The translations under genes were made by a program, and so were the position numbers. 64,000 nucleotides of DNA from Mycoplasmatota bacterium (GTDB taxonomy: Bacteria; Bacillota_I; Bacilli_A; Izemoplasmatales; Hujiaoplasmataceae): assembly GCA_016342455.1 (NCBI GenBank), contig JAEIOE010000004.1, positions 1 through 64,000 on the forward strand, written 5' to 3'. The notes beneath the pieces are model-generated. The model did no database searches. It saw only the letters and a program-made list of their open reading frames with translations, and was not told where the DNA came from. Numbering within the stretch: the first letter of the stretch is position 1; each line of letters begins with the position of its first letter. Of the stretch, positions 1-64,000 are shown piece by piece.

Positions 1-69
1 AAAATCGTTATAAACGTCTTAATTAAGCCGTTAAACGATAAAAAGCAACTTGGTATAATTAACCTGTCT

Positions 70-182
70 TGTCATTACTAAGTTTATCATGTTTTTCACT
101 AAAAAAATAGCGTGTTTTACTCTGGAGTTATACCAAGTTTACTGTTTGTGCACTAGAAGCTTAAAGCTTTTAGCACAATCGT
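70..182. repeat. Left-edge direct repeat, copy 1 (~113 bp)
   Basis: tgtcattactaagtttat...ataccaagtttactgtttgtgcactagaagctt...caatcgt; about 94% identical to 1398..1510 without indels (by eye). Confidence 0.9.
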
Positions 183-256
183 CATAATTTGTAACTTATC
201 TGTTGACAAGTATTAATCGAAAATAATTATACAAACATGCTATCAAAATCTTATTT

Positions 257-946
257 TTATATGTGAGAGGATTTAAATGATTCAATCTCAAATTTAACAT
301 TCTTCAAAAACATAATTGGATTTCCATAATCTATATCAAAATAATTATTTTTTATCCAATCATGAACATCAAATTTTGAAATAAAGCCTTTCTTAGTGTA
401 AGTATAAAGAGATCTAGCTGATGTAATTAACGCATATTTTTTATACGCTTCATTACTAAGCAGTAAGTCATTAGTTAGGAAATCATCGAGCTGAAAACTA
501 ATCTCTTTACTAACTACATTCCAATCAAAATTAATCAAGCTATTCAACAAGTCTGTTTTGTATATTGCTTTATAACTATCCAAGATCATAGCTGATTCTA
601 AATCACCAAATCCTAAATCGTGGATAGGCTTCCACCCTTTTGGGTTAGTCCCAACATAATAACCGCTCGTAACTTTATCATTCACTAATCCAATATACCT
701 ACCTTCAAAAAGGGAAAAAATAGACTTACTTTTTCTATATTGCGTGTGCAAATTTTGTATTTTCATTTGGTCATCATTAGATAGCTCACTTTTTATTAAG
801 GCTATAAAATCTATGTCACTAGAATCAGGACAAAATCCTCCTCTAACACTTGAACCATATATTATAATATCAAGTAATCGATTTCCAAAAATAGCAGATA
901 AATCCTTATTGAACTGTTCAACAACATTTTCAACTACTTCATTCAT
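257..946 (-). CDS. Nucleotidyltransferase, AadA-like/Pol-beta superfamily
   Basis: N-terminal IIIYGSSVRGGFCPDSSDIDFIALI matches the GS...DxD NTase motif; about 229 aa. Confidence 0.75.
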   Translation of the reverse strand: MNEVVENVVEQFNKDLSAIFGNRLLDIIIYGSSVRGGFCPDSSDIDFIALIKSELSNDDQMKIQNLHTQYRKSKSIFSLFEGRYIGLVNDKVTSGYYVGTNPKGWKPIHDLGFGDLESAMILDSYKAIYKTDLLNSLINFDWNVVSKEISFQLDDFLTNDLLLSNEAYKKYALITSARSLYTYTKKGFISKFDVHDWIKNNYFDIDYGNPIMFLKNVKFEIESFKSSHI

Positions 947-1051
947 ACAAGAGCCTCCTTAATTCTGGTATAATCACAAATTCTCCTTGCATCCAAGTAT
1001 TGTCTAGTCATTACAGAATTTTACTCTGTTTCGATAGAGTCTAACTCTCTT

Positions 1052-1351
1052 TCATATGGAGTTGCTTTTTTTTAATGTATTTTCTCCTAATTTCCATGTT
1101 CCATCATGATTGAGTTTCATCATTTTTAAATAGTATTCATTTGGCTTACTAACAGAGTAATTATGTGTTTTAGTGATGTCATAATCACAAAATGCAGCTT
1201 TATCATATAACCCCACTATATACACTAGGTCCTGTTCCAAATTATTTTCTACGGAATAAATTTTTCTAACTGATTTATGATTATCGATTAGTGATCTCAC
1301 TGAGTATGGTTTATCTAAAAGACCATATACACCATAACTAAAATCACACAT
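1052..1351 (-). CDS. Hypothetical protein (99 aa)
   Basis: ORF between repeat copies; no motif recognised. Confidence 0.5.
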   Translation of the reverse strand: MCDFSYGVYGLLDKPYSVRSLIDNHKSVRKIYSVENNLEQDLVYIVGLYDKAAFCDYDITKTHNYSVSKPNEYYLKMMKLNHDGTWKLGENTLKKSNSI

Positions 1352-1397
1352 CAGAAACTTTCCTTCTACTACCGCTTCGCAGATTGTATGTCTGTGT

Positions 1398-1510
1398 TGT
1401 CATTACTAAGTTTATAATGTTTTTCATCAAAAAAATAGCGTGTTTTCCTCTGGAGTTATACCAAGTTTACTGTTTGTGCACTAGAAGCTTACAGCTTTTA
1501 GTGCAATCGT
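1398..1510. repeat. Left-edge direct repeat, copy 2 (~113 bp)
   Basis: Near-identical to 70..182. Confidence 0.9.
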
Positions 1511-1693
1511 ATTAAAAAAAGAAAATTATATTGACAAGTTTTATCGCTACTAATTATGAATACAGGCTATTAAAATATTATTTTCTATGCATACGATAAA
1601 GCAGGTGTCCTCTGTTTAATTTCCATACCAATCCAAAAATCAACCCTCATGTTTGAAAGAAATTTCAGAATGTCGTGTATTATACCCTGAACA

Positions 1694-2623
1694 TTATTGT
1701 TTGATATTTAGTTCTTTTATTATTTTAGCTATCTCTTTTATTTCATTCAATATTTGTTTTCTTCTATTGTCGGTTTCAATAATATCGCTTAAGCTTTTTA
1801 AAGCCATCACAATGCAAAATAGTTGTAAGCAATCCTTTTTATTTATCTCGCGAGTAAATATCCCGTGACTAACTCTGTTTCTGTTAATAATTGATGGTTC
1901 CTCATCTTTCTCAATTGATTTTGAAAATATATGTTCCTTAATTAATAAATTCACATTGTCTATCATCCGGACAAAAAAATCAATATTTGTTTTAAATGGT
2001 TGTGATATTGATTCCACTTGTTCTTTAGTCTTATCAAAATTTTCCTTTATCCTGAATATACTTTCCCCATCAAATTTACCCACTAGTTTATGCAAATATT
2101 CAATTACTGGAAATAACCCTTGAGCACAAATATAATATGCATCATTTACATATGCTACTCTGCATTGTTGATAATAAGCATTGGCTATTTTTGAATCAAA
2201 TGAGATTGAAGATGGGAAATAAGTATGGAAGTATTCATGAAAAAAATCCACATATAATTGTTCAGAATCTTTGTTGGAATATCCACTAACCCTAAAGTCT
2301 TGCCTAAACATAATCCACCCTTTTTGAGATAAAACATCATAATAGGATTTCGAGAAAATATTTCCGAATAAATTCTTCCCAAATTCATGTCTAAGGATTA
2401 GAACATAATATAAATGTTTATTTTGATAGTGGATATAGATGTTTGAGTAATATTCTTTTTCGCTAATATTGTCTTTTTTCAAACCAGCTAAGACTTTCTC
2501 ATCGATTGCTATTTTCTCTCTTAGTTCAAGAATATTCTTGCTAAGATCCATTGTATAAGTTATCGCTGAGTAAGGTTCAATTTTATTCATAAATAACCTT
2601 CTTTCCACACTAAAAAAATCCAT
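1694..2623 (-). CDS. HEPN-like hypothetical protein
   Basis: C-terminal IINRNRVSHGIFT contains an Rx4H-type HEPN motif (RNRVSH). Confidence 0.5.
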   Translation of the reverse strand: MDFFSVERRLFMNKIEPYSAITYTMDLSKNILELREKIAIDEKVLAGLKKDNISEKEYYSNIYIHYQNKHLYYVLILRHEFGKNLFGNIFSKSYYDVLSQKGWIMFRQDFRVSGYSNKDSEQLYVDFFHEYFHTYFPSSISFDSKIANAYYQQCRVAYVNDAYYICAQGLFPVIEYLHKLVGKFDGESIFRIKENFDKTKEQVESISQPFKTNIDFFVRMIDNVNLLIKEHIFSKSIEKDEEPSIINRNRVSHGIFTREINKKDCLQLFCIVMALKSLSDIIETDNRRKQILNEIKEIAKIIKELNIKQ

Positions 2624-2684
2624 GTATTGTTCTCCGATGAATGTCTTGTCACTCCTAATTTTTTCGTGATTTTAGGTGCTTAAG

Positions 2685-3143
2685 CTAGTCTAAAATATGC
2701 TCATATATATTCAAATTATCTTTTGAATCAACAAGATTAAATCCACTATGTCCGAACAGACGAATTGATACTTCATTTTTAGATTCAATGCTTGCTCTTA
2801 TTTTTTTGTATGGGAGACATAAAGCATTATTCTTCAAGTCCCTAAGAACTGAAGTTGCAATTCCCTTTTTCTGAAAGTTTTGAATAATCATAATTGCAAT
2901 ATTAATTTGCTTATCAACAAAGTCTATTTGCAATCCTCCTACAAGTATATCATTCATATAAAGTCCATAATATTTCACGTTGTCACTTTTAGTGACATAT
3001 TTTATATAATCGTGACTAATATTAATATATTTAGCTACTGATTTGTCGGTGTGTATTTTTAATATATCAATCATATTAGAATAATCAAATAAAATATAGT
3101 CAATTTTCATTTGCTTAAGCTCTCCTTTTATAGGTAATATCAT
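2685..3143 (-). CDS. GNAT family N-acetyltransferase
   Basis: GNAT-like pattern: IAIMIIQNFQKKGIATSVLRDL followed by SKNEVSIRLFGHSGF. Confidence 0.8.
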   Translation of the reverse strand: MILPIKGELKQMKIDYILFDYSNMIDILKIHTDKSVAKYINISHDYIKYVTKSDNVKYYGLYMNDILVGGLQIDFVDKQINIAIMIIQNFQKKGIATSVLRDLKNNALCLPYKKIRASIESKNEVSIRLFGHSGFNLVDSKDNLNIYEHILD

Positions 3144-3174
3144 GAGTGTTTATAAATACTGAAAACTAAGAACA

Positions 3175-3648
3175 TCAAGAACAGTTATCAATCATAAAAT
3201 AATCTTCTATAATAGGCTTGTGAGTTTCTGCAATTTCAATTTCTCTTATTTCATCTATTGAAAAAAATTCATTTTTTTTTGATTCAGAACTACAAATCAA
3301 ATCAGGTAGCTGGTCTAGTACGGTTTCATATACCACAGTTATAACTCGCAATACATTACCATCAGGATAACTGGCAATTCTCGATGGATCATCATAGATT
3401 TTAAAAAAATGTATTTCATCTTCAGCAATATTGATTCCTGTCTCTTCAAGAGTTTCTCGTATGGCGCAGTCTATTAAGCTTTCTTTGATTTTTAAGCCTC
3501 CACCAATGATTGCCCATCTATTGCTATCACTTCTTTGCTCTAGCAAAATCATATTATTATATTTGATTATGATTGATGTCCCTATATGATTTGGTTTGTT
3601 AGGTTTTGGTGCGGAATTATCCTTATAATAGAATCTCGTTTCTTTCAT
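3175..3648 (-). CDS. NUDIX hydrolase
   Basis: Nudix box GGGLKIKESLIDCAIRETLEETGI. Confidence 0.92.
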   Translation of the reverse strand: MKETRFYYKDNSAPKPNKPNHIGTSIIIKYNNMILLEQRSDSNRWAIIGGGLKIKESLIDCAIRETLEETGINIAEDEIHFFKIYDDPSRIASYPDGNVLRVITVVYETVLDQLPDLICSSESKKNEFFSIDEIREIEIAETHKPIIEDYFMIDNCS

Positions 3649-3693
3649 AATCTACCTCTTTCATATCCTGTAAATGATTATTCAATTAACCGA

Positions 3694-4485
3694 TTATTCC
3701 TTGGCAATTATATATATTAAATCGGGAATAATTACTTTTCTACCATAATTATATTTAGCTTGAAGTTCTTCATTTCTTCCAACAAGTGGATGTCCAGATG
3801 CTGAATTATCAGAAACGATTAGCAAAGCAATTGCAGGCACTTCAAGTAAATCAGCAACCAGATAAAAAGTACTCGTTTCCATCTCAATTAAATCTGTTTG
3901 AAATTTTTTTATTTCATCTAGATGATAGTACTCTAAAGCTACAGAATCAGTACAAAATACAGAAGCTTTTTTTAAAGTATACTTATTTTTTTTTGCTAGA
4001 GCTATAATTTCATTTATGTATTTGCTATCTGGATATATTTCTTTAAATGGTATATAATCATGTAAATTTTCTTCTAAATATGCATTTGCAAATACACCTG
4101 CAACACTATAAGAAGGTGTGCATAATTCACCAACACCATATTTATCTGTAAGGCTACCAACTGCCCCAATAAAAATTAATTTTTTAAATTTTAATTCACC
4201 ACAAATTGATAAGTGATCTAAAAGAGTGCTTGCTCCTGATGAAATTTGAATCCATGCAATTTTAACATTATCTCTTTCCACCAAATACCCAGAGGTAAAT
4301 GAGTGTGTTTCAAGAGTAGTGATCTTAAAACTATCATCTTGAATAATACTTGTTGGCTTCCAACTAGGAGCAATTACCAAAACATCATATATAATATTTG
4401 GATCTAACCCAAAATTCATATATGCCATGTTTGAGACATTATATTTGTGTATATGGTCTAATATTTTCTTCATTTTCTCTTTCAT
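3694..4485 (-). CDS. Nucleoside phosphorylase family (PNP_UDP_1-like)
   Basis: IFIGAVGSLTDKYGVGEL and DLIEMETSTFYLVADLL, SDNSASG motifs. Confidence 0.8.
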   Translation of the reverse strand: MKEKMKKILDHIHKYNVSNMAYMNFGLDPNIIYDVLVIAPSWKPTSIIQDDSFKITTLETHSFTSGYLVERDNVKIAWIQISSGASTLLDHLSICGELKFKKLIFIGAVGSLTDKYGVGELCTPSYSVAGVFANAYLEENLHDYIPFKEIYPDSKYINEIIALAKKNKYTLKKASVFCTDSVALEYYHLDEIKKFQTDLIEMETSTFYLVADLLEVPAIALLIVSDNSASGHPLVGRNEELQAKYNYGRKVIIPDLIYIIAKE

Positions 4486-4518
4486 CTAATCACCATTCTC
4501 TTAAGTCAGATTCTCTTA

Positions 4519-4620
4519 TCAATATTAAGTTTATTTCTTAAAGTTCTCAATAAATAGTAATTTTTCACTCCAATTTTACCGAGTTTACTGTATTTGAACT
4601 TAAAACCAAAACTTTTTGTA
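4519..4620. repeat. Possible diverged copy 3 of the left-edge repeat
   Basis: atattaagttta...taccgagtttactgtatttgaac resembles attactaagttta...taccaagtttactgtttgtgcac. Confidence 0.4.
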
Positions 4621-4650
4621 ATCTTATTATCATCAAACACTATTTATTTA

Positions 4651-5409
4651 TTAATTTTTAATTGATAATATCGCTTTATTAGGTAATGAATTTTGAAATT
4701 GAGGATTATCTTTGTCAATACAACTATTATTAATTTCCTCAATAAAAAACTCCTCGTAGAATGTATTAAGCAGTTCTTTCAAGTTGCGAATATTGTCCAT
4801 TAATGTATCACCAAATGTTCCATCATTGAAAAAGCATTGTTGAAAGTCTTCATAAACAAATAGCATTCTATGATGACTAACTGTATTTCGAAGTTCTTTT
4901 ACAGCATATAAGTTCTCTTTTAGATGATCTGAACTCCCAAATAACTCGATTAATTCGCTCTTTTTTAATTTTTTGGATATATTTAGTAATTGACTAAAAT
5001 CTAAATTTTCTAGTTCTTTAGATAAACTACTACCCTCTACAATTGATTTACTAATTGAATTCGATATTTTTTTTATACTGTTTATGTCGCTACAATATTT
5101 ATTAGATATATACCCTCTAATTCCTTCTTCTAAAGCTGAAAGAAATTTATAAAGAATTTTTCGTATTCTTTTGTCATAAATATATAGATTTTGTACTTTC
5201 TTATACTCTAGTTTTCCATTCTCGTTTAATTCAATATAGTTGACAAGAACTGTGTGATAAGAAACACCTTTCAAATCCAAATATTGTCTACACCTAAATT
5301 CTTCTTTTTTATTTTCAAACTCCATTCTTGCAATGAAGTCTTCCTTCGATATATCTAGTGAGAGTTTCGTCTTCATAGATTTAGACCCAGTTATATCTGC
5401 TGTATACAT
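4651..5409 (-). CDS. Abi_2-like/HEPN protein
   Basis: RNTVSHHRMLF gives HEPN Rx4H; YDKRIRKILYKFLSALEEGIRGYI resembles the Abi_2 N-terminus; overlaps upstream gene by 29 bp. Confidence 0.7.
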   Translation of the reverse strand: MYTADITGSKSMKTKLSLDISKEDFIARMEFENKKEEFRCRQYLDLKGVSYHTVLVNYIELNENGKLEYKKVQNLYIYDKRIRKILYKFLSALEEGIRGYISNKYCSDINSIKKISNSISKSIVEGSSLSKELENLDFSQLLNISKKLKKSELIELFGSSDHLKENLYAVKELRNTVSHHRMLFVYEDFQQCFFNDGTFGDTLMDNIRNLKELLNTFYEEFFIEEINNSCIDKDNPQFQNSLPNKAILSIKN

Positions 5410-6049
5410 TATTCACTGCCTCATAAAACAACGTAAATGATTTTTTACCCTCATCATTGTTGTTGTTTTTGAGCTTGAGATACTCGCCTCTAACTTCATT
5501 CCATAACCCATTTGCTTTTAAATTTGAGACTTTATAAGTATAGTTTTTTGCAGATGGCTTTTCATTCCAAGTATAAACATCTGTTGTTTTATTTCGAACA
5601 AGAATTTCTTGATTAAACTGATCATCATCGTCATTATACTCGTTCACAATAGCAAAATCACACCCATGTAAAATTCTACTATTTTTTTTATCAACCACTT
5701 TGATTACCATGGATTGTTTACCATTTGAAACATTACTATATTGAGTGTTTTCAATTATATTTTGTAATTCTTGAATGAATAATAATTTAAGATCTTTCGG
5801 ACTTAAATCTGCATCCTTTTGAATAACAAAATTATAGTCAAAATCAAATCCTGTGTTCCCTCCTACAACTCTTGTAACTAGATTCTTTCCACCACTTCCT
5901 ATTAGTTTAGGATCAAAAGTAACATTTTCTTCTCTTAAGTTTTTTTGCAAATCTCTGATTAATTTCTCAACTTGTTCTTTAGCAGGTTTCAATTCCGCTT
6001 TTGAAACATACTCAAATGTTCTTCCTGCATAATCTGACATTCTAATCAC
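5381..6049 (-). CDS. Predicted nucleotidyltransferase
   Basis: IGSGGKNLVTRVVGGNTGFDFDYNFVI (GS...DxD) and ILHGCDFAIV (possible third Asp). Confidence 0.65.
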   Translation of the reverse strand: MIRMSDYAGRTFEYVSKAELKPAKEQVEKLIRDLQKNLREENVTFDPKLIGSGGKNLVTRVVGGNTGFDFDYNFVIQKDADLSPKDLKLLFIQELQNIIENTQYSNVSNGKQSMVIKVVDKKNSRILHGCDFAIVNEYNDDDDQFNQEILVRNKTTDVYTWNEKPSAKNYTYKVSNLKANGLWNEVRGEYLKLKNNNNDEGKKSFTLFYEAVNNVYSRYNWV

Positions 6050-6064
6050 CTTCCTATATATTTT

Positions 6065-7870
6065 TTATAAATCTTCATCATCTGCATCTTCAATTATTAC
6101 AGTCTCTTCATCAATTAGTTTTTCTCTTTGAAATAATCCTTTTCCATCTTTAGTATATAATTTGACATTTTCGCTTTGTGGCCTATTTGCTATATCCACC
6201 TGATGTACATATACGAAATTTGGCATTTGAAAAGCTGTTCCAGATACAATACATTCGCCTGGTGCTAAAACAGTCAAAAAGTCCAATGATGTCTCATCTA
6301 AATATGCTACTGCTTTTCTTATTTTCTGGATATCTGATGGATTAACTAATTTGTGTATAAAATAATTATGTAGTTGTGAAATGATAGTCTGTGAAATATC
6401 ACTTGGTCTCTGACTAGCGAGCATAAGAAAACATCCGAATTTTCTGCCTTCCTTTACAACTTTTTCAAACACTTCTAGAACACTTCTGTGTGTTGAGGAT
6501 TGACTAGTTTCTTCGTATAAAAGGTTATGGGCTTCATCTACTACAATATTAATAATTTGTACAATCTCATCTTTTTCGTCTTTTTTATCTGCTAGAGAAT
6601 CAAAGATTTTATTTGATATCAATGAAGGTACTATTTCTTTCATATCTTTATTCACATCACCCAATTGCACAATACAAATATTCTTCTTATCAAAAATAAT
6701 GTTTTTATCATCTTCAGTAATACTAAAATCAAATACTTTCTTGAAATCAGCAATCAATTTATTTGCTCTAGATATAAGAGGCATCATAAAATCAAGTTGA
6801 ATACCATTTTCATTTTCTTGCGCAACTGCGAAATACAACTCAAATATGAATCTGTCTAGCCCATCATCTGGAAGATTAAGTTCAATATCATCAAGAAGTC
6901 GATCGAAACCTATTTGGTTAACATATAATGGAGAAAGTCCATCTCCTTTATAATAAAAATCTGATGTTGTTGAGTTAAATTTAAAGTTTTCAATATTCTC
7001 GAAATACTGACCTAGATGGTGTCTCATAGAGAAAAATAAATACCGTTTTCCATTTAGAATCATCGATTTGATTCGATCGATATAGTATTTTTTCTCTCTT
7101 TGTTCGCTTTTTTTTGCAAAAGTCCATTTGTAGGCGTTTTTAATTACCGGTACCTGTGTTTTTTCTGATGCATTCATGAGTACAACAAAATTATCTTCAG
7201 TCAATGTTTTTAAATTAAGAGGTATTTTATCACCCTTATCATTTCGTGTTCTCAATTTATAAACTTTTTTCTTATCTTCTAAACATATTGCATCTTTTGA
7301 ATACTCATTATTTATATCAAAGATGATAAACTTTCCCCTATTTGTATTTGCTTCATTAAGTACTTTCTCGTATTCAAGAAGAATTCTTGTTAGTGTATTA
7401 GACTTTCCTGAACCAGTATTACCAAAAACACCAATATGAGATGGTAACAAGTTATTTATATTAACTTCAATTTCTTTGCTTATATCAAACAAGTCATTTC
7501 CTATAGGAATCGTATGTTTTGATCCATCATTATAAATATATCTAAAGTCTTTTTGATCTAGGAGTTCAACTTCAGCAGATACAATCGGCAACATACGTAA
7601 TCCTTGAATAAAAGTGTTCTTATCGATGTACCCTTTAACTTGTAAATCTAAAAAATGAGAGTCAACTCTACCGTTTTTATATTCCGAGATTTCCCCTACC
7701 ACTTGACAAATAATAGTATCTAATCCTACTTTTGTCTTCAAAAATCCATTAATCTTTGGTGCATTCTCATACTTATTATTCTCAACAAGGTATGGAGGTA
7801 GAAGCTCATTTAGTTTTGCCTTAACAGCAAGTCCTCTTACTTCAACTATTCTTCCGATGGATTTTCCCAT
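6065..7870 (-). CDS. HerA-family (DUF87-type) ATPase
   Basis: Walker A GVFGNTGSGKSNT; Walker B IINIVVDEAHNLL; ASQRPSDIS; HAS-barrel-like N-terminus. Confidence 0.93.
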   Translation of the reverse strand: MGKSIGRIVEVRGLAVKAKLNELLPPYLVENNKYENAPKINGFLKTKVGLDTIICQVVGEISEYKNGRVDSHFLDLQVKGYIDKNTFIQGLRMLPIVSAEVELLDQKDFRYIYNDGSKHTIPIGNDLFDISKEIEVNINNLLPSHIGVFGNTGSGKSNTLTRILLEYEKVLNEANTNRGKFIIFDINNEYSKDAICLEDKKKVYKLRTRNDKGDKIPLNLKTLTEDNFVVLMNASEKTQVPVIKNAYKWTFAKKSEQREKKYYIDRIKSMILNGKRYLFFSMRHHLGQYFENIENFKFNSTTSDFYYKGDGLSPLYVNQIGFDRLLDDIELNLPDDGLDRFIFELYFAVAQENENGIQLDFMMPLISRANKLIADFKKVFDFSITEDDKNIIFDKKNICIVQLGDVNKDMKEIVPSLISNKIFDSLADKKDEKDEIVQIINIVVDEAHNLLYEETSQSSTHRSVLEVFEKVVKEGRKFGCFLMLASQRPSDISQTIISQLHNYFIHKLVNPSDIQKIRKAVAYLDETSLDFLTVLAPGECIVSGTAFQMPNFVYVHQVDIANRPQSENVKLYTKDGKGLFQREKLIDEETVIIEDADDEDL

Positions 7871-8745
7871 AATTCACTTACCATTCTACTACATGTCAAT
7901 GTAGGATTTTTTTTGTTATCATTATCTTCCTGCTCAATAACTATAACGTTGTTTTTAATTGTTTCAGGAATAATATGAGTATTATCATATTTAAACCAAT
8001 AAACTGTTAATCCAAAACTAATAGCATCATTTATTAATGAATTTAAGTGTTCATCATTCCCAGAATATCCAATAACAAATAGAATTGAATTTTTTCTTGA
8101 GAGTTGTGATTTCATTCTAAATAATATTTCAAATCTCTTTCTTTGTAAAGTTTCATCATATTTGTTCTTGCTTGGTAAAATGGGATTTTTTAAATCACCA
8201 TGGATTTTTGAAACTAAGTAAGTAGGAACATAAACATCCCTACTATAATCATAACCTATCAATTCAAAAAACTTATCGTTTCCATCAATATTACTAGATG
8301 AAATTACATTACACAAATATCCAACATTGTTAAGTACATTTTCAATAATGTTATCATAATTCGTCGTATAAACATTTACCTGTTTCATTGTCTTAGTTCT
8401 ATTTTCTGAGCTAAGAATAAGTGCGTTAAAGTTTGTAAACATTTTTTGAATATCTTGAATATCCACATGCGTCATTTGTGCATCATCAATACTTTTTCCT
8501 AGTTCTTCCTGAAACTTTGCTAGAACCTCATTTCGTTTAGATTCTTCTAGCTCAAGCAAACCTAGTTCAAAATTCTTAGTTGATCTACCAAGCTTTTCTT
8601 TTAGTAAATCGTTGGTTTGTTCAAGGTCATTCATTTGTTTTATCGCCCTACCGTTCACTCCAGCACCGAAGAAAAAATTTAAATGCGCGGATGATAAAAT
8701 TCTTGAATTAAACATGACGGATCCTTCTTTTTCTATTTTATCCAT
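7846..8745 (-). CDS. SIR2-like protein
   Basis: FFFGAGVN, VYTTNYDNIIE, SKIHGDL and LFVIGYSGNDEH; overlaps HerA ORF by 25 bp. Confidence 0.9.
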   Translation of the reverse strand: MDKIEKEGSVMFNSRILSSAHLNFFFGAGVNGRAIKQMNDLEQTNDLLKEKLGRSTKNFELGLLELEESKRNEVLAKFQEELGKSIDDAQMTHVDIQDIQKMFTNFNALILSSENRTKTMKQVNVYTTNYDNIIENVLNNVGYLCNVISSSNIDGNDKFFELIGYDYSRDVYVPTYLVSKIHGDLKNPILPSKNKYDETLQRKRFEILFRMKSQLSRKNSILFVIGYSGNDEHLNSLINDAISFGLTVYWFKYDNTHIIPETIKNNVIVIEQEDNDNKKNPTLTCSRMVSELWENPSEE

Positions 8746-9241
8746 AATATATCTCCTTCCTAATCTTTATCAATTCACTTACTTGTGCTCTTATAACCTC
8801 AGGTATAAGACTACTCACATCAAACAACTTATTCATATGATAATGTGCAAATGCTATTGCATCAATCTCAATGTCTTGTGTTAGATAATCTTCATCATTT
8901 TCTAGAACACCTGAAGGTCTCTCATAATTCTCCATATCTTGTTTCCAGGTATTGATTGTAGCCTGTTTTATGATTTCTTTTCCTTTATACTTACCTGAAA
9001 CAACCAGGTATTGAAAAACATGTCTAGTCTCGTGAAAGCACGTTGTTTGAATTTCTAGAGTGTTTGCCGACAATATCCATACCTCATTAAAAGCTATAAT
9101 CATTTTTTCTTTTAGAAACACTGCATTGATGCCTTTTTCATTTAAATTTATGTCATTAAAAAACTGCACATCAGGAGTCTTTATATTAAGTATCCGTGCA
9201 GCTAAAGCAACTCCACTCATCGCAACTTCAAAATTATCCAT
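8738..9241 (-). CDS. Putative zinc metallopeptidase (HExxH)
   Basis: TTCFHETRHVFQYL contains HETRH; overlaps SIR2 ORF by 8 bp. Confidence 0.65.
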   Translation of the reverse strand: MDNFEVAMSGVALAARILNIKTPDVQFFNDINLNEKGINAVFLKEKMIIAFNEVWILSANTLEIQTTCFHETRHVFQYLVVSGKYKGKEIIKQATINTWKQDMENYERPSGVLENDEDYLTQDIEIDAIAFAHYHMNKLFDVSSLIPEVIRAQVSELIKIRKEIYYG

Positions 9242-9264
9242 GACAACCCCCGTAAAATCGTTTA

Positions 9265-9299
9265 TTTATAAATAAAGTATATCACATTTTATTTATAAA
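9265..9299. promoter_or_regulatory. Inverted repeat overlapping probable promoter of the defence operon
   Basis: tttataaataaa (9265-9276) and tttatttataaa (9288-9299) are perfect 12-bp arms with 11-bp spacer; minus-strand TATACT lies across the spacer and one arm. Confidence 0.5.
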
Positions 9300-9312
9300 G
9301 GAAATTGAAAAA

Positions 9313-9345
9313 AAGCCGTAGCAGATTCAACCGCTACGGCTTCTT
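9313..9345. terminator. Hairpin terminator
   Basis: aagccgtagcagattcaaccgctacggcttcttt, with A-run/T-run flanks. Confidence 0.75.
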
Positions 9346-9361
9346 TGTGTGATCTTGTATT

Positions 9362-9622
9362 CTATTCTTGTTTTGAGTTGATAAATGTGAGTTTTTCACC
9401 AACAATCCTTAAGATGTTGTTATCAATTTTGAGTGATGCTTTTACTCCAATTGTTGCCCCTTCACTTAAGTACTCCATGACGTTTTCCATCAATCCTTCA
9501 TTTAGGTTAACTGGAATGACATCAGATTCTAATTCATCTGTCCTTTTAATTTTGATTGCTACAATTCCGGCAAGTTTATCTAATCTCTCTACTCTTCCTA
9601 CAAGTATAACTTGATTTAACAT
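9362..9622 (-). CDS. Single-stranded DNA-binding (OB-fold) protein
   Basis: MLNQVILVGRVERL start typical of SSB; short 86-aa form. Confidence 0.7.
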   Translation of the reverse strand: MLNQVILVGRVERLDKLAGIVAIKIKRTDELESDVIPVNLNEGLMENVMEYLSEGATIGVKASLKIDNNILRIVGEKLTFINSKQE

Positions 9623-9686
9623 TCCTAATTCCTCCTTTTTTTGTTATGTCACATATTACCGTTATAAAACAGTAATAGCAACCATT

Positions 9687-10178
9687 TTATGACTGATTTT
9701 TAAGCTTATCAGCGATAATCTTTTCAGCTTCAGATAATGTCGATTTTCCATGCATTTTATTGCTAAAAGAAATGTAATCATCAATAATTGATTCAATCTT
9801 ACTTTGGTTGTCTTCTACAAAACCAATCGCACGTTCAGTAGATCCTGTTAGATTGGATACCCATTCACTTAAGCGTTGAATAACTGCAAACTTCTTCTCA
9901 TCACCTGCTAAGAATGCTTCACCTTTGGATATTGCAATTTGGTTCTTTTCTTCTACGATCATAATGAACTCTTTAATCGTTTTTTGTACGGACTCATCAA
10001 ATATGATATCTTTTGCTTTAGATACCAGTTCATTTATTACTACTGATGACTGTTTAAGATCGTCTTTTACTTCTTTAATCACATTGGATAAATTACCATT
10101 TTCCTTAAACTTGGATGTTAAATACAGTGTTATCAAAAATATGATGATTACAATTAATACTAAATCAAGTGTTGTCAT
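9687..10178 (-). CDS. Phage holin-like protein (LL-H type)
   Basis: N-terminal TM segment then soluble helical region; located after tail genes. Confidence 0.65.
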   Translation of the reverse strand: MTTLDLVLIVIIIFLITLYLTSKFKENGNLSNVIKEVKDDLKQSSVVINELVSKAKDIIFDESVQKTIKEFIMIVEEKNQIAISKGEAFLAGDEKKFAVIQRLSEWVSNLTGSTERAIGFVEDNQSKIESIIDDYISFSNKMHGKSTLSEAEKIIADKLKNQS

Positions 10179-10491
10179 TTTCTTTTCCTCCGATTCGTTT
10201 ATATATATTTACTTGTGAATCTTCTAATCTCGATACGCGATGTTCCAGGACATTGACGTCCTTTTTTAATGTTTTGATATCTTGAGAATGTAACTCAAGC
10301 AAATTCAACATCTTTACACTTTGTTTATCTATCTTTTGGATATTTGTTAATATTTCTTCATTACTTGTTTGGCTTTGCTTGTTTTGCTTATTGAACTGTT
10401 TAATGGTTGTCATGATAACAACCACCATTGTGACAACCCAATAAATCAAATTTTCCATCCGAAACAAATCATATAAATTATCCCAACTCAC
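10165..10491 (-). CDS. Small membrane-anchored phage protein (XhlA-like)
   Basis: One TM segment plus coiled-coil (DIKTLKKDVNVLEHRVSRLEDS). Confidence 0.55.
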   Translation of the reverse strand: MSWDNLYDLFRMENLIYWVVTMVVVIMTTIKQFNKQNKQSQTSNEEILTNIQKIDKQSVKMLNLLELHSQDIKTLKKDVNVLEHRVSRLEDSQVNIYKRIGGKENDNT

Positions 10492-11155
10492 TATTCATCA
10501 ACTCATTTCTATATTGTTCTAAGTATTCTAATTGCTCTTCCAATAATTCTTTATATCTATGTCCTATTTCGTTGTTCCAATTTTTCTTGTAATCAATCAT
10601 GTACGTCTTCCATGGTTCTTCTACTACAAGCTCATATTTTCCTGTTTTCTGAAAATGTTCAATCATTCCTCTAAATCTAAAGATATGATAATGTGACTTA
10701 AAGAACGGACTGATATCATATCTCATGCGTCCATACTGCAGTTCTACCGTTAAATGATTAATCATTAATTCCTTATCATTGTAAGTGAGTAACTGAGTAA
10801 GTGTTTCTTCAAAACTTGGATTTAAGTATATTAATGTTCGACCAAGACTAAGTAAATCATCTGCAGCTGCACGGTAGTAGGGAATAATCCCTTCGTGGAA
10901 TCCTTGACGATCAATAAAAGTTTCCTTCGAATAAGCAAAAACATCATATTCAGCCAAATTCAAATGAATAAGTCCTCTAAAATTATCAAGCACTACATTT
11001 ACATCCTTATCACTGCTTTCATCATCTAACCCATAGGCAATTGAACCGCAATAATATAAAAGGAGTATTTCCGTTCCTGGAAAAACTCCTTTGATTAATC
11101 TATATAGTTTGTCCATCAGACTCTGGTTCAACGATTGCTGAAGAAAATGGTTCAA
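10478..11155 (-). CDS. Nucleotidyltransferase superfamily protein inside the late operon
   Basis: LLYYCGSIAYGLDDESSDKDVNVVLDN (GS...DxD); true start may be Met14 (about 11116). Confidence 0.75.
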   Translation of the reverse strand: MNHFLQQSLNQSLMDKLYRLIKGVFPGTEILLLYYCGSIAYGLDDESSDKDVNVVLDNFRGLIHLNLAEYDVFAYSKETFIDRQGFHEGIIPYYRAAADDLLSLGRTLIYLNPSFEETLTQLLTYNDKELMINHLTVELQYGRMRYDISPFFKSHYHIFRFRGMIEHFQKTGKYELVVEEPWKTYMIDYKKNWNNEIGHRYKELLEEQLEYLEQYRNELMNSELG

Positions 11156-11444
11156 TCACATCAAAATCATCAATTGAATCTTCAAAACCAATGACATTAT
11201 GCTTCAGCCAATTGTATCCTTGTTCAATGGGATTTACATTTAAAAATGATGTAAAATCAGAAAACGGAATTTCAATATCGATTTCTTCAATTGGATCTTT
11301 GTGATCAGCTCTTGCTTCCTTTGAAAGATAAGTTGCTACACAGATCACACATTTCTTCTGCGAATAGCTGATGTTAAAAGCTGTAATGCGGTGGTATGAA
11401 GCATTGATACCAAACTTGGTATTAAATTCTTTTATGATGGCCAT
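11100..11444 (-). CDS. Hypothetical phage protein
   Basis: ORF in late operon, overlapping the NTase start. Confidence 0.6.
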   Translation of the reverse strand: MAIIKEFNTKFGINASYHRITAFNISYSQKKCVICVATYLSKEARADHKDPIEEIDIEIPFSDFTSFLNVNPIEQGYNWLKHNVIGFEDSIDDFDVIEPFSSAIVEPESDGQTI

Positions 11445-11451
11445 ATAGTCC

Positions 11452-12132
11452 CTACTTTCTTTTTATCCTAAATATTGTGACTGCGATGCTATCAGGAGAT
11501 CCAATAGACATTCCTGGGTTGATATAAAGCGCACCTAATGCTCCATTGATTGAATGAGCAAAATCGACAAGTTTCACTGAAGGATTTCCTTGTCCAGATA
11601 GTGTTGTGATACTTTTTCCGTATGCAACCCATTGCTGAGTATCTGATAATGAACTTCTAAATGTTGGAGATATTTCAAAATCAATGACTTTCACGATACC
11701 ACTGGTAATAGTTGGGCTCGCAATAAAATTATCATCGATGTATTGTGCTGTTGTATTCATTCCAGATGTTTTCGAGTGTGTTGTATCGACTGTATTCAGA
11801 TGGTGCGCTAGATACGATCCATATAAACTTGATTGCGCTGCAGTGCGATAATAGATATAAGTGTCCGAAGTATCCACTGAAGATCCATATGTTGAGGCTA
11901 TTACATGGACTTTATAAATGTAATCCGGGTCAAATGGATATACCAAACTATGATAATAGCTATATCCCTCATAACTATAGACTTTTTCAAGTTCGCCACC
12001 TATTTTTATTACTGAGGATGATCCTCTAGCATAGAGTGCATTATTACTATAATCGAAAGCAAGTTCACCAATATAAGCCAAGTTTGAAGTTGTTGGTGTT
12101 GCAGTTCCCCTCTTGACTCTGATGATTGCCAT
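11452..12132 (-). CDS. Tail fibre/receptor-binding-like protein
   Basis: N-term MAIIRVKRGTATPTTSNLAYIGELAFDYSNNALYARG, common tail-fibre N-terminal pattern. Confidence 0.65.
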   Translation of the reverse strand: MAIIRVKRGTATPTTSNLAYIGELAFDYSNNALYARGSSSVIKIGGELEKVYSYEGYSYYHSLVYPFDPDYIYKVHVIASTYGSSVDTSDTYIYYRTAAQSSLYGSYLAHHLNTVDTTHSKTSGMNTTAQYIDDNFIASPTITSGIVKVIDFEISPTFRSSLSDTQQWVAYGKSITTLSGQGNPSVKLVDFAHSINGALGALYINPGMSIGSPDSIAVTIFRIKRK

Positions 12133-12983
12133 TAATACGTACCGCCATCAATGATTGACGAAGGTTGTAAAACCTTACTGGAATCGATTCCTAACTTGTA
12201 TTTGATCAAGGATGGTGTATAGTTAGTATCTACTTCTGGTAAAAACTTAAGTCCGTTACTGATAACGCTATTTGTATACTCTGTATCATCTGTTGCTAAG
12301 TCAATTCCCAATGCATCGATGATTTGATTTAATCTAACATTATCTAATATCGTTCTTTGAGTACTTGTTAGATGAAGATTACTTGCTACATGGGTGTTAT
12401 AAGTTGTTAGTGCCACTCCTCCAAGTCCAGCTAAAGAAATAGTAACGACTCCAGTTGAACCATTGACACTTGTTACTGCATCTGTAGGTGATAATAATTC
12501 TTGCCAGTTTGCTAGAATACTATAACCTGCAGTTTTTAGAATATAAGACTTGTTTAAATCAGTTCGAACTGCAACATCACCTTCTTGAGCTGTTGTTAAT
12601 GCTAGCATCGCAGTTTGACTTGATACAACAAATGTATTTGTCATTGCAATCTTAGGCACAACACTATCTGACAGTTTTCCGTTAGCATCTAAAATAGGAA
12701 TATTACCATTTCCTGTTCCTGTATTCTTAGTTGCAGCTGTTCCGAGTCCTAGTGCTGTAATCTTGGTATCAATTTGGGTATCAACTTTAGCAACACCTGG
12801 TATTTTTAAATAATCTGCTTCCGCTAAAGGTGTACCAACACTGGCTACTTTATCAGCTTTCGAGATATATAAATGCTCACCATTAAAATCGACTTGTGGT
12901 TCTCCGGCCTTTACAGTTCCAACCGAACCAATGAGTGGACCTGTTCCTGTAGTGGTTCTTCTTTTTATTTGAATTGTTGCCAT
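12132..12983 (-). CDS. Tail fibre-like protein
   Basis: MATIQIKRRTTTGTGP...GEPQVDFNGEHLYISKAD; collagen/fibre-like low-complexity middle. Confidence 0.7.
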   Translation of the reverse strand: MATIQIKRRTTTGTGPLIGSVGTVKAGEPQVDFNGEHLYISKADKVASVGTPLAEADYLKIPGVAKVDTQIDTKITALGLGTAATKNTGTGNGNIPILDANGKLSDSVVPKIAMTNTFVVSSQTAMLALTTAQEGDVAVRTDLNKSYILKTAGYSILANWQELLSPTDAVTSVNGSTGVVTISLAGLGGVALTTYNTHVASNLHLTSTQRTILDNVRLNQIIDALGIDLATDDTEYTNSVISNGLKFLPEVDTNYTPSLIKYKLGIDSSKVLQPSSIIDGGTY

Positions 12984-12994
12984 TTCATTTCCTC

Positions 12995-13771
12995 CTATTT
13001 TTTAACAAATACTGATGTGATGTTATGAATCGTACTACCACAACTAAAAGTAACGACACCGTTTTCATAAACAACGCCAAGTGTATAATCAGAATTTGCA
13101 TATCTGTATGCTACTGAAGTATTCGATCCAACAAAGATAAATAGCGCATCTCCTGGTATCGTAATGACGACAGTATTATTAATTGTAACGTAGATAATTG
13201 ACTGAGATAATTCCGTGGAGTTTGTCCCTGAAAACTGATAGATTCCATTTTGAATTTTTGTAACTGTTTTTCTAACTGGATAATATCTATTTAGAATAGA
13301 AGTTTCTAGTTCACTGACTCTTGTCTTATCATTTGTAATATACTTTCTTGAATAGCTTGTATTGAGTGTTACAGAAGTTGTAGTCTTGGAATAAGCACAT
13401 AAAACAATCTCATATAAACCATCGGTTGTTAAGAGGTTGATCATTGTGAGCGATGGATAACTACCCACTTGTTCTTTTAAATAAATACTTGCTGAATTAT
13501 CCGCTGTATTTACCCCTAGTACAACATATCCATATTTGCTTGAATCCGGTGTCACGCCAATCGTTGTCTGACTTTCAACATAAATGATTCGACCATAGAG
13601 TGCAATATATCCGTCATAAAACGTTATTGTATTGTTAGCCAGTGTAAACGCGCATTCACCCTTTAAGCCCTTTAAAATGCCAACATCGCTTGAAAAAAGG
13701 TGATGATACAGGTCAGCATCTACTTTGGATGTTACATTCCCACCTTCAAAAGTTACTTTTTGAATTCCCAT
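12995..13771 (-). CDS. Phage tail/baseplate-associated protein
   Basis: Position in tail module; beta-rich sequence. Confidence 0.55.
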   Translation of the reverse strand: MGIQKVTFEGGNVTSKVDADLYHHLFSSDVGILKGLKGECAFTLANNTITFYDGYIALYGRIIYVESQTTIGVTPDSSKYGYVVLGVNTADNSASIYLKEQVGSYPSLTMINLLTTDGLYEIVLCAYSKTTTSVTLNTSYSRKYITNDKTRVSELETSILNRYYPVRKTVTKIQNGIYQFSGTNSTELSQSIIYVTINNTVVITIPGDALFIFVGSNTSVAYRYANSDYTLGVVYENGVVTFSCGSTIHNITSVFVKK

Positions 13772-14886
13772 TAGAATTCACCTCCATCTAAATCTGTATT
13801 TGTAATTGTAATATTGCTAACGCTAGTTCCTGTGTTTTTGCTTAAGAGTTGAATTTTCTCTGTTAACTTCACTCTGTACTCACCCAGTGTAATTTGTACA
13901 TAATTCATTGAATTTTTAAACTTCATTCCAGTCACAATCGAATCATAACTCTTTTGATTGTGAATGAACGATATATAGTCACCAAGATGTAAATTAATAA
14001 AGGGAATAAATACCTTGTTATTCATGTCAAGATTAAACGTAATGTTATGATCTAGTTTTGATGAGACCATTTCACTTCTCGCTTTTGTTTCAAGTGTCTC
14101 AAAATCATTATCGGAATAGATGAATGATTTAGACATCACACTTGCATATCTATCTTCAGAAACGTCATCTTCAGTAATCTCACCAGTTGTAAGCATGTAG
14201 TACGTCTTTGTTACCGTGTAAGTTGTATTATCACTTCGAGGATAAAATATCACTTTGTTAATTAACTGGCTTGTTGAATCATTCGTTTCGACATTCAGTA
14301 TTGATGAGAAATTACTCTTCATTACCATGCCTTGATTGACATGCACGATTTTAAATATAATGTTCGAAATGCGTCCTCTTAAGAAACTAACACCTGTTCT
14401 AAAACTAATTCCATATCCTTTTGATACTAGTTCGAATATTTTGGACATTGATTCGATTTTATCTGATTCAAAACTTAGACTTCCATTTACAGAAGCTTCT
14501 TTTTCTACAGTCAAATAGATAAGATTTTGTTTTACATCATTATTTATTTTGAAATAAGTCGTAATCAAATCATATAAATACTGAGCTAAATCTCCTGAAA
14601 CGCTAGTTACTGGTATCTCTAAATTAAAAATCTCTCTGAAATCGAGAGATTTTATAACAGTTGTTTGATCATCGGTGAGTTCTATGCTTTCTAAAATGCC
14701 AATATATGAGAATAGATCACTTTGCAGAATTACAATATCGCCGATAACGGTGTTAATGTTCGTCTTATTTACTTTGAATGTTGAGCGTTGAATTAAAACC
14801 ATGTCAAGAATAATCTCATACTCAGGACTTATAAAGGCATTATCTTTGTATTGAAGTGTTGCCCTATCAAGAAATATAAGTTTCAT
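13771..14886 (-). CDS. Siphovirus tail protein (Gp37-like)
   Basis: Position after distal tail gene; FLDRATLQYKDN N-terminal style. Confidence 0.6.
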   Translation of the reverse strand: MKLIFLDRATLQYKDNAFISPEYEIILDMVLIQRSTFKVNKTNINTVIGDIVILQSDLFSYIGILESIELTDDQTTVIKSLDFREIFNLEIPVTSVSGDLAQYLYDLITTYFKINNDVKQNLIYLTVEKEASVNGSLSFESDKIESMSKIFELVSKGYGISFRTGVSFLRGRISNIIFKIVHVNQGMVMKSNFSSILNVETNDSTSQLINKVIFYPRSDNTTYTVTKTYYMLTTGEITEDDVSEDRYASVMSKSFIYSDNDFETLETKARSEMVSSKLDHNITFNLDMNNKVFIPFINLHLGDYISFIHNQKSYDSIVTGMKFKNSMNYVQITLGEYRVKLTEKIQLLSKNTGTSVSNITITNTDLDGGEF

Positions 14887-14887
14887 C

Positions 14888-15718
14888 CTAGATACCTATA
14901 TAACCTTCTAGGACTGTTACCCTGCAGACAGACTCAGTACTTACTCCTGGTTTAAATTCTAGTTCATAATCACCATGATTTAAGAATATAAAATTATCCA
15001 TCTCGAAATCCTGATTTCCATATATATCAGTCTCGATATCATTTTCAGTAAGTGTTATAAATTGTTGACTTGGAATTGAATTGATTGTGATCTTTGCATT
15101 AGTTGATTCAAGATACAATCTAAGTGTTGATATAATCTCTCCATTCCTTTTAACATGAAATTCTGGATCAATCACATCTCCATAGATTTCGATAACTAAT
15201 GGTGCTTTATCTAACCCACTATTTGTAACATTGATTTTGCCTTCATATGAACTTGAGTAGTAATAAGGATAGCTGTAAGGATAGACCTTTCCACTACTTG
15301 AACCATTTGCGATAATCTCATATGTCTTTTCTTTGAGCCATAAGGATAGTTTCTTAAAAACAATACTGCTTTGAATAGTATTTCCAACTAATTCTGCTTT
15401 TGATAAGCTTGTGATATCTACATAGCAATAAGCTGAAAAAGCACTATTTTGATAATGTAATTTAAATTCTTTATTACTCATGCTTATGTAATCAACAAAT
15501 TCTTTGTATCCAATATAACCATTCAAGAATATAAGTGTTTCGTTGATTTCTGAAAGGGGAATATTATAGTCAGATTTAGAGTAAAAACGATTGTATTCAA
15601 GATATTTCACATCTAAAGAAAACCCTAATCCGCTGACTTGAGAGATGATCGTTTGATTGCGATAATCAAAATAGTAGATATCCCCATACTCATTTTCTAA
15701 ATAAAATTGTCTAATCAA
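14888..15718 (-). CDS. Distal tail protein-like
   Basis: Directly downstream of the tape measure gene; length and position typical of Dit. Confidence 0.65.
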   Translation of the reverse strand: MIRQFYLENEYGDIYYFDYRNQTIISQVSGLGFSLDVKYLEYNRFYSKSDYNIPLSEINETLIFLNGYIGYKEFVDYISMSNKEFKLHYQNSAFSAYCYVDITSLSKAELVGNTIQSSIVFKKLSLWLKEKTYEIIANGSSSGKVYPYSYPYYYSSSYEGKINVTNSGLDKAPLVIEIYGDVIDPEFHVKRNGEIISTLRLYLESTNAKITINSIPSQQFITLTENDIETDIYGNQDFEMDNFIFLNHGDYELEFKPGVSTESVCRVTVLEGYIGI

Positions 15719-17733
15719 ATGACATTACCTCCTAAGGCTTTGTTGATAGAGTCAATATCGAAGGTAGGTGATGTTGTATTAATTGTGATATTGTTGGTAG
15801 CATTTGTCGTTGTAGCATTAGAACTATTTGATACTGAGCTGATACTTTTTAAATTGAATGCATCACCAAAGAAATCGCCTATCCCACCAAAGAATCCACC
15901 TACTTTATCGACTGCATTAGACACAAAACTACTTACTCCATCAGTAATGTTTGAAGCTAAGTCACCAATACCTGACGTAATATTTCTAAAGATATCTTTT
16001 ACTTTACCACCAAGATCTCCCATTTTGGAAGGCAACTCACCAATCCACTCGAATATTTTCTGCAAGAATTCTACAATTTTTTGAACCACATCCAATACTG
16101 GTTTTAATACAGTACTAAGGACCTGAATCGCTGGGACAAGAATGAAACTTAAAACATTACCAACAAGTGTGATAAGAGGTGCAAGTGCATTTAATATTTC
16201 TGCAAAGATACTTATTTGTGCGATTAGTGGCATAAGAATGACATCAAGTATCGGAACAAGCAAATCCACTAACATTACTACCAGATTGATAATAACGTCA
16301 AGTATAGGCTGCAAGGCAGTCATCAAGCTATCTACAATTGCTAAAATTGGTGGAAGCAACTGCATGAACGTTTCCATGAGCCTTCCTAGTAATGCTTTAA
16401 ATTCTTCACTTTGAAATAATGCCATAGCCAATATTGCAATCAAAGCACCAATTCCAAGAGTAGCAAAGTTTATACCAGCTCCTGCAAACAATCCAGCTGT
16501 ACCTACTCCTTTTAGTGCCATGGAAGCTATGTTCAGTAAAGGACCAACTTTTCCAACAATGGATAAAACTGGTCCGATGGCAGCTACTAAGGCGACAATC
16601 GTTGCGATGATTTTCTTTGTTCCTGAATCTAAGTTATTCCATTTTTCGATCCAATCTTTTACAGTTGGTATAATATTGTCTCGAACCTTTATAATTAATT
16701 CTTGTAAGACTGGTAAAACAGTACTTGCTAAATCAACAGCTAAACTCGATAATGCTTGCTTAGTACGATCAAGTGCATCTGTAAACTCACCTGCTAGCTC
16801 AGCTTGTTCATTTGTAACAATACCTAGTTCTCTTGCTTCTTTTCTTAAACCATTAATTGCATTAGTTTCACTAGATAATATAGGGAGTACTTCAGTTCCG
16901 ATTTTCTCTCCAAAGAATTCGTTGGCTATACCAACACGGACAGCCTCATCAGCAACATTACTTAAAGCATTACGGATCAACTCAAAAGCTTGATCGGCAT
17001 CTTTTCCTTTTAGATCATCTACAGTTAATCCGATCATCGCTAAACTATCGACTACTTTATCACCATTACCAGTTGCAATATCCCCAAGAATACCATTGAC
17101 CTTTGTGAAGGCTTTTGTCATGGATTCTGTCGAAGTTCCCATAATCGTTGCAACATGATTCCATTCTTGGAACTTTTCAGCTGACAATCCTAATTTCTGA
17201 GCTGTATCACCTATTTCATCAGCAGTGTATGCAGTCTTAACAGAGAAGGCTGTTAAAGCAGCAACGGCTCCTAGAATAGGAACCGTTACAGATTTTGTGA
17301 GTGATGAACCAAGTTTACCAATTTTCTCAAAATTAGCATTTCCAAGTTGTTTGATTTTATCAGCAGTTCTACCTAATTCATTGTTTAACTTTGATACTTC
17401 TGCTTCTGAATAGGATACATTTCGTTTTAGTTTGTTGAATTCTTCTTGACTTATATCTCCTACTTGAACTGCTTTTCTGGCTTTCTCAAGTTCTTGATTT
17501 TGAGTTTCAAGTTTCTTTTTTGTTTGTACCAGGATATCATTTAACTTGCCTTGTTTTGATTTCCACAAATCAAGATTCGTACTATCGTATTTCAGGTTTG
17601 TATTGATGGCTTTTAAATCTTTGTTCTGTTCTTTTAGGTCTTTCTTGATACCATTCAGTTCGTTTTCTAAGTCTCTCCCATCAAGGCTGAGCTTGATGTT
17701 TAATCCTTTAACTGTTTCTGCCAAAATACTCAC
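15715..17733 (-). CDS. Phage tail tape measure protein
   Basis: N-terminal coiled coil plus long hydrophobic stretch; 672 aa. Confidence 0.9.
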   Translation of the reverse strand: MSILAETVKGLNIKLSLDGRDLENELNGIKKDLKEQNKDLKAINTNLKYDSTNLDLWKSKQGKLNDILVQTKKKLETQNQELEKARKAVQVGDISQEEFNKLKRNVSYSEAEVSKLNNELGRTADKIKQLGNANFEKIGKLGSSLTKSVTVPILGAVAALTAFSVKTAYTADEIGDTAQKLGLSAEKFQEWNHVATIMGTSTESMTKAFTKVNGILGDIATGNGDKVVDSLAMIGLTVDDLKGKDADQAFELIRNALSNVADEAVRVGIANEFFGEKIGTEVLPILSSETNAINGLRKEARELGIVTNEQAELAGEFTDALDRTKQALSSLAVDLASTVLPVLQELIIKVRDNIIPTVKDWIEKWNNLDSGTKKIIATIVALVAAIGPVLSIVGKVGPLLNIASMALKGVGTAGLFAGAGINFATLGIGALIAILAMALFQSEEFKALLGRLMETFMQLLPPILAIVDSLMTALQPILDVIINLVVMLVDLLVPILDVILMPLIAQISIFAEILNALAPLITLVGNVLSFILVPAIQVLSTVLKPVLDVVQKIVEFLQKIFEWIGELPSKMGDLGGKVKDIFRNITSGIGDLASNITDGVSSFVSNAVDKVGGFFGGIGDFFGDAFNLKSISSVSNSSNATTTNATNNITINTTSPTFDIDSINKALGGNVI

Positions 17734-17793
17734 CTCTCATTTCAAAAGAAAAACACACCAAATGATGTGTTTTAAAGATTATAATGCTTTCTG

Positions 17794-18381
17794 TTATTTG
17801 ATTTCTGCAAGTAATACTTCCATACTTTCAGCAAAAGTTGGAATGTTGTTTTTCCAGTATGGAATGGATATTTCTATTGATTTAATAGCTTTATCAAACT
17901 GTGCTCTTCCATATTCTTTTTTGAATTTATTAAGGAAAAATTCAAAATCAGTTGGTTTCATTGACCTTTTATTAATTACTCCATCAGATAGTTTTATCAA
18001 AATATTAAGATATATCATAGCGCTACCTTGATTCATATCAGTCTTCTCCGAAACTTGATAACTTAAATCTTTAATGTCATTATAACCTTTTTTATACTGC
18101 TTAAAAGAGTTCCAAACTTCCTCGATCATTTCTGTTGTAATTACGTTATTAGTTCTTTTGCTTGCTTTTGTATCAAAAGTACCGGCTGCTTGCTTTTCTT
18201 CAGTTGGCTGCTTAAGTGAGAATGGTAATCCTTTTTCTTTCACAATCTTATTCATGAATATACTAAAAGCAAGCTCAACATCTAACCCAACAGAATCTAA
18301 AATTGACTTTACTTCCCTTAATAAATTTTCTTCTACTTCAAACGATAAACTTGACATATAATCCTCCTTCAATGTAATCAC
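17794..18381 (-). CDS. RelB/DinJ-like N-terminal domain protein with C-terminal extension
   Basis: LSFEVEENLLREVKSILDSVGLDVELAFSIFMNKIVKEKGLPFSL resembles RelB/DinJ antitoxins. Confidence 0.65.
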   Translation of the reverse strand: MITLKEDYMSSLSFEVEENLLREVKSILDSVGLDVELAFSIFMNKIVKEKGLPFSLKQPTEEKQAAGTFDTKASKRTNNVITTEMIEEVWNSFKQYKKGYNDIKDLSYQVSEKTDMNQGSAMIYLNILIKLSDGVINKRSMKPTDFEFFLNKFKKEYGRAQFDKAIKSIEISIPYWKNNIPTFAESMEVLLAEIK

Positions 18382-18399
18382 TATGTATTACTTAGCTTT

Positions 18400-18429
18400 A
18401 TTATACATTACTTGTATATTTACTGTCAA
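18400..18429 (-). promoter_or_regulatory. Sigma-A-type promoter of the RelB-like gene
   Basis: Minus strand TTGACA-N18-TATAAT. Confidence 0.85.
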
Positions 18430-18455
18430 TAGTAATTTTAGTAATACAGTAGTAA

Positions 18456-18701
18456 TTACAGTAAAAAGGCATCAATGTCTTGTTGTTTTGCTCTTCTATT
18501 GCCTTGCTTTCCACTAATCACATTCATCTCAAGCTCAATTATCTCAAAGTATGTGTTTAGATCAAAAGTTTTAGTATCCTCAATAGATAATCCTAGATGA
18601 GCAAGATTAAATATGATGTTTGCGGTAATGTTTTGAGATCCAGAGTTATTTGGGACTCCCATTGCCTGCTGACCCTTTTTGAAATGTGGCAAGCATTTCA
18701 C
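18456..18701 (-). CDS. Tail assembly chaperone, frameshift (gpT-like) part
   Basis: Overlaps end of 18646..18996 in another frame; directly precedes the tape measure region. Confidence 0.6.
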   Translation of the reverse strand: MKCLPHFKKGQQAMGVPNNSGSQNITANIIFNLAHLGLSIEDTKTFDLNTYFEIIELEMNVISGKQGNRRAKQQDIDAFLL

Positions 18702-18996
18702 CTATCGTATTCGTCAGATTTTGTAGTTCATCTTGATTGCTTAAAATAGAAAAGTCTAACAACATTAAAAAGTCGTTGTAAGATAGCTTGCTGAACGGTC
18801 TATGCAAGACATAGATGATTCTAAAAATAGTATCAATTACAGTTGTCAGATCTTCTCCGTTTTTCAAACTTACATTATCTAGTTTGTTGATATCGTTGAA
18901 TAACTCGGTAGAGAACACATTTCTATATTCAATAATCGTAAATAGAGATGAATGAAGACGATAATCTTTATCGCCAAGTTTAAGTGTTTTTTCCAT
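18646..18996 (-). CDS. Tail assembly chaperone (gpG-like)
   Basis: Located between major tail and tape measure genes; typical size. Confidence 0.7.
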   Translation of the reverse strand: MEKTLKLGDKDYRLHSSLFTIIEYRNVFSTELFNDINKLDNVSLKNGEDLTTVIDTIFRIIYVLHRPFSKLSYNDFLMLLDFSILSNQDELQNLTNTIGEMLATFQKGSAGNGSPK

Positions 18997-19006
18997 TAGT
19001 CATATC

Positions 19007-19573
19007 CTAAATAAATGTTGGTAATTCTGGTGCACTAGTTAAAAATGCAGTGTAGTTGGTATCTCCAACTCCAGCAATAATTCTTAAAATAAGATTGTTT
19101 CCAGATTCAATTGGTCTTGCTGTAATGCTCAATGTAATTGAGTTTGCTTCGATTGAATCTGCTTTTGATTTGCTTGCATCACCTGAAGGTGTCGCGGTAC
19201 ATAAGAAGTACCAAATACGTCTTGCCTTGATGTCTCCTTGAATCTCATATCCTAATGCAAATGTCTTTGTTTCGCCATTTACTATCTCTACCAGGTTTCC
19301 ATTTGTGTCTTCTAAGAAACCAAATATGTCCTTTTTAAAGACTTCATCAATCTCTGTAAATTTCAATGTAACATTTGTTCCTGAATTTGATACTAGTGTT
19401 GCGATCACTTTGTCATCAGCATATACTTGTGTGCTTCCACCGATTGCTTCAGTCGTAATCTCTTGTGCTCCTTCTAATTTTTTTGGTAATCCAAAAGTCC
19501 AACTACCATCTTCTGCTTGTGTGGCTAATGCATAATGTACATTTTTTAAGCCAAAAGTAACTTTATTACTCAT
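19007..19573 (-). CDS. Major tail protein
   Basis: MSNKVTFGLKNVHYALATQAEDGSWTFGLPKKLEGA resembles siphovirus major tail proteins. Confidence 0.85.
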   Translation of the reverse strand: MSNKVTFGLKNVHYALATQAEDGSWTFGLPKKLEGAQEITTEAIGGSTQVYADDKVIATLVSNSGTNVTLKFTEIDEVFKKDIFGFLEDTNGNLVEIVNGETKTFALGYEIQGDIKARRIWYFLCTATPSGDASKSKADSIEANSITLSITARPIESGNNLILRIIAGVGDTNYTAFLTSAPELPTFI

Positions 19574-19575
19574 AA

Positions 19576-19911
19576 TTAAATAACCTCCAATTTAATTTCA
19601 TAAACTCTGTTAATAGATCCATCTTCATTTGTGTATTCAGATAGCATTTGAAACTCATAATTGCTTAAATATAAATATAACTCGAGTCGTTCTTCCAACT
19701 CGAGATTCTTTTTTTGTGTAATCAAATTCACTTGAATCGTTGCGATTCTCATTTGAACTTTATCATCTGCATATACAGTTCCACGATTGCTTATTTCTTG
19801 ATAAACAATATAATCATTTTCTTGAATGATATTTTCTCTAGTGCCATAGGATACTTGTCCAGGTAAAGCTGACTCTAATACTTGATATAGATTTTCTAAT
19901 ATGATTTGCAT
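19576..19911 (-). CDS. Tail completion-like protein
   Basis: Position and length in morphogenesis module. Confidence 0.6.
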   Translation of the reverse strand: MQIILENLYQVLESALPGQVSYGTRENIIQENDYIVYQEISNRGTVYADDKVQMRIATIQVNLITQKKNLELEERLELYLYLSNYEFQMLSEYTNEDGSINRVYEIKLEVI

Positions 19912-20303
19912 TATAAGCCACCTTTCTCAATCAATTGTTTGATATCCTCAAGCATCTTTGGAGTAAGCAAATCAAAGGCAGGTCTCAAGAATGGTCTTGG
20001 CCCTACATACTTACCACTTTTGTGAGTAAATCCAAACTCAAGCAAATGTGTGAGCTTTCCTTTTGTGTTTGAGTATATTGATATTGTTTTGTTAATTCCT
20101 TCACCTTGTGGTGTGGCAACAAAAGAATCAGCAAAAGGTTTAGATCCACCACTTCTTGGCGCATGATTCGATATGTATTTCACAATCTCTCCTGCTGTTT
20201 CATCAAGCCTTTTTTCTAATTTGGGAATAAGCTCATCAACATAATCTTCAACCATATTTTCAATAGCGACTCCTAACTCATCAAGCGTAACCAATGATGT
20301 CAC
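19911..20303 (-). CDS. HK97 gp10-like protein
   Basis: HAPRSGGSKPFADSF, HKSGKYVGPRPFLRPAFD motifs. Confidence 0.8.
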   Translation of the reverse strand: MTSLVTLDELGVAIENMVEDYVDELIPKLEKRLDETAGEIVKYISNHAPRSGGSKPFADSFVATPQGEGINKTISIYSNTKGKLTHLLEFGFTHKSGKYVGPRPFLRPAFDLLTPKMLEDIKQLIEKGGL

Positions 20304-20622
20304 TCTTTCTGATCTTTGATCTACTCAAGTAGAGTTCAGTAAATTGTCCAGCGGTATATGTTCGCTCTATTTTGTAGATTACATTTCCAATATCAACATA
20401 CTTGCTATTGTCATATAGAAAGCTTTGAATCTTAACTGCAATATCAATGTGGATATCTGATCTTTTACTTTCATAATATTCTCTAGAAGTAATACTGAAA
20501 TTTATGCCAATGACTTCTTTTGAATGTAGGAAAAGGTAGCTTGAGCCACCGATTGAATTTTGAACCAAATCAATGGTTAGTAACTGCATTCTTATATTGG
20601 GGGAATTAGGATACATTTTCAA
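20281..20622 (-). CDS. Head-tail joining/closure protein
   Basis: Position between gp6-like and gp10-like genes. Confidence 0.6.
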   Translation of the reverse strand: MKMYPNSPNIRMQLLTIDLVQNSIGGSSYLFLHSKEVIGINFSITSREYYESKRSDIHIDIAVKIQSFLYDNSKYVDIGNVIYKIERTYTAGQFTELYLSRSKIRKSDIIGYA

Positions 20623-20902
20623 TAGTTCCTTTCGTTAGCGCGATTTGTCCAACTAACATATCGAATGTTTTAGGCAGTTCTTTTGCACTACCATCATTCT
20701 TGAAACCAAAGAAGGTTTTCACATAAATAATAATGATTGTACTAACCATTGGATTCAATTCGTCATTTATATAAGAAGGATCAATCCCACAACTCTCTAA
20801 ATAAAGTTTGCAACTATCTATGTGAGTCATAAGCTCATCATCAGCAAATGTTTCTGATTGGGGGATTAGTAGTGCTTTTTTTACAATATCTAAAATTGCC
20901 AT
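20606..20902 (-). CDS. Head-tail connector (gp6-like)
   Basis: Follows capsid gene; short alpha-helical protein. Confidence 0.65.
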   Translation of the reverse strand: MAILDIVKKALLIPQSETFADDELMTHIDSCKLYLESCGIDPSYINDELNPMVSTIIIIYVKTFFGFKNDGSAKELPKTFDMLVGQIALTKGTIENVS

Positions 20903-20937
20903 GGAATCAATCCTTTCTTATCTTTTATTAGTGGTTA

Positions 20938-22071
20938 TTAGGCAGTTACTTTCTTTTTGATACGCAAGAAGCCGTTATAACCTACAACGTTGCCACCTGT
21001 GAATACAGATGCCTTATAACTGATAATTCCGTCTTTAAATTTGTAATCAGTAGATTTACCAATTTCAACTGATGAGAATATTGGAACTTCATAGTTTTTA
21101 AGAGCTCCATATGCGATACCATATTCTCCAGCTGCAGTATTTGAATCTGCAATAGCTTTGCAATGTGAATTGATGATGTAAGGAATACCATCGATTGTTT
21201 TACTCACGTAATCAATCGTATGAACTTTACGGCCTTCTTGAGTTTTAAGTCCGGCAAAAGCTCTCAAGTCATTCTTATTCAAGATAAGAACTGCTCCGCC
21301 TTCGACTTCTTCATCTCCACCGTAAGCAAAGACAATATCATCTAAACTTGTATCTGTGATAGCTGCGATTTCTAAAGGTGTTTTATCAGCAAGTGCTACA
21401 GCTGCATCACTGAAGATTCCAGTGAACGTATTTGAAGTTCCTGCACCACGTAAGATTTGTTCGCTGATTTTCTTTTTAAGAGAGATATTGATGTTACGAA
21501 GTACTTCTGCTTGATAAGGAATACTTGGAAGTTTTTCTAATTCTTCAGTGATTTCTGTATAAGCAGTAATCTTAACTTTAGTAATTGTTAAATATCCAAA
21601 TGCAGGTTCAGTTTCAGTGTAAGGTTGTCCTTCAAGTGTAGTACCAGCAATACCATTTGCTTTAACAAATGACTTCTTATAAGTCTCTCCACCATTAAGG
21701 TTGATGACATTTACGCGGTCTACTAAACTAGAAACTTGAGCAAAAGGAACTGGTGCTAATCCAGATGCTGTGTGTTCTGGAAGCAGAATTTCCTCGCTTG
21801 ATACTTGGATCACACGTTTTTCTCTTAATTGTTGACCTCGTAACTCTAATTTTTCTTTGTCAATTTGAGTGCGGTTATCAATGATGATTGGTTTGATTTC
21901 AGTTTTTGTAGCAATTGACATCTTTTTGTCAATCATACTTCTTTCTTCCTGAAGTGCTGTTGTTTCTGTTTCCATTGCTTCCAGTTTAATTAGATCTGCT
22001 TCATTATCAACAAGACCTCTAATTTCTGTTAATCGATTTTCGATTTCTTTTCTTCTTATTTCTAAATTCAT
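20938..22071 (-). CDS. Major capsid protein, HK97 fold
   Basis: N-terminal coiled-coil delta domain and HK97-like capsid region; gene order. Confidence 0.9.
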   Translation of the reverse strand: MNLEIRRKEIENRLTEIRGLVDNEADLIKLEAMETETTALQEERSMIDKKMSIATKTEIKPIIIDNRTQIDKEKLELRGQQLREKRVIQVSSEEILLPEHTASGLAPVPFAQVSSLVDRVNVINLNGGETYKKSFVKANGIAGTTLEGQPYTETEPAFGYLTITKVKITAYTEITEELEKLPSIPYQAEVLRNINISLKKKISEQILRGAGTSNTFTGIFSDAAVALADKTPLEIAAITDTSLDDIVFAYGGDEEVEGGAVLILNKNDLRAFAGLKTQEGRKVHTIDYVSKTIDGIPYIINSHCKAIADSNTAAGEYGIAYGALKNYEVPIFSSVEIGKSTDYKFKDGIISYKASVFTGGNVVGYNGFLRIKKKVTA

Positions 22072-22085
22072 GCTTTCTTCTCCTT

Positions 22086-22676
22086 TTAGATTTGTGATTT
22101 TATTTTGATTCTTTTTTTGATAATTATTGATTGTTTTTCCTGCTCTACTAAATCCATAGTCTTTAGTTCTAACTCCATAGACTCTAAAGAACGAGCATAT
22201 ATACTGGTTGAATCATATGCCGGAGTATCCACAACCGACACATCATACAAACGTTCAATTTTTGTGATGGTTCTTTTTGGAATTCTGCCTTCACGATTCC
22301 AAACTTGCTCATCAACTGTAAATGCAAAACTCATTTTATCTAGAAGTCCACTTCTAACCATTTTATAAATGTCCTGGTTTGTCAGAGTATCCAATAGTTC
22401 AGCTCTAACTTTTAATCCAATACTATCTACGGTTAATTGAAGCGATTGATTCTTGGTTCTAGCTATAATTAAAAAGGAGTCCATATGATTGTATTTCATA
22501 GGAACATCATTCATTTTCGTTTCTGATAAAGCTCTGGAATCTATTTCTTCTATGAATCCATAACTTTCATCACCGATGAGTGTTTCGTTATTGAAGATAA
22601 TCGCATATCCTTCAAGGATCATCTTTCCTTCTGATTCTTCTAACGTTACATCAGCTAATCTAGTCTCTCTTAGCAT
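22086..22676 (-). CDS. Prohead protease (HK97 family)
   Basis: MKYNHMDSFLIIARTKN...GLLDKMSFAF...YDVSVVDTPAYDST motifs. Confidence 0.9.
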   Translation of the reverse strand: MLRETRLADVTLEESEGKMILEGYAIIFNNETLIGDESYGFIEEIDSRALSETKMNDVPMKYNHMDSFLIIARTKNQSLQLTVDSIGLKVRAELLDTLTNQDIYKMVRSGLLDKMSFAFTVDEQVWNREGRIPKRTITKIERLYDVSVVDTPAYDSTSIYARSLESMELELKTMDLVEQEKQSIIIKKRIKIKSQI

Positions 22677-22884
22677 CTGCGCGTACCTCCACTTGTTTTG
22701 GCTTAGGTTTTTCTTGTTTTATTTCTTTGGTATATTCATACTCCAGTTCCGAGTCCTTATATGAGAGTGCTTCAAATTTCTCTTGTTTACAGAACTCATC
22801 TATGACCTGTATTTTATCTTTTTGTGCTTTTAATATAACTTTGATTGCATCTTCTGAAATCTTTCCATTAACTGTTATTTTCAT
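22660..22884 (-). CDS. Small phage protein; likely start at MKITVNG
   Basis: ORF 22660..22935 with an internal Met at about 22884 as likelier start. Confidence 0.5.
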   Translation of the reverse strand: MKITVNGKISEDAIKVILKAQKDKIQVIDEFCKQEKFEALSYKDSELEYEYTKEIKQEKPKPKQVEVRADAKRD

Positions 22885-24088
22885 TTGTCTTTTCCTCCTG
22901 GTTTCCCACTTGATATAAGTTTGCTTTATCTGCATCTACAAAGTTAAGAGATTGTAGTCGCTTATTTCCACCTTCTATAGGTTCTAATCCTAATAGTGAT
23001 CTTGATTCATTGAGTGACATAATTCCTAAGCTCATGAGTTTTTCTATTGCTGTAACCTTTGTGTTCCATGAAGCATATTGTAATCTCTCGCTATAGAAGA
23101 TAATTTCTTCTCCACGCTCTAATTGATTATCTGTAAGTAATCCTAAAGAAAAAGCCTCGCTTAATTGAATAGCAAGAGGCTCAATCGTTGATTCGTAGAA
23201 TGAGTTATATTCGTCTTCAGTGTATTTATTCTGAAATATAGGAAGAGATACTCCGAAGTAATCTAGTATCTTTGATTGCAAAAACACAAGTGTATCTTTA
23301 TCAATAAGTTTAGGATCAACATTTAAAGGAATATATTCTGATTTTAAATCAATTGGAATAATTGAACTTCCTTTAACATTCAATGATTCAGACAGTGCAG
23401 TATCAAAGAGATCTCGTTGTTTTTTCTTATCTGCTTCAGAAAGCATTCCGTTCATCTTAATGATTCCACGGATTTGCATCGATGATTTGATCGCATTATC
23501 TATTCCCTGAAGCAAGCTATCATTAATTGATATCGTTTTAAGGATTGCTTCATGATCACCGGCTGATCCGGTTCCACCAAAGATATCATTTTGTGCATAA
23601 TGTCTTCGCAAATGAATTATATTATCATATGGCAATATGTATGACTCCCCATTATCAAACAGAAACTTGATAAAATATGCATCAGAACCATCAACAATCA
23701 TCTCTACAGTTACTGGCCTTAAAGGATACAAACCTTTAAGTTCTCCGGTTTTTTTATCAAACTTGGGATAAATAAATGCATTATCATTCAGTAACAACAA
23801 AGTAATTGTCTTATATATAAAATCATAAGGCGTCATGATCTCATTTGGTTTATATTTCAAAAGAAAAGACAGTCGACCTTTCTTCTCGGTTACTGTCTTA
23901 TCATTTTCAGTTTTTATAAATCTTGGTTTTAACTTGGCACACTGGCTTGCGACACGATCAATGCATATCTTAACCACATCACTATTGGAAATATTGTTTC
24001 CAAATGGTGTATAAAATGCATTAAGATTACTTATTAACTGGAGTGCATCAAATGATCCGGTTTTGCTTTTTCTTTTAAATATAACCAT
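22868..24088 (-). CDS. Phage portal protein (HK97 family)
   Basis: LKYKPNEIMTPYDFIYKTITLLLLNDNAFIYPKFD; FQNKYTEDEYNSFYESTIEPLA. Confidence 0.92.
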   Translation of the reverse strand: MVIFKRKSKTGSFDALQLISNLNAFYTPFGNNISNSDVVKICIDRVASQCAKLKPRFIKTENDKTVTEKKGRLSFLLKYKPNEIMTPYDFIYKTITLLLLNDNAFIYPKFDKKTGELKGLYPLRPVTVEMIVDGSDAYFIKFLFDNGESYILPYDNIIHLRRHYAQNDIFGGTGSAGDHEAILKTISINDSLLQGIDNAIKSSMQIRGIIKMNGMLSEADKKKQRDLFDTALSESLNVKGSSIIPIDLKSEYIPLNVDPKLIDKDTLVFLQSKILDYFGVSLPIFQNKYTEDEYNSFYESTIEPLAIQLSEAFSLGLLTDNQLERGEEIIFYSERLQYASWNTKVTAIEKLMSLGIMSLNESRSLLGLEPIEGGNKRLQSLNFVDADKANLYQVGNQEEKTNENNS

Positions 24089-24100
24089 TTAATCAACCTT

Positions 24101-24586
24101 CTATTTTTTTTCATAGATTTTCTTTTCTAAATTTTTAAGTGTTCTAACTAAATTAGTAAACTTGCTAGACATTTCATTGTTTAAATCATTTGCATCGGTA
24201 ATACTTAAACTACGTTTTTTTACGATTGTTGACATGAATTCCATTAGAACATCTAGATCTTGTTTCAAGTCATTCAAGAAATCAGTAGTGATTAACCTAT
24301 TTTGAAATTTTACAATTTTATCTAACAATCTGTCCACTTTTTCGAACGACACATCAAAACTTTTATTTGCATTGCCAACTAAAACTCCACTGGAGTTTGC
24401 AATATTTTGTAATTCTTCCAAAAGGGAATCAATTTTTTGCTGTTTCTTATCAAGTCTATACATTTCAACATCATGTTTTTTCCCAGATTTATATATTAAA
24501 ACAGTAGCTATGATAGTTGCAATTGCCATAAGTGTATTCAATATTAAAGCAAAATTTTCTTTTATAAACTCCATGATGACCTCCAA
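24101..24586 (-). CDS. Membrane-anchored coiled-coil protein
   Basis: N-terminal TM then helical region; between terminase and portal genes. Confidence 0.5.
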   Translation of the reverse strand: MEVIMEFIKENFALILNTLMAIATIIATVLIYKSGKKHDVEMYRLDKKQQKIDSLLEELQNIANSSGVLVGNANKSFDVSFEKVDRLLDKIVKFQNRLITTDFLNDLKQDLDVLMEFMSTIVKKRSLSITDANDLNNEMSSKFTNLVRTLKNLEKKIYEKK

Positions 24587-24613
24587 TTATAGTAACTATT
24601 ATTATTACAATCA

Positions 24614-26257
24614 TTATAACATATTTTCATAATCAATTTTATATCTATTTAAAACAGCATACGCAATGATCAATGCAACTGTTCCATCGATTCGTTTGTA
24701 TTTTGAATTCAGCTTTGAAGGTTGAATATTTCCATTCAGGTCTACCTTGGCTTGTGTATTGGCTAAACACCATTTTAAGATTGGATTATTGTTATAATTT
24801 ACCAGACTATTTTTTAGGTCAGCTTCTAACTGTTTCATTGGTTCTGATAAAGAATAGATTCCTTGTCTTACTTTCTCCATATTGAACCCTAGGTCTTCCA
24901 TTTCTTTTATCCAGTATTGTGAATTCCAAGGATCAAATCCAACCCATAAAGGTCTGATACCATATGATTGTATCATCTTCATGAACCATTGAGTCACCAA
25001 ACTAAAGTCGTTTTGATTTCCCTCTGTTAAAGTTACTAGTCCTCTTTTTACCCAAATATCATAAGGAACATTATCTTCAGTTATTCTTTTTTGCAAAACT
25101 TCACTTGGCATAAAGAAATGAGCTAACACAAACTTCTTATTGCTCTCCTTTTTCTGAATAACAAGAATTGCTGCAGTTAGATCTGTTGTTGAGGATAAAT
25201 CTACACCCCCAATAGCATAACTATCTCTTAAATCATCGATGTTATATGTTTCGTCATTGTTCAAATCGTCAAAATTGAGCCATGAACCTGAATCAACTTG
25301 TTTAATGTTAAAGTCCTTACATAGCATCGTTACTCTTGTTGATAGATCATGTTTTGATTTATTCATCACATCTTCTAAGTAGCTATTAAGCTTAACGACG
25401 CCAATACTCGGATTTGATTTCTGCCATGTATTTTTATCCTCATATATTTCATTTACGGAGTCTTGTGTATAAAGCCAGGGAAGAACTCTTTCATCTTGTA
25501 TCTCACCTTTAAGCATCTTACGACTATAATCAAGTTTACTATCTAAAAACCCACCGACTGTTGTTCCTTCGGTGGTTATGATAAATATAAGAGGTTCTTT
25601 TTTAGTAGATTGTGATTGTTTGATTGCATCATAGACTTTTGAATCCGTCATCTCATGAACTTCATCGATACAACCTACTTCGATGTTATATCCATCTTTA
25701 TTTCTAGATTGAGCTGATAATTTCTTGATCTTGTTTTTCGTTTTTGGAGAATAGATGTAAAAGATATTTTTCTTGCTTCTTGTTTCCTTTGATAATGATG
25801 GAGATTGCTCTCGCATATTATTAATTTCTTCAAAAAGAATGTTTGCTTGTTCTGTTGTATTAGAAGCACAGATAATGTCAACTCCGCCTCTTGAAAGAAA
25901 GAACTCAGCAATATCTAATCCAGCAACAAAGGTGGTCTTACCATTCTTTCTAGCAATCAACAAAATAACTTCATTAAATCTTCTAAGGCCTGTATCAACA
26001 ATTTTGAATCCATAAGCTGTCTGAATGATCGCTTTTTCCCATAACTCAAGTATAAATGGCATCCCGTTAAATGGTGATTTAGTATGCTTACAAAAGGTCT
26101 CTATAAAACTAATTCTTAAATTACCTGGTTTCTCATCAAATATGTATCTAGGGTTTTCAAGATCAAGAATCAATATATCAAGTTGTTTCTTGAGTTCTTC
26201 TCCTACAAGAATATTTCCTTTTTCTATTTCTTGATAATATTCAACTAAATAGTTCAT
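24614..26257 (-). CDS. Terminase large subunit
   Basis: LIARKNGKTTFVAGL Walker A; IGGVDLSSTTDLTA nuclease motif. Confidence 0.95.
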   Translation of the reverse strand: MNYLVEYYQEIEKGNILVGEELKKQLDILILDLENPRYIFDEKPGNLRISFIETFCKHTKSPFNGMPFILELWEKAIIQTAYGFKIVDTGLRRFNEVILLIARKNGKTTFVAGLDIAEFFLSRGGVDIICASNTTEQANILFEEINNMREQSPSLSKETRSKKNIFYIYSPKTKNKIKKLSAQSRNKDGYNIEVGCIDEVHEMTDSKVYDAIKQSQSTKKEPLIFIITTEGTTVGGFLDSKLDYSRKMLKGEIQDERVLPWLYTQDSVNEIYEDKNTWQKSNPSIGVVKLNSYLEDVMNKSKHDLSTRVTMLCKDFNIKQVDSGSWLNFDDLNNDETYNIDDLRDSYAIGGVDLSSTTDLTAAILVIQKKESNKKFVLAHFFMPSEVLQKRITEDNVPYDIWVKRGLVTLTEGNQNDFSLVTQWFMKMIQSYGIRPLWVGFDPWNSQYWIKEMEDLGFNMEKVRQGIYSLSEPMKQLEADLKNSLVNYNNNPILKWCLANTQAKVDLNGNIQPSKLNSKYKRIDGTVALIIAYAVLNRYKIDYENML

Positions 26258-26577
26258 TCAGCTGCTCTCTTAAGAAATTCATCAAACGCATCATCTCCAT
26301 CATCTACTTGTGTACCAAGAATGGTATTAAGTGTTTTTATTACTGTACCATATGAATTCACAAGCTTTGTATAATATTTAGCAGCTTCTGTTTGCCGTTG
26401 CGATCCTTTAGTTGATATTTGAACTGCTCCATATTTTCTAATTTGTCCTTGAAGTTTATCAAGTTCCACTTTCATAAAAGCAGCTTGATATATTAAAGTG
26501 TCAACTAGCTCTTTCTTTGATTCATCAACCAAAGAAAAAAGCGATATTAATCGCTCATATTCTTTAATTATTATCAT
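26254..26577 (-). CDS. Terminase small subunit (P27-like)
   Basis: Directly upstream of TerL, overlapping by 4 bp. Confidence 0.8.
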   Translation of the reverse strand: MIIIKEYERLISLFSLVDESKKELVDTLIYQAAFMKVELDKLQGQIRKYGAVQISTKGSQRQTEAAKYYTKLVNSYGTVIKTLNTILGTQVDDGDDAFDEFLKRAAE

Positions 26578-27259
26578 TCTTAATTTTTTCTATCACTTCA
26601 AAAACATGTTTAATGGAATATATCAATGCAATTCCAGTATTTTCTTTTATAAAGTACTTTGTTTCTCTAGGATTATTTGGGTCATCTGTTGGTTCATATA
26701 CCGGTGTTTGGTATGGTTGGTAACCACTAATTACACCAAGAAAATTCATTTTATCTTCACGATCAGTTAATGCAACTCCACCCGAAAAACCCTTATTATT
26801 CATTACATCAAGCAAAAGAAACTCTATTCCATTTTCATTTTTAATAGTTGACACAACACCTTTTTTGATTAGTGGAATTGGATTTCCAGTACCCAAATTA
26901 TGTTCTGTAGTTCTTAGTCCTAGTGGATACCCTAAAATATATACATCTTCTCCATATAGTAATCCATTAGTAGTTGTTGTGATGGGTAAAGTAGGTGTTA
27001 TCTGTGTATTATTTAAATATTTCAATACTGCAATATCAATACTATTATTTTCATGAAAATATAGTTGTGCGTTTAGATTCTTCCATTGATTATCATTGAA
27101 AACTTGTAAATAAATAATGGATTTGTCTGCTATTCCTTTAAAAACATGTTTTGCAGATACTAGATATTGTATTCCGTTATCTTCTACTGTAAAAGATGAA
27201 CCAAGTGCATTATTAAATTTAATTTGCAATACTCTTGTTAATGCATTTACTGTAATCAT
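26564..27259 (-). CDS. Trypsin-like serine protease
   Basis: Catalytic triad pattern: SAKHVF, NSIDIAVLKY, NKGFSGGVAL. Confidence 0.8.
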   Translation of the reverse strand: MITVNALTRVLQIKFNNALGSSFTVEDNGIQYLVSAKHVFKGIADKSIIYLQVFNDNQWKNLNAQLYFHENNSIDIAVLKYLNNTQITPTLPITTTTNGLLYGEDVYILGYPLGLRTTEHNLGTGNPIPLIKKGVVSTIKNENGIEFLLLDVMNNKGFSGGVALTDREDKMNFLGVISGYQPYQTPVYEPTDDPNNPRETKYFIKENTGIALIYSIKHVFEVIEKIKNDNN

Positions 27260-27295
27260 AAATCAATTTCCTCCTGTTTTTCGGTTTTCAAAAAT

Positions 27296-27366
27296 CTTAC
27301 CTCGCGTATTTTAATCGTCCCCTAGCGCGGTACCCTTTGATATAATTTTTGATGAAGAGGGGGGGA
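27296..27366. other. Candidate cos/packaging region
   Basis: GC-rich non-coding patch (minus: CCCCCCTCTTC...GGGTACCGCGCTAGGGGACGATTAAAATACGCGAGG) between HNH and terminase genes. Confidence 0.5.
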
Positions 27367-28479
27367 TTATAATTCCAGTAAATAGTCAAATAGCGACATG
27401 CCTTTATTGTTTAAATCACTTGCTATAACTACATTATCATAAATTTCCAATCTCCTAAAAAGACTTCCTTTATCAAATATATCTTCTATGTTTTCTTCGA
27501 CCATTGACAGATTCGAATTTCCATCCATTTTTATTGGATAACGAAACTCATCAGAGTTTACATCTTGATCATGAACTTTTTTGAGTACTTCTCCTATTTC
27601 ACATAGTTCTGTTACATTTGACAACTCAATTGTTGGTCCTCTGCCATCACCTAAATCTTCAAGAATAGATACTACTTTATTCCACAGTCCTATTATTTTA
27701 TGTTTTTTATTCCTAAATATTTTAAATGCATCATCAGTCATTATGTAATAGATAATATCTTTTAATACTAATTCAATCGATAATCTTTCAAAATATAATC
27801 TTTGAAAATAATAATCATCATATTCTATAAGAAATTCTGCAGCCTTATTAAATCCATTCATTTGATACCTAAAACTTTTTGATAATCCGCCAGTACCAAT
27901 TGTGGAAAAAATTCTGTAGTTTACTTGTGTTTCAGACACAAAATCTATTGCTTTTGAATTTCCTTTAAATTTAGTCTTATTATCATTAATCATCAAATCG
28001 AATAAGAACTCAGATATCTCAAAGGCATTGAAAAGTTTAACTAAATCGATCCATACTTGATTCTCAAAATTATAACTGCCAAACAAACCAAATGGATACC
28101 TGAAGAAATCTGAATCTGGATCAACCTTATCAATGTAATCAATCAACTTCTTAAATTCAATACTATCAGATGTATTTAAAACCAGAATCTGTTTAACATC
28201 ATCAAATAAAGTAACTAAATTGTGTTTATTTGTGGCCAACATTGTTATGACTTCCTCTTTATCTTTACATTCAACGATTAAGACATATTTTAAAACTAAT
28301 TCTAAACTGTGTCTAAAAGAATACAAACAAGGAAATATTAATTGATCCAAGTATTTTGGTGTTCCCTCATTAACCAATTTTTCGAACATCATTTTTGACG
28401 TCTTAAAAAATTTAACACTCATTTCCATAAACTTTTTTGATACATTATTCTTCCACAAAATAAATTCAGAATCATTCAT
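27367..28479 (-). CDS. Internally duplicated HEPN-like hypothetical protein
   Basis: RHSLELVLKYVL...NKHNLVTLFDDV...DSDFFRYP recurs as RLSIELVLKDII...NKKHKIIGLWNKV...NSDEFRYP. Confidence 0.5.
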   Translation of the reverse strand: MNDSEFILWKNNVSKKFMEMSVKFFKTSKMMFEKLVNEGTPKYLDQLIFPCLYSFRHSLELVLKYVLIVECKDKEEVITMLATNKHNLVTLFDDVKQILVLNTSDSIEFKKLIDYIDKVDPDSDFFRYPFGLFGSYNFENQVWIDLVKLFNAFEISEFLFDLMINDNKTKFKGNSKAIDFVSETQVNYRIFSTIGTGGLSKSFRYQMNGFNKAAEFLIEYDDYYFQRLYFERLSIELVLKDIIYYIMTDDAFKIFRNKKHKIIGLWNKVVSILEDLGDGRGPTIELSNVTELCEIGEVLKKVHDQDVNSDEFRYPIKMDGNSNLSMVEENIEDIFDKGSLFRRLEIYDNVVIASDLNNKGMSLFDYLLEL

Positions 28480-28532
28480 ATTATCACAACCTTTTATATA
28501 ATTATATCAAAAATGAATTGTAAAAACGAGGA

Positions 28533-28817
28533 TTATTTACGAATCATATCACCATTGGAATCAAATTCTATCGAAGGACTAAATCGCTTATGTTCTTTGT
28601 TATGACAGTCTTTACACAAGAGTTCTAAGTTTTCTTGATTAATGCTAATAGAAACATCTCTGACATTATCTATTGTTAATCGTTTCTTATGATGAACTTC
28701 TTCACCTAATTTACCACAACGTTCGCATAGTCCATTAACTTCACGTATCTTGATTTCTCTTGCTACTGCCCAGACACTAGACTTATAGAAATTGTGGATC
28801 ACCTTAGGTTTTCGCAT
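28533..28817 (-). CDS. HNH endonuclease
   Basis: CERCGKLGEEVHHKKRL...NLELLCKDCHNKEH. Confidence 0.95.
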   Translation of the reverse strand: MRKPKVIHNFYKSSVWAVAREIKIREVNGLCERCGKLGEEVHHKKRLTIDNVRDVSISINQENLELLCKDCHNKEHKRFSPSIEFDSNGDMIRK

Positions 28818-29934
28818 ACAGTTCTCTTAATTGATTAATCTTATCATCTACATGTTCCCATCGAACTGAAAGATCTTCTCTACCGAAGTGTCCATAAGCA
28901 GCTAACTCTTTGAACTTGACTTTATCCAATTCAAGTTCTTTTCTTATATTTTCAGGTTTAAAGTTAAAAACATAATTAACCAATGATGTGATTTCATCAT
29001 CATCTGTAACACCAGTATCGAATGTATTAACAAGTACACTAACTGGCTTTGCTACTCCTATTACATATCCTAAGCTAACTTCGCAATGTGTGGCCAAACC
29101 TGCCCCTACAACCGCTTTTGCAACGTATCTGGCATAATAAGCCGCGCTGCGATCAACCTTGCTTACGTCCTTACCAGAGAAGGCTCCTCCGCCATGTCTT
29201 GAGTAACCACCATAAGTGTCAACAATTATTTTTCTACCAGTTAATCCAGAGTCAGCATATGGTCCTCCAATTACAAACTCTCCAGTAGGATTTATGAGAA
29301 TATCAGCTTCAACTAATGTGTCAAAGTCAAAGACCTTTGTTAATACTTCATTGATTATGATATCTTCAATAAACTCTCTATCAAGTCCTGGTTTTGTTTG
29401 AGCTGAAACAACAATGGTTTGTACTTTCACAGGTTTTCCATTTTCATAACCTATAGACACCTGGCATTTACCATCAGGACCAAATATGTGAGAATATTTC
29501 TCTTTTCGAATCTTATCTACTTCTTTTGATATTTGATGTGCATACATAATAGGTAATGGCATGAATTCTTGTGTTTCATTACAAGCGTAACCGAACATGA
29601 TCCCTTGATCACCCGCACCTTGTTCTTTGTTATCACTAGAATCAACACCTCGTGCGATATTTGGTGACTGCTTACTAATCTTTTCTAATACAACAAACTT
29701 CTCATCATAACCAATCTGTTTTACTGTATCTTTTGCAATTTGAGAATAATTGACAACTGCTGTGGTTGTTACTTCACCGAATACAAAAATCAAATCATCT
29801 TTAATTGCTGTCTCAACTGCTACTCTTGCATTCTTATCTTGTTCTAATATTGCATCTAAAATTGCATCACTGATTTGGTCGCATACTTTATCAGGATGTC
29901 CACTAAATACAGATTCACTTGTTACAATTTGCAT
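28804..29934 (-). CDS. metK: S-adenosylmethionine synthetase
   Basis: SESVFSGHPDKVCDQISDA, GAGDQGIMFGYA, GGGAFSGKDVSKVDRSAAY. Confidence 0.97.
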   Translation of the reverse strand: MQIVTSESVFSGHPDKVCDQISDAILDAILEQDKNARVAVETAIKDDLIFVFGEVTTTAVVNYSQIAKDTVKQIGYDEKFVVLEKISKQSPNIARGVDSSDNKEQGAGDQGIMFGYACNETQEFMPLPIMYAHQISKEVDKIRKEKYSHIFGPDGKCQVSIGYENGKPVKVQTIVVSAQTKPGLDREFIEDIIINEVLTKVFDFDTLVEADILINPTGEFVIGGPYADSGLTGRKIIVDTYGGYSRHGGGAFSGKDVSKVDRSAAYYARYVAKAVVGAGLATHCEVSLGYVIGVAKPVSVLVNTFDTGVTDDDEITSLVNYVFNFKPENIRKELELDKVKFKELAAYGHFGREDLSVRWEHVDDKINQLRELYAKT

Positions 29935-29954
29935 ATATCCACTCTCCTTCTAAT

Positions 29955-29985
29955 ATAACGAAAAAAGGAGCCTTAGCTCCCAATT
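29955..29985 (-). terminator. Hairpin terminator upstream of metK
   Basis: Minus strand GGGAGCTAAGGCTCCTTTTTTCG. Confidence 0.65.
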
Positions 29986-30320
29986 GATGTTTTTGGTAAA
30001 TATGCTGTGTACCTCGCATAATGATATCCTTCGCTTTCAACAAGGATTCCAAAATCATGTTGTTCTGATGTTACCAAGATACAATGGAACGTTCCTTCAT
30101 TATCGCAATACATTAAATCAATGTTATCTTTAATGAAATCATAATCGTCTAATGGATTCTTTATGAAGGTTTCAAGTAAGTCAGGTTCAATCAATACTTC
30201 TTTTTCAATCACAAACTCATCTTGTGGAATGAGTTCATAGTTCACTGCTTTTCTAATAAAGTTTGCTTTCATTGTGTAATCTCCCATGCTGTATATACTG
30301 ATCTGTAAGTACAATCCCAA
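29973..30320 (-). CDS. Hypothetical phage protein
   Basis: ORF in prophage operon; no motif. Confidence 0.5.
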   Translation of the reverse strand: MGLYLQISIYSMGDYTMKANFIRKAVNYELIPQDEFVIEKEVLIEPDLLETFIKNPLDDYDFIKDNIDLMYCDNEGTFHCILVTSEQHDFGILVESEGYHYARYTAYLPKTSIGS

Positions 30321-30646
30321 GTATCAAGTATTACTCCATCAACGCAAGCTGTAATGTGTCCTGCCATTTTTAGGATATAAATTCCCTTTGGGTGTAGTTC
30401 TGCAAAATCAGATCCTTTGATTCTTGGTTCACCTTTTACCGCTTTGAATATCAGTCTTGGATTTTTTTCTAAATACTTATACAAAAACAATGTGTCTTTG
30501 TATCCGGAAAATCCTAACTCGCGTTTCTTTTGATTTAACTCTTTCCTACATTCCAAGTAATCTTTGTTGGTAGCTGTTGCGATTGCTCTTACAACACAAT
30601 CTCCAGTTTTGATTCCTTTTGGATGTGCATTAAACTCTTTAAACAT
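30269..30646 (-). CDS. Papain-like-fold small phage protein
   Basis: TGDCVVRAIA, AGHITACVDG, DTWDC give a Cys/His/Asp pattern. Confidence 0.5.
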   Translation of the reverse strand: MFKEFNAHPKGIKTGDCVVRAIATATNKDYLECRKELNQKKRELGFSGYKDTLFLYKYLEKNPRLIFKAVKGEPRIKGSDFAELHPKGIYILKMAGHITACVDGVILDTWDCTYRSVYTAWEITQ

Positions 30647-30724
30647 TCTTTTTAGTCTCCTTTAGTATAGTTTTGTTACTCTATATATCACTCTAAAGGC
30701 ATTAAAAAGCAAGTTATATTTTCA

Positions 30725-31960
30725 CTATAGTAACAAATTATCAAAGATATCAAAACCGCTCAATGGAGACGTTTTTCCGTTTCTCATTAAATAGCAATCT
30801 TCTATTGATTCACTATGCCTGATATACCTTTTTACAATTACATCAACAAATCTTTCATCAAGCTCCATCAAACAACTTTTACGATCAAGTTGATCAGCTG
30901 CGATCAATGTAGATCCAGAACCACCAAATAGATCTAAAATCGTTTCATGTCTTCTACTTGAATTAGCTATTGCTTTTCCTACTAGCTCTAGAGGTTTCAT
31001 TGTTGGATGTTCTTCACTCTTCCTAGGTTTGTTATAGTTCCATATGGTATCTTGAGTTCTATCATCAACAAAGAAATGAGCTGCGCCTTCTCTCCATCCA
31101 TAAAGAATAGGTTCATGTCTCCAATGATAGTCTTGTCTTCCTAGTACCAATGCATTCTTTTCCCATATTATTTGTTGTGCGTACTTAAAACCCGCTTCAA
31201 GATACGATAATAAAAAATTCTTGAGTTCTGTTGCCGCATGACAAACATAGATTGCACCACCTGGTTTTAAATGATCATACATGTTTTTATATGCATTGTA
31301 TAAAAAAAGATAGAAGTTATTATCTCCCATCTTATCGTTTTTGATTTTACCTGCAGTTCCTTCATAATCCACATTATAAGGTGGATCAGTAAAGATCATA
31401 TCTATTGTCTTGGAATCTACTAATTTATTTACATCTTCACTTTTTGTAGAATCCCCACACATAACTCGATGATTGCCAAGTATATAAACATCCCCTGGTT
31501 CACTAAATGGAACTTCTGAAATCTCGTCTTCAACATCAAAATCATCATCAGAAGCATTATCCGGAAGCAATTCTTCCAATTCCTCAAATCCAAATTGAAG
31601 CATGTCTATATTGATAAAAGAAAGTTCTTCTTCAAGTTTTGAAAAATCCCAGGTCGCTAGTTCAGCGGTCTTGTTATCAGCTAATCGAAATGCTTTGATT
31701 TGCTCGTCATTTAAGTCATTTGCTATAACACATGGGACCTCTTCCAAATCAAGCAACACAGCGGCTTTTAAGCGCGTGTGTCCGGCAATAATAACATTGT
31801 CTTTCGTTATTACAATCGGAACCCTGAATCCAAACTCTTTGATTGAATTAGCTACCGCTTGCACAGCGTCATCATTATTCCTTGGATTATTATCATATAC
31901 AACTAAATCTTTACTCTTCTTCATCATCACTAGCATTTGTCCAATCATCCTCTTTTGCAT
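30725..31960 (-). CDS. ParB-like nuclease domain/DNA methyltransferase fusion
   Basis: GHTRLKAAVLLDLEEVPCVIA (ParB) then FTDPPYNVDY, DLFGGSGSTLIAA (N4/N6 MTase). Confidence 0.95.
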   Translation of the reverse strand: MQKRMIGQMLVMMKKSKDLVVYDNNPRNNDDAVQAVANSIKEFGFRVPIVITKDNVIIAGHTRLKAAVLLDLEEVPCVIANDLNDEQIKAFRLADNKTAELATWDFSKLEEELSFINIDMLQFGFEELEELLPDNASDDDFDVEDEISEVPFSEPGDVYILGNHRVMCGDSTKSEDVNKLVDSKTIDMIFTDPPYNVDYEGTAGKIKNDKMGDNNFYLFLYNAYKNMYDHLKPGGAIYVCHAATELKNFLLSYLEAGFKYAQQIIWEKNALVLGRQDYHWRHEPILYGWREGAAHFFVDDRTQDTIWNYNKPRKSEEHPTMKPLELVGKAIANSSRRHETILDLFGGSGSTLIAADQLDRKSCLMELDERFVDVIVKRYIRHSESIEDCYLMRNGKTSPLSGFDIFDNLLL

Positions 31961-32396
31961 TCAGTCTTTTTTCCATCAAATCTAATTCACGTTTCTTTTC
32001 GTTATATTCTCGGCCAAAGTTAGTAATTAGAAGATATCTTAATGCCTTATAGTCTGGCTTCTCTTTTTTGTTATGCTTTTCAATTCTCTCTTTTCTTTTA
32101 CCATTTCCATCTTTTTCAATATTTGTTTTGGTATCTTCTGAGAATGCACCGATAGCAAGTTGATACATCGAATCTAACAAATTCTTCTTCAAACCTTCTT
32201 TTCCTTTATAGATTGCATCTTTGATTTTTGGATGCTTTCTTTTTAACCCTATAAAAGTCTTCTCGCTAATTCCTAAAGATTCAGCAAGCTCACGTTGAAT
32301 TATTCTTTTCGAAGCTAGTTCTTCTATTTCCTTTAATTTCTTTTTTAGAACTCCATCTTTTTCCCATTGCTGGTATGAATCTAGTAGTTTTGGCAT
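31911..32396 (-). CDS. HTH phage protein (terminase small-subunit-like)
   Basis: IQRELAESLGISEKTFIGLKRKHPKI helix-turn-helix. Confidence 0.7.
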   Translation of the reverse strand: MPKLLDSYQQWEKDGVLKKKLKEIEELASKRIIQRELAESLGISEKTFIGLKRKHPKIKDAIYKGKEGLKKNLLDSMYQLAIGAFSEDTKTNIEKDGNGKRKERIEKHNKKEKPDYKALRYLLITNFGREYNEKKRELDLMEKRLNAKEDDWTNASDDEEE

Positions 32397-32675
32397 TGGC
32401 TAATCACCTCATTGTTTCTCGCACTAAACAGTCAAAACTGAAGTTATTCGATATTCGAGCCTACAAATCTATCTGCAAAAGAAAAAGGAACTCGATCTAC
32501 GAATTCCTGTTACTTCTAGGCTTCTTTTTAGCCAGTACTCCACGATACTTTGAGTTTATCAAAATTCGCAAGTTTTGTCTACAAGCTTTTAGCACAATTT
32601 TATCTAGATAGTGCCTTTTAGGGTATGTAACTTATAGCCATATTGGAGTATAGTTGTAATACATTTTTTGTATAT

Positions 32676-32718
32676 TTGTGCGTATGTTCGTGTTACCGTT
32701 CACAAGTATTACTGGTAA
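32676..32718. repeat. 43-bp direct repeat, copy A
   Basis: ttgtgcgtatgttcgtgttaccgttcacaagtattactggtaa; 40/43 identical to 43738..43780. Confidence 0.92.
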
Positions 32719-32758
32719 CGCTTCATAAAGAATATGTTTGTGTATATTTTTGAACATG

Positions 32759-33826
32759 CTATATTTTTACTATTTTGACTTTGCCTTGTTCAATTAACTT
32801 ATAAAATGAGTTAGGGTAAATTCTATTTATCATTTTTTGTACTAAAGATGTTACTTCAGATTTCCTATTTCCGCCTTCATAATCCGAATAACAAAAGAAT
32901 ATGGTTTTTTTATTATTAAAGAAAGACAATATATTATTGTAATAGTCATTATCAAACTTATTTAATGAGGTTCCGTAAAATACTATTGTATTATCTTCTT
33001 CTTCAATTAATGTAGAAATAGGTTGAATGTCGTTTTGAATTCTTCTATTTGATTTTGTGAATTTTTCATAATCTGCTTTAGTGTTCGACTCTGCGCTAAT
33101 TCCAAAAATAGGATGATTTAAAATTGATCCATGAAGGTTTTGGACTTTTATGGCATGACCTTCAATACTATCAATTATGGATGTGTAATTAAAAGTAAAA
33201 GCGTATACAGCCTGTTCCCTAATTGTACTGTCTAAAAGCTTCTCAAACAACATAGTTTGATTTGTATAATACAAATCTTTAACCTCATCAACTTCTTTGC
33301 TGATATACTGTGAAAATCTATTCTCAAATTTAGATAACTCAAGAAGTAACTTTTCTATGAATTCACTATTTATAACAACTTTTGACTTAAAAAATTCTCT
33401 GGGAAGTCCAAGTCTTGACGGATAACTCCCATCATCAAAGTATCTTTTATATAACATGTAAGCAAAATACCAATCTGAATCCGGATTTCCCCAAGAATCA
33501 CTATCCAGAAATTCATTGATTTTATCAAGAATCCTTTCCCAAAAACCAGATTGAATGGATTGGTTTATTTCAGTTTCAATATCACACCATAAGTCCTGAT
33601 TCATGTTGGGTGATTGAACTATGAAATATAAATCCCAAATAGTAAACTCTTGTTGATCTATGGCATCCCTGACATAAGTATCAAATGAAAAGTCGTAAGG
33701 TTTTGAGGATGTCACATTCTTATACCATGGATATGTTTTCCTACACCAATTAAAAAAATGCGAATATTTTGTTTTCAGACCGCACTGAAGATCAAATCCA
33801 TTTCCCAATACAAAGATAGTTCCCAT
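32759..33826 (-). CDS. AbiH-like abortive infection protein
   Basis: MGTIFVLGNGFDLQCGLKTKYSHFF, FTFNYTSIID, NLHGS motifs. Confidence 0.8.
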   Translation of the reverse strand: MGTIFVLGNGFDLQCGLKTKYSHFFNWCRKTYPWYKNVTSSKPYDFSFDTYVRDAIDQQEFTIWDLYFIVQSPNMNQDLWCDIETEINQSIQSGFWERILDKINEFLDSDSWGNPDSDWYFAYMLYKRYFDDGSYPSRLGLPREFFKSKVVINSEFIEKLLLELSKFENRFSQYISKEVDEVKDLYYTNQTMLFEKLLDSTIREQAVYAFTFNYTSIIDSIEGHAIKVQNLHGSILNHPIFGISAESNTKADYEKFTKSNRRIQNDIQPISTLIEEEDNTIVFYGTSLNKFDNDYYNNILSFFNNKKTIFFCYSDYEGGNRKSEVTSLVQKMINRIYPNSFYKLIEQGKVKIVKI

Positions 33827-34009
33827 AAAAATCCTCCAATTACAAAATCCATTTCATTTATTATTTATACAATGATAGCTTAAATTACATTACACAGACT
33901 TAAAATCGATATTTCAAGTGTAATTCTTTCATTCTTTTTGAACTCTTTGAATTCTGCACAACTTCTAGTTTTTATTGTATTGTAATTTTCAACTGAACTT
34001 TCATCAGTT

Positions 34010-34567
34010 TTACTGATAATATATCGAGTACATGCTAATTACAACAAAAATTAATTCAATGATAGGTATTATAGGTATAATCCAAATGAGAAGTCTTTTA
34101 ACTTTAATCTTGTTTGAAATCAAAACAATCTGATTGCATAGTATTCTGTTTTCAGTTGAAAGTTTTTCAGAATTCAAGAAAGAAACAACATTCGTTAAAA
34201 AATCAGACTCTGTTAGTCTAGAAATTATTCTAGAACTGTGCAAATCAAAAAGATTTATTCTTCTTGACCTCAGCCGTGGTTTACCCACATCAAATAAGAC
34301 CAGGAGTAGTAAAATAAAAGGCAATATCAATAATATCCCGAACACAGTATATGCATTTCTCGCATCAACTGAAACATCAGGTGAGAGCCCCTGGACAATA
34401 AAAAATGCCAACAATGCTCCAACAAAACCCATTATGAATTTTGAAATATTCCTTAATAAGTTGTTCTGTTTATCATGATAATCTCGTGTTTCAATTAAAA
34501 TGCGATTTACTTCTGTGTTTTTTATTTTCTTTTCTACTTTTTGTTTTTGTTCCATGTGCTCAACCAA
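34010..34567 (-). CDS. Multi-TM membrane protein
   Basis: Several hydrophobic segments. Confidence 0.55.
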   Translation of the reverse strand: MVEHMEQKQKVEKKIKNTEVNRILIETRDYHDKQNNLLRNISKFIMGFVGALLAFFIVQGLSPDVSVDARNAYTVFGILLILPFILLLLVLFDVGKPRLRSRRINLFDLHSSRIISRLTESDFLTNVVSFLNSEKLSTENRILCNQIVLISNKIKVKRLLIWIIPIIPIIELIFVVISMYSIYYQ

Positions 34568-34776
34568 CTTCCAATTTTATCAAATATTGAATTCAAATCT
34601 TTAGGTTTTTTGGATGGATCGTCAACTGCAGTTTGAACTTCTTCAACATCTTTCAATAAATTAAGTATTTCTTTAGTATATTCTGTCGTCAAAGTATTAA
34701 ATTTATCCGAATATTTTTCATTAATATTAGAAATTTGTTGTTGAATTTCTTCTTCGTTGCTCAATTTTTTACCCAT
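34534..34776 (-). CDS. Small coiled-coil protein (start MGKKLSNEEE)
   Basis: Internal Met of ORF 34534..34860 follows a GGAGTG-like RBS. Confidence 0.5.
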   Translation of the reverse strand: MGKKLSNEEEIQQQISNINEKYSDKFNTLTTEYTKEILNLLKDVEEVQTAVDDPSKKPKDLNSIFDKIGSWLSTWNKNKK

Positions 34777-34781
34777 TCTAT

Positions 34782-35126
34782 TCACTCCTTCCTGATTAAT
34801 AACGCTATTAATATAACTATTATCAAAGCACCAACAGATACAAGAATAATATAAATCCAATTATCTCGGATAAATACTAATGTTTGTACTGTTAACCACA
34901 TTATTCCGTATCTAATTCCCCAATGAATTATCGATCCCAGATCACGTCCTGAAATAACTCCACTCTTATAAAGGCCACCGACTATTCCAAAAGCAAAGTC
35001 ATACAATAGCCAAACAATAAAAGCTGGAAATACCCAATCTAATAGTGCATTATTGAACAGTGGTTCAGTTTGAAACAAAAACTCATAAATATATTTGTAC
35101 CAAATAATTACTCCCCCTTTAAACAA
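34782..35126 (-). CDS. Small TM protein
   Basis: Hydrophobic segments; overlaps the YgjP-like gene by 8 bp. Confidence 0.55.
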   Translation of the reverse strand: MFKGGVIIWYKYIYEFLFQTEPLFNNALLDWVFPAFIVWLLYDFAFGIVGGLYKSGVISGRDLGSIIHWGIRYGIMWLTVQTLVFIRDNWIYIILVSVGALIIVILIALLIRKE

Positions 35127-35853
35127 ACAGAACTATTTCTTCATCTAATATAGCTTTTCTCTGCTTCCAATCAGGCATAAGAACTGTAAGCATGTTGTAG
35201 AATTTTTGATCATGATTCCTGTGTACGAAATGAACTAACTCATGAAGAACAACATATTCAATACAATGTTTGGGTGCTTTTATCAACTCATAGTTTAGAA
35301 TTATGCGATTCTTGCTTCTTAAACATGATCCCCATCTCTTCTTCATAGTCTTTATTTCGATATCAGGCTTCGGTATTACATCATTTGATATGATTGGATA
35401 TATTGCATCTAAAGCTTCTTTAAAAACAATATTTGCGCGTGCTTTCATCCATTCGTTAAGTAAGTTTTGCTTCCTTTTTAGGTTTTGCTTCTTTTTAACG
35501 TTTATTGATATGAATCCTGGTTTCATAGAAACAAATTCTTTTGTATATGCTTGCTCAATTATTAATCGGTATTGTCTTCCTAAGTATTTGTGTGTTTCTC
35601 CATTTACATATTCTCTTTCATTATCTTCTAATGATTTCGTTTCAGTAAATGCACTAATATTCTTAGTAATCCAAGAAGCTTTACTTTTCACAAAATCATA
35701 AACCTTATCTATATCTGCGAATAATGGAGCAGATACATGAACTGATAAATCCGGTTTGACACTGATATTAAAATTCTTTATTTCCTTAAATTCCAGGTTA
35801 AACCAAATTTCTCTTTTAGAATACAATACTTTATGTTTTTCCATATTTACCAC
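35119..35853 (-). CDS. YgjP-like (DUF45) metallopeptidase
   Basis: VVLHELVHFVHRNHDQKFY (HExxH...H); MKKRWGSC. Confidence 0.93.
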   Translation of the reverse strand: MVNMEKHKVLYSKREIWFNLEFKEIKNFNISVKPDLSVHVSAPLFADIDKVYDFVKSKASWITKNISAFTETKSLEDNEREYVNGETHKYLGRQYRLIIEQAYTKEFVSMKPGFISINVKKKQNLKRKQNLLNEWMKARANIVFKEALDAIYPIISNDVIPKPDIEIKTMKKRWGSCLRSKNRIILNYELIKAPKHCIEYVVLHELVHFVHRNHDQKFYNMLTVLMPDWKQRKAILDEEIVLFV

Positions 35854-38800
35854 CTAGTATCTTCGTAATGCTACTGTCTTAATTGTATTAATAATTTCAT
35901 CTATTATCGTAAATGATAATTTTGGAAAGTTCTCTTTCTTAAAATTATAAAATAAGTCATTCAAGTCAATTGTAATCCTATTATGGACATCAAGATTATC
36001 ATGCCAATCAACTTTACTATTCTTCTCAATCACATCATCGATGATTAAAGACAAATCTGCTAACAGATTACAATAGCTATCATTATCAAATTTAGTACTA
36101 AACTCACTATAAGCATCAAGAGCTTCTTTTACAACTCCATAAAATGCTTGTGCATGAACATGATTATGGATTTTATTTGGATACACAGTTCCAGAATATC
36201 CCTGTCTAAAATCAGATAAAACCTTATTTAATCTTGTTAAGTAATCTGCATCTGAAATTCTTCTTAGTTTATACTCGTCCAGAATCTCCTGTATACGCTC
36301 AGAAAACTTCTTATAATATGCTGGGTTTTCTTCATATTTCTCATTTATTCTTCTTGTTAATCTTGTACGAATGGCATCAGCTTTAGCTCTTGAGGAACCA
36401 AGTTTACTTATTTCTTCTTCAAATTCTGTCTTATTCAGAATATCCACTGGTGCAGTAATTAACATTACATCTTCTGCAGCAATATATGTATCCATTAAGT
36501 TTCGCATTTTTGCTTCATATTCTTTATGATCAATAGTATCTGAATAGCGTAGTTTTACTGATGCTCTAAGTTCTTGGAAGAATTTCAATTCTTTTTTGAG
36601 TTTATCAATCTCTTCATTACCGATTGCTTCATAAACATGCTCGGATTCCAAAGCAATCCCAAGATATTTACCAAACGCTGATAAGGAATTATAAAAATCA
36701 TTTCTTATTTCATCATCCTCAAGCTTTAATTCATACTCTTCTTTATCTCGATGATTTCTTATATCTTTGAATATGTCTAAAAGTTGAGAATATGCTTCTC
36801 TAAGTTTTCCGACAATAGATATTACATCAACTAAAGCTCCTTGAATATCATCAGCGTCGAAGTTTTCTAATCCAGAACCAGAATAAGTCTCAAGTGCTGA
36901 ATCTAACTCTTCAATAAGGCCTCTATAGTCTACAATAAGCCCATAATCTTTACCATCATAGATTCTATTTACACGAGCTATTGCTTGTAGTAATGAATGT
37001 TCCTTCATTGGTTTATCTACATATAAAACAGCTGCTCTTGGAGCATCAAACCCTGTAAGTAACTTATCGACCACGATTAAAAGATCTAAATCGTCTCCAT
37101 GAACAAATTCATCTTTTATAGCATCTTCATATTGTTGTGCATCACTATATCCAACGATCATTTTATTCCAAAATTTTAGCACTCTATCTTTCGGTTCTTC
37201 ATCAACTTCCTCGTATCCTTCTCTTTGGTCAGGAGGTGATATAACAACCGCAGTATTGATGTCGTGAAATTCATCAAAAGCTTCTTTATACCTAATTGCA
37301 TCAAATTTAGAATTTGTAGCCAAAATAGCATTAAAAGGAGTTTTATTATTTCCACGATAAAACTTTGTAAAATGTACATAGATATCATCTGCAATCAATC
37401 TAATTCTTTGTTCTGAAGAAGCGATATTTTCAAATTTAGCCCATTTTTGTTTTAACATTACTGCTTGCTTTTCATTTAGATTTCTCGTGATCATCTCAAT
37501 ACGTTTATCTATTGCAGCTCTATTAACGGTTTGTTCTACATACCTTCCTTCATACAATAAAGGAACGATAGTGCCATCGTTAACACCGTCTTTAATTGTG
37601 TATTTGTGGATCATTCTACCAAATTTGCGCATTGTACTTTTATCTTTTTTCATAAGTGGAGTTCCTGTAAAACCTAAATAACAAGCATTTGGGAATACTT
37701 GTTTCATCTTGATGTGTAATTCTCCATATTGTGTTCTATGAGATTCATCTACAAGAACAAATACATTTTTGTTTTTAACAGGCTCTTGATTTTTGGATGC
37801 AGTATCAAACTTGTGAACCAAGGATGTTATAATATCTGCTTTGTTATCTTGAATTAAGTCAACAAGATTTTTACCACTTGTAGCTCTTGCTGCTTTCAGT
37901 CTAGAATGATTAAATGTTTTATGTATTTGCGAATCAAGCTCAATTCGGTCCGTCACTATTACTAGTTGTGGGTGAACACTTGCTAAATCATGTAAAAGGT
38001 ATTTAGCAAACATAACCATGGTTAATGATTTGCCAGAACCTTGAGTATGCCAAATCACACCAGATTGACGATTTCCATTCTTGTCTTCCTCTTTGACTGT
38101 TTTTAGAATTTCCTTAATAGCAAAAAACTGTTGATATCTGGCTATTTTTTTTGCATTACGGTCAAATAATAGAAAATAGTGAATTAGCTCTACTGCTCTT
38201 TGAGGATGAAATATGGAAACTATGTTTTTATCTTGTATTGTTGGAATACGATCATTAACAACTTTTTCAAGTTCATTATGAAACCAGGTATAACCTTCTG
38301 TAGATTGATCTTCTTTCCAAACACTCCAAAATTTTAAAGGAGTACCTACTGTTGCATATTTCGTCTCGTTTTTGTTGGTAGACATGACTATTTGAACAAA
38401 TTTAAATAGGTTAGGAATGTAATCTTGACCTTGATTTCTAATCATCTGACTTATTCCTTGTTGAGTAGATATTGAAGCCTTTTTACATTCGATAACTGCA
38501 AAAGGTATTCCATTAACAAATAAAACAATATCCGGTCTTGCAGTACTCTGTCCCATTTCAGTTTCGACTGAAAATTCTTCAATAGCATGAAACACGTTGT
38601 TTTCAGGATTTTCGAAATCAATATAATTGATATTAAAGGATCTTTTTCCATCTACACTTGATATATTCTCTTCATAACTTCTTCCCAGCATAAGAGCATC
38701 ATATATTTTTTCATTAGTTTTTATTAAGCCATCAGTTAATGGCATATCAATATCAAGTAACGCTTTTTCGATATTTGCATCAGAAAAAGAATGAATTTTT

Positions 38801-39000
38801 CCTTTAAATTCATAAGTGTTTATTAATCTTAATTGCTCTCTCAATACTGGTTTTAGAATAACACTGTACAGATTTTCTCTCAGTTCGTTGGTAACAACCT
38901 CAGCATCCTCTTTTCGATATATCTGATATCCAAGTTCTTTGAGAACCTCTAAAGCTGGTATTTGGGAAATGTTCATTTCATCATAACCTAAATGATTCAT
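35854..39000 (-). CDS. hsdR: Type I restriction endonuclease subunit R
   Basis: PFAVIECKKAS nuclease, IWHTQGSGKSLTMVMFAKYL, VDESHRTQ. Confidence 0.97.
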   Translation of the reverse strand: MNHLGYDEMNISQIPALEVLKELGYQIYRKEDAEVVTNELRENLYSVILKPVLREQLRLINTYEFKGKIHSFSDANIEKALLDIDMPLTDGLIKTNEKIYDALMLGRSYEENISSVDGKRSFNINYIDFENPENNVFHAIEEFSVETEMGQSTARPDIVLFVNGIPFAVIECKKASISTQQGISQMIRNQGQDYIPNLFKFVQIVMSTNKNETKYATVGTPLKFWSVWKEDQSTEGYTWFHNELEKVVNDRIPTIQDKNIVSIFHPQRAVELIHYFLLFDRNAKKIARYQQFFAIKEILKTVKEEDKNGNRQSGVIWHTQGSGKSLTMVMFAKYLLHDLASVHPQLVIVTDRIELDSQIHKTFNHSRLKAARATSGKNLVDLIQDNKADIITSLVHKFDTASKNQEPVKNKNVFVLVDESHRTQYGELHIKMKQVFPNACYLGFTGTPLMKKDKSTMRKFGRMIHKYTIKDGVNDGTIVPLLYEGRYVEQTVNRAAIDKRIEMITRNLNEKQAVMLKQKWAKFENIASSEQRIRLIADDIYVHFTKFYRGNNKTPFNAILATNSKFDAIRYKEAFDEFHDINTAVVISPPDQREGYEEVDEEPKDRVLKFWNKMIVGYSDAQQYEDAIKDEFVHGDDLDLLIVVDKLLTGFDAPRAAVLYVDKPMKEHSLLQAIARVNRIYDGKDYGLIVDYRGLIEELDSALETYSGSGLENFDADDIQGALVDVISIVGKLREAYSQLLDIFKDIRNHRDKEEYELKLEDDEIRNDFYNSLSAFGKYLGIALESEHVYEAIGNEEIDKLKKELKFFQELRASVKLRYSDTIDHKEYEAKMRNLMDTYIAAEDVMLITAPVDILNKTEFEEEISKLGSSRAKADAIRTRLTRRINEKYEENPAYYKKFSERIQEILDEYKLRRISDADYLTRLNKVLSDFRQGYSGTVYPNKIHNHVHAQAFYGVVKEALDAYSEFSTKFDNDSYCNLLADLSLIIDDVIEKNSKVDWHDNLDVHNRITIDLNDLFYNFKKENFPKLSFTIIDEIINTIKTVALRRY

Positions 39001-39034
39001 AGTTTATCACTCCTAATACTGAGATAGAATGCAG

Positions 39035-40192
39035 TTAACACTGCACTCTAATTTTCCCAGTTAACAATTGTTGCATAAGTCCTTTTTTTTGAAGCTCAAT
39101 TTGAGTAAGTTCATTCTTAAGTAGTTGGATATTGTTAGATAGCTTATCTAGTATTCTTGCGATTTTGTTTTGCACTTGAATTGATGGTATTGAAAATGAA
39201 AACAGCAAAAATGCATCTACTTTAATTGCAGATCTTTCTACAAGTGTACCTTCAACCTTAGATTTATAGTATTTAATCATTTCTGATGATGTTAAAAAGT
39301 ATTTAAAATAATCGATATTGTATTTTTCTGTATCCTTTATAAATAGAGTTTCATAAATAGGAGAAATCAAAACATCATGTTCGTTTTTGTTTACAGAAAT
39401 TGCACCATATTTTAAGTTTGCAGGATTATATACCAAATCATTATATTTTGTAAGTTTATATTGCTTCTTTCCAACAACTAGAAATTCTCGATTGTACCTG
39501 TCTGTCTTTGGTGATACACCGTCTTGAATTGTGAATGAATATAGAGGAAGTCTATCAGAAATATAAAATCGTTTTTTTCTAACACCAAAAATCTCTTTAA
39601 GCCTATATTTTTCCCACTTACAAGAATTTACATCAACTTCTAATTTGCCACGCTTTATTCGTTGTATAATAGCATTCTGTACTTCAGTTTGAGCGTCGAT
39701 TAATTTAGTTTTCAAATCTATAGCACTATCCCATGTTGATAATATATCAGTTATATATTTTTGACTATTTAATGATGGAAGTTTGAACTCAATGTCTTTC
39801 ATAAGAGACCAATCTGCTCTAGGCATCTTCGATCCAGTAGAAATATTAGCAAACTTATTAAACCTTGAAGATTGAACTAGATAGTATAAATAATCATCAT
39901 TAATATATTTTTTATTTGCACATAAGACCCATATTTCTGTCGAACAAACGCCATTTATTTGTGGAAAGGCATATTTTTTTAAGTAAGGGCGTAGTTTGCC
40001 AAACAAAACATTTCCAGGGTGGAATATATTTTTAGTGCTCTTTTGTATATCTGAGTTCACATGACCTAAAATACGTCCCGTTCCTTGTTCTATATGTTCC
40101 AATTCAATGCAGTTAAAAGATATATTGCTTATTTTAGGGTTGTATTTTTCTTTAGATATATGAGCGAATTCTTCTAGTGGTTTATATATCAT
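39035..40192 (-). CDS. hsdS: Type I restriction specificity subunit S (two TRDs)
   Basis: 385 aa with two TRD/coiled-coil repeats; next to hsdM and hsdR. Confidence 0.92.
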   Translation of the reverse strand: MIYKPLEEFAHISKEKYNPKISNISFNCIELEHIEQGTGRILGHVNSDIQKSTKNIFHPGNVLFGKLRPYLKKYAFPQINGVCSTEIWVLCANKKYINDDYLYYLVQSSRFNKFANISTGSKMPRADWSLMKDIEFKLPSLNSQKYITDILSTWDSAIDLKTKLIDAQTEVQNAIIQRIKRGKLEVDVNSCKWEKYRLKEIFGVRKKRFYISDRLPLYSFTIQDGVSPKTDRYNREFLVVGKKQYKLTKYNDLVYNPANLKYGAISVNKNEHDVLISPIYETLFIKDTEKYNIDYFKYFLTSSEMIKYYKSKVEGTLVERSAIKVDAFLLFSFSIPSIQVQNKIARILDKLSNNIQLLKNELTQIELQKKGLMQQLLTGKIRVQC

Positions 40193-40202
40193 ATAAAATC
40201 AC

Positions 40203-41726
40203 CTATAACCCTAACTCTTTGAGATACTTTCTCATTTGTTCTTCAACTAGTTTTAATTCATTCTTTATACTTTCTATCCTATCTTTAACTTCATTAAGAT
40301 TAATAAGTTCTTCCTCTTCGAATGTATCCACATATCTTGAGATATTCAAATTGTATTCATTTTCTTTAATATCCTTCAAAGTAGCTAAATAAGATACTTT
40401 TTCATTCGACTCAAATTTATCATATATATTAATTATCTGTTGAATATCTTCCTGTCTTAATTTATTTTGGTTCTTTCCCTTTTCAAACATACCATCTTGA
40501 GAAGCATCAACAAATAATACATCTTTAGTTTTTCGATTTTGTTTAAACACAAGAATCGTTGCAGGAATACCAGTTCCAAAGAACAAATTTGCAGGCAAGC
40601 CAATAACAGCATCTAGTAGATTCATGTTTACAATTTGCTTTCTAATTTTTCCTTCGCTTCCACCTCTAAAAAGCACTCCATGAGGTAGAACAACGGCCAT
40701 CCTTCCTTCCTCTGATAGAGAATGTAACATATGTAACACAAAAGCATAATCACCTTTTGATTTAGGTGGCACTCCCCAATCAAAACGTTTGTATGGGTCT
40801 AATGAAGCTTCCATACTGAAATCGCCATTACTCTCACCTGAAAATCCTGATGCCCATTTATCTAATGAGAATGGAGGATTTGCTACAACAACTTGAAATT
40901 TCATTAGTTTATCGTTTTCTAGATGTAAAGGATTTGCTAATGTATCTCCCCAAGCGATCTTTGCGTCATCTATACCATGTAAGAACATATTCATTCTCGC
41001 TAACGAGTGATTTTGTCCCTTGCTCTCTTGTCCATATATCTGAACTTTTTTTGAAGGTACTTTGTTATATGCTTTTATCAGAAGTGATCCAGACCCACAA
41101 GTTGGATCATAAATTCGGTCATTTTCTTGTGGTTTCACTAAACTAGATAACAATTCAGAAACGGCACTTGGAGTAAAAAATTCTCCACCTTTTTTACCAG
41201 CGTCAGAAGCAAAGTTAGATATTAGATACTCATATGCATTACCAATAATATCTTCACCTTCTAGTCTTGAAGGACGAAGATCTAGCTTTTGGAAATCATC
41301 AAGCAAATCCTTGAGCATTGCATTTCTTCCCTTAGTTGCACCAAGAATACTCTCTGAATTGAAATCGATATTTTTAAATACACCTCGTAATTTCGTTTTA
41401 TTCTCTTCTTCTATGTCTGCTAAAGCTTTATTAATTATCTCACCGACATTTGATGCATTACGATTTTCATAAAGGAAATCAAAAGTTGCATGATTATTTA
41501 AATGGAATCTGTCAAGTTTAATTTGACGATTTGCCATTTCTCTGTCACCATCGTATTTCTGCAATAAAACTTCGTAGTGTTCTTTGTAAATATCGCTAAC
41601 ATATTTAACAAACAACATAACCAATATATAATCCTTGTATACTGACGAATCGATTGTTTTTCTGAATGTATCACATGCTCCCCATAAAATATTATTAACT
41701 TCTTGTTGGGTAAATTTCTTAGTCAT
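40203..41726 (-). CDS. hsdM: Type I restriction methylase subunit M
   Basis: GGEFFTPSAVSELL, YDPTCGSGSLLIKA, VVANPPFSLDKW. Confidence 0.97.
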   Translation of the reverse strand: MTKKFTQQEVNNILWGACDTFRKTIDSSVYKDYILVMLFVKYVSDIYKEHYEVLLQKYDGDREMANRQIKLDRFHLNNHATFDFLYENRNASNVGEIINKALADIEEENKTKLRGVFKNIDFNSESILGATKGRNAMLKDLLDDFQKLDLRPSRLEGEDIIGNAYEYLISNFASDAGKKGGEFFTPSAVSELLSSLVKPQENDRIYDPTCGSGSLLIKAYNKVPSKKVQIYGQESKGQNHSLARMNMFLHGIDDAKIAWGDTLANPLHLENDKLMKFQVVVANPPFSLDKWASGFSGESNGDFSMEASLDPYKRFDWGVPPKSKGDYAFVLHMLHSLSEEGRMAVVLPHGVLFRGGSEGKIRKQIVNMNLLDAVIGLPANLFFGTGIPATILVFKQNRKTKDVLFVDASQDGMFEKGKNQNKLRQEDIQQIINIYDKFESNEKVSYLATLKDIKENEYNLNISRYVDTFEEEELINLNEVKDRIESIKNELKLVEEQMRKYLKELGL

Positions 41727-42318
41727 TCTTTTTTCCTCCTAATATAATTTTGTTTGTAATTTCCTTATAATAAATATCCTTTGATTCCAAGAGTTGATGA
41801 TAAAGCTTTTTTTCAGCAATAATCAGATTTGAAATCTCTATTGTTTTATTCTGCATTTCAATAGGCAAAACAGGTACATTAGTTTCTTTTAAATCAGTCA
41901 TTCTAATTACTGGGATTGTAGCTCCTAAAGAAGATCTAAGATATTCTTTTTTCATAATATCAGAGTTTAATAGAAATGCTAAGTATCCCGAAATAATCTC
42001 ACTACTACTATTTCTAATAATCGCACACAATGAAGGGATTACAAGCCCTACCTGTGAATTCTGAATAGCTATAGCTGTATATGGAGCACTAAGACGTATT
42101 ATTACATCTCCAATTTGAGTTAGATATCGATCTTCTAATTTTTCACTACTCTTAAACTTGTCAAAGTATTCTTCATTGAGCCAACCATCTTGTTCCAAAC
42201 TCCTAAGAGTAATTGTCTTATAAGGATATTTCTTTTTATCAGTTCTACTAGCTTCTTTCCTTTTTAGGACAAGACCAGTTGATATATCTGCACAATCGCC
42301 TAGTTTAATATAGTTCAT
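41719..42318 (-). CDS. Second, half-length HsdS-like protein
   Basis: MNYIKLGDCADISTGLV; SSLGATIPVIRMTDLKETNVPVLPIEMQNK, single TRD size. Confidence 0.85.
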   Translation of the reverse strand: MNYIKLGDCADISTGLVLKRKEASRTDKKKYPYKTITLRSLEQDGWLNEEYFDKFKSSEKLEDRYLTQIGDVIIRLSAPYTAIAIQNSQVGLVIPSLCAIIRNSSSEIISGYLAFLLNSDIMKKEYLRSSLGATIPVIRMTDLKETNVPVLPIEMQNKTIEISNLIIAEKKLYHQLLESKDIYYKEITNKIILGGKKND

Positions 42319-42390
42319 TTCATCACCTCCATTAGATTGTTATTTTCTTTTTACAACAAAATTATATCACAAGCAATATATCTTTGTCAA

Positions 42391-42849
42391 TTATTTATTT
42401 TGTTTAAATGTTAAAATGACATAATTACTCAGATTGAACTTCCTTGATAACTCATTAATCACTTGAAATAATCTGCTTTTACTAATCTCCAATCGCAATC
42501 CAATTGTTGATTTCAGAAGATCAGTTTCTATTAATAATTCCAATACCTCTACTTCATTTCCACAAAGTTGCCCTTTAAATGATTTATAATTGTTAATCAC
42601 ATTAGTTGACTCTTGCATTTTGCATTGAGTCTCATCAATCTTACCAATAATATAAAGCAAATTATCCTCTACATTGTTCCTGGAAGAACTTGATCCAATC
42701 GAATCATATACAACTGCCTGATATCCAGTTAGCCTAGATTGATAATACTCAAGCTTCTCTTCTAACTCTCTTTTATGTCTATATGCTTTCTTAACATCAT
42801 CTATCCACTTGTAAAAAGGCGCGTTTAAACCAGTCTTCAAATTTCTCAT
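42391..42849 (-). CDS. Phage transcriptional regulator-like (RinA/ArpU style)
   Basis: Helical protein with C-terminal sigma-like HTH; position. Confidence 0.45.
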   Translation of the reverse strand: MRNLKTGLNAPFYKWIDDVKKAYRHKRELEEKLEYYQSRLTGYQAVVYDSIGSSSSRNNVEDNLLYIIGKIDETQCKMQESTNVINNYKSFKGQLCGNEVEVLELLIETDLLKSTIGLRLEISKSRLFQVINELSRKFNLSNYVILTFKQNK

Positions 42850-43669
42850 CCTTTCTGTTTTCTAGATTTCTAAATCTTTCAAGATTCGTCAATAAAGAAG
42901 CCTTCATGAAATTAAAACGATCATCAATCTCAGGGTTAGGGTTTCTAGAATATGAAATAATATAATTAGTCCCACTTAATACATTCTCATATCCAAACGT
43001 AAGAATTGCTGATTCAAATAGATCGTTGTATCTTAGAATATCACCATTAAATTCTTCAATGTATTTTCTTTGAATTAATAATTTGGTTAAAAAGTGCATT
43101 TTGGGGAACCCATAAATGCTTTTATCTTCTTTTATCTTTTTATCTCTTTTACTTTCCTTTTTACTTTGATTTTTAATGTCAACATTAACCGAGTTATTGT
43201 CGACATTAACTAACGCTTTTATAAAATTATCCTCGTTTTTTTGCATGCATAAAAGGACCCCTAATTGTTCCATGGTTTCGGAATCTAACAACCAATACTT
43301 GTCGTTCTGAATATTCTTCCTTCTTCTAGTTGAAAGAATGAATTGTTTCTGAATAGATATCGAAGTAATAACACCTTGCAGAAAGAGCGCTCTTTCAAAG
43401 AGTCGAAGCTCAACACAACCGTGAATTATCTCTAAGATCTTGTCCACCTTTATCCAATGTGATCCTATTTGCTGATGCAATAGAATTGTTAGTTCCTGTA
43501 ATGGCATTTCTAAGTAATATCCTTCTCCATAGACAAGAGTCAAGATTCGGATATATATCGTTGTACCATAAGGACCATACTGATAATTGAGTGACTTCAG
43601 TTTAGGATCATCAAAAGCATGCACGTCCCAAGGAAAATACTCAAGTCCTTGTTTAAATGGTCGTGCCAT
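42797..43669 (-). CDS. Phage replication protein (DUF4373/DnaD-like)
   Basis: YFPWDVHAFDDPKLKSLNYQYGPYGTTIYIRIL typical N-terminus. Confidence 0.8.
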   Translation of the reverse strand: MARPFKQGLEYFPWDVHAFDDPKLKSLNYQYGPYGTTIYIRILTLVYGEGYYLEMPLQELTILLHQQIGSHWIKVDKILEIIHGCVELRLFERALFLQGVITSISIQKQFILSTRRRKNIQNDKYWLLDSETMEQLGVLLCMQKNEDNFIKALVNVDNNSVNVDIKNQSKKESKRDKKIKEDKSIYGFPKMHFLTKLLIQRKYIEEFNGDILRYNDLFESAILTFGYENVLSGTNYIISYSRNPNPEIDDRFNFMKASLLTNLERFRNLENRKDEKFEDWFKRAFLQVDR

Positions 43670-43688
43670 GTTTTATACCTTTCTATAT

Positions 43689-43804
43689 ATCAATAAACCG
43701 ACATTTCACAGTATACTCAAAGTAAGTTCTTGTGCTATTGTGAGTAAGTTCGTGTTACCGTTCACAAGCATTACTGGTAAATAGGAAATGTCGGTTTTAT
43801 CGAT
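43689..43804 (-). other. Structured element: ~19-bp inverted repeat enclosing direct-repeat copy B
   Basis: ATCAATAAACCGACATTTC (43689-43707) versus GAAATGTCGGTTTTATCGAT (43785-43804). Confidence 0.7.
43738..43780. repeat. 43-bp direct repeat, copy B
   Basis: ttgtgagtaagttcgtgttaccgttcacaagcattactggtaa; see 32676..32718. Confidence 0.92.
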
Positions 43805-43805
43805 T

Positions 43806-43988
43806 TTAGTAGTTTGAATTTTTTTCTTTAAATTTGTTTAGTTCTGCTTCTGTTACTCGCCATTGGTTACCGAGTTTAAATGCTCTTAATTTGCCTTGTT
43901 TGATGTATTTGAGCAATGTTCTTCTAGATACTCCCAGGATATCAATTAAATCACTGAGCGTATAATAGTTTTCTGTTTCGTTGTGCAT
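43806..43988 (-). CDS. Excisionase-like HTH_17 DNA-binding protein
   Basis: YYTLSDLIDILGVSRRTLLKYIKQGKLRAFKLGNQWRVTEAEL. Confidence 0.9.
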   Translation of the reverse strand: MHNETENYYTLSDLIDILGVSRRTLLKYIKQGKLRAFKLGNQWRVTEAELNKFKEKNSNY

Positions 43989-44715
43989 TTTTTTTCACCT
44001 CAAATTCGGATAAGATTCTTTCTATGAATGTTATCCCGCTTTTATAAACATAAGTCCGGGTAGAGATTAATATTGTACCGCCTGCGACTGATTTTGTTTC
44101 TACGACTCTAAAGAATTTACGATCGCAATACTCTTGTAATGGTTGATTCCTATCATCTAAGATATGTGTAGCTCTAAGTATCTTAAATAACTCCATACTG
44201 CCTATTCCTTTAAATTTTAGAACAGCATGTGCGATATCTAAATCCATGCATTCTGATGACCCTAATAATTTGTTGATATATTTGAGTTTTGGTTCATTGA
44301 TTTTCTTATCTGTCTCCAGGATACTGTTTCTTATTTTAATATCCTGGTATTCATCTAAAAACTTGATAACAACATTGGGATCGTGAAAATCATCGACTTG
44401 ATAATCTCCAAATTTCAATAGTTGTGGTAATACAATACGATAAAGCCAATCATTAATCATTTGAGCTTCAGCTTTTTTTGAAGCAAACATACAAGTGCTG
44501 ATGTTATTTGCTGATATAAAAAGTCTTTTTGCCTTCCCTTTTTCTTCTGGTATTTCTATTGTTTTGATTTCATTTGCTGGTATTTTAGTTCTACACTCCT
44601 GTACATTTTTGATATCTAGAAGTCTTGCGATATCAACCAAACAAAAATAAGGTTGATCCTCTACAAAAGATGTTCTAATGACACCATACTCTGCGTTTGA
44701 AAATTCCTTAATCAT
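43951..44715 (-). CDS. BRO-N domain antirepressor-like protein
   Basis: EYGVIRTSFVEDQPYFCLVDIARLLDIKN...WLYRIVLPQLLKFGDY. Confidence 0.85.
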   Translation of the reverse strand: MIKEFSNAEYGVIRTSFVEDQPYFCLVDIARLLDIKNVQECRTKIPANEIKTIEIPEEKGKAKRLFISANNISTCMFASKKAEAQMINDWLYRIVLPQLLKFGDYQVDDFHDPNVVIKFLDEYQDIKIRNSILETDKKINEPKLKYINKLLGSSECMDLDIAHAVLKFKGIGSMELFKILRATHILDDRNQPLQEYCDRKFFRVVETKSVAGGTILISTRTYVYKSGITFIERILSEFEVKKNAQRNRKLLYAQ

Positions 44716-44728
44716 AACTTATCCTTTC

Positions 44729-45646
44729 TTATTTGCGAGTTATTTTCCCAAACAACGTATCACTAATCTTCCCTTCATAATTTTCTTTTCTTCTATTCAT
44801 TTTGTGTATATAGATTTGTGTGGTTGCTGGGTCTTTGTGTCTAAGCAACTGCTGTGTGCTCTCGATGCCTGCGCCTTCAAGTAATGACAACGTTGCTGTC
44901 GTGTGTCTTAAGCTATGTGCAGAATATTTTGGACTATCGATGCCTATTTGTCGTAAGTATTCTTTAACTACAGCCCGAATTGATCTTGTTTGCATTCTCT
45001 CTCCGTAATTCGTATGACCATGATTAATGAATAGTGGTTTGAATTCATCGGAACGTTTTATTAAATATTCTTCTATAATTGCATATACCTGTGGTGATAA
45101 TTTTACATATGCATCCTTATCATCATGTCCTTTTCCCATAACAAATAATACCTGGGAATCTTCAATAAAATCGATATCCTCTGTATCAGATCTTTCAACT
45201 TCAATTGTCCTTAATCCAGTCGTAAGCAACAAACTGATCAAAGCATAATTTCTAAGACCTATTACATCTTTTCTTGCGTACATTTCCGCTCTATGTAAGA
45301 GTTTCTTTGAGTCTTCAACTGACAGCGCTTCTCGTTTAAAGTTTGATTCAATCTTCATTCCTTTTATACCCTCTGCGATATTGGGCCCATACCCTTCAAT
45401 ATAAAACCATCGGTAGAAATTGCGAATGACAACTATGTATTTCTGAACTGAAGCTGCTTTTAATCTTTTTTTAATGCGTTCACGGTAATTCATGACATCA
45501 TGCCTAGTTGGTAAGTTAGGAAGAATATCAATATATGAAACATACTCAAATAGAATCCTTTGGTAGCTTTCTTTCGTAGCTGGTTTAATATCAATATAAT
45601 TAATATACTGAACGATTCTTTCTTTTAGTGATTCTTGAGTATTCAT
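44729..45646 (-). CDS. Tyrosine recombinase/integrase
   Basis: LLTTGLRTIEVER, SAHSLRHTTATL, LLRHKDPATTQIYIH (RHRHY catalytic set). Confidence 0.95.
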   Translation of the reverse strand: MNTQESLKERIVQYINYIDIKPATKESYQRILFEYVSYIDILPNLPTRHDVMNYRERIKKRLKAASVQKYIVVIRNFYRWFYIEGYGPNIAEGIKGMKIESNFKREALSVEDSKKLLHRAEMYARKDVIGLRNYALISLLLTTGLRTIEVERSDTEDIDFIEDSQVLFVMGKGHDDKDAYVKLSPQVYAIIEEYLIKRSDEFKPLFINHGHTNYGERMQTRSIRAVVKEYLRQIGIDSPKYSAHSLRHTTATLSLLEGAGIESTQQLLRHKDPATTQIYIHKMNRRKENYEGKISDTLFGKITRK

Positions 45647-45664
45647 ATCATTACCATTTCCGCT

Positions 45665-46006
45665 TTAGTTGCTGCTGTTTAGATCTTTATATTTGTCTAT
45701 ATACTCAGATTCAAATTGCAGCAATCTATCCGCATCCATTTGAAGTGCCTTTTTCAATTTAAGCAGCATCGGTACTGGAAGTTTACTTCCTCTATTCCCA
45801 TTTTCAAGTTGATAATAATAGTAATGAGTTACATCCAGTTCCCTTGAAACTACCTCGACCGACAAACCGAGTTCTAACCTGCGTTCAAGCAAATAGAATC
45901 TGGGTAATGGGATCTTCTTCTTTTTGGATATTTTATTCATGTTTTCTACAAGCAATATTGCTTCCTCCTTAGATGTGTTTTTGATGGTGTCTCTATTGTA
46001 TATCAA
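45665..46006 (-). CDS. XRE-family HTH protein
   Basis: RRLELGLSVEVVSRELDVTHYYYYQLENGNRGSKLP. Confidence 0.85.
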   Translation of the reverse strand: MIYNRDTIKNTSKEEAILLVENMNKISKKKKIPLPRFYLLERRLELGLSVEVVSRELDVTHYYYYQLENGNRGSKLPVPMLLKLKKALQMDADRLLQFESEYIDKYKDLNSSN

Positions 46007-46188
46007 TTGTTAATAAGTGAAAATATCTTATGTCAAATATTCGTTATGAGAAACAAATAGAGTTTATAAGTTACATTTTAATCACATATTTAACGCATAT
46101 TTTAAAGTTAATGTATACAACAATATTGACAACGCTACATTTGTTGTCGTATAATTATTAAGAGTATATTACAAAAAAGGAGAATATT

Positions 46189-46785
46189 ATGCAAAGCTTA
46201 AATACAACTGATGCATTTAATAAATTATTTATAAGTGAGAATTTAAAAAGACTTAGATTATCGTATAATCTTTCAACTACTGAAGTAGGTAAGATAATCG
46301 GTAAAACTAGACAGGGTTATCTAAATTATGAAAATGGATCACGTGAAATTGGCATCTACGATCTAATTACTTTATCAGGATATTATAACGTTTCAATTGA
46401 TGTCATTGTTGGAAATCCATTCACTTTAAGAAATGAAAAGTTGCTTGCATTTAGAACATTTGAATATATTGATAGTGAATTAAAGGAAGTTATGCCAATT
46501 ACGATTTCAACCGTTCATGATGATGTTATTTGTGTTAAATATGATAATTTAAAACTTGATTTCTTCTGGAAAACCAATACAAATCAAAAAGGTCATGAGA
46601 TGATTTTTGAATATTATAACAAACCTTACATATCAAAACTTTTCTATAATACAACTGGTGGTGGACATTTCTACATTAATAATGAGCCATTCTATTTTAA
46701 TAAAGCACAAGCAGAAAGTATAGTATTCAAAGGTGTTTTTATGTCTGAGTTGATAAAAATTACAGATATTCCACACTTCTTTTAA
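46189..46785 (+). CDS. XRE-family repressor
   Basis: LKRLRLSYNLSTTEVGKIIGKTRQGYLNYENGSREIGIYDLITLSGYYNVSIDVIVG. Confidence 0.92.
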   Translation: MQSLNTTDAFNKLFISENLKRLRLSYNLSTTEVGKIIGKTRQGYLNYENGSREIGIYDLITLSGYYNVSIDVIVGNPFTLRNEKLLAFRTFEYIDSELKEVMPITISTVHDDVICVKYDNLKLDFFWKTNTNQKGHEMIFEYYNKPYISKLFYNTTGGGHFYINNEPFYFNKAQAESIVFKGVFMSELIKITDIPHFF

Positions 46786-46938
46786 CGATTGTGCTTAAAG
46801 CTTGTATATTTAAAGAATAAAATTTGTTATACTTGATTCCGGTAAGTTAGGAAATATCTATATGAACATTCTTTAATTTTATCCTTTCTAAAGGAGTTGC
46901 TTTCGGGCAACTTCTTTTTCTATTAGAAAGGACAACTT

Positions 46939-47085
46939 ATGGATGACAATATTGAATTTCATCAAAAGAAAATGATACTAGACGAACTATACAAAGCTAA
47001 ATTAGTTAATGGCTTTGAGTGGGCTGAAGCTCTATCAAGACTAATAAATGAGTATGATTCAGTCGAAGAAATAAACTCACAATAA
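46939..47085 (+). CDS. Small 48-aa protein upstream of the serine recombinases
   Basis: Read directly: MDDNIEFHQKKMILDELYKAKLVNGFEWAEALSRLINEYDSVEEINSQ, preceded by AGAAAGGA. Confidence 0.65.
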   Translation: MDDNIEFHQKKMILDELYKAKLVNGFEWAEALSRLINEYDSVEEINSQ

Positions 47086-47144
47086 ATGACTTGCTATTTG
47101 TTGCTTTCTGAGTGATGTATATAGTAACGAAAAGGAGGTAAATT

Positions 47145-48845
47145 ATGTTAGAAAAAAGAGTATTTATCATGGAACCCGATCAAGTTTTCCATGAAGATAA
47201 AAACGGAATGCCTATTTCCAGAGAAAAGAAAAGTGTTTGTGCTTATGCGAGAGTTTCAACTGACTCAGATGATCAACTAAATAGCTACAAAGCACAAATC
47301 AATGAATTCACTAAGAAAATTCAAGAAAATCCTGAATGGGAGTTTTTGGATATGTACGCGGATGAAGGTATTTCTGGAACAAGTATGAAAAAGAGAACTG
47401 AGTTCTTAAGAATGATTGAAGATGCCAGGGCAGGTAAAATTGATTTAATCTTAACCAAATCATTATCTAGGTTTGCAAGAAACACCGTAGACTGCCTTAC
47501 TGTAGTAAGAGAGCTTAGGGAAATCAATGTTGAAGTTTATTTTGAAAAGGAAAATCTATATTCCAGTGATACAAAAATAGACTTCATGCTCACTATCTTC
47601 TCTTCTATCGCCCAAGAAGAATCTAGAAACATTAGTGAGAATGTAAAATGGGGATTTCGTAAACGATTCAAAGAAGGTAAGGTTCACATTAATACAACAA
47701 GATTCCTAGGTTATGATAAGGATGCTGATGGGAAAATCATCATCAATACAAAAGAAGCAAAAACCATCCGAATTATTTTTAATATGTACATTGCAGGATC
47801 TTCATTAAAAGATATTGCTCAATTCTTAACTGAAAACGAGATACCTAATGGCCGAAAAGAAATCTTCTGGACTTCAGCCACAATAAGCACCATATTGGTA
47901 AACGAGAAATACTGTGGCGATGCAATTCTACAAAAAAGAGTGGTTATCGATTATTTATCCCACAAATCAGTTAAAAACAATGGCCACGCACCGAAGTATT
48001 ATATTATGAATAACCATGAGGCAATCATACCAAGAAATAAATTTGAACTCGTTCAAGAGTTAAAGAAAAAAAGAGGTCGAACCAAAAGTGCATCTCGTTA
48101 TGGAAATAAGTATGCACTGAGCGGAATTGTCTACTGTGGCCATTGTGGTAGAGTGATGAATAGACACTACTTCAATTATGATAAACCTTCACAAAGAGTT
48201 GTTTTATCTTGCAAAAACAGACAAAACAATGATACTCCATGTGATAACACCCCAATTGATAATGATACTTTGGAACTGGCAATCATTGATGCAATTAAAT
48301 ATCTGCGGCTTGATAATCCTTCAATAGTTAATGAAACATTGGAACTTGTAAAAACAAGTCTAGATTCTTCTCATATTGAAATAGAATTACGTGAAATAGA
48401 AAAAGAAATCAAAAAAGTTGAAAACAGTATAAAAGATATTATCAATATAAATGTAAAAACAATGGCTGAAGATACTGATTTTTATAAGGCTTTATACAAT
48501 GAAAAGAAAGCAATACTTGTTGAACTTAAAGCAAATCTTCAGAACAAGAAAAACATACTCGTAGATGTACACCTACATGATGAACGAATCAATCAAATAC
48601 GTGATTTCTTAAATGGATACACTGCACTTAATAAAACAATTCTACTTGGAATGTTCAAAGCAATAATCGCAACAGATAGAAACAATGCCATATTAGTTAT
48701 GAGTGATAGGAAACTTACAAAGCAAGAGGTTAGAGGAAATATAGATTCATTCAAATCACTAAAATCTATTTATTCAAACACTGTAACCAACAAGAACACA
48801 AAACAATCTATTACTTATCGCGTTGTTGAACTTGGGGCAAACTAA
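47145..48845 (+). CDS. Large serine recombinase 1
   Basis: VCAYARVSTDSDDQLNSY; zinc ribbon YCGHCGRVMNRHYF; 566 aa. Confidence 0.96.
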   Translation: MLEKRVFIMEPDQVFHEDKNGMPISREKKSVCAYARVSTDSDDQLNSYKAQINEFTKKIQENPEWEFLDMYADEGISGTSMKKRTEFLRMIEDARAGKIDLILTKSLSRFARNTVDCLTVVRELREINVEVYFEKENLYSSDTKIDFMLTIFSSIAQEESRNISENVKWGFRKRFKEGKVHINTTRFLGYDKDADGKIIINTKEAKTIRIIFNMYIAGSSLKDIAQFLTENEIPNGRKEIFWTSATISTILVNEKYCGDAILQKRVVIDYLSHKSVKNNGHAPKYYIMNNHEAIIPRNKFELVQELKKKRGRTKSASRYGNKYALSGIVYCGHCGRVMNRHYFNYDKPSQRVVLSCKNRQNNDTPCDNTPIDNDTLELAIIDAIKYLRLDNPSIVNETLELVKTSLDSSHIEIELREIEKEIKKVENSIKDIININVKTMAEDTDFYKALYNEKKAILVELKANLQNKKNILVDVHLHDERINQIRDFLNGYTALNKTILLGMFKAIIATDRNNAILVMSDRKLTKQEVRGNIDSFKSLKSIYSNTVTNKNTKQSITYRVVELGAN

Positions 48846-50496
48846 GATGAACATTGTAGAAATACTCAATCTTGAGGCATATGAACAGAAATTAGTAAAG
48901 AAGAATGTTTGTGCATACGCTAGAGTTTCTACTAGCAAACTTGCACAAGAGTCATCATTTGATTTACAAGTAGACACTTATACCAAAATGATAATGAATA
49001 ACCATGAATGGAATTTTATGGGAGTTTATGCCGATGAAGGAAAAAGTGGAACGAACATAACCTTTCGTGATCAATTCATTTTAATGGTTGATTTAGCAAA
49101 GACTGGAAGTTTAGATCTGATTATCACAAAATCAATATCACGTTTTGCGAGAAATGTTATTGATTGCTTATCCATCATCCAGGAACTGAAGTCTTATGGA
49201 ACAGAGGTATGGTTTGAAAAAGAAAACTTGTCTTCTTTTGATAATAAAATAGAGTTTGTTATTTCAGTTATGGCTGGTATGGCTGAAGAGGAATCAAGAA
49301 GTATTAGTGAAAATGTTAAGTGGCGTATAAAAAAGAAATTCAATAATGGTATTATTCCGATGGTTACTTCTCGCGTTATAGGATACTCACGTGATGAAAA
49401 GGGAGAAATAATCATCAACCCACAAGAAGCAAAAACAGTGAAGTTGATCTTCAATATGTATTTACAAGGCTACTCTCATAGAAAAATTGCTGAACATTTA
49501 AACTCTTTAGGATTAAAAACAAAAGCAGAAAAGGTTGATTGGTATGAGAATGCAATTCAAGGTATAATTAACAACGAAAGGTATACTGGAAACGCTATTC
49601 TTCAGAAATCAAGACGTAAAAAAATAGGAAATAGAAATTCAATCAAGAACCAAGATAAACTTCCAAAATACTATGTGGAAAATTCTCATCCGGCTATTAT
49701 CACTCAATCAACTTGGGATAAAGCACATGAGCTAAAGAATCAAAAAATAATGAAATATCATCACACGTTAAATCGTAAAGAAATTAGAAAGAAATCCAGT
49801 ACGCGTTCAGAATATAGCGAATTTATTATATGTCCAATATGTGGAAGAAACTATGTTTTCAAAACAAACAACATCAATACCCCATATGAAAAACGAATTC
49901 TAATATGTTCTTCTAACAAAGATACAAAAGTATGTGAGAATGAATCAATGTTTGCAGACACATTCGACTCAATCATGATTTCACACATCAATCAGATTAT
50001 CAAAAATAAGGACATCTTCTTAAAGTTCCTTCGTAACGCTTTTTTATCTCATCCTGCAATCATTAGCCTGAATTCAAATTTGGTCCAAACACAGGGGAAA
50101 TTAAGCGAGTTAGATTCAAAGTTACGCCTTCTGATTACATCAGATGATGAACTGGATAGACAAGTTAAGACACAGCTTATAGAGCTACAGACAAAACTTC
50201 AATTAGAACTTGTAGGATATCAAAACAAATTGCTGACAACTCATAACATTAACAATATTGCTAAATACTATAGACTTCTATTAAAAGATTTTAATAAACC
50301 AATTTTAGAAATCACTGAATTCCCATTTAAAGAGTTCTTTAAAAGAGCTGTTATGCACGATAGACACAGAATTGAATTTGTAATTCAATTCGATGAAAAC
50401 TATGGAGATGCAACCGATCAATTTCAAATATTAAAAACAGAATACTTAATAAGGAAAACAGTTCATGTTGTAGAAAGCAAAATTACTATTTATTGA
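48823..50496 (+). CDS. Large serine recombinase 2
   Basis: VCAYARVSTSKLAQESSF; CPICGRNYVF; overlaps recombinase 1 by 23 bp. Confidence 0.96.
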   Translation: MLNLGQTKMNIVEILNLEAYEQKLVKKNVCAYARVSTSKLAQESSFDLQVDTYTKMIMNNHEWNFMGVYADEGKSGTNITFRDQFILMVDLAKTGSLDLIITKSISRFARNVIDCLSIIQELKSYGTEVWFEKENLSSFDNKIEFVISVMAGMAEEESRSISENVKWRIKKKFNNGIIPMVTSRVIGYSRDEKGEIIINPQEAKTVKLIFNMYLQGYSHRKIAEHLNSLGLKTKAEKVDWYENAIQGIINNERYTGNAILQKSRRKKIGNRNSIKNQDKLPKYYVENSHPAIITQSTWDKAHELKNQKIMKYHHTLNRKEIRKKSSTRSEYSEFIICPICGRNYVFKTNNINTPYEKRILICSSNKDTKVCENESMFADTFDSIMISHINQIIKNKDIFLKFLRNAFLSHPAIISLNSNLVQTQGKLSELDSKLRLLITSDDELDRQVKTQLIELQTKLQLELVGYQNKLLTTHNINNIAKYYRLLLKDFNKPILEITEFPFKEFFKRAVMHDRHRIEFVIQFDENYGDATDQFQILKTEYLIRKTVHVVESKITIY

Positions 50497-50516
50497 AATT
50501 CAAAGGGAACAGGGAA

Positions 50517-50545
50517 TGGATCACATTTTGTGGTCTTTTTTCTTG
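50517..50545 (+). terminator. Hairpin terminator after recombinase 2
   Basis: gatcacattttgtggtcttttttctt. Confidence 0.6.
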
Positions 50546-50904
50546 TTTTAATGGAATCATTAGAATTTCTGATTTTTCCATGTCTTTCTTATACATACAT
50601 TTCTTTTTGCAGGTATACTAACCATTTTTTATACCACTATTTTTTTAATTTCTAATTGTATTTTCAATAATTCAAATCCCCCCAACTCCCCGAAAAACCT
50701 CAAAAAACCAAAAGTTCAAATCCCCCCTTCTGGTTGTTATATATTCAATATATTTTTACATAAAAAAAAGAGCAAATCTATGTGCGATAGTATCAAAACA
50801 CATTGATTTACTCTCTTGAATGAAAAAAGTTTATCCCTACTTTACCGCGTAATAGCGCTGTTAAGTCGCCTTTCGGTATAGAAATAAACTTGGTATAGCA
50901 AACC

Positions 50905-51248
50905 TGGTGGAGCTGAGGGGATTTGAACCCCTGTCCAAAATAGCTGATTATTTAAATTTCTACATGCTTAGTTAACTAGTTTGTTTCAAAGTATAGCTGC
51001 TAGCCAACAGACTACTATACATCTATCCTTATTAATTTCGCATCACAACCTTAAGAATGCAGGCGGTAACACTATCCTATTATCTGAAATTCAAAAAGTG
51101 TAATAGGCACCACTCAATGAATCCATAGCTTCTTCTTAAGCTACGTAAGCGTAATTTTGGTTTCCGATTATTATAATCGTGCATTTTTACATCTACCGAT
51201 GGCATGCTTATTAAACTCGTACTACCCTGTCGAATCCAGAACAGCCCC
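50905..51248 (-). ncRNA. ssrA: Transfer-messenger RNA (tmRNA)
   Basis: 5' GGGGCTGTTCTGGATTCGACAGG; 3' GGACAGGGGTTCAAATCCCCTCAGCTCCACCA; internal tag ORF; next to smpB. Confidence 0.97.
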
Positions 51249-51685
51249 TAATGTTCTATTTTTTGAAGACGTTTAGCTACATCTTTTTCTTTTTGAGATT
51301 CACGTTTATCGTAAAGTTTCTTACCTTTACATAAAGCAACCTCAATTTTACATAAACCTTCTTTTAAGTATACCTTAGTTGGTACTAAGGTTAAACCTTC
51401 AAGTTTTACTTTTTGTCCTAACTTAATAATCTCTCTTTTTCCCATCAATAATTTTTTATCTCTATCTTCTTTGTGGTTAAAGATGTTTCCGTGATCATAT
51501 TTCGTTATGTTCATATTGATAATATACATTTCAGAATTTCTAACTCGGACATAACTCTCCTTAATAGAGAATTTACCCTGTCTTATAGATTTGATTTCAG
51601 TTCCTTTAAGGACAATACCACATTCATGGCTTTCTAATATAAAATATTCATGTGCTACTTTCTTGTTGTTGGTTAAGAGTTTCAT
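51248..51685 (-). CDS. smpB: SsrA-binding protein
   Basis: NKKVAHEYFILESHECGIVLKGTEIKSIRQGKFSIKESYV. Confidence 0.97.
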   Translation of the reverse strand: MKLLTNNKKVAHEYFILESHECGIVLKGTEIKSIRQGKFSIKESYVRVRNSEMYIINMNITKYDHGNIFNHKEDRDKKLLMGKREIIKLGQKVKLEGLTLVPTKVYLKEGLCKIEVALCKGKKLYDKRESQKEKDVAKRLQKIEH

Positions 51686-51699
51686 ATTAAATAACCTCC

Positions 51700-53778
51700 T
51701 TAAACTAATTCGAAATCAATTTTCCCTAATAATCTATTAACCTTCACTAATTTAACTGTTACTTCCTCACCTATAGTATACTCTTTTTCTGTTGATATTC
51801 CAACTAGAGAAAGTGTAGATTCATTAAATTCCATCTCTTCATCAAAGTTTCTAATATGGATTAATCCTTCTACTGTGTTTGGAAGTTCTACGAACATACC
51901 AAACTTAAGTACTGAAGAAATAACGCCTGTAAATACATCACCTACAAAAGGTTCCATATACTCCGCTTTTTTCATATCCATAACTTCACGTTCACAAATC
52001 ATTGCTTCTCTTTCCGTTTTAGATGTTTGAACCGAAATATCATCTAATTTCGCAATCAATGCATCATCAAATGATTTATTGTTCTCAAAAACATATCTTC
52101 TTAAGAAACGGTGTACGATTAAATCTGGATATCTTCTGATTGGAGAAGTAAAATGGGAATAGTTATCAAAAGCTAAACCATAATGTCCTACATTATCTCT
52201 AGCATATCTCGCTTTTGCCATAGATCTTAACAATAAGGTAGTAATTACTTTTTCGTATTTCGTACCTTCTACATTTTTAAGTATTCTTTGAAAATTAAAT
52301 TGTTCTACATTATTATCAATATTTTGAGCATATCCTAATCTTTCTAAGAAACTAAGAATATGTGTTAGTTTCTCTTGATTTGGTAGTTCATGTATTCTAT
52401 AGATAAACGGTAATTTTTGATTAAAGATATGGGTAGCTACAACTTGGTTAGCTACTAGCATAAATTCTTCAATTAGTTTTTCCGCATCTTGTCTTTCTCT
52501 AATTTTTAAGTTAACAACTTTGCCTTCTTCATCGAAGATAAACTTTGGTTCGATTGTTTCAAAGTTAATCGAACCCATTCTATCTCTTACTGTATTTAAA
52601 ATGACTTGAAGTTCATGCATTAACATTACATCACCAGCGATGTCTCTGTAATCTTCTGTAACTGCTCCATCGCCTTCTAATATTTTATTTACGTTAGAAT
52701 AAGTCATTTTATACATAGAGTTAATAACTGATGGATAAATGGAGTAATTTACAACTTCTCCTAATTTATTAATTTCCATTTCACAAGTTAAGGTATAACG
52801 GTCCACTTTTGGATTCAATGAGCAAATCCCATTTGATAACTCTCTTGGTAACATTGGTATCACTGAGTTCGCTAAATAAACTGATGTACCGCGATTATAG
52901 GCACACTTGTCTAATACTGAGTCTTCCCTAACATAATGACTTACATCAGCGATATGAACACCTAGAATGAAATTTTCATTTACTTTCTTAATAGATATAG
53001 CGTCATCAATATCTTTTGTGTATTCCCCGTCAATCGTAAAGATTTTTTCTTGTCTTAAATCAATTCTATTTACGATATCCGATGGATCGATTTCTTTTTC
53101 TACATTTCTAGCAAAATTCATTTCCTCTTCAGAAAACTCATGAATCAAACTATGTCTTGCGATAATTTCTTTTATCTCAAGACCCTTATCTCCAATTGTT
53201 CCTAATACTTCAATTAAGGCACATTCTTTTACAAAAGATCTGCCGTACTTTGTTATCTTAGCTGAAATTAATTGATGATTCTTGAGACCATGTTGGTCTT
53301 TTCTTTTTAATTTATAAACAACATCATCCGAATAGTTTTTTGGGAAAATTTGACCTTCGTAATACTCACCAACTATTAAAGAAACATTTCTTTCAATAAC
53401 TTTTAAAATCTTTCCTTCAAATTTGTCGCGTGATTTTTCTCTGATAATTTCTACTAAGCAGTAATCCTTATCCATTGCGGTTCCTTTATTTTGTCTCGAT
53501 ATATAAATATCAGGATATTTTTCCTCGTCTACAATAATAAAACCAAAACCGGCTTGCTTTAAGTCGAATTTACCTCTTACTATTTTTTGTGTGTCCTGGG
53601 CGCAGTAAAAGCCCTCCCTATCCCTATAAACTAATCCTTCCTGTGTCAAAACATGTAAGATTTTTGTCAAATTTTGAAATTCGGCTTCTGACTGTATATT
53701 TAGGTGTCCTGCAATAGATATAAGAGACCTATCTTTAAGAGAAGCCTTTAATAAATATGTATAAACTGTGTCTTTCAT
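51700..53778 (-). CDS. rnr: Ribonuclease R
   Basis: FTIDGEYTKDIDDAISI; YGLAFDNYSHFTSPIRRYPDLIVHR; C-terminal S1 domain. Confidence 0.97.
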   Translation of the reverse strand: MKDTVYTYLLKASLKDRSLISIAGHLNIQSEAEFQNLTKILHVLTQEGLVYRDREGFYCAQDTQKIVRGKFDLKQAGFGFIIVDEEKYPDIYISRQNKGTAMDKDYCLVEIIREKSRDKFEGKILKVIERNVSLIVGEYYEGQIFPKNYSDDVVYKLKRKDQHGLKNHQLISAKITKYGRSFVKECALIEVLGTIGDKGLEIKEIIARHSLIHEFSEEEMNFARNVEKEIDPSDIVNRIDLRQEKIFTIDGEYTKDIDDAISIKKVNENFILGVHIADVSHYVREDSVLDKCAYNRGTSVYLANSVIPMLPRELSNGICSLNPKVDRYTLTCEMEINKLGEVVNYSIYPSVINSMYKMTYSNVNKILEGDGAVTEDYRDIAGDVMLMHELQVILNTVRDRMGSINFETIEPKFIFDEEGKVVNLKIRERQDAEKLIEEFMLVANQVVATHIFNQKLPFIYRIHELPNQEKLTHILSFLERLGYAQNIDNNVEQFNFQRILKNVEGTKYEKVITTLLLRSMAKARYARDNVGHYGLAFDNYSHFTSPIRRYPDLIVHRFLRRYVFENNKSFDDALIAKLDDISVQTSKTEREAMICEREVMDMKKAEYMEPFVGDVFTGVISSVLKFGMFVELPNTVEGLIHIRNFDEEMEFNESTLSLVGISTEKEYTIGEEVTVKLVKVNRLLGKIDFELV

Positions 53779-53824
53779 TCAAAAACCTCCTTTCTGAAAA
53801 TAAAAAAGAACACGTAATGTGTTC

Positions 53825-54046
53825 TTAAAGAGCTAGTGCTAAGATTGCGATGATAACAAATGCTGATGCGAAACCAACTGTTATTCTAGTCATCAATAAT
53901 TCGGAACCTCTTTGTTTTTGATTTTTAAACAAATCAGATTTTTCTCCCGAGAATGTATTTTTAACATCATCTTTAGACTCTTGAATCATTACTAAAGCAA
54001 TTAATATAAGCGATAATGCGAATAATATCCAATGTAAAGCTGTCAT
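53825..54046 (-). CDS. secG: Preprotein translocase subunit SecG
   Basis: Two TM segments, MIQESK motif, next to rnr. Confidence 0.88.
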   Translation of the reverse strand: MTALHWILFALSLILIALVMIQESKDDVKNTFSGEKSDLFKNQKQRGSELLMTRITVGFASAFVIIAILALAL

Positions 54047-54097
54047 GATTTTCCTCCTAATACTTTAAGAACTATTTCGTTCTGTATTATTATACCA

Positions 54098-54140
54098 TAA
54101 AAACATGTTTTTGGAAGACCCAAAAACATGTTTTTTTTAT
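54098..54140. terminator. Hairpin terminator downstream of eno
   Basis: aaaaacatgtttttggaagacccaaaaacatgtttttttt. Confidence 0.8.
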
Positions 54141-54155
54141 GAATATGAAATTATC

Positions 54156-55448
<1,293 letters not shown>

Positions 55449-55489
55449 TTAAATCTCCTTTTTCCTAAATATTTTAAATTTATCTATTT

Positions 55490-55954
55490 TTAATATGTCT
55501 TAGACACTCCTACATATGTACCAACGGCAATAATTAGAAGCATTAAGATATAGTTAAAATCAAAACTAGTAAATATTGATGTAATTAACAATAAAGCATA
55601 TTGTAAATACATCCCTAAATTAAATACAATAGTTATATCCCCAAGCGCTTGAGCTAAGGTATAAACTAACGGCAACCCATAAATAATAACTGCTTGTAAG
55701 ACTAAGAATATTCCAGTGATAACTGTATAGACTATATGTGGCTTAATATATTGTTTTCTTACTGTATTACCAATATATTGAGCAGAGAAGAAAAACATTA
55801 AAATAGAAAATGAAAAATTAGTAAAACTTCTAATGAAATTATCTAAAAATCCTAATGCAATTCCTAATAAGATCGATATCACTACACCATATAGTATAAC
55901 AAAAACTAAGTCTTTTAGTTTTATATCTTTTAAACTAGTATCAAATTTAGACAA
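55490..55954 (-). CDS. Membrane protein of unknown function
   Basis: Multiple TM segments. Confidence 0.6.
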   Translation of the reverse strand: MSKFDTSLKDIKLKDLVFVILYGVVISILLGIALGFLDNFIRSFTNFSFSILMFFFSAQYIGNTVRKQYIKPHIVYTVITGIFLVLQAVIIYGLPLVYTLAQALGDITIVFNLGMYLQYALLLITSIFTSFDFNYILMLLIIAVGTYVGVSKTY

Positions 55955-57464
55955 TTAATGATTCTCCAGTCATTTCAACTGGTTGATCTAGTTTTAGTAA
56001 TTTCAGCATTGTTGGTGCGATATCACCTAAGTTTCCAGTTTTTCTTAAAGTAACCGATTCATCAGTAACGATAAATGGCACTAAGTTAGTTGTATGGGCA
56101 GTGAATGGGTTATTTTCTTCATTTAACATTTTTTCACAATTACCATGGTCAGCTGTAATTAAAGCTACACCTTCTAGTTCAAGTACTTTTTCTACTACTT
56201 TAGCAACACATTCGTCTACTGTTTCCACAGCTTTAATAGCTGCTGGAATATCTCCAGTATGACCTACCATGTCTCCATTAGCAAAGTTAAGTATGACAAC
56301 ATCATGTTCTCCTGAATCCAATTCTTTCAGAACAGCTTCTGTTATTTTATAAGCACTCATCTCTGGTTGCAAGTCATATGTAGGAACTTTTGGAGATGGA
56401 ATTAACACTCGCTTTGCGTTTTTAATTTCCTTGTCCACTCCACCATCAAAGAAGAATGTTACATGAGCATACTTTTCTGTTTCAGCGATACGTAATTGAT
56501 GCAATCCTTTTTCAGAAACATAATCACCAAACATATTTGATAAATTGTTTAGTTCAAAAGCCAATTCACCTTTAACAGCATCGGAATACTTCATTGTTGA
56601 AATATAGGTTAAATTCGTTGGTCCACCTTCTGTATTTAGTTTACCAGTTAATGCGTCAGGATTTGAAAAAGCCGTTGACATTTCAATAGCTCTATCAGGT
56701 CTGAAGTTCATAAAGATAATAGAATCATTTGATTCAACGATTCCTTTTTTGTCAGCTACAAATGGCATAACAAATTCATCTGTGATATCTTTTGAATAAG
56801 ATAATTCAACACCCTCAGCTGCATTAGGATGATATGGTGCTTTTCCAAAAGCCATTGCATCGTAAGCAAATTGAATACGATCATAGTTTTTATCACGATC
56901 CATTGCATAGTATCTACCAGCAACAGTCGCTACTTTTCCAAAGTTAATTTCTTTCATAAAACTTTCTAAATCTCTAATAAATCCAGCACCAGATTGTGGG
57001 TCAACATCTCTACCATCTAAGAAAGCATGAACGTAGGCTGTTTCAACCCCAACTTCTTTCGCTGTTTTTAACATTGATTTGAAATGATTGATATGTGAAT
57101 GTACTCCACCATCAGATAACAATCCAAACAAATGAAGTTTAGAATTCTTTGTCATTGTGTTTTTAAAAGCATGCAAATATGCCGGATTTGTCCCAAACTT
57201 ATTTTCCCTTACTGCTTTATTGATTCTAGTTAGAGATTGATAAACAATTCTACCAGCACCAATGTTCATATGTCCTACTTCTGAATTTCCCATTTGACCC
57301 TCTGGTAAACCAACTGCTTCACCAGAAGCTTCAATTAAGTTATTCGGATACTCTTTAAAGAATTTATCTAAATTAGGTTTTTTAGCCTGAGAATAAGCAT
57401 TCCCAAAATTAGCTGGGCCCATTCCTATGCCATCCATAATTATTAATACTACAGGTTTTTTCAT
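55947..57464 (-). CDS. gpmI: 2,3-bisphosphoglycerate-independent phosphoglycerate mutase
   Basis: LIIMDGIGMG; GNSEVGHMNIGAGRIVYQ; TADHGNCEKM. Confidence 0.98.
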   Translation of the reverse strand: MKKPVVLIIMDGIGMGPANFGNAYSQAKKPNLDKFFKEYPNNLIEASGEAVGLPEGQMGNSEVGHMNIGAGRIVYQSLTRINKAVRENKFGTNPAYLHAFKNTMTKNSKLHLFGLLSDGGVHSHINHFKSMLKTAKEVGVETAYVHAFLDGRDVDPQSGAGFIRDLESFMKEINFGKVATVAGRYYAMDRDKNYDRIQFAYDAMAFGKAPYHPNAAEGVELSYSKDITDEFVMPFVADKKGIVESNDSIIFMNFRPDRAIEMSTAFSNPDALTGKLNTEGGPTNLTYISTMKYSDAVKGELAFELNNLSNMFGDYVSEKGLHQLRIAETEKYAHVTFFFDGGVDKEIKNAKRVLIPSPKVPTYDLQPEMSAYKITEAVLKELDSGEHDVVILNFANGDMVGHTGDIPAAIKAVETVDECVAKVVEKVLELEGVALITADHGNCEKMLNEENNPFTAHTTNLVPFIVTDESVTLRKTGNLGDIAPTMLKLLKLDQPVEMTGESLIV

Positions 57465-57604
57465 AATTTCACCTCACCTATAGTATTATACTATATTATT
57501 ATAGTATTTTAAAGAATAATGATTACACTGTAAACACTTACACATTTTAAAAAGATAGCGAATTTATTGAGCATATTTGATATAATTAGGTCGAGGTGAT
57601 ATAT

Positions 57605-59680
57605 ATGGCTTTGTCAAAGTTAGAAAAACTTAGTAAAGTTCTAGCGAGAAAAGTTAAGAAAGGTACTATTAACTATGCAATTCCTGACCTTTGGAATGCT
57701 TGGGATTATCAAGGTGATGAACTAAGAAAAATCCCTAGCCAAGAATTGTTGGTTAATCCTTACAAATTTTATTCTAGTTTAATAAAAGAATACATTTTAC
57801 CAAACAAACAAAAGAATTTAGAATACCAAAAATCTTTAGCAAAAACAAAAGAACATGTGTTAGCTAAGAATGAACTTGGTGGAGACTGGGTTAGAAAATC
57901 TGTTCTATACTCAACAATGATTCGTACAAGTTCAGCATGGGATCATGACCGTTCCTTCTCATTAGATTTATCTAATTTTGACCAAATGAAAGAAACTGGA
58001 ACCTTTGTTAAAACCTTAGCACTACTTCCTTTACTTAAAAAAATGGGTGTTGATACTTTATATCTTTTACCTATTTCAAGATTTTCTTTAAAAGATAAAA
58101 AAGGAGAACTTGGCTCTCCTTATGGTATAGCTAACTTCTTCGATTTAGACCCTAATCTTAAAGACAATATGACAGGTTCAGAAATGACTTTAGAAGAGGA
58201 ATTTCAAGCTTTAGTAGAAGCTTGTCACATACTAGATATGAGAGTGGTTATTGATATTATTCCTAGAACGAATTCAGTAGATAACGATTTAATTAAGAAT
58301 CATCCAGATTGGTTCTATTGGATTAAAGCTTCTGAATCTTCTAAATATCGTGTGCCTTATGTTGAGGGATTAAGTCATACAATAGCTCCAGAAGCGAAAT
58401 ACATGGAAGATGTATATGCATCTGAAGATGTATTAAGACATATCAATATGTTTCAAATTAATCCTAAAGCTCAAGACGAAGTAAAATTTAATTTACTTCT
58501 TCAAAAAGAAGGTAGTTTAGTTGAACATATTGAAAGAGAATTTGATTTAACGATAGCGCCAGCTTTCAGTGATCATATTAATGACGTACAACCACCATGG
58601 ACAGATGTAACCTTCTTTAGAATGTTTATGGATCATCCAAAAGACAATTTAAAATATTTAGAAAATAAAGATAGCGCACCATATATTCTTTACGATACCA
58701 TCAAATCTAATCTATTCCCTGGAGATGTACCAAATCAAGAATTATGGGATACATTAGCAAATATCATTCCACATTATCAAAAAACATATGGGATTGATGG
58801 AGCTAGAATTGATATGGGTCATGCACTACCTAAAAAACTATTAAAAATGATTATTACTAAAGCGAGAATGGAAGATCCGGACTTTGCCTTTATCGCTGAA
58901 GAATTAAATCCAGACAACGCCTTAAAAGCAAAAGAATCTGGATACAACATCATCATAGGTAATGGTTTCTGGATGGAACCAAGAATTTGGGAAAAGAAAC
59001 TTCACAAATTCATCTATGGAGCTAATGATATTGAATTACCTATGTTTGCCTGTGCTGAAACACATGACACAGCCAGAATAGCAGGTAGAGATGGTGGTAA
59101 AAATCTTGCCAGACTAACTACAACGCTTAATATGTTATTACCTAACTTAGTTCCTTTTATTAACTCTGGTCAAGAAGTATATGAAACACAACCGATGAAT
59201 ACAGGCGTTGACTGTACAAGTGCAGATAAGTTTAAACTACCACCGGATGATTTATTCTATGGTAAATTAGCCTTATTTGATAAATATGCAATTCATTACC
59301 TTAATGATAACCGTTGGGAACTAGCAGATCATTTAGATGGAATTAAAAAAATCCGTAAAGTTTGGCTTGACCAAATTACCGATTTAAAATGTTATTTACC
59401 TATTTACTTTAATGAGTTTGATACTCCTGCAATTGGAGTTTCATACTATAATTTGGAAACGAATAAATGCTTACTCGTAGTAGCTAATTCAAATGTATAT
59501 GATGATGTTCATTGTAATACCTCTTTGGAAAAACTAAGAATTGCATCAAACAATTATAACAACGCTGGAAAATTATTATATTCTACCTATGAATTTAGTA
59601 GAGATTATCATGATTTTTCACCTGATGGAAAAGTCTATTTCCATTTAGGTGCTGGAGAAGTTAAAGTCATTGAATTTTAA
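57605..59680 (+). CDS. GH13 alpha-amylase-family enzyme
   Basis: GARIDMGHAL, FIAEELN, AETHDTARIAGRDGG catalytic-region motifs; start chosen after GAGGTGATATAT. Confidence 0.85.
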   Translation: MALSKLEKLSKVLARKVKKGTINYAIPDLWNAWDYQGDELRKIPSQELLVNPYKFYSSLIKEYILPNKQKNLEYQKSLAKTKEHVLAKNELGGDWVRKSVLYSTMIRTSSAWDHDRSFSLDLSNFDQMKETGTFVKTLALLPLLKKMGVDTLYLLPISRFSLKDKKGELGSPYGIANFFDLDPNLKDNMTGSEMTLEEEFQALVEACHILDMRVVIDIIPRTNSVDNDLIKNHPDWFYWIKASESSKYRVPYVEGLSHTIAPEAKYMEDVYASEDVLRHINMFQINPKAQDEVKFNLLLQKEGSLVEHIEREFDLTIAPAFSDHINDVQPPWTDVTFFRMFMDHPKDNLKYLENKDSAPYILYDTIKSNLFPGDVPNQELWDTLANIIPHYQKTYGIDGARIDMGHALPKKLLKMIITKARMEDPDFAFIAEELNPDNALKAKESGYNIIIGNGFWMEPRIWEKKLHKFIYGANDIELPMFACAETHDTARIAGRDGGKNLARLTTTLNMLLPNLVPFINSGQEVYETQPMNTGVDCTSADKFKLPPDDLFYGKLALFDKYAIHYLNDNRWELADHLDGIKKIRKVWLDQITDLKCYLPIYFNEFDTPAIGVSYYNLETNKCLLVVANSNVYDDVHCNTSLEKLRIASNNYNNAGKLLYSTYEFSRDYHDFSPDGKVYFHLGAGEVKVIEF

Positions 59681-59686
59681 GTAAAA

Positions 59687-59718
59687 CAAAAGCCGATTAC
59701 ACTTATCGGCTTTTTTTA
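59687..59718. terminator. Bidirectional hairpin terminator
   Basis: aaaagccgattacacttatcggctttttt. Confidence 0.8.
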
Positions 59719-59723
59719 TTAAG

Positions 59724-60470
59724 TTATTCTTCTCTTAACATATAAGTATTAAGTGCCGTAATAATTCTTATTAATAATATCGAATAAATAAAGATTTCAA
59801 TTGGTGTCTTAATGATCCGAAGTGGCAATTGAGCCCAAAAAGGAATGCCATATAAAACACTAACCCATAAAGGTGTTAAGATTAAAGCAGTAATAATTTG
59901 CATAATAATTACAGAGAAGATAATCCTATGTGACTTATCATCTTCTTTTCTTTTTGTAAAAACGAAAATAAAAATACTGATAAGTCCTGCCTCACCGATA
60001 ATTAATAACATGTATAAAAACCACACTTGAAAATCTACATCAGTTCCAATTGTAGAAATAATAGCTGGCATATCTATTAAAGCATAAATGCCTAATCCAA
60101 TTAGACTTAACAATAGCACAAAGTTAATTACATTAAATATCTTCTTTTCTTTCAATATTAAATTATAAACTAAACCAGGAATCACTCCAAAAAGGACTGC
60201 ATTAATGGTAAAACCTGGGAAAAATGGTCCAGAAGAACCAAAGACTAACATATATACAAAATAGCCTAAGACATCTTGAATTACCGCTGAAGCAGCTCCT
60301 ATTCTCGGTCCTAAAATAATACTAATAATAATAAGTGGTATATAACCAATTCCAAAACGTATAATTGCATTATTTGGTGGATAGGTTACTGATAAAAATT
60401 GTGATAGAACAATACCAATCGCTACTAAAAGAGCAGCTAGAATTGTTTTTCTAAGTCTTAATTGTTTCAT
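59724..60470 (-). CDS. ECF transporter S component (folate-family-like)
   Basis: RIGAASAVIQDVLGYF and TM topology. Confidence 0.75.
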   Translation of the reverse strand: MKQLRLRKTILAALLVAIGIVLSQFLSVTYPPNNAIIRFGIGYIPLIIISIILGPRIGAASAVIQDVLGYFVYMLVFGSSGPFFPGFTINAVLFGVIPGLVYNLILKEKKIFNVINFVLLLSLIGLGIYALIDMPAIISTIGTDVDFQVWFLYMLLIIGEAGLISIFIFVFTKRKEDDKSHRIIFSVIIMQIITALILTPLWVSVLYGIPFWAQLPLRIIKTPIEIFIYSILLIRIITALNTYMLREE

Positions 60471-60471
60471 A

Positions 60472-61137
60472 CTACTCCTTCAAGTTAAAATCTATTACTA
60501 TCTGATTTGTTTTTGTTAAAAAATGATTGATTTCTGAAAATGGTTTTGAGCCAAAAAATCCTCGATAAGAAGATAAGGGTGATGGATGAACATTTTCAAT
60601 AATCAAATGTTGTTTGTTCGTAATCAACTTTTTCTTATTTCTAGCAAAGCTTCCCCATAACACAAATATTACGGGAGTTTCTTTTTTATTCAAGCATTTA
60701 ATAATTTCGTCTGTAAAAGTCATCCAGCCATAATCTTTATGAGCTAAAGGTTGATTTTCTCTAACTGACAAAATAGCATTTAAGAGTAATACACCTTGTT
60801 TTGCCCACTTAGTTAAATCACCTGACAAAGGTATATCAAATCCCAAATCACTATTATATTCTTTGTAAATATTAACAAGAGATGGTGGTAACTTTATACC
60901 TTCAGGTACTGAGAAAGCTAAACCCATTGCTTGTCCTGGGTTATGATAAGGATCTTGTCCTAGAATTAATACTTTAGTATTTTGATATGTAGATAAACGA
61001 AAAGCATCAAATACCTTGTTTATCGGTGGATAACAAGTATGCTTTTCGTAGTCTTTTTCCATATTATTTTCTAATTCTTTAAAATAAGGTTTTGAAAACT
61101 CTATCTCAAGAATCTTGTCCCAATCATTTCCAATCAT
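60472..61137 (-). CDS. ung: Uracil-DNA glycosylase
   Basis: VLILGQDPYHNPGQAMGLAFSVP; HPSPLSSYRGFFGSKPFS. Confidence 0.98.
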   Translation of the reverse strand: MIGNDWDKILEIEFSKPYFKELENNMEKDYEKHTCYPPINKVFDAFRLSTYQNTKVLILGQDPYHNPGQAMGLAFSVPEGIKLPPSLVNIYKEYNSDLGFDIPLSGDLTKWAKQGVLLLNAILSVRENQPLAHKDYGWMTFTDEIIKCLNKKETPVIFVLWGSFARNKKKLITNKQHLIIENVHPSPLSSYRGFFGSKPFSEINHFLTKTNQIVIDFNLKE

Positions 61138-61139
61138 CT

Positions 61140-61295
61140 TTACTTCCTATGAGAACAACTATCTGTTTTACAGCTATTACATTCCAAATCTTCACAGCCT
61201 TCTGGTTTTTCTGTTTCTTCATTCATTTTATAAGAATAAACATATAAGAAGATAAAAACAATAATGATAGCTACTGCTATAATGTATTTCCACAT
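61140..61295 (-). CDS. 51-aa membrane protein with Cys-rich tail (FeoB-associated-like)
   Basis: Read directly, absent from ORF track: MWKYIIAVAIIIVFIFLYVYSYKMNEETEKPEGCEDLECNSCKTDSCSHRK. Confidence 0.7.
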   Translation of the reverse strand: MWKYIIAVAIIIVFIFLYVYSYKMNEETEKPEGCEDLECNSCKTDSCSHRK

Positions 61296-61296
61296 C

Positions 61297-63012
61297 TTAT
61301 TTAACCGCGGCTACTATTAGATTAATTCCTTCTAAAAGTGCGTCTACTTGAGCAGTGGCTTCTTCTAAAGAACTACCTATTACTCCAGCATATATTTTTA
61401 ATTTAGGTTCTGTTCCAGAAGGTCTTAATACAAACCATGATTTATCTTCTAGCACAAACTTCATCACATTTGAAACTGGTAAATCTATTGTTTCAACTTC
61501 TCCGTTTATATAACGTTTAGACAACTCAAAGTCTTCTTTAACCACAACTTTTTTCCCTAGATAACTAACTTGTGAGTTTTCGCGGAAATCATTCATGATT
61601 TGTGCAATTTTTTCTTGACCTGTCTTACCAAGTAAATGAATATTTTTTAATCCTTCAAAGTAATATCCATATTCTTCGAAGATATCTAATAATTTATCAT
61701 ATAGTGTTTTATTTTGTGTATTTTTGTAGAAAGTAGCTGCTTCAGAAATAAGAAGCATTGCTTGAAGTGAATCTTTATCTCTCACGAAGTCTTTAACAAC
61801 GTATCCATAACTTTCTTCATATCCAAAAACAAACTCTCTTTCTTCTTCGTCATCTTCCTCTAAAAATCTTGCTTGCTCTCCAATAAATTTAAATCCAGTA
61901 AGTGTTGAAAACACGTCCATTCCAAAAGACTTGGCAATTGTAGCGCCTAATCCGGATGTAACTACTGTATTAAAGACAACACCTTTTTTAGGTAATGTTC
62001 CAAGTTTTTTCTTTTCATTTAATAAATAGTAAATCATTAAAGCCCCGGTTTGATTACCGTTTAGATAGATATACTTTGAATCATATAAAATACCAATTCC
62101 TAGTCTATCAGCATCTGGATCAGTCGCAATTAATAATTCAGCGTTCATTGTATTTCCTAATTCTTCAGCTAACTCAAATACCGCTGCGTCTTCAGGGTTT
62201 GGCAATTTAACGGTAGAGAAGTAAGGATCGTTAACCATTTGTTCCTTAACTGGATGAACGAGATAACCACATTCTTCTAACAATCTGACACCTAAATATC
62301 CACTTGTTCCATGAAGTGGAGTAAAAACGATATTTAAAGGTTTTTTTAATCCTGGATGTAATGCTACAGTTTTCACCTTATCAAGGTATGCTTTATCCAT
62401 TTCTTCGTCTAAGAATTCTACTAAATCATTTGATAATAATTCTGTGAAATCTAATACTTTTATAGAGAAAAGATCTTTTGTTTCATTTACATAACCAATA
62501 ATTTCATTCGCATAATCTGGCGTATACTGGCATCCATATTCATCATAGATTTTATAACCATTATAAGCAGCGGGGTTGTGACTCGCTGTAATAACTATCC
62601 CAGCCAAAGCATTTGTTTCTCTTACAGCGAAACTTAACTCAGGTGTTGGTCTTAAATCATGAAATAAATAACTTTTAATTCCATAAGCGCCCAATACTCT
62701 AGCAGACTCTTTTGAAAACTCTTTAGACATCAATCGATTATCATGAGCAATGACCACTCCTCTTGATAATTGATGTTTACCATAAGTTTTCACTAGATAC
62801 TTCGCTAAGCCATTATTTGCTCTTCTTATTGTGTATATATTTAAACGATTTGTTCCAGCACCTAAAATTCCTCTCATTCCCCCAGTACCGAATGATAGGT
62901 CAGTATAAAACATATCCTCTAATTCTTTGTTTGTCTTTCCAACTAAGTCTTTTTTAACAAAACTATCTAAGTTCTTATAGTTAAGCCATGTTTCATAAAT
63001 TTTCTTCCACAT
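61297..63012 (-). CDS. Phosphoglucomutase/phosphomannomutase
   Basis: GVVITASHNPAAYNGYKIY; ATDPDADRLGI; RPSGTEPKLKIY. Confidence 0.97.
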   Translation of the reverse strand: MWKKIYETWLNYKNLDSFVKKDLVGKTNKELEDMFYTDLSFGTGGMRGILGAGTNRLNIYTIRRANNGLAKYLVKTYGKHQLSRGVVIAHDNRLMSKEFSKESARVLGAYGIKSYLFHDLRPTPELSFAVRETNALAGIVITASHNPAAYNGYKIYDEYGCQYTPDYANEIIGYVNETKDLFSIKVLDFTELLSNDLVEFLDEEMDKAYLDKVKTVALHPGLKKPLNIVFTPLHGTSGYLGVRLLEECGYLVHPVKEQMVNDPYFSTVKLPNPEDAAVFELAEELGNTMNAELLIATDPDADRLGIGILYDSKYIYLNGNQTGALMIYYLLNEKKKLGTLPKKGVVFNTVVTSGLGATIAKSFGMDVFSTLTGFKFIGEQARFLEEDDEEEREFVFGYEESYGYVVKDFVRDKDSLQAMLLISEAATFYKNTQNKTLYDKLLDIFEEYGYYFEGLKNIHLLGKTGQEKIAQIMNDFRENSQVSYLGKKVVVKEDFELSKRYINGEVETIDLPVSNVMKFVLEDKSWFVLRPSGTEPKLKIYAGVIGSSLEEATAQVDALLEGINLIVAAVK

Positions 63013-63058
63013 AATTTTATCCTTTCATAGAAAATACTTTTGAAATGTTTCAAAAGTA

Positions 63059-63598
63059 TTATCGTATATAATCAACTAGATTTTCTTTTCTTTCTGGTGC
63101 TTCTATTTCGTCATCCGTAGGATAACCAAAGCAAATAGAAACATCAAATTCATGATTCTTTGGTATTTTAAGCAAAGAGTTTACATCAGGCTTAGGAGCT
63201 TGATGGTATAAATACCTCGTTTGCCCAACTATACAAGATCCAATTCCTAAAGATTTTGCGGCCAAAGCCATGTTTTCAGCTACACAACCTGCGTTGATTT
63301 CCGAATAACCTTCAATCTTTGAACTGATTACGATAACAGTTGGTGCGTGATAAAAAATATGATAACCTTCTTCTTTATCAAGACCAATTTTATTCATGCC
63401 GTCTACTGCTTGTTTACTGATTTCATCGATCTTATCCTTGTTCGTAATTACAGTAAAATGCCAGTTTTGACGATTCTTTGCACTAGGTGCAAACAATCCA
63501 CACTTAATAATTGTTTGTAACTCTTCTTCTGAGATGGGCTTATCTAAAAAATCTCTAACGCTCCTTCTCTTCAAAATGGTTTCGACTGTTTGATTCAT
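63059..63598 (-). CDS. Nitroreductase family protein
   Basis: LKRRSVRDFLDKPISEEELQTII; FAPSAKNRQNWHF. Confidence 0.95.
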   Translation of the reverse strand: MNQTVETILKRRSVRDFLDKPISEEELQTIIKCGLFAPSAKNRQNWHFTVITNKDKIDEISKQAVDGMNKIGLDKEEGYHIFYHAPTVIVISSKIEGYSEINAGCVAENMALAAKSLGIGSCIVGQTRYLYHQAPKPDVNSLLKIPKNHEFDVSICFGYPTDDEIEAPERKENLVDYIR

Positions 63599-63608
63599 AA
63601 GAATCCTC

Positions 63609-64000
63609 CTATAAATGAATGAGTTTTTTTATATCCTTATTGCAAGCTTCATAAACCTCTAGTGTTTTGTCTGCTACAACTTTCCCAAAATTAACAGCTT
63701 CTCGCATATTTTTCCCTTGAACTAAATAATAGATAGCTCCTGAGATTAAAGCGTCTCCTGCGCCCATAGTACTAAGAATGTTTTCTTTTTTATTCGTTTC
63801 ACTTTGATAAATTTCTTTATTCAAATTGTATGTAATTGGCTCATCAGAATGAGAGACAATGCAGTTTTTTAATCCTTTATCTAACAACTGCTTTACACCA
63901 AAGATTATATCACAATTATCTATTTTTAATAGTGCATTTAATTCATATTGATTAATCTTCAACAAATCAATATATGGAAGTACCTTTCTTAAACGAATTA
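63609..64000 (-). CDS. PfkB-family carbohydrate kinase (5' end beyond window)
   Basis: STMGAGDALISGAIYYLVQG; frame stays open to the window edge. Confidence 0.85.
   Translation of the reverse strand, partial: IRLRKVLPYIDLLKINQYELNALLKIDNCDIIFGVKQLLDKGLKNCIVSHSDEPITYNLNKEIYQSETNKKENILSTMGAGDALISGAIYYLVQGKNMREAVNFGKVVADKTLEVYEACNKDIKKLIHL

Follow-up and report, generated by a model that had tools for sequence, protein, structure and literature searches.

In CBASS, the signal made by a nucleotidyltransferase (NTase) activates an effector, and the sign of this control is opposite to that of Clover. In Clover, which is composed of the dNTPase CloA and the NTase CloB, the NTase product restrains the toxic partner (PMC12265719), while in HEPN/MNT pairs MntA nucleotidylates HepT directly (PMC7641770). 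Cas13 is reported to have evolved from the Abi_2/AbiF family of HEPN proteins (PMC12373285).

The window (the whole 64,000-nucleotide stretch of DNA analysed) contained the prophage genes terminase, portal, major head, tape measure and repressor. The five genes under study were bordered by the lysis genes on one side and, on the other, by the end that this otherwise recognisable prophage lacks, and the region beyond the late/lysis genes is the usual site of lysogenic-conversion cargo. The contig starts at base 1 of the window, so the constant flank is visible on one side only and the far end and the att site lie outside. The preferred reading, with a probability of about 0.7, is that the locus is a lysogenic-conversion hotspot of a prophage in an Acholeplasma-like host, with exchanged cargo, in which a SIR2-HerA pair and an NTase-HEPN pair are stacked and the HEPN RNase would be under nucleotide control. 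The anatomy, modularity, pairing and predicted folds are shown by the results described below, while the activities, the direction of control and the role of the HExxH protein are inferred. The coordinates of the features are shown in Table 1.

Table 1. Features of the locus and copies of the repeated intergenic element (window coordinates unless another source is named)
Feature	Position	Strand	Description
HExxH protein	8738..9241	-	167 aa; small zincin-like predicted metallopeptidase
SIR2-family predicted NADase	7846..8745	-	299 aa; Pfam SIR2_2 2.7e-14; PADLOC SIR2 6e-18
HerA-type ATPase	6065..7870	-	601 aa; DUF87 1.7e-16; PADLOC HerA PDLC04097 2.6e-113
Compact cGAS/DncV-like nucleotidyltransferase	5381..6040	-	219 aa; predicted fold and GS-DFD-D
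Abi_2-family HEPN predicted RNase	4651..5409	-	252 aa; Pfam Abi_2 8e-10
Extended -10 element TGTGATATACT	9276..9286 (9286-9276)	-	upstream of HExxH; sequence reading
Intrinsic-terminator-like hairpin and T-run	9307..9341	-	ends the upstream phage (lysis/86-aa) operon; sequence reading
Conserved late phage genes (225, 108, 163, 86 aa)	9362..11155	-	upstream anchor; order kept before HExxH in many prophages
Two adjacent large serine recombinases	47145..50496	+	PHROG integrase 4e-132; Pfam Resolvase/Recombinase; mark the other end of the prophage
Repeated element copies, window	64-182, 1392-1545, 4511-4655	-	
Repeated element copies, L176	12521-12670, 18841-18991		
Repeated element copies, own genome	C90, C2, C41		

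An earlier note on this DNA had described five minus-strand open reading frames (ORFs) with overlaps of 8, 25 and 29 bp and one gap of 15 bp, and had assigned SIR2, HerA and Abi/HEPN domains. The ORFs, the overlaps (25 bp between the HerA and SIR2 genes, 29 bp between the HEPN and NTase genes) and the three domain assignments were all recovered. The gap between the HerA and NTase genes was revised: the GTG at 6049 falls inside a Shine-Dalgarno region and the ATG at 6040 is preceded by AGGAAGG-8nt-ATG, which makes 6040 the likelier NTase start and the gap 24 bp. The HExxH protein and the NTase had no Pfam family above the cut-off and no PADLOC match. The motifs were intact in the HExxH protein (HExxH and E125), SIR2 (GAG, TTNYD and KIHG), the NTase (GS-DFD-D) and the HEPN protein (RNxxxH). 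Purifying selection on the HExxH, NTase and HEPN genes, each with dN/dS of about 0.04-0.31 where dS of the pair was not saturated, showed that these ORFs are not chance. The single promoter proposed in the same note for the five genes was supported by the extended -10 element and by a TRTGNTATAAT-like element that recurs 5' of HExxH in many relatives with differing cargo, and the five packed genes probably share one transcript. Hairpins like the strong one at 9341-9307, which sets the operon apart from the 86-aa phage gene before it, also precede HExxH in many relatives; the terminator and the hotspot's own promoter would insulate it from the lytic genes.

In many prophages, HExxH homologues follow the phage genes of 225, 108, 163 and 86 aa or a serine-recombinase pair, and the cargo after HExxH differs, usually starting within about 50 bp. 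Cargo behind HExxH included Pycsar PycC and PycTM (L127), SIR2-HerA followed by Gabija GajA/GajB (L102), a type II methylase with a candidate restriction gene (L116), DUF2971/PDC-S31 (L101, L103 and L107) and DUF3800 (L033 and L035), while L099 carried GmrSD/HEC-05 farther downstream. DNA identity between related prophages covered the promoter and the HExxH gene and broke off 0-100 bp short of the HExxH stop codon, after which the cargo differed. DNA comparison placed the crossover close to the 3' end of HExxH in pairs such as L103/L104, L101/L102, L108/L109 and L105/L128, and also in window/L176. The closest relative, L176, was 88% identical over 8,978 bp, until 65 bp before the HExxH stop; past this breakpoint it carried a gene of 189 aa and an NTase-HEPN pair other than that of the window, and neither SIR2 nor HerA. 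The hotspot would thus have a small HExxH protein as its usual first gene, with the cargo downstream exchanged by recombination close to the HExxH 3' end. A conserved patch of about 60 nt within the HExxH gene was considered as a dedicated recombination site. It was 92% identical between L097 and L113 vs 49% elsewhere, but the evidence is suggestive only, as the all-pair median, 0.54, rises just to 0.67 there, and no clear peak was seen in codon identity when only shared residues were compared.

Other features of these regions were observed. A variable family of membrane proteins of about 290-330 aa occurs behind HExxH in L127, L099, L100 and L181, where it precedes Pycsar, NTase-HEPN and others. 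By eye, a 226-aa ORF directly 5' of HExxH in L109 (4703-5383, MGDEKIDKKYITHVKNESNRLF...) resembles a gene farther along the L176 cargo array (19050-19733). The conserved 225-aa late phage gene (10478-11155) has an NTase-like GS...D.D motif with a weak Pfam MTPAP-like match (0.0019), and an ORF close to the contig start (257-946) holds an additional nucleotidyltransferase domain (NTP_transf_2, 1.4e-05). A 309-aa ORF (1694-2623) has no Pfam match and resembles, by eye, a 304-aa cargo gene behind HExxH in L100, so the cargo region probably reaches past the five genes. An intergenic element of about 110-150 bp, oriented with the genes, often lying 26-90 bp before the next start and ending in ...ATAAACTTAGTAATGACAAG, was repeated in the window and in L176. 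The genome of origin gave seven matches to it, two of them within the window, and the copy at 4511-4655, 3' of the HEPN gene, was diverged. An integron-like attC site is not claimed, since one copy folds no better than shuffled sequences (z -0.8) and copies lie directly upstream of genes; the element is possibly a promoter-bearing repeat or a cassette border.

The AF2 model of the HExxH protein had a pLDDT of 90. Its Foldseek matches were weak, with none at E below 0.001, and comprised selecase/jannalysin, IrrE-like zincins and phage IrrE/SprT-like proteins; the zinc motif (HExxH and E125) was conserved among homologues. Named relatives of the gene were mostly from Acholeplasmataceae, Izemoplasmatales, other Tenericutes or unplaced Bacillota. 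Neither the HExxH protein nor the operon DNA had a match in phage records, and plasmid records gave none. Separately, locus L180 (CP017949.1) has HExxH with a serine-recombinase pair on a 93-kb plasmid, possibly a phage-plasmid, of Tenericutes bacterium MO-XQ. In a less biased sample, with the 225-aa phage gene as query, 15 places were found in 246 genomes, one of which was cut off and excluded from the HExxH count; locus data were added for G193 and G104. HExxH was downstream of the 225-aa gene in 8 of the 14 assessable places, in some with further genes intervening, and was absent from the other 6, at least one of which (L279) still carries a row of genes there. HExxH is therefore frequent and not obligatory, which weakens the case for it as an obligatory partner; it is probably an accessory gene that comes first in the hotspot.

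The metalloprotease had also been put forward as sensor or activator of this gene set, and nothing in the analysis supports this. It might instead be an ImmA- or CapP-like protease acting as a general regulator of whichever cargo follows, as the recurring promoter, the first position, the tight coupling to unrelated cargo, the purifying selection and the intact zinc motif would suit. Such a role is rather unlikely, given that no repressor gene is linked, that the gene is missing from the six sites above, with L279 still carrying its row, and that recombination alone can account for the position.

The larger proposal of the earlier note was that all five genes form one composite defence system, in which an NADase arm is combined with an RNase arm and the HExxH protein serves either as the sensor or as the activator. 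The overlaps and the single promoter fit such a system, and SIR2-HerA is found close to NTase-HEPN in a further two genomes, G095 (L034, about 1.3 kb) and G061 (L272, about 6 kb), in other arrangements and with other genes between. This proximity agrees with the clustering of defence genes and falls short of showing a single machine. Among the loci found, none besides the window carried the five genes together. HExxH-SIR2-HerA occurs with Gabija in place of NTase-HEPN (L102), and HExxH-NTase-HEPN lacks SIR2-HerA in L108, L114, L193 and L194 and is interrupted by other genes in L099, L033, L176 and L177; the lack of SIR2-HerA in the closest relative, L176, also speaks against one system. Homology between the window and L102 starts 19 bp ahead of the HExxH stop and ends 42 bp short of the HerA stop (-19 to +2631, SIR2-HerA only), while homology with L099, which has NTase-HEPN in common, resumes at +2697, the NTase ATG. 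From these boundaries, SIR2-HerA and NTase-HEPN are separate blocks. Module boundaries coincide with gene ends, and the HExxH and NTase trees differ. The composite system was rejected on this modularity and is very improbable; the refuting condition named in the earlier note, that homologous loci almost never keep more than SIR2-HerA together, is largely borne out. The locus is made of three separately exchanged pieces: the HExxH gene, the SIR2-HerA pair and the NTase-HEPN pair.

The assignment of SIR2-HerA to a known anti-phage class was borne out, and by its sequence the pair is an ordinary member of that class. As in Nezha (SIR2-HerA), the SIR2 and HerA genes overlap, the SIR2 catalytic motifs adjoining the HerA ATPase are intact, and the PADLOC HerA match is strong. 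The catalytic motifs were invariant in the alignment of SIR2 relatives (A4), the PDB holds relatives of the window HerA, and the SIR2 profile weakly matched the solved SIR2 chain 8w9l. The scores fell far below the NCBIfam cut-offs for the anti-phage SIR2/HerA equivalogs (37.7 bits for a cut-off of 500, and 146 bits for one of 850), which indicates the same class and a different subfamily. Two differences from Nezha were a shorter SIR2 (299 aa vs 381 for 8w9l) and carriage in a prophage hotspot. By Nezha-type homology, a HerA ring with SIR2 subunits would degrade NAD(+) on phage sensing.

The NTase-HEPN pair is the newer part of the locus and is unnamed so far as open-literature searches show. 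A single-sequence search recovered NTase relatives in 30 of the 246 class genomes, and a profile search in 42 of 291 genomes of the phylum draw. In the class sample, roughly half of the full-length NTase loci had an adjacent HEPN gene, and the remaining loci had no HEPN neighbour even at a relaxed threshold, so other NTase partners are possible. The NTase gene was usually first, with the order reversed in some loci. Phage records held one distant NTase-HEPN pair; the viral-contig census covered HExxH and one single-sequence NTase scan, so that combinations outside the HExxH context were under-sampled in viruses. The identity matrices of NTase and HEPN (mirror-tree) correlated at r=0.93 over 21 loci. 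Among the 11 HExxH-bearing loci, r was 0.98 for NTase-HEPN vs 0.33 for NTase-HExxH, and L108 and L199 shared 91% identity in HExxH vs 27% in the NTase. The AF2 model of the NTase had a pLDDT of 91.6, and all of the 50 Foldseek PDB matches listed were CD-NTases/cGAS (E of 5e-7 for the best one, with TM scores of about 0.45-0.6 relative to the query). GS-DFD-D was conserved in 21 NTase homologues and RNxxxH among HEPN homologues, and the HEPN profile matched PDB 8vz6, 'Abi family protein' (2e-4). An abiF RNA antitoxin for HEPN was considered and none was found: Rfam gave no match to RF03085 within window 1-12000, nor in any of eight related loci.

Known NTase/HEPN toxin-antitoxin pairs had been invoked for these two genes. 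The co-evolving pair is real, and the conserved pairing, the overlap and the matching trees show that the two genes form a unit. Its placement in the HEPN/MNT type is contradicted by fold and families: there was no Pfam NTase (NTP_transf_2-like) match, the top fold matches were CD-NTase/cGAS, and HEPN/MNT membership was rejected. Direct nucleotidylation of the HEPN toxin by the NTase, which would then be an antitoxin like MntA acting on HepT, has the pairing, the overlap and the HEPN/MNT precedent (PMC7641770) in its favour, but the fold is nearest cGAS/CD-NTases with no MNT among the Foldseek matches listed, and the HEPN is Abi_2, not HepT, so that this mode of action is unlikely. In the likeliest case, a nucleotide made by the NTase regulates the RNase. 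Restraint of HEPN until infection, as CloB restrains CloA, is slightly preferred over activation because the NTase is usually first and overlaps the toxin-like gene; the NTase nucleotide would then keep the HEPN RNase restrained until infection. A nucleotide signal that activates the RNase on infection, as in CBASS, would agree with the CD-NTase-like predicted fold. This alternative is possible though doubtful, as NTase-first order and overlap with the RNase gene are also typical of restraint and no PADLOC CBASS model matches the NTase or the HEPN. Under restraint, a tentative proposal is that the NTase-HEPN pair may be a so far undescribed immune system of two genes. The nucleotide of a mini cGAS-like enzyme would then silence an Abi_2 RNase in place of the AbiF RNA antitoxin, and phage interference with this nucleotide would release the RNase.

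The apparent five-gene system thus becomes a clear example of prophages assembling defence by module swaps at a fixed border, and little was found in the open literature on such hotspots in Acholeplasma relatives. The NTase-HEPN pair is common and connects the Abi_2/AbiF family with cGAS-like enzymes. Like Clover (PMC12265719), it has two genes, an immune-type NTase (D-x-D and a third acid) and a potentially toxic effector; the effector here is an Abi_2 HEPN RNase and not an HD dNTPase, and restraint is a proposal. HEPN/MNT shares the tight operon of HEPN and NTase, with HepT and a minimal NTase in place of an Abi_2-type HEPN and a cGAS/CD-NTase-like fold. AbiF/Abi_2 (PMC12373285) shares the Abi_2 HEPN with its R-x4-H motif and the occurrence in prophages near lysis genes, whereas here RF03085 was not detected and an NTase gene adjoins HEPN instead. 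With CBASS, the pair shares the fold, as predicted, and the GS-D-x-D-D residues (acidic triad), while the NTase is 219 aa vs about 270-390 for the matched CD-NTase structures, and there was no PADLOC match and no known CBASS effector at the locus. As in other phage-borne defence hotspots, a fixed phage site carries variable defence cargo; the differences are that the hosts here are Acholeplasma-like and that the hotspot is often HExxH-led, with the HExxH gene as the recombination border.
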